A DNA stretch of 6,932 nt from an uncultured Eubacterium sp. (GTDB lineage: Bacteria > Bacillota_A > Clostridia > Lachnospirales > Lachnospiraceae), in contig CAQBGY010000170.1 of the NCBI GenBank assembly GCA_948759685.1, forward strand, positions 1 to 6,932, read 5' to 3'. Shown piece by piece: positions 1 to 6,932 of this stretch. The first letter of the stretch is position 1, and every line of letters starts with the position of its first letter. A model generated the notes under the pieces. That model saw only the letters and a program-made list of their open reading frames with translations, had not been told where the DNA came from and did not search any database. A program made the position numbers and the translations under genes.

Positions 1-538
1 ACTCGTCGAATGTGCTGAATGAGCCCACTCCCTGCACATATTGCAGATTGACACCTTCCGCCACATCGGGAATAGTTCCGAGTCTGACCAGACCGCCGAG
101 ACCTCCGCCTGTCTCGTTGACCGATGATGTGCCGTGGAGCAGCGATGCCTGGTCTATGAAATAGGACGGAATGGTCGAGAAGTCTGTCATGCCGAGCATG
201 GGATTGTTAATGCGCATGCCGTTCCACGTCACCTGCGTATGGCTGGGGGAGGTTCCACGGAAGGCGACAGTGGAGAGCGTGGCACGACCGTAGCTCTTGA
301 CAAAAACAGAAGAGTTGAATGTAAGGATGTCCGCCATTGATAGGGCTATGTTCTCTTTGAGGGCGATGGAATCGAATGTTGTTTTCTGCACTCCGATATC
401 CTTCATCGGGCGTTTGCCCCACACCACGACCTCACGCAGATTGTTCATCCTCTGTGTTGACTGTGCGTAAGTTCTTGTGCTAAATGCGAAATTCAAAATG
501 CACAGAAAAAGATATATGTATGACCGATATATTCTCAT
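1..538 (-). CDS. btuB: BtuB-like TonB-dependent outer-membrane receptor, N-terminal part (runs off window)
   Basis: This is the first ~179 residues of an outer-membrane active transporter; the rest lies beyond position 1. The ATG at 538-536 opens a frame with no stop to the window edge. Residues 1-25 form a signal peptide (hydrophobic core YLFLCILNFAF, likely cleavage after TYA). A TonB-box-like stretch LREVVVWGKR follows at about 34-43. The plug domain occupies about 60-155 and shows typical plug features: MADILTFNSSVFVKSYG, VAFRGTSPSHTQVTWNGMRI, and a Gly-rich GTSSVNETGGGLGG segment. The plug follows the signal peptide almost directly, without the N-terminal carboxypeptidase-like domain usual in SusC proteins, which fits the BtuB type. 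It lies 9 bp after the HUH gene and downstream of a btuG-like gene, which supports corrinoid as substrate. Receptor identity is firm from the plug; the substrate is inferred from context. Confidence 0.85.
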   Translation of the reverse strand, partial: MRIYRSYIYLFLCILNFAFSTRTYAQSTQRMNNLREVVVWGKRPMKDIGVQKTTFDSIALKENIALSMADILTFNSSVFVKSYGRATLSTVAFRGTSPSHTQVTWNGMRINNPMLGMTDFSTIPSYFIDQASLLHGTSSVNETGGGLGGLVRLGTIPDVAEGVNLQYVQGVGSFSTFDE

Positions 539-547
539 AATAGCGGC

Positions 548-967
548 TTAAAAAAGATTATAGTTCATGAACTGACGTTTCTCCTGCATCCAGCTCATTT
601 TAGAGTGTATGGTATCCTGCTGTTCAATGTAATCGACCCAGAACGGCAGCCGGTCACGTTCGACAATAAAGGACAGGCAGCATTTGAGCCATCCTCCGAA
701 TCTTTCCATATCCAGAATGCCGGCAGCCCTGAAACAACTGATATTTTTGATTTTCTCAATCAGCTTCTTCACGTTTTTGCGGAGCGGGATTTCTGTAAGG
801 ATATGGACATGGTGCATATCTCCTCCGACGGCATAAACCGGGCAGTGGCGGTTGCTGAAGAGAAGTGCGATGGCATCAAAGAATTCATCCCTGTGGAGAG
901 GCGGTATCGCAACTCCAAAGTCTCTTGTCTGAAAAATCAGATGATATATGTTTCCTAATGCCTCCAT
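548..967 (-). CDS. Small HUH/Y1 (IS200/REP-associated type) transposase-like protein inside the operon
   Basis: A 139-residue single-domain protein of the Y1_Tnp class, whose members cut and rejoin single-stranded DNA through a tyrosine. Counting from the GTG one codon upstream (970-968), the motifs are: N-terminal strand YHLIFQTRD (9-17); GGDMHHVHILTEI (49-61) carrying HxH metal ligands H54 and H56; and VDYIEQQ (112-118) with the expected catalytic Y114 and the paired Q118. The segment IVERDRLPFWVDYIEQQDTIH resembles Bacteroidetes REP-associated-type members, but the C-terminal tail after the tyrosine helix is shorter than usual. I place the start at the ATG (967-965), which overlaps the btuG stop as TGATG and suggests translational coupling; GTG would add one residue. 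The stop is 9 bp from the btuB ATG. No guide-RNA-type tnpB partner and no transposon ends are visible. Family is well supported; its role in this operon is unknown and may be domesticated. Confidence 0.82.
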   Translation of the reverse strand: MEALGNIYHLIFQTRDFGVAIPPLHRDEFFDAIALLFSNRHCPVYAVGGDMHHVHILTEIPLRKNVKKLIEKIKNISCFRAAGILDMERFGGWLKCCLSFIVERDRLPFWVDYIEQQDTIHSKMSWMQEKRQFMNYNLF

Positions 968-2040
968 CACTTCCAGCAGAATGCGCCGGGTATTATGCCG
1001 ACATAAAATTCATCAATCAGTTTTCCTTCGGGCGAGTATCGGTAGATCATGCCCTGCTGTTGGTAGTCGATGGCATCGGCTACATACACTTCGCCGTTCA
1101 CAGGATTTACGGTAAGTCCGTAATACTTCGTGTCGCGGTATTCGAGGAAAGGACGGACAGGAACACGGTTTGCCGTCACGTCCATACTCCAGATGTCATT
1201 GTTGATCCAGTACAGCTTGTCACGTTCGCCGTTGAGCTGCACCTCCGAGGGCCAGTCGCCCAGTTTGAACTTGAACTGCTTCTCAATCTTGAAAGTTGCC
1301 GCGTCGATGCAGTAGAGTGACGGAGCCTCATAGCCGTATGGAGATCCTTCATATCCACCGTCAGTCACAGTCCACATCTTGTCGTACTTATCCATTACAA
1401 GGGACGTGGGCTGTATGCCGACCGTCAGCTGGTCCACCACCTTATCCGTCTCGGTATCGATCTTGATGATGCGGTTCTGGTAGCTCCAGCAGTTGCAATA
1501 CACATATTTGCCGTATTGCACCATCTGCTCCGTTGAGCCGCTCTCCATCGTCATGTCAGGCACCTGAATGTAGCCTGTAATTTCATACTTCTTGGGATTG
1601 ACAATGAAGATGCGGTTGTCCCAAAGCTGCGTGACGTAAGCCTTTTCATCGCTCAGGAAGTGGATATATCGCGGAGAGGTCAAATCCTCGATACGTCCCA
1701 CCTCCTTGAACGTATTGAGGTCGATGGCAAAGATGACATGGGAGTTGTTCACCACTATCCACCCTTTGTTGTCATATATGCTCATGGACTGAGCAACATC
1801 GCCGAGTTTCATACCGTTTGCACGGAAGAACACCTCGTTCTGAACCTGATTCGTTGCCGGATCATAATAGGAAAGCGTCGCATTGCCATACTGGAAGTTA
1901 CCCTCGTTGGTAATGAAAAGTCCGGAGCCTGTTGCATTAAAGTCTTCTACCACATCGCCATAGTCCCATTCCATGCAGGAAGCGAGGGTGAGCGACAGCA
2001 GAGTGGTCAGGATATATAAGAGTTTCGGTTTGAATTTCAT
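967..2040 (-). CDS. btuG: BtuG-like surface lipoprotein, beta-propeller (DUF5074/YncE type), probable corrinoid-binding protein
   Basis: A 357-residue lipoprotein. The signal peptide ends in the lipobox LASC with lipidated C22, and the following MEWDYGDVVEDF is acidic. The rest is a repeated four-stranded-blade pattern typical of YVTN/YncE-like seven-bladed propellers: GLFITNEGNF (40-49), GWIVVNNS (93-100), KAYVTQLWDNRIFIVN (133-148), KYVYCNCWSYQNRIIKID (178-195), KMWTVTDGG (221-229), KLYWINNDIWSMD (275-287), GEVYVADAIDYQQQG (316-330). The ending VGIIPGAFCWK is a familiar signature of this family. In B. thetaiotaomicron, BtuG proteins bind cobalamin at the cell surface and form a stable complex with BtuB; length, fold and a nearby btuB-like gene match. 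The stop overlaps the start of the HUH gene. The 83-bp gap upstream holds a stem-loop. Family assignment is strong; the actual ligand (B12 or another cobamide) is inferred. Confidence 0.83.
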   Translation of the reverse strand: MKFKPKLLYILTTLLSLTLASCMEWDYGDVVEDFNATGSGLFITNEGNFQYGNATLSYYDPATNQVQNEVFFRANGMKLGDVAQSMSIYDNKGWIVVNNSHVIFAIDLNTFKEVGRIEDLTSPRYIHFLSDEKAYVTQLWDNRIFIVNPKKYEITGYIQVPDMTMESGSTEQMVQYGKYVYCNCWSYQNRIIKIDTETDKVVDQLTVGIQPTSLVMDKYDKMWTVTDGGYEGSPYGYEAPSLYCIDAATFKIEKQFKFKLGDWPSEVQLNGERDKLYWINNDIWSMDVTANRVPVRPFLEYRDTKYYGLTVNPVNGEVYVADAIDYQQQGMIYRYSPEGKLIDEFYVGIIPGAFCWK

Positions 2041-2053
2041 TCTAATAATTTTA

Positions 2054-2096
2054 AAACCTCGACCCGCTATTCAAGGTAATATACGAGCCGAGGTTT
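2054..2096 (-). promoter_or_regulatory. Stem-loop in the 83-bp gap just upstream of the btuG-like gene
   Basis: An exact 8-bp inverted repeat, AAACCTCG at 2054-2061 and CGAGGTTT at 2089-2096, encloses a 27-nt loop with a few further possible C-G pairs inside. On the transcribed strand the hairpin is followed by TAAAATTATTAGA and then the btuG ATG. The tail is too weak in U for a confident intrinsic terminator, so I describe it as a possible attenuator, RNA-processing or stabilising hairpin. It sits at the border between AT-rich upstream genes and GC-rich btuG. Presence of the repeat is certain; function is inferred. Confidence 0.4.
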
Positions 2097-2123
2097 GGCA
2101 GAAAAATTTTAACTGTTTGAGTT

Positions 2124-4109
2124 TTATTCAGCAGGTTTGCAACGACCTTCCTTCATATCCTGATATGTAGGATTATAAGTGCAATTTTCAATCTTCCAAT
2201 TAGATTCTGTTATTTGACCGTCATCAATGAATTTCTTAAAGAACGTGTAGTCAGAGAATTTTCTAACGGTGTCGAAATGCACACCTGAAAGTTTTAATAA
2301 TTTTGGAAACTTCAGATGATCTGAAGAGATGAAATCTGTTGTCATGCCAAATTTAAGTGACCCGTCAATAACTTCAAGACTTGGAAATGAAGCAGATTCA
2401 TATATTCTAAACAAAGTTAAGCCAGTGCCTCCAATATGACTTAAAACAGGGAAAAATGAATCAGTAATTGCCCCGTCCAAAAAGACGGTAAAAGCTCCCC
2501 ACTCAATATTTTTTACTGGTGATCCAGGGAGAAGATCCTCTTCTATGTACTCTGGAGACGATGCACAACATACCGTAGTCAAACTGGGAAAATCTAATAT
2601 AGCATCAACTCCAACCTGTAAAATAGACTGTCCACCAATGCTTTTAAGATTACTGGCTTTTACACTGGTAATAGAAAAACCTGTTATTAATAAATAACCT
2701 GGAATAGAATTAATACCAGATAAATCAATAGTATTCTTTGAAGATTGACCGCTAATTTGAATGATTGACAAATTCCCCGTTATACTTTGTAAAGAAGACT
2801 CAAAAGTATCTATATTAGCTTCATAATAAAAGTTGTTTATTTTTGTGAAATTTGTTTTTACAGCAGTGTTTAACGAGATAATCCTAACATCCACATCGGT
2901 TAGATCTTCTTTAGTTATCAAATTGTTGAACTTATTACAGTATTCAATTGTAATACAAGGATGTGTAGGTGAAGATGAAGTAAAACTAACATTACTAATA
3001 TCTAGCGATTCAATTAGAGCGAGTTGTCTGATGACTACGCCTCCAAGCTGATTTAACCCTTGCAACTTGGGCAACTTCTCAAGAACATCAAAATTCTTTA
3101 TGGACCATACTCCAGTTACTGATGTTAATTTATCGAACCCTTCAATAGATTTTAACTCGGTATTACCCATAAAGAATCTCATACCGGCAGTCTCCACTTC
3201 CCCATATATGCTCTCTATTGATAAATTTCCATTTACTGTAACAATATCGGGTACAGATATTGATGAAAATTCACGTGGTAAAACCTTAAATTCAAGAGAT
3301 CCTGTTTCCTTAAGTAGAGGTAACGATATTTGTGTAAGTTTTGTGTTTTCATTGAAAATAACATTACCCTCAACTTTTTCAAGTTCTTTGAATTCAATTA
3401 TTGATGCTCCTGAGCCATAAATTTGTATATCTCCTGTAACATTCTTTATTTTAGACATAGAAATCATTTCCAAGGACGTATCCTGTAATGGATTTTCTTC
3501 ACTTCCTATAAGAAGTCCGCCAATCGAAGTAATATTGTCAAGACCAGTAAGGGTACCGCCAGTAAAGCTATTCTTGATTATGATGTTTCCTTCAACCTCC
3601 TTAAGAATGCTTAATCCTGTTATATCATTGATTATTTCGGCATTTTCAGCGTTTGAACCAATAATAAGATTCCCTTTTATGATTGTTACACCGGATTCAA
3701 TAAAGGCTGCTACTTCTGAGGGTGTTTTGAGTTCAACATTTCCTTCACTTCTTATCTCATCCTTCACAACAACATAAGTATAATCATTTATAGTTCCATT
3801 ATAAGAAGTTACACGGAAAGTGCGTTCAGTATTCCAATCTGTTATGGTTGCCGGGTCCGGGAATATTTTTGCTGATGGTGTATAAGCGAATGATGCTTTC
3901 GCTCCATCAAGTGAAACCGTGTATGGAACTGTCACAGTAATTGTATTGTTTTCAATTACCGCTTCATACGTTTTATCATTTACACTAAGTACCACTGATG
4001 TGATATAATTATCATCAGCATCAACTGGAATTTCGTCTTTGTCAGAACAGCCGACAGCAAAAATGCAGAAGAATAGGCTGAACAGCAAGTTAAATTTGAT
4101 TGTTTTCAT
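2124..4109 (-). CDS. Large surface lipoprotein with N-terminal Ig-like (DUF5018-type) domain and beta-solenoid/LRR repeats
   Basis: A 661-residue lipoprotein of unknown function. The signal peptide ends in AVGC with C21 lipidated, followed by SDKDE, which contains a K-D-E resembling the Bacteroidetes surface-export signal. Residues about 33-115 form a beta-sandwich resembling DUF5018-type N-terminal domains (ITSVVLSVNDKTYEAVIEN through TERTFRVTSYNG). From about 140 to 615 there are irregular ~20-25-residue repeats of the form 'L..I.G.L.I' (VEGNIIIKN, IGGLLIGS, VTGDIQIYG, VEGNVIFNE, VNGNLSIES, ITGNLSIIQ, IDGSLKFG), like receptor-L-domain or BspA-like parallel beta-helices. The C-terminus carries NCTYNPTYQDMKEGRC, with C643 and C657 possibly disulfide-linked. 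It is AT-rich compared with btuG. The start ATG lies 18 bp after the preceding stop. Such folds usually bind proteins or glycans; a role in corrinoid uptake is only inferred from the operon. Confidence 0.75.
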   Translation of the reverse strand: MKTIKFNLLFSLFFCIFAVGCSDKDEIPVDADDNYITSVVLSVNDKTYEAVIENNTITVTVPYTVSLDGAKASFAYTPSAKIFPDPATITDWNTERTFRVTSYNGTINDYTYVVVKDEIRSEGNVELKTPSEVAAFIESGVTIIKGNLIIGSNAENAEIINDITGLSILKEVEGNIIIKNSFTGGTLTGLDNITSIGGLLIGSEENPLQDTSLEMISMSKIKNVTGDIQIYGSGASIIEFKELEKVEGNVIFNENTKLTQISLPLLKETGSLEFKVLPREFSSISVPDIVTVNGNLSIESIYGEVETAGMRFFMGNTELKSIEGFDKLTSVTGVWSIKNFDVLEKLPKLQGLNQLGGVVIRQLALIESLDISNVSFTSSSPTHPCITIEYCNKFNNLITKEDLTDVDVRIISLNTAVKTNFTKINNFYYEANIDTFESSLQSITGNLSIIQISGQSSKNTIDLSGINSIPGYLLITGFSITSVKASNLKSIGGQSILQVGVDAILDFPSLTTVCCASSPEYIEEDLLPGSPVKNIEWGAFTVFLDGAITDSFFPVLSHIGGTGLTLFRIYESASFPSLEVIDGSLKFGMTTDFISSDHLKFPKLLKLSGVHFDTVRKFSDYTFFKKFIDDGQITESNWKIENCTYNPTYQDMKEGRCKPAE

Positions 4110-4127
4110 ATTGTATTTTTTTGCTTA

Positions 4128-5888
4128 TTACTTAATATTTAAGTCTTGAAAAGAGAATACTTCAGTAGAAATCTCTCCTAGTGGACCGCTCTTTGCTAAT
4201 ACTCCACACTGAACTTTGATAAAATCAATATATTCCAGTTTGACTGGTGTTCCATCCTTAAATATGGCATTTGATATTTTAAATCCATTCATCTGACCAG
4301 TGCCATCATAGGAGTCCCCTCCAATACAATCACTACCTATATTGTCAACATAACCCCACTCATAGGCTTGGTTATTCCAAAAACCGGAAGATGGGATCTG
4401 AATATTTTTTGGCAATAATCTCGTGCCAGTCAGTGTGTATGATTCTTGATTCATCCAAAGAGGATAATAAGAGCTCTGTTGATGATACGAATTGTAATCA
4501 ACAGACCCAGAATTTCCCAAATTATCAGTCCAATAAACATTTGAGTGTGCGGACGCCGGACGATAGTATGTTACTTCGTAATCTTGAATAGTTGAACCGT
4601 TACCAGTCTCACTACCTTTAAGCTCATACCATTCGTCGTCTGGAAGACCATTCCCATTTACATCTTGCATTACCCAAACAATGCCGGGCTCATTGCTTCC
4701 TCCTTGATCGCTTAAAAAAGCATTTCCTTGGATTGCAAAGTCATATCCACCTTTATTGGGAATACTATGATCAAATCCGACAATAACGTATCCTCCAAAA
4801 GAACCAAGGGAAACGTACTTTTTATTTGCCAGTCGCTCTGCAGCATATTGATTTGCAGCATTAAAAGTTATTTCATCACCTTTGAACCCGCCGGAATTCG
4901 TTTCATTCACAAATTGCCCGGGTGCAGGTAAAAATTCAAAGACATTCGTTGAATAAGCTGAGCTGGAGGTATTTGCTGCTCGATATCTTGATGACTGTGC
5001 TCCAGGCTCACATACAACTCTAATTTTTGATTCAACAGAAATTCCATTCTCCTCTTCTGTTACTACAACTGAAATAAGATACTCACCGTCCTTTTCAGGA
5101 GTAAATATTAATAATGGTTCAGTAGCTCCTTCTACAGCTTTGCCATTGACAGCCCACTGAAAAGCAGGATTGTCAAAGTATTCCAATTGAGGCTTTAAGA
5201 AAACAGAGCGACCTGCAAAAGTAAATTTGGTAGTTTCTTTTGCATTATAATACGGTTTTTGAAAAGAAACCGAATATGGCATATTTTCTACTACTTCAAT
5301 CTCCAGCTCTTCTTCAGTAAGCCCATCTTCATTTGAAGCTCTAATAGTTATCGGATATGACCCTAAATTTTCTTCATTAAATATATAGGTTAGTTTATCC
5401 GACACAACAATTCCATTTCTTAACCATTCAATCTTGAAATCTCCTATATCTTGATTGGCGATCTCCGGTGCGAGAAGCAGGTCATGACCTTTTTGAACTT
5501 TAAGTCCTTTTGAGGGAATGAATAAATTAATGGCAGGTGGAAGTAAATCTTTTACTTCCACCTTAAGTTCTTCTGCGGCATATCCATTTTCATTATCAAC
5601 TCGCAATGTGATAAATACATCACCCGCTTCTTCCCATGTATGAGAAAAAGCTTTTTGATTCGATACAAGTTTTCCGTCAATAGTCCAAGAGAACAAAGCA
5701 TCATCCGCATTCCTATATGTAGGACTAATGCTTAATTCCTTACCCACCTTAACATTATAAACTCCACTCACATTATCAAGGATGATAATAGGTTTTAAAG
5801 TTCCATTATCAACAATTATATCATCTTTATTGCAAGAGCTTATAAAGGTGCAAAGTAAAACACATAAGGTTACACTTGGGATTCGCAT
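4128..5888 (-). CDS. Surface lipoprotein with three PKD/Ig-like domains and a C-terminal surface-protein domain
   Basis: A 586-residue lipoprotein. I chose the ATG at 5888-5886: it gives a compact signal peptide (MRIPSVTLCVLLCTFISSC) with lipidated C19, followed by NKDD, a K-D-D match to the Bacteroidetes surface-export motif. The longer frame would begin with TTG inside the tail of a hairpin. Residues about 27-114, 118-203 and 205-292 are three PKD-like modules, each with a W or Y core and a closing strand (WTIDGKL...VFITLRVDNENG; WLRNGIVV...PITIRASNEDG; WAVNGKAV...LISVVVTEEENG). The C-terminal domain (about 314-586) has GGYVIVGFDHSIPN (365-378), GYDFAIQGNAF (381-391) and DVNGNGLPDDEWYEL (409-423), the last resembling a DxDxDG calcium loop. 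Proteins of this architecture commonly occur beside YncE/BtuG-type and BtuB genes in Bacteroidetes. Ligand unknown; corrinoid or partner-protein binding is an inference. Confidence 0.77.
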   Translation of the reverse strand: MRIPSVTLCVLLCTFISSCNKDDIIVDNGTLKPIIILDNVSGVYNVKVGKELSISPTYRNADDALFSWTIDGKLVSNQKAFSHTWEEAGDVFITLRVDNENGYAAEELKVEVKDLLPPAINLFIPSKGLKVQKGHDLLLAPEIANQDIGDFKIEWLRNGIVVSDKLTYIFNEENLGSYPITIRASNEDGLTEEELEIEVVENMPYSVSFQKPYYNAKETTKFTFAGRSVFLKPQLEYFDNPAFQWAVNGKAVEGATEPLLIFTPEKDGEYLISVVVTEEENGISVESKIRVVCEPGAQSSRYRAANTSSSAYSTNVFEFLPAPGQFVNETNSGGFKGDEITFNAANQYAAERLANKKYVSLGSFGGYVIVGFDHSIPNKGGYDFAIQGNAFLSDQGGSNEPGIVWVMQDVNGNGLPDDEWYELKGSETGNGSTIQDYEVTYYRPASAHSNVYWTDNLGNSGSVDYNSYHQQSSYYPLWMNQESYTLTGTRLLPKNIQIPSSGFWNNQAYEWGYVDNIGSDCIGGDSYDGTGQMNGFKISNAIFKDGTPVKLEYIDFIKVQCGVLAKSGPLGEISTEVFSFQDLNIK

Positions 5889-5907
5889 TGTTTCTTTAAA
5901 ATACAAA

Positions 5908-5949
5908 TATGGTAAGCAACAATAGGATTAACCAAAGTTGCTTACCATA
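5908..5949 (-). terminator. Strong stem-loop with T-rich tail between the first and second genes (terminator or attenuator)
   Basis: A perfect 13-bp inverted repeat: TATGGTAAGCAAC at 5908-5920 and its reverse complement at 5937-5949, with a 16-nt loop. On the transcribed strand it begins 6 bp after the DUF4465 stop codon and is followed directly by TTTGTATTTT, which is the layout of an intrinsic terminator. The stem is long but only moderately GC-rich and the U run is interrupted, and the next gene begins only 19 bp further on. Partial termination or 3'-end stabilisation of the first cistron, giving more of the first protein than of the later ones, is therefore likelier than complete termination. 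The repeat is directly visible; its effect is inferred. Confidence 0.55.
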
Positions 5950-5955
5950 GTTAGA

Positions 5956-6912
5956 TTATTCAATAGTAATATCATCAAGGCAAATATAGGCTGGAGTGTT
6001 CAGACCGTAGTCCCCCGTATCCGAACCAGAGAAGTTCAGTTTTACGGTTTTTACATTTGCCTGATTAATTGGCCAGTACGTCCAAGTGGTAACAGGATCT
6101 TGTTTTTTCCCGTTTCTGTAGTCTGCCAAAGTTTGAACATAGGTGGCCAACAGTTCACCATTTTCATTATAACATTCTAATTCAACTTGAAAATAGCCAA
6201 TATAATTTCCATTACCATCAACTTGCTTTGATAAAGGTGTAGCTACACCAGAAGCGCCAAATTGATTGCCTTTCATTATCACTCCATATGTATAGGAAGA
6301 GTTACAAAACCACAGACCTTTTAGAGTTTTTTTTCGGATAAAAGAGAAAGAAGGCTTAGCCATCCACTGTGAATTGTAAAAATCCTGATACCCATATACA
6401 ACTGCAAAGTTATTGCCACTATGACCTGCATTAACATTAGCTCCGTCAGTTGAAGTGGTGTTGTACACACTCATCTGATTGTTATATGAATACCACCAAT
6501 CGCCAGTTCCAGAACCGGTAATATTGGCACCATTACCAGGATTCGACCGATAGTTCCATTTAGAAAGAGCCAGACCGCCATTATAGAAGGCGGTAGAACC
6601 ACCAATTACATTGATTGATGACTCAAAGATGCCAGAAGGATCTTTAATTTGCTTTACCTGAGCATAGCTTCCGGTATTACCGTAATAGTTTGCACCATAA
6701 GAAGTGGGCATTGCCATCATGGTTGATTCAAAATCATCAAACGTGATGATTGTTGAATCGCCTTGCACGACCGCACGACTAACTGGGTTCTCAAACTCCA
6801 TTTTGCTCTCAAAGTCGGCGAATGGTTCATCTTCACTGGAACATCCGGTGAAGATGGCTGCTGTGACCGCTACGGTCGTCAGAGCCAAGAATTTAGTAAA
6901 ATGTTTTCTCAT
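5956..6912 (-). CDS. DUF4465-domain lipoprotein, first gene of the putative corrinoid-uptake operon
   Basis: A 318-residue lipoprotein. The signal peptide ends in FTGC with lipidated C24, followed by SSEDEP, acidic as expected for surface export. After a ~30-residue linker the DUF4465 domain fills about 55-318: ITFDDFE (56-62), YNGGLALSKWNYRS (110-123), NQMSVYN (145-151), HSGNNFAVVYG (164-174), NSSYTYGVIMKG (204-215), TLADYRNG (261-268) and the closing GSDTGDYGLNTPAYICLDDI (296-315). These aromatic- and Gly-rich strands suggest a jelly-roll-like beta-sandwich that binds a ligand. In Bacteroides, B12 loci encode an additional surface B12-binding lipoprotein, BtuH; this gene is a candidate for that role by position and type, but I cannot confirm the homology without a search, so no symbol is given. 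Its ATG lies 20 bp from the window edge; the operon leader and any riboswitch are outside. Confidence 0.8.
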   Translation of the reverse strand: MRKHFTKFLALTTVAVTAAIFTGCSSEDEPFADFESKMEFENPVSRAVVQGDSTIITFDDFESTMMAMPTSYGANYYGNTGSYAQVKQIKDPSGIFESSINVIGGSTAFYNGGLALSKWNYRSNPGNGANITGSGTGDWWYSYNNQMSVYNTTSTDGANVNAGHSGNNFAVVYGYQDFYNSQWMAKPSFSFIRKKTLKGLWFCNSSYTYGVIMKGNQFGASGVATPLSKQVDGNGNYIGYFQVELECYNENGELLATYVQTLADYRNGKKQDPVTTWTYWPINQANVKTVKLNFSGSDTGDYGLNTPAYICLDDITIE

Positions 6913-6932
6913 AACTAAACAGTTTTAGAGTT

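Follow-up and report, generated by a model that had tools for sequence, protein, structure and literature searches.

In TnpA chemistry, two histidines and a glutamine bind metal and a tyrosine acts as the nucleophile. To our knowledge, RAYT/REP is the main known case of domestication among single-strand transposases. RAYT (TnpAREP) is described as a solitary Y1 gene that is thought to be domesticated (PMC8266576), and it belongs to the same fold class as the gene treated here. TnpAY1 subclass 1.2 groups short Y1 HUH proteins that Bacteroidetes and Cyanobacteria carry in low copy number; they have a YxxxQ motif and lie near IS200 TnpA, and typical terminal structures are described as generally absent from the class (PMC6006769). 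In the btu operons of Bacteroides, btuG adjoins btuB (PMC10404256), as in the operon described below. As far as titles and abstract beginnings of open-licence papers go, no Y1/HUH gene in a btu operon has been described, and the accessible parts of PMC8987985 and PMC4990558 contain nothing bearing on such a gene.

The window (the whole stretch of 6,932 nucleotides that was analysed) contains a Y1/HUH gene, referred to here as btu-HUH, translationally coupled between a btuG-like and a btuB-like gene. It is contained in a one-contig genome of 3.31 Mb (G000); the two differ at 9 of the 6932 positions, including one inside the HUH gene. This gene lies at 548–967 on the minus strand including the stop codon (ATG at 967–965, stop at 550–548) and encodes 139 amino acids. 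The open reading frame extends to an alternative upstream GTG start at 970, from which the first-pass annotation had counted its intact H54, H56, Y114 and Q118; counted from the ATG, these residues are H53, H55, Y113 and Q117. The btuG-like gene for a surface lipoprotein (DUF5074; 967–2040, minus) ends in a TGA whose A is also the first base of the HUH ATG (TGATG at 969–965), and a spacer of 9 bp (539–547, minus), too small for an IS end, separates the HUH stop from the ATG of the gene for a btuB-like TonB-dependent receptor (1–538, minus). The latter is truncated by the window end to its N-terminal part with the plug domain (Pfam TonB plug), and its full length in the genome is 697 amino acids. 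On the same strand and in the same operon follow, by Pfam matches, genes for a receptor-L/LRR-type surface protein (Recep_L; 2124–4109), a PKD-domain surface protein (PKD_3; 4128–5906) and a DUF4465 (BtuH-like) protein (5956–6912), with the last of which the operon opens inside the window; B12 binding by DUF4465 proteins is described in the literature, as far as the accessible part of it goes. The annotated junction geometry and the common direction of the HUH gene and its flanking btu genes were thus verified from the coordinates.

The gene order of the operon is riboswitch, DUF4465, PKD, receptor-L/LRR, btuG, HUH, btuB, btuF, btuC and btuD. An Rfam scan of the window itself matched no family, and a cobalamin riboswitch (RF00174) is located about 160 bp past the window end (G000:C1:60984-61188); a cobalamin riboswitch was found upstream of the operon in all four loci scanned. 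Strong intergenic hairpins are present within the operon at 2054–2096 (minus, upstream of btuG) and 5908–5949. The proposal that such hairpins are specific targets of the HUH protein found no support, since the hairpin at 2054–2096 is also present in G206, a locus without HUH. It is conserved among loci with and without the gene, and the operon hairpins are therefore perhaps elements of mRNA processing or stability.

The window protein matches Pfam Y1_Tnp with 28.9 bits (cut-off 23), and its score of 20.7 bits against the NCBIfam IS200 equivalog is below the cut-off of 55. Motif, alignment and structure comparison place the HUH motif, tyrosine and glutamine in a TnpA fold, and H53, H55, Y113 and Q117 are invariant across 48 aligned sequences including the window protein. 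In all seven loci with context, the HUH gene is found at the btuG–btuB junction. Five of them belong to clade A (G000, G012, G123, Duncaniella muris of the Muribaculaceae (L003), and a MAG (L004)), and two near-identical loci to clade B (MT835494, L276; G748, L277). The seven loci hold five distinct HUH proteins, because L003 and G123 (L074) are identical over 4071 bp and L276 and L277 have the same HUH protein. G748 is from another Bacteroidales family, and the clade B HUH is about 30% identical to that of the window. Both clades have the TGATG overlap between the btuG stop and the HUH start, and in clade B the HUH gene also overlaps btuB as ATGA. One junction is thus kept over two clades about 30% identical, in seven loci, a pattern that recombination could mimic. 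MT835494.1 was submitted as a bacteriophage scaffold; it contains btuG-HUH-btuB with neighbouring genes and encodes a BtuG 100% identical to that of G748. It is probably part of a bacterial chromosome or an integrative element.

Copies more than 90% identical to the window protein were found in 3 of 397 genomes of the family (G000, G012 and G123), the next best being 24–30% identical; at the level of the order, 2 of 393 genomes scored above 200 bits and the next best 96. A profile including a clade B member found 46 proteins, among them one labelled as from Bacteroides ovatus and one as from Alistipes finegoldii. Among 29 loci (L276–L304, mostly with 1.5 kb of flank), btuG or btuB was nearby only in L276 and L277. 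Plasmid searches with the window protein and P0126 gave no match, nor did searches of viral contigs with alignment A4, P0121 and a BtuG; P0130 gave one weak partial match. In a tree against other Y1 members, as the first-pass annotation had suggested building, a branch with support 100/93 separates the 19 btu-HUH rows, of which one is short at the N-terminus, from 69 other rows. The search for orthologues bore out the location between btuG and btuB, and the distribution proved patchy, with HUH in 5 of 90 junctions.

This census started from 116 btuG loci, of which 9 with a weak btuG match and 17 without btuB in reach were left out, leaving 90, two of which (L003 and L074) are identical. The count of HUH junctions becomes 3 of 88 when L003 and L004, which entered via the HUH search itself, are set aside. 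The gap between btuG and btuB is at most 142 nt in 75 of the 90 loci and exceeds 300 nt in 15, which contain HUH (5), a four-helix-bundle gene of PF05635 (6), a RAYT-like gene (3) or a PDDEXK_3 gene (1); two RAYT-like genes and the PDDEXK_3 gene were identified by search and the RAYT-like gene of L089 by eye. The G206 junction is clean and empty, with the btuB ATG read as overlapping the btuG stop; its BtuG and BtuB are 97% and 95.5% identical to those of the window. The second btuG–btuB locus of the G000 genome (L064) is also empty. The earlier argument that insertion is unlikely, for want of room for ends, is contradicted by the empty sites, which indicate that the HUH gene came in by insertion; a clean empty site in a related locus had itself been named as a mark of mobile insertion. 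The patchiness of HUH and the abundance of empty junctions, one of them beside a 97% identical BtuG, speak against a necessary role.

The ten non-HUH inserts carry repeats of their own. RAYT-like Y1 genes with GGTCGTTCC-type palindromes are found in L037, L080 and L089; PF05635 (23S rRNA intervening-sequence protein) genes with 7-bp arrays lie at the junction in L036, L076, L077, L079, L104, L113 and L091; and a PDDEXK_3 gene with 8-bp repeats is found in L097. By inspection, the downstream repeat enters the start of btuB in all ten, including the six PF05635 loci with btuB in reach, and encodes part of the signal peptide (the GTG start in L089 being assigned by eye). Since 7 and 8 are coprime to 3, such repeats encode the same rotating peptide in every forward frame, and that of the 7-bp arrays is largely hydrophobic in all three. 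Apparent remnants of inserts were seen in L038, L115, L081 and L042; in the first two, a deletion seems to have joined the opening codons of the four-helix-bundle gene in frame to btuB. The window itself has a degraded 7-bp periodicity in the btuB signal-peptide segment (475–509, minus; lag-7 shuffle p 0.01), likely a relic of a heptamer array; the corresponding p is at most 0.001 in D. muris and L004, and 0.84 in the ordinary leader of L086. Arrays of the (TTGTGCA)n type are abundant in some Muribaculaceae genomes (G022, G110, G124 and G302) and had no match in 5 of the 14 genomes searched, including that of the window; a reversed-pattern control gave 0 in all 14. Heptamer arrays preceding start codons are described, in the accessible part of PMC4679880, in other bacteria. 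As general donors of signal peptides they were rejected and kept only for the btuB junction, since 3 of 42 arrays from G022 and G110 (the btuB array excluded; two more were cut by a contig end) run into a frame of at least 80 amino acids. The btuG–btuB joint of a transferred vitamin operon thus serves as a landing site for small ORFs of several unrelated kinds.

The flanks of btu-HUH were compared with those of its relatives. Among 64 loci of relatives searched, 55 matched and 50 were used, after leaving out L182 (broken frame), L158 and L202 (duplicates), and L006 and L020 (short flanks). These 50 Bacteroidales loci of the subclass 1.2 type (among L002, L007–L033, L161–L184 and L201–L206) had flanking inverted repeats above all 300 shuffles in 44 cases, within 150 bp on each side, and the same test on control regions 900 bp away was positive in 1 of 88. 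Repeat lengths range from 13 to about 115 bp, and compound palindromes are frequent among them. At the btu-HUH loci, none of six had inverted repeats above shuffles within 150 bp per side: four gave z from −0.6 to 1.4, and two scored 16 against a shuffled mean of 15.3. The missing ends are a strong tendency and not proof, because 6 of the 50 relatives are also without detectable repeats. A search of the genome for further copies found one other relative only, about 25% identical, and no near-identical copy with hairpin ends, which the first-pass annotation had said would point to a mobile insertion. Missing ends together with a single location suggest that the gene is immobile.

The two clades differ at the nucleophile. 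Tyrosine is present in all seven clade A rows, including the window, and in 1 of 19 clade B rows (P0131), some of which are near-duplicates or fragments, or 1 of 13 of those in the tree; elsewhere in clade B it is replaced by His, Leu, Arg or Phe. H53, H55, W93, Q117 and H121 are kept in all 26 rows of the two clades, in a table from which 21 of the 46 profile-found proteins (P0143–P0163, mostly fragments or chimeras) were left out. The clade B rows tested are 57–84% identical, and the order of helices and strands is unchanged in the predicted structure of clade B (pLDDT 85.5). Clade B should therefore not perform Y1 transposition chemistry, with its metal site retained. A sister clade at the same site without the cutting residue suggests that the gene was probably recruited for some other job. 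In clade A, dN/dS is 0.05–0.16 for HUH (0.01–0.08 for BtuG), with 4–9 nonsynonymous changes (about 333 sites) against 6–17 synonymous (about 84 sites) per pair (Fisher p 0.006 to 1e-9), the pairs being not independent and drawn from 4 distinct nucleotide sequences only. The purifying selection that had been proposed as a check is thus indicated by codon comparison, amino-acid changes being scarce.

Recombination has shaped the locus. L004 and the window are 95–97% identical in BtuG, HUH and BtuB and 40–52% in the three upstream proteins. Between G000 and G012, an identical tract of about 400 bp bridges the 3' end of btuG and the 5' end of HUH, and similar tracts occur inside btuB; alignments thus indicate mosaic recombination. 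Window and G748 are 86% identical in BtuG, 81% in BtuB, 45% in the LRR protein and 29.5% in HUH, so that the two HUHs have not simply kept step with BtuG and BtuB. This comparison falls short of simple co-descent, and HUH may possibly have been replaced or have arrived repeatedly at one site. A circular record of 73 kb from Bacteroides finegoldii (L307, NZ_OY725920.1) holds a complete btu operon beside a phage-integrase-like gene, without HUH and with 18 bp between btuG and btuB; circularity and integrase suggest that the operon may travel on a mobile element.

We lean, with modest confidence, towards the reading that btu-HUH is an exapted accessory gene of the B12 operon, including the following steps. 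The family would have left a lineage of Y1 transposases flanked by inverted repeats and settled as a co-translated accessory gene between btuG and btuB of a cobalamin-riboswitch operon in Bacteroidales. Its present spread would depend on horizontal transfer and homologous recombination of the operon, and not on transposition of its own. It may have retained metal-dependent binding of structured nucleic acid, with perhaps nicking in clade A; its target would most likely be the mRNA or DNA of the operon itself, and BtuB output might be tuned relative to BtuG when the riboswitch permits expression. Exaptation is the claim here; tuning is a guess that we hold to be doubtful. Our best guess for the product is a putative nucleic-acid-binding accessory of the B12 operon. 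A bolder version, offered as a tentative possibility, sees in btu-HUH a new class of HUH regulator resident in an operon: a former transposase turned metal-dependent, nucleic-acid-binding member of the B12 regulon, nuclease-dead in clade B, which would be translated between BtuG and BtuB, set their ratio and have passed from active to dead without leaving its site. The first-pass interpretation is partly supported overall: domestication is plausible, given the same-site sister clade without the nucleophile, the missing ends and the selection, whereas the RAYT-like character it proposed fails on motif and palindromes.

The chief rival, which we consider rather unlikely, is a homing-type selfish gene, whose nuclease would nick the uninterrupted btuG–btuB junction and be copied in via recombination of the flanks; the overlap with btuG and the short gap before btuB would make it harmless, and clade B would consist of copies whose active phase is over. 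A fixed site that is either occupied or cleanly empty, the absence of ends, the mosaic flanks with the tract of about 400 bp, an HUH far more diverged between clades than BtuG and BtuB, and the intact active site of clade A are all as this would predict. Yet HxH, Gln and His persist in all tested clade B rows after the loss of tyrosine, which decaying homing genes should not do; the identical tracts within btuB mean that the mosaic is not special to HUH; and cutting of the junction is putative, no cleavage site being known. A neutral passenger, that is, a transposase gene that strayed into a permissive junction, has yet to decay and is kept only since its loss would disturb coupling, is unlikely to a slightly greater degree. 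Unrelated small ORFs at the junction in 10 other loci of the 90, and the resemblance of L038, L115 and L081 to remnants after deletion, fit it, but purifying selection in clade A and a diverse family with invariant metal-site residues do not. An ordinary mobile insertion of the IS200/IS605 type, for which the Pfam Y1_Tnp match, fold and intact catalytic residues would speak, is largely refuted and most improbable: it was rejected on missing ends and single copy, and the failed NCBIfam cut-off and the one location in loci with context agree. The first-pass annotation was right that this is no ordinary IS. If exaptation is true, the domesticated transposase belongs to a defined metabolic operon in gut Bacteroidales, and the natural pair before and after (tyrosine kept and tyrosine lost) makes the role of a transposase after transposition directly testable.

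Among the known systems closest to btu-HUH is subclass 1.2, to which the general relatives, about 18–31% identical, were assigned by motif. The low copy number and the occurrence in Bacteroidetes/Cyanobacteria given for the subclass apply to btu-HUH; against the signature Y---Q--HH, the window has YIEQQDTIH, with tyrosine, glutamine and the second histidine present and isoleucine for the first, and the C-terminal segment of the subclass is absent, the window protein ending at 139, 10 residues after E129 (signature and traits from the accessible part of PMC6006769). Clade B proteins are longer at the C-terminus than the window protein. The flanking inverted repeats common in subclass 1.2-type relatives were not detected at btu-HUH. 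Membership in RAYT was ruled out by the tyrosine motif, the YIxxNP type (PMC6006769) being absent, and by the missing REP-type palindromes, which are present at the RAYT-like junction inserts. The TnpA of IS608 and ISDra2 (subclass 1.1) has the same fold and the same HUH-Tyr-Gln site as the window protein; unlike these, btu-HUH is without detectable ends or evidence of mobility and has a sister clade without tyrosine. While the accessible text on Bacteroides btu operons mentions no further gene at this joint (PMC10404256), in the window a third, coupled gene lies between btuG and btuB.
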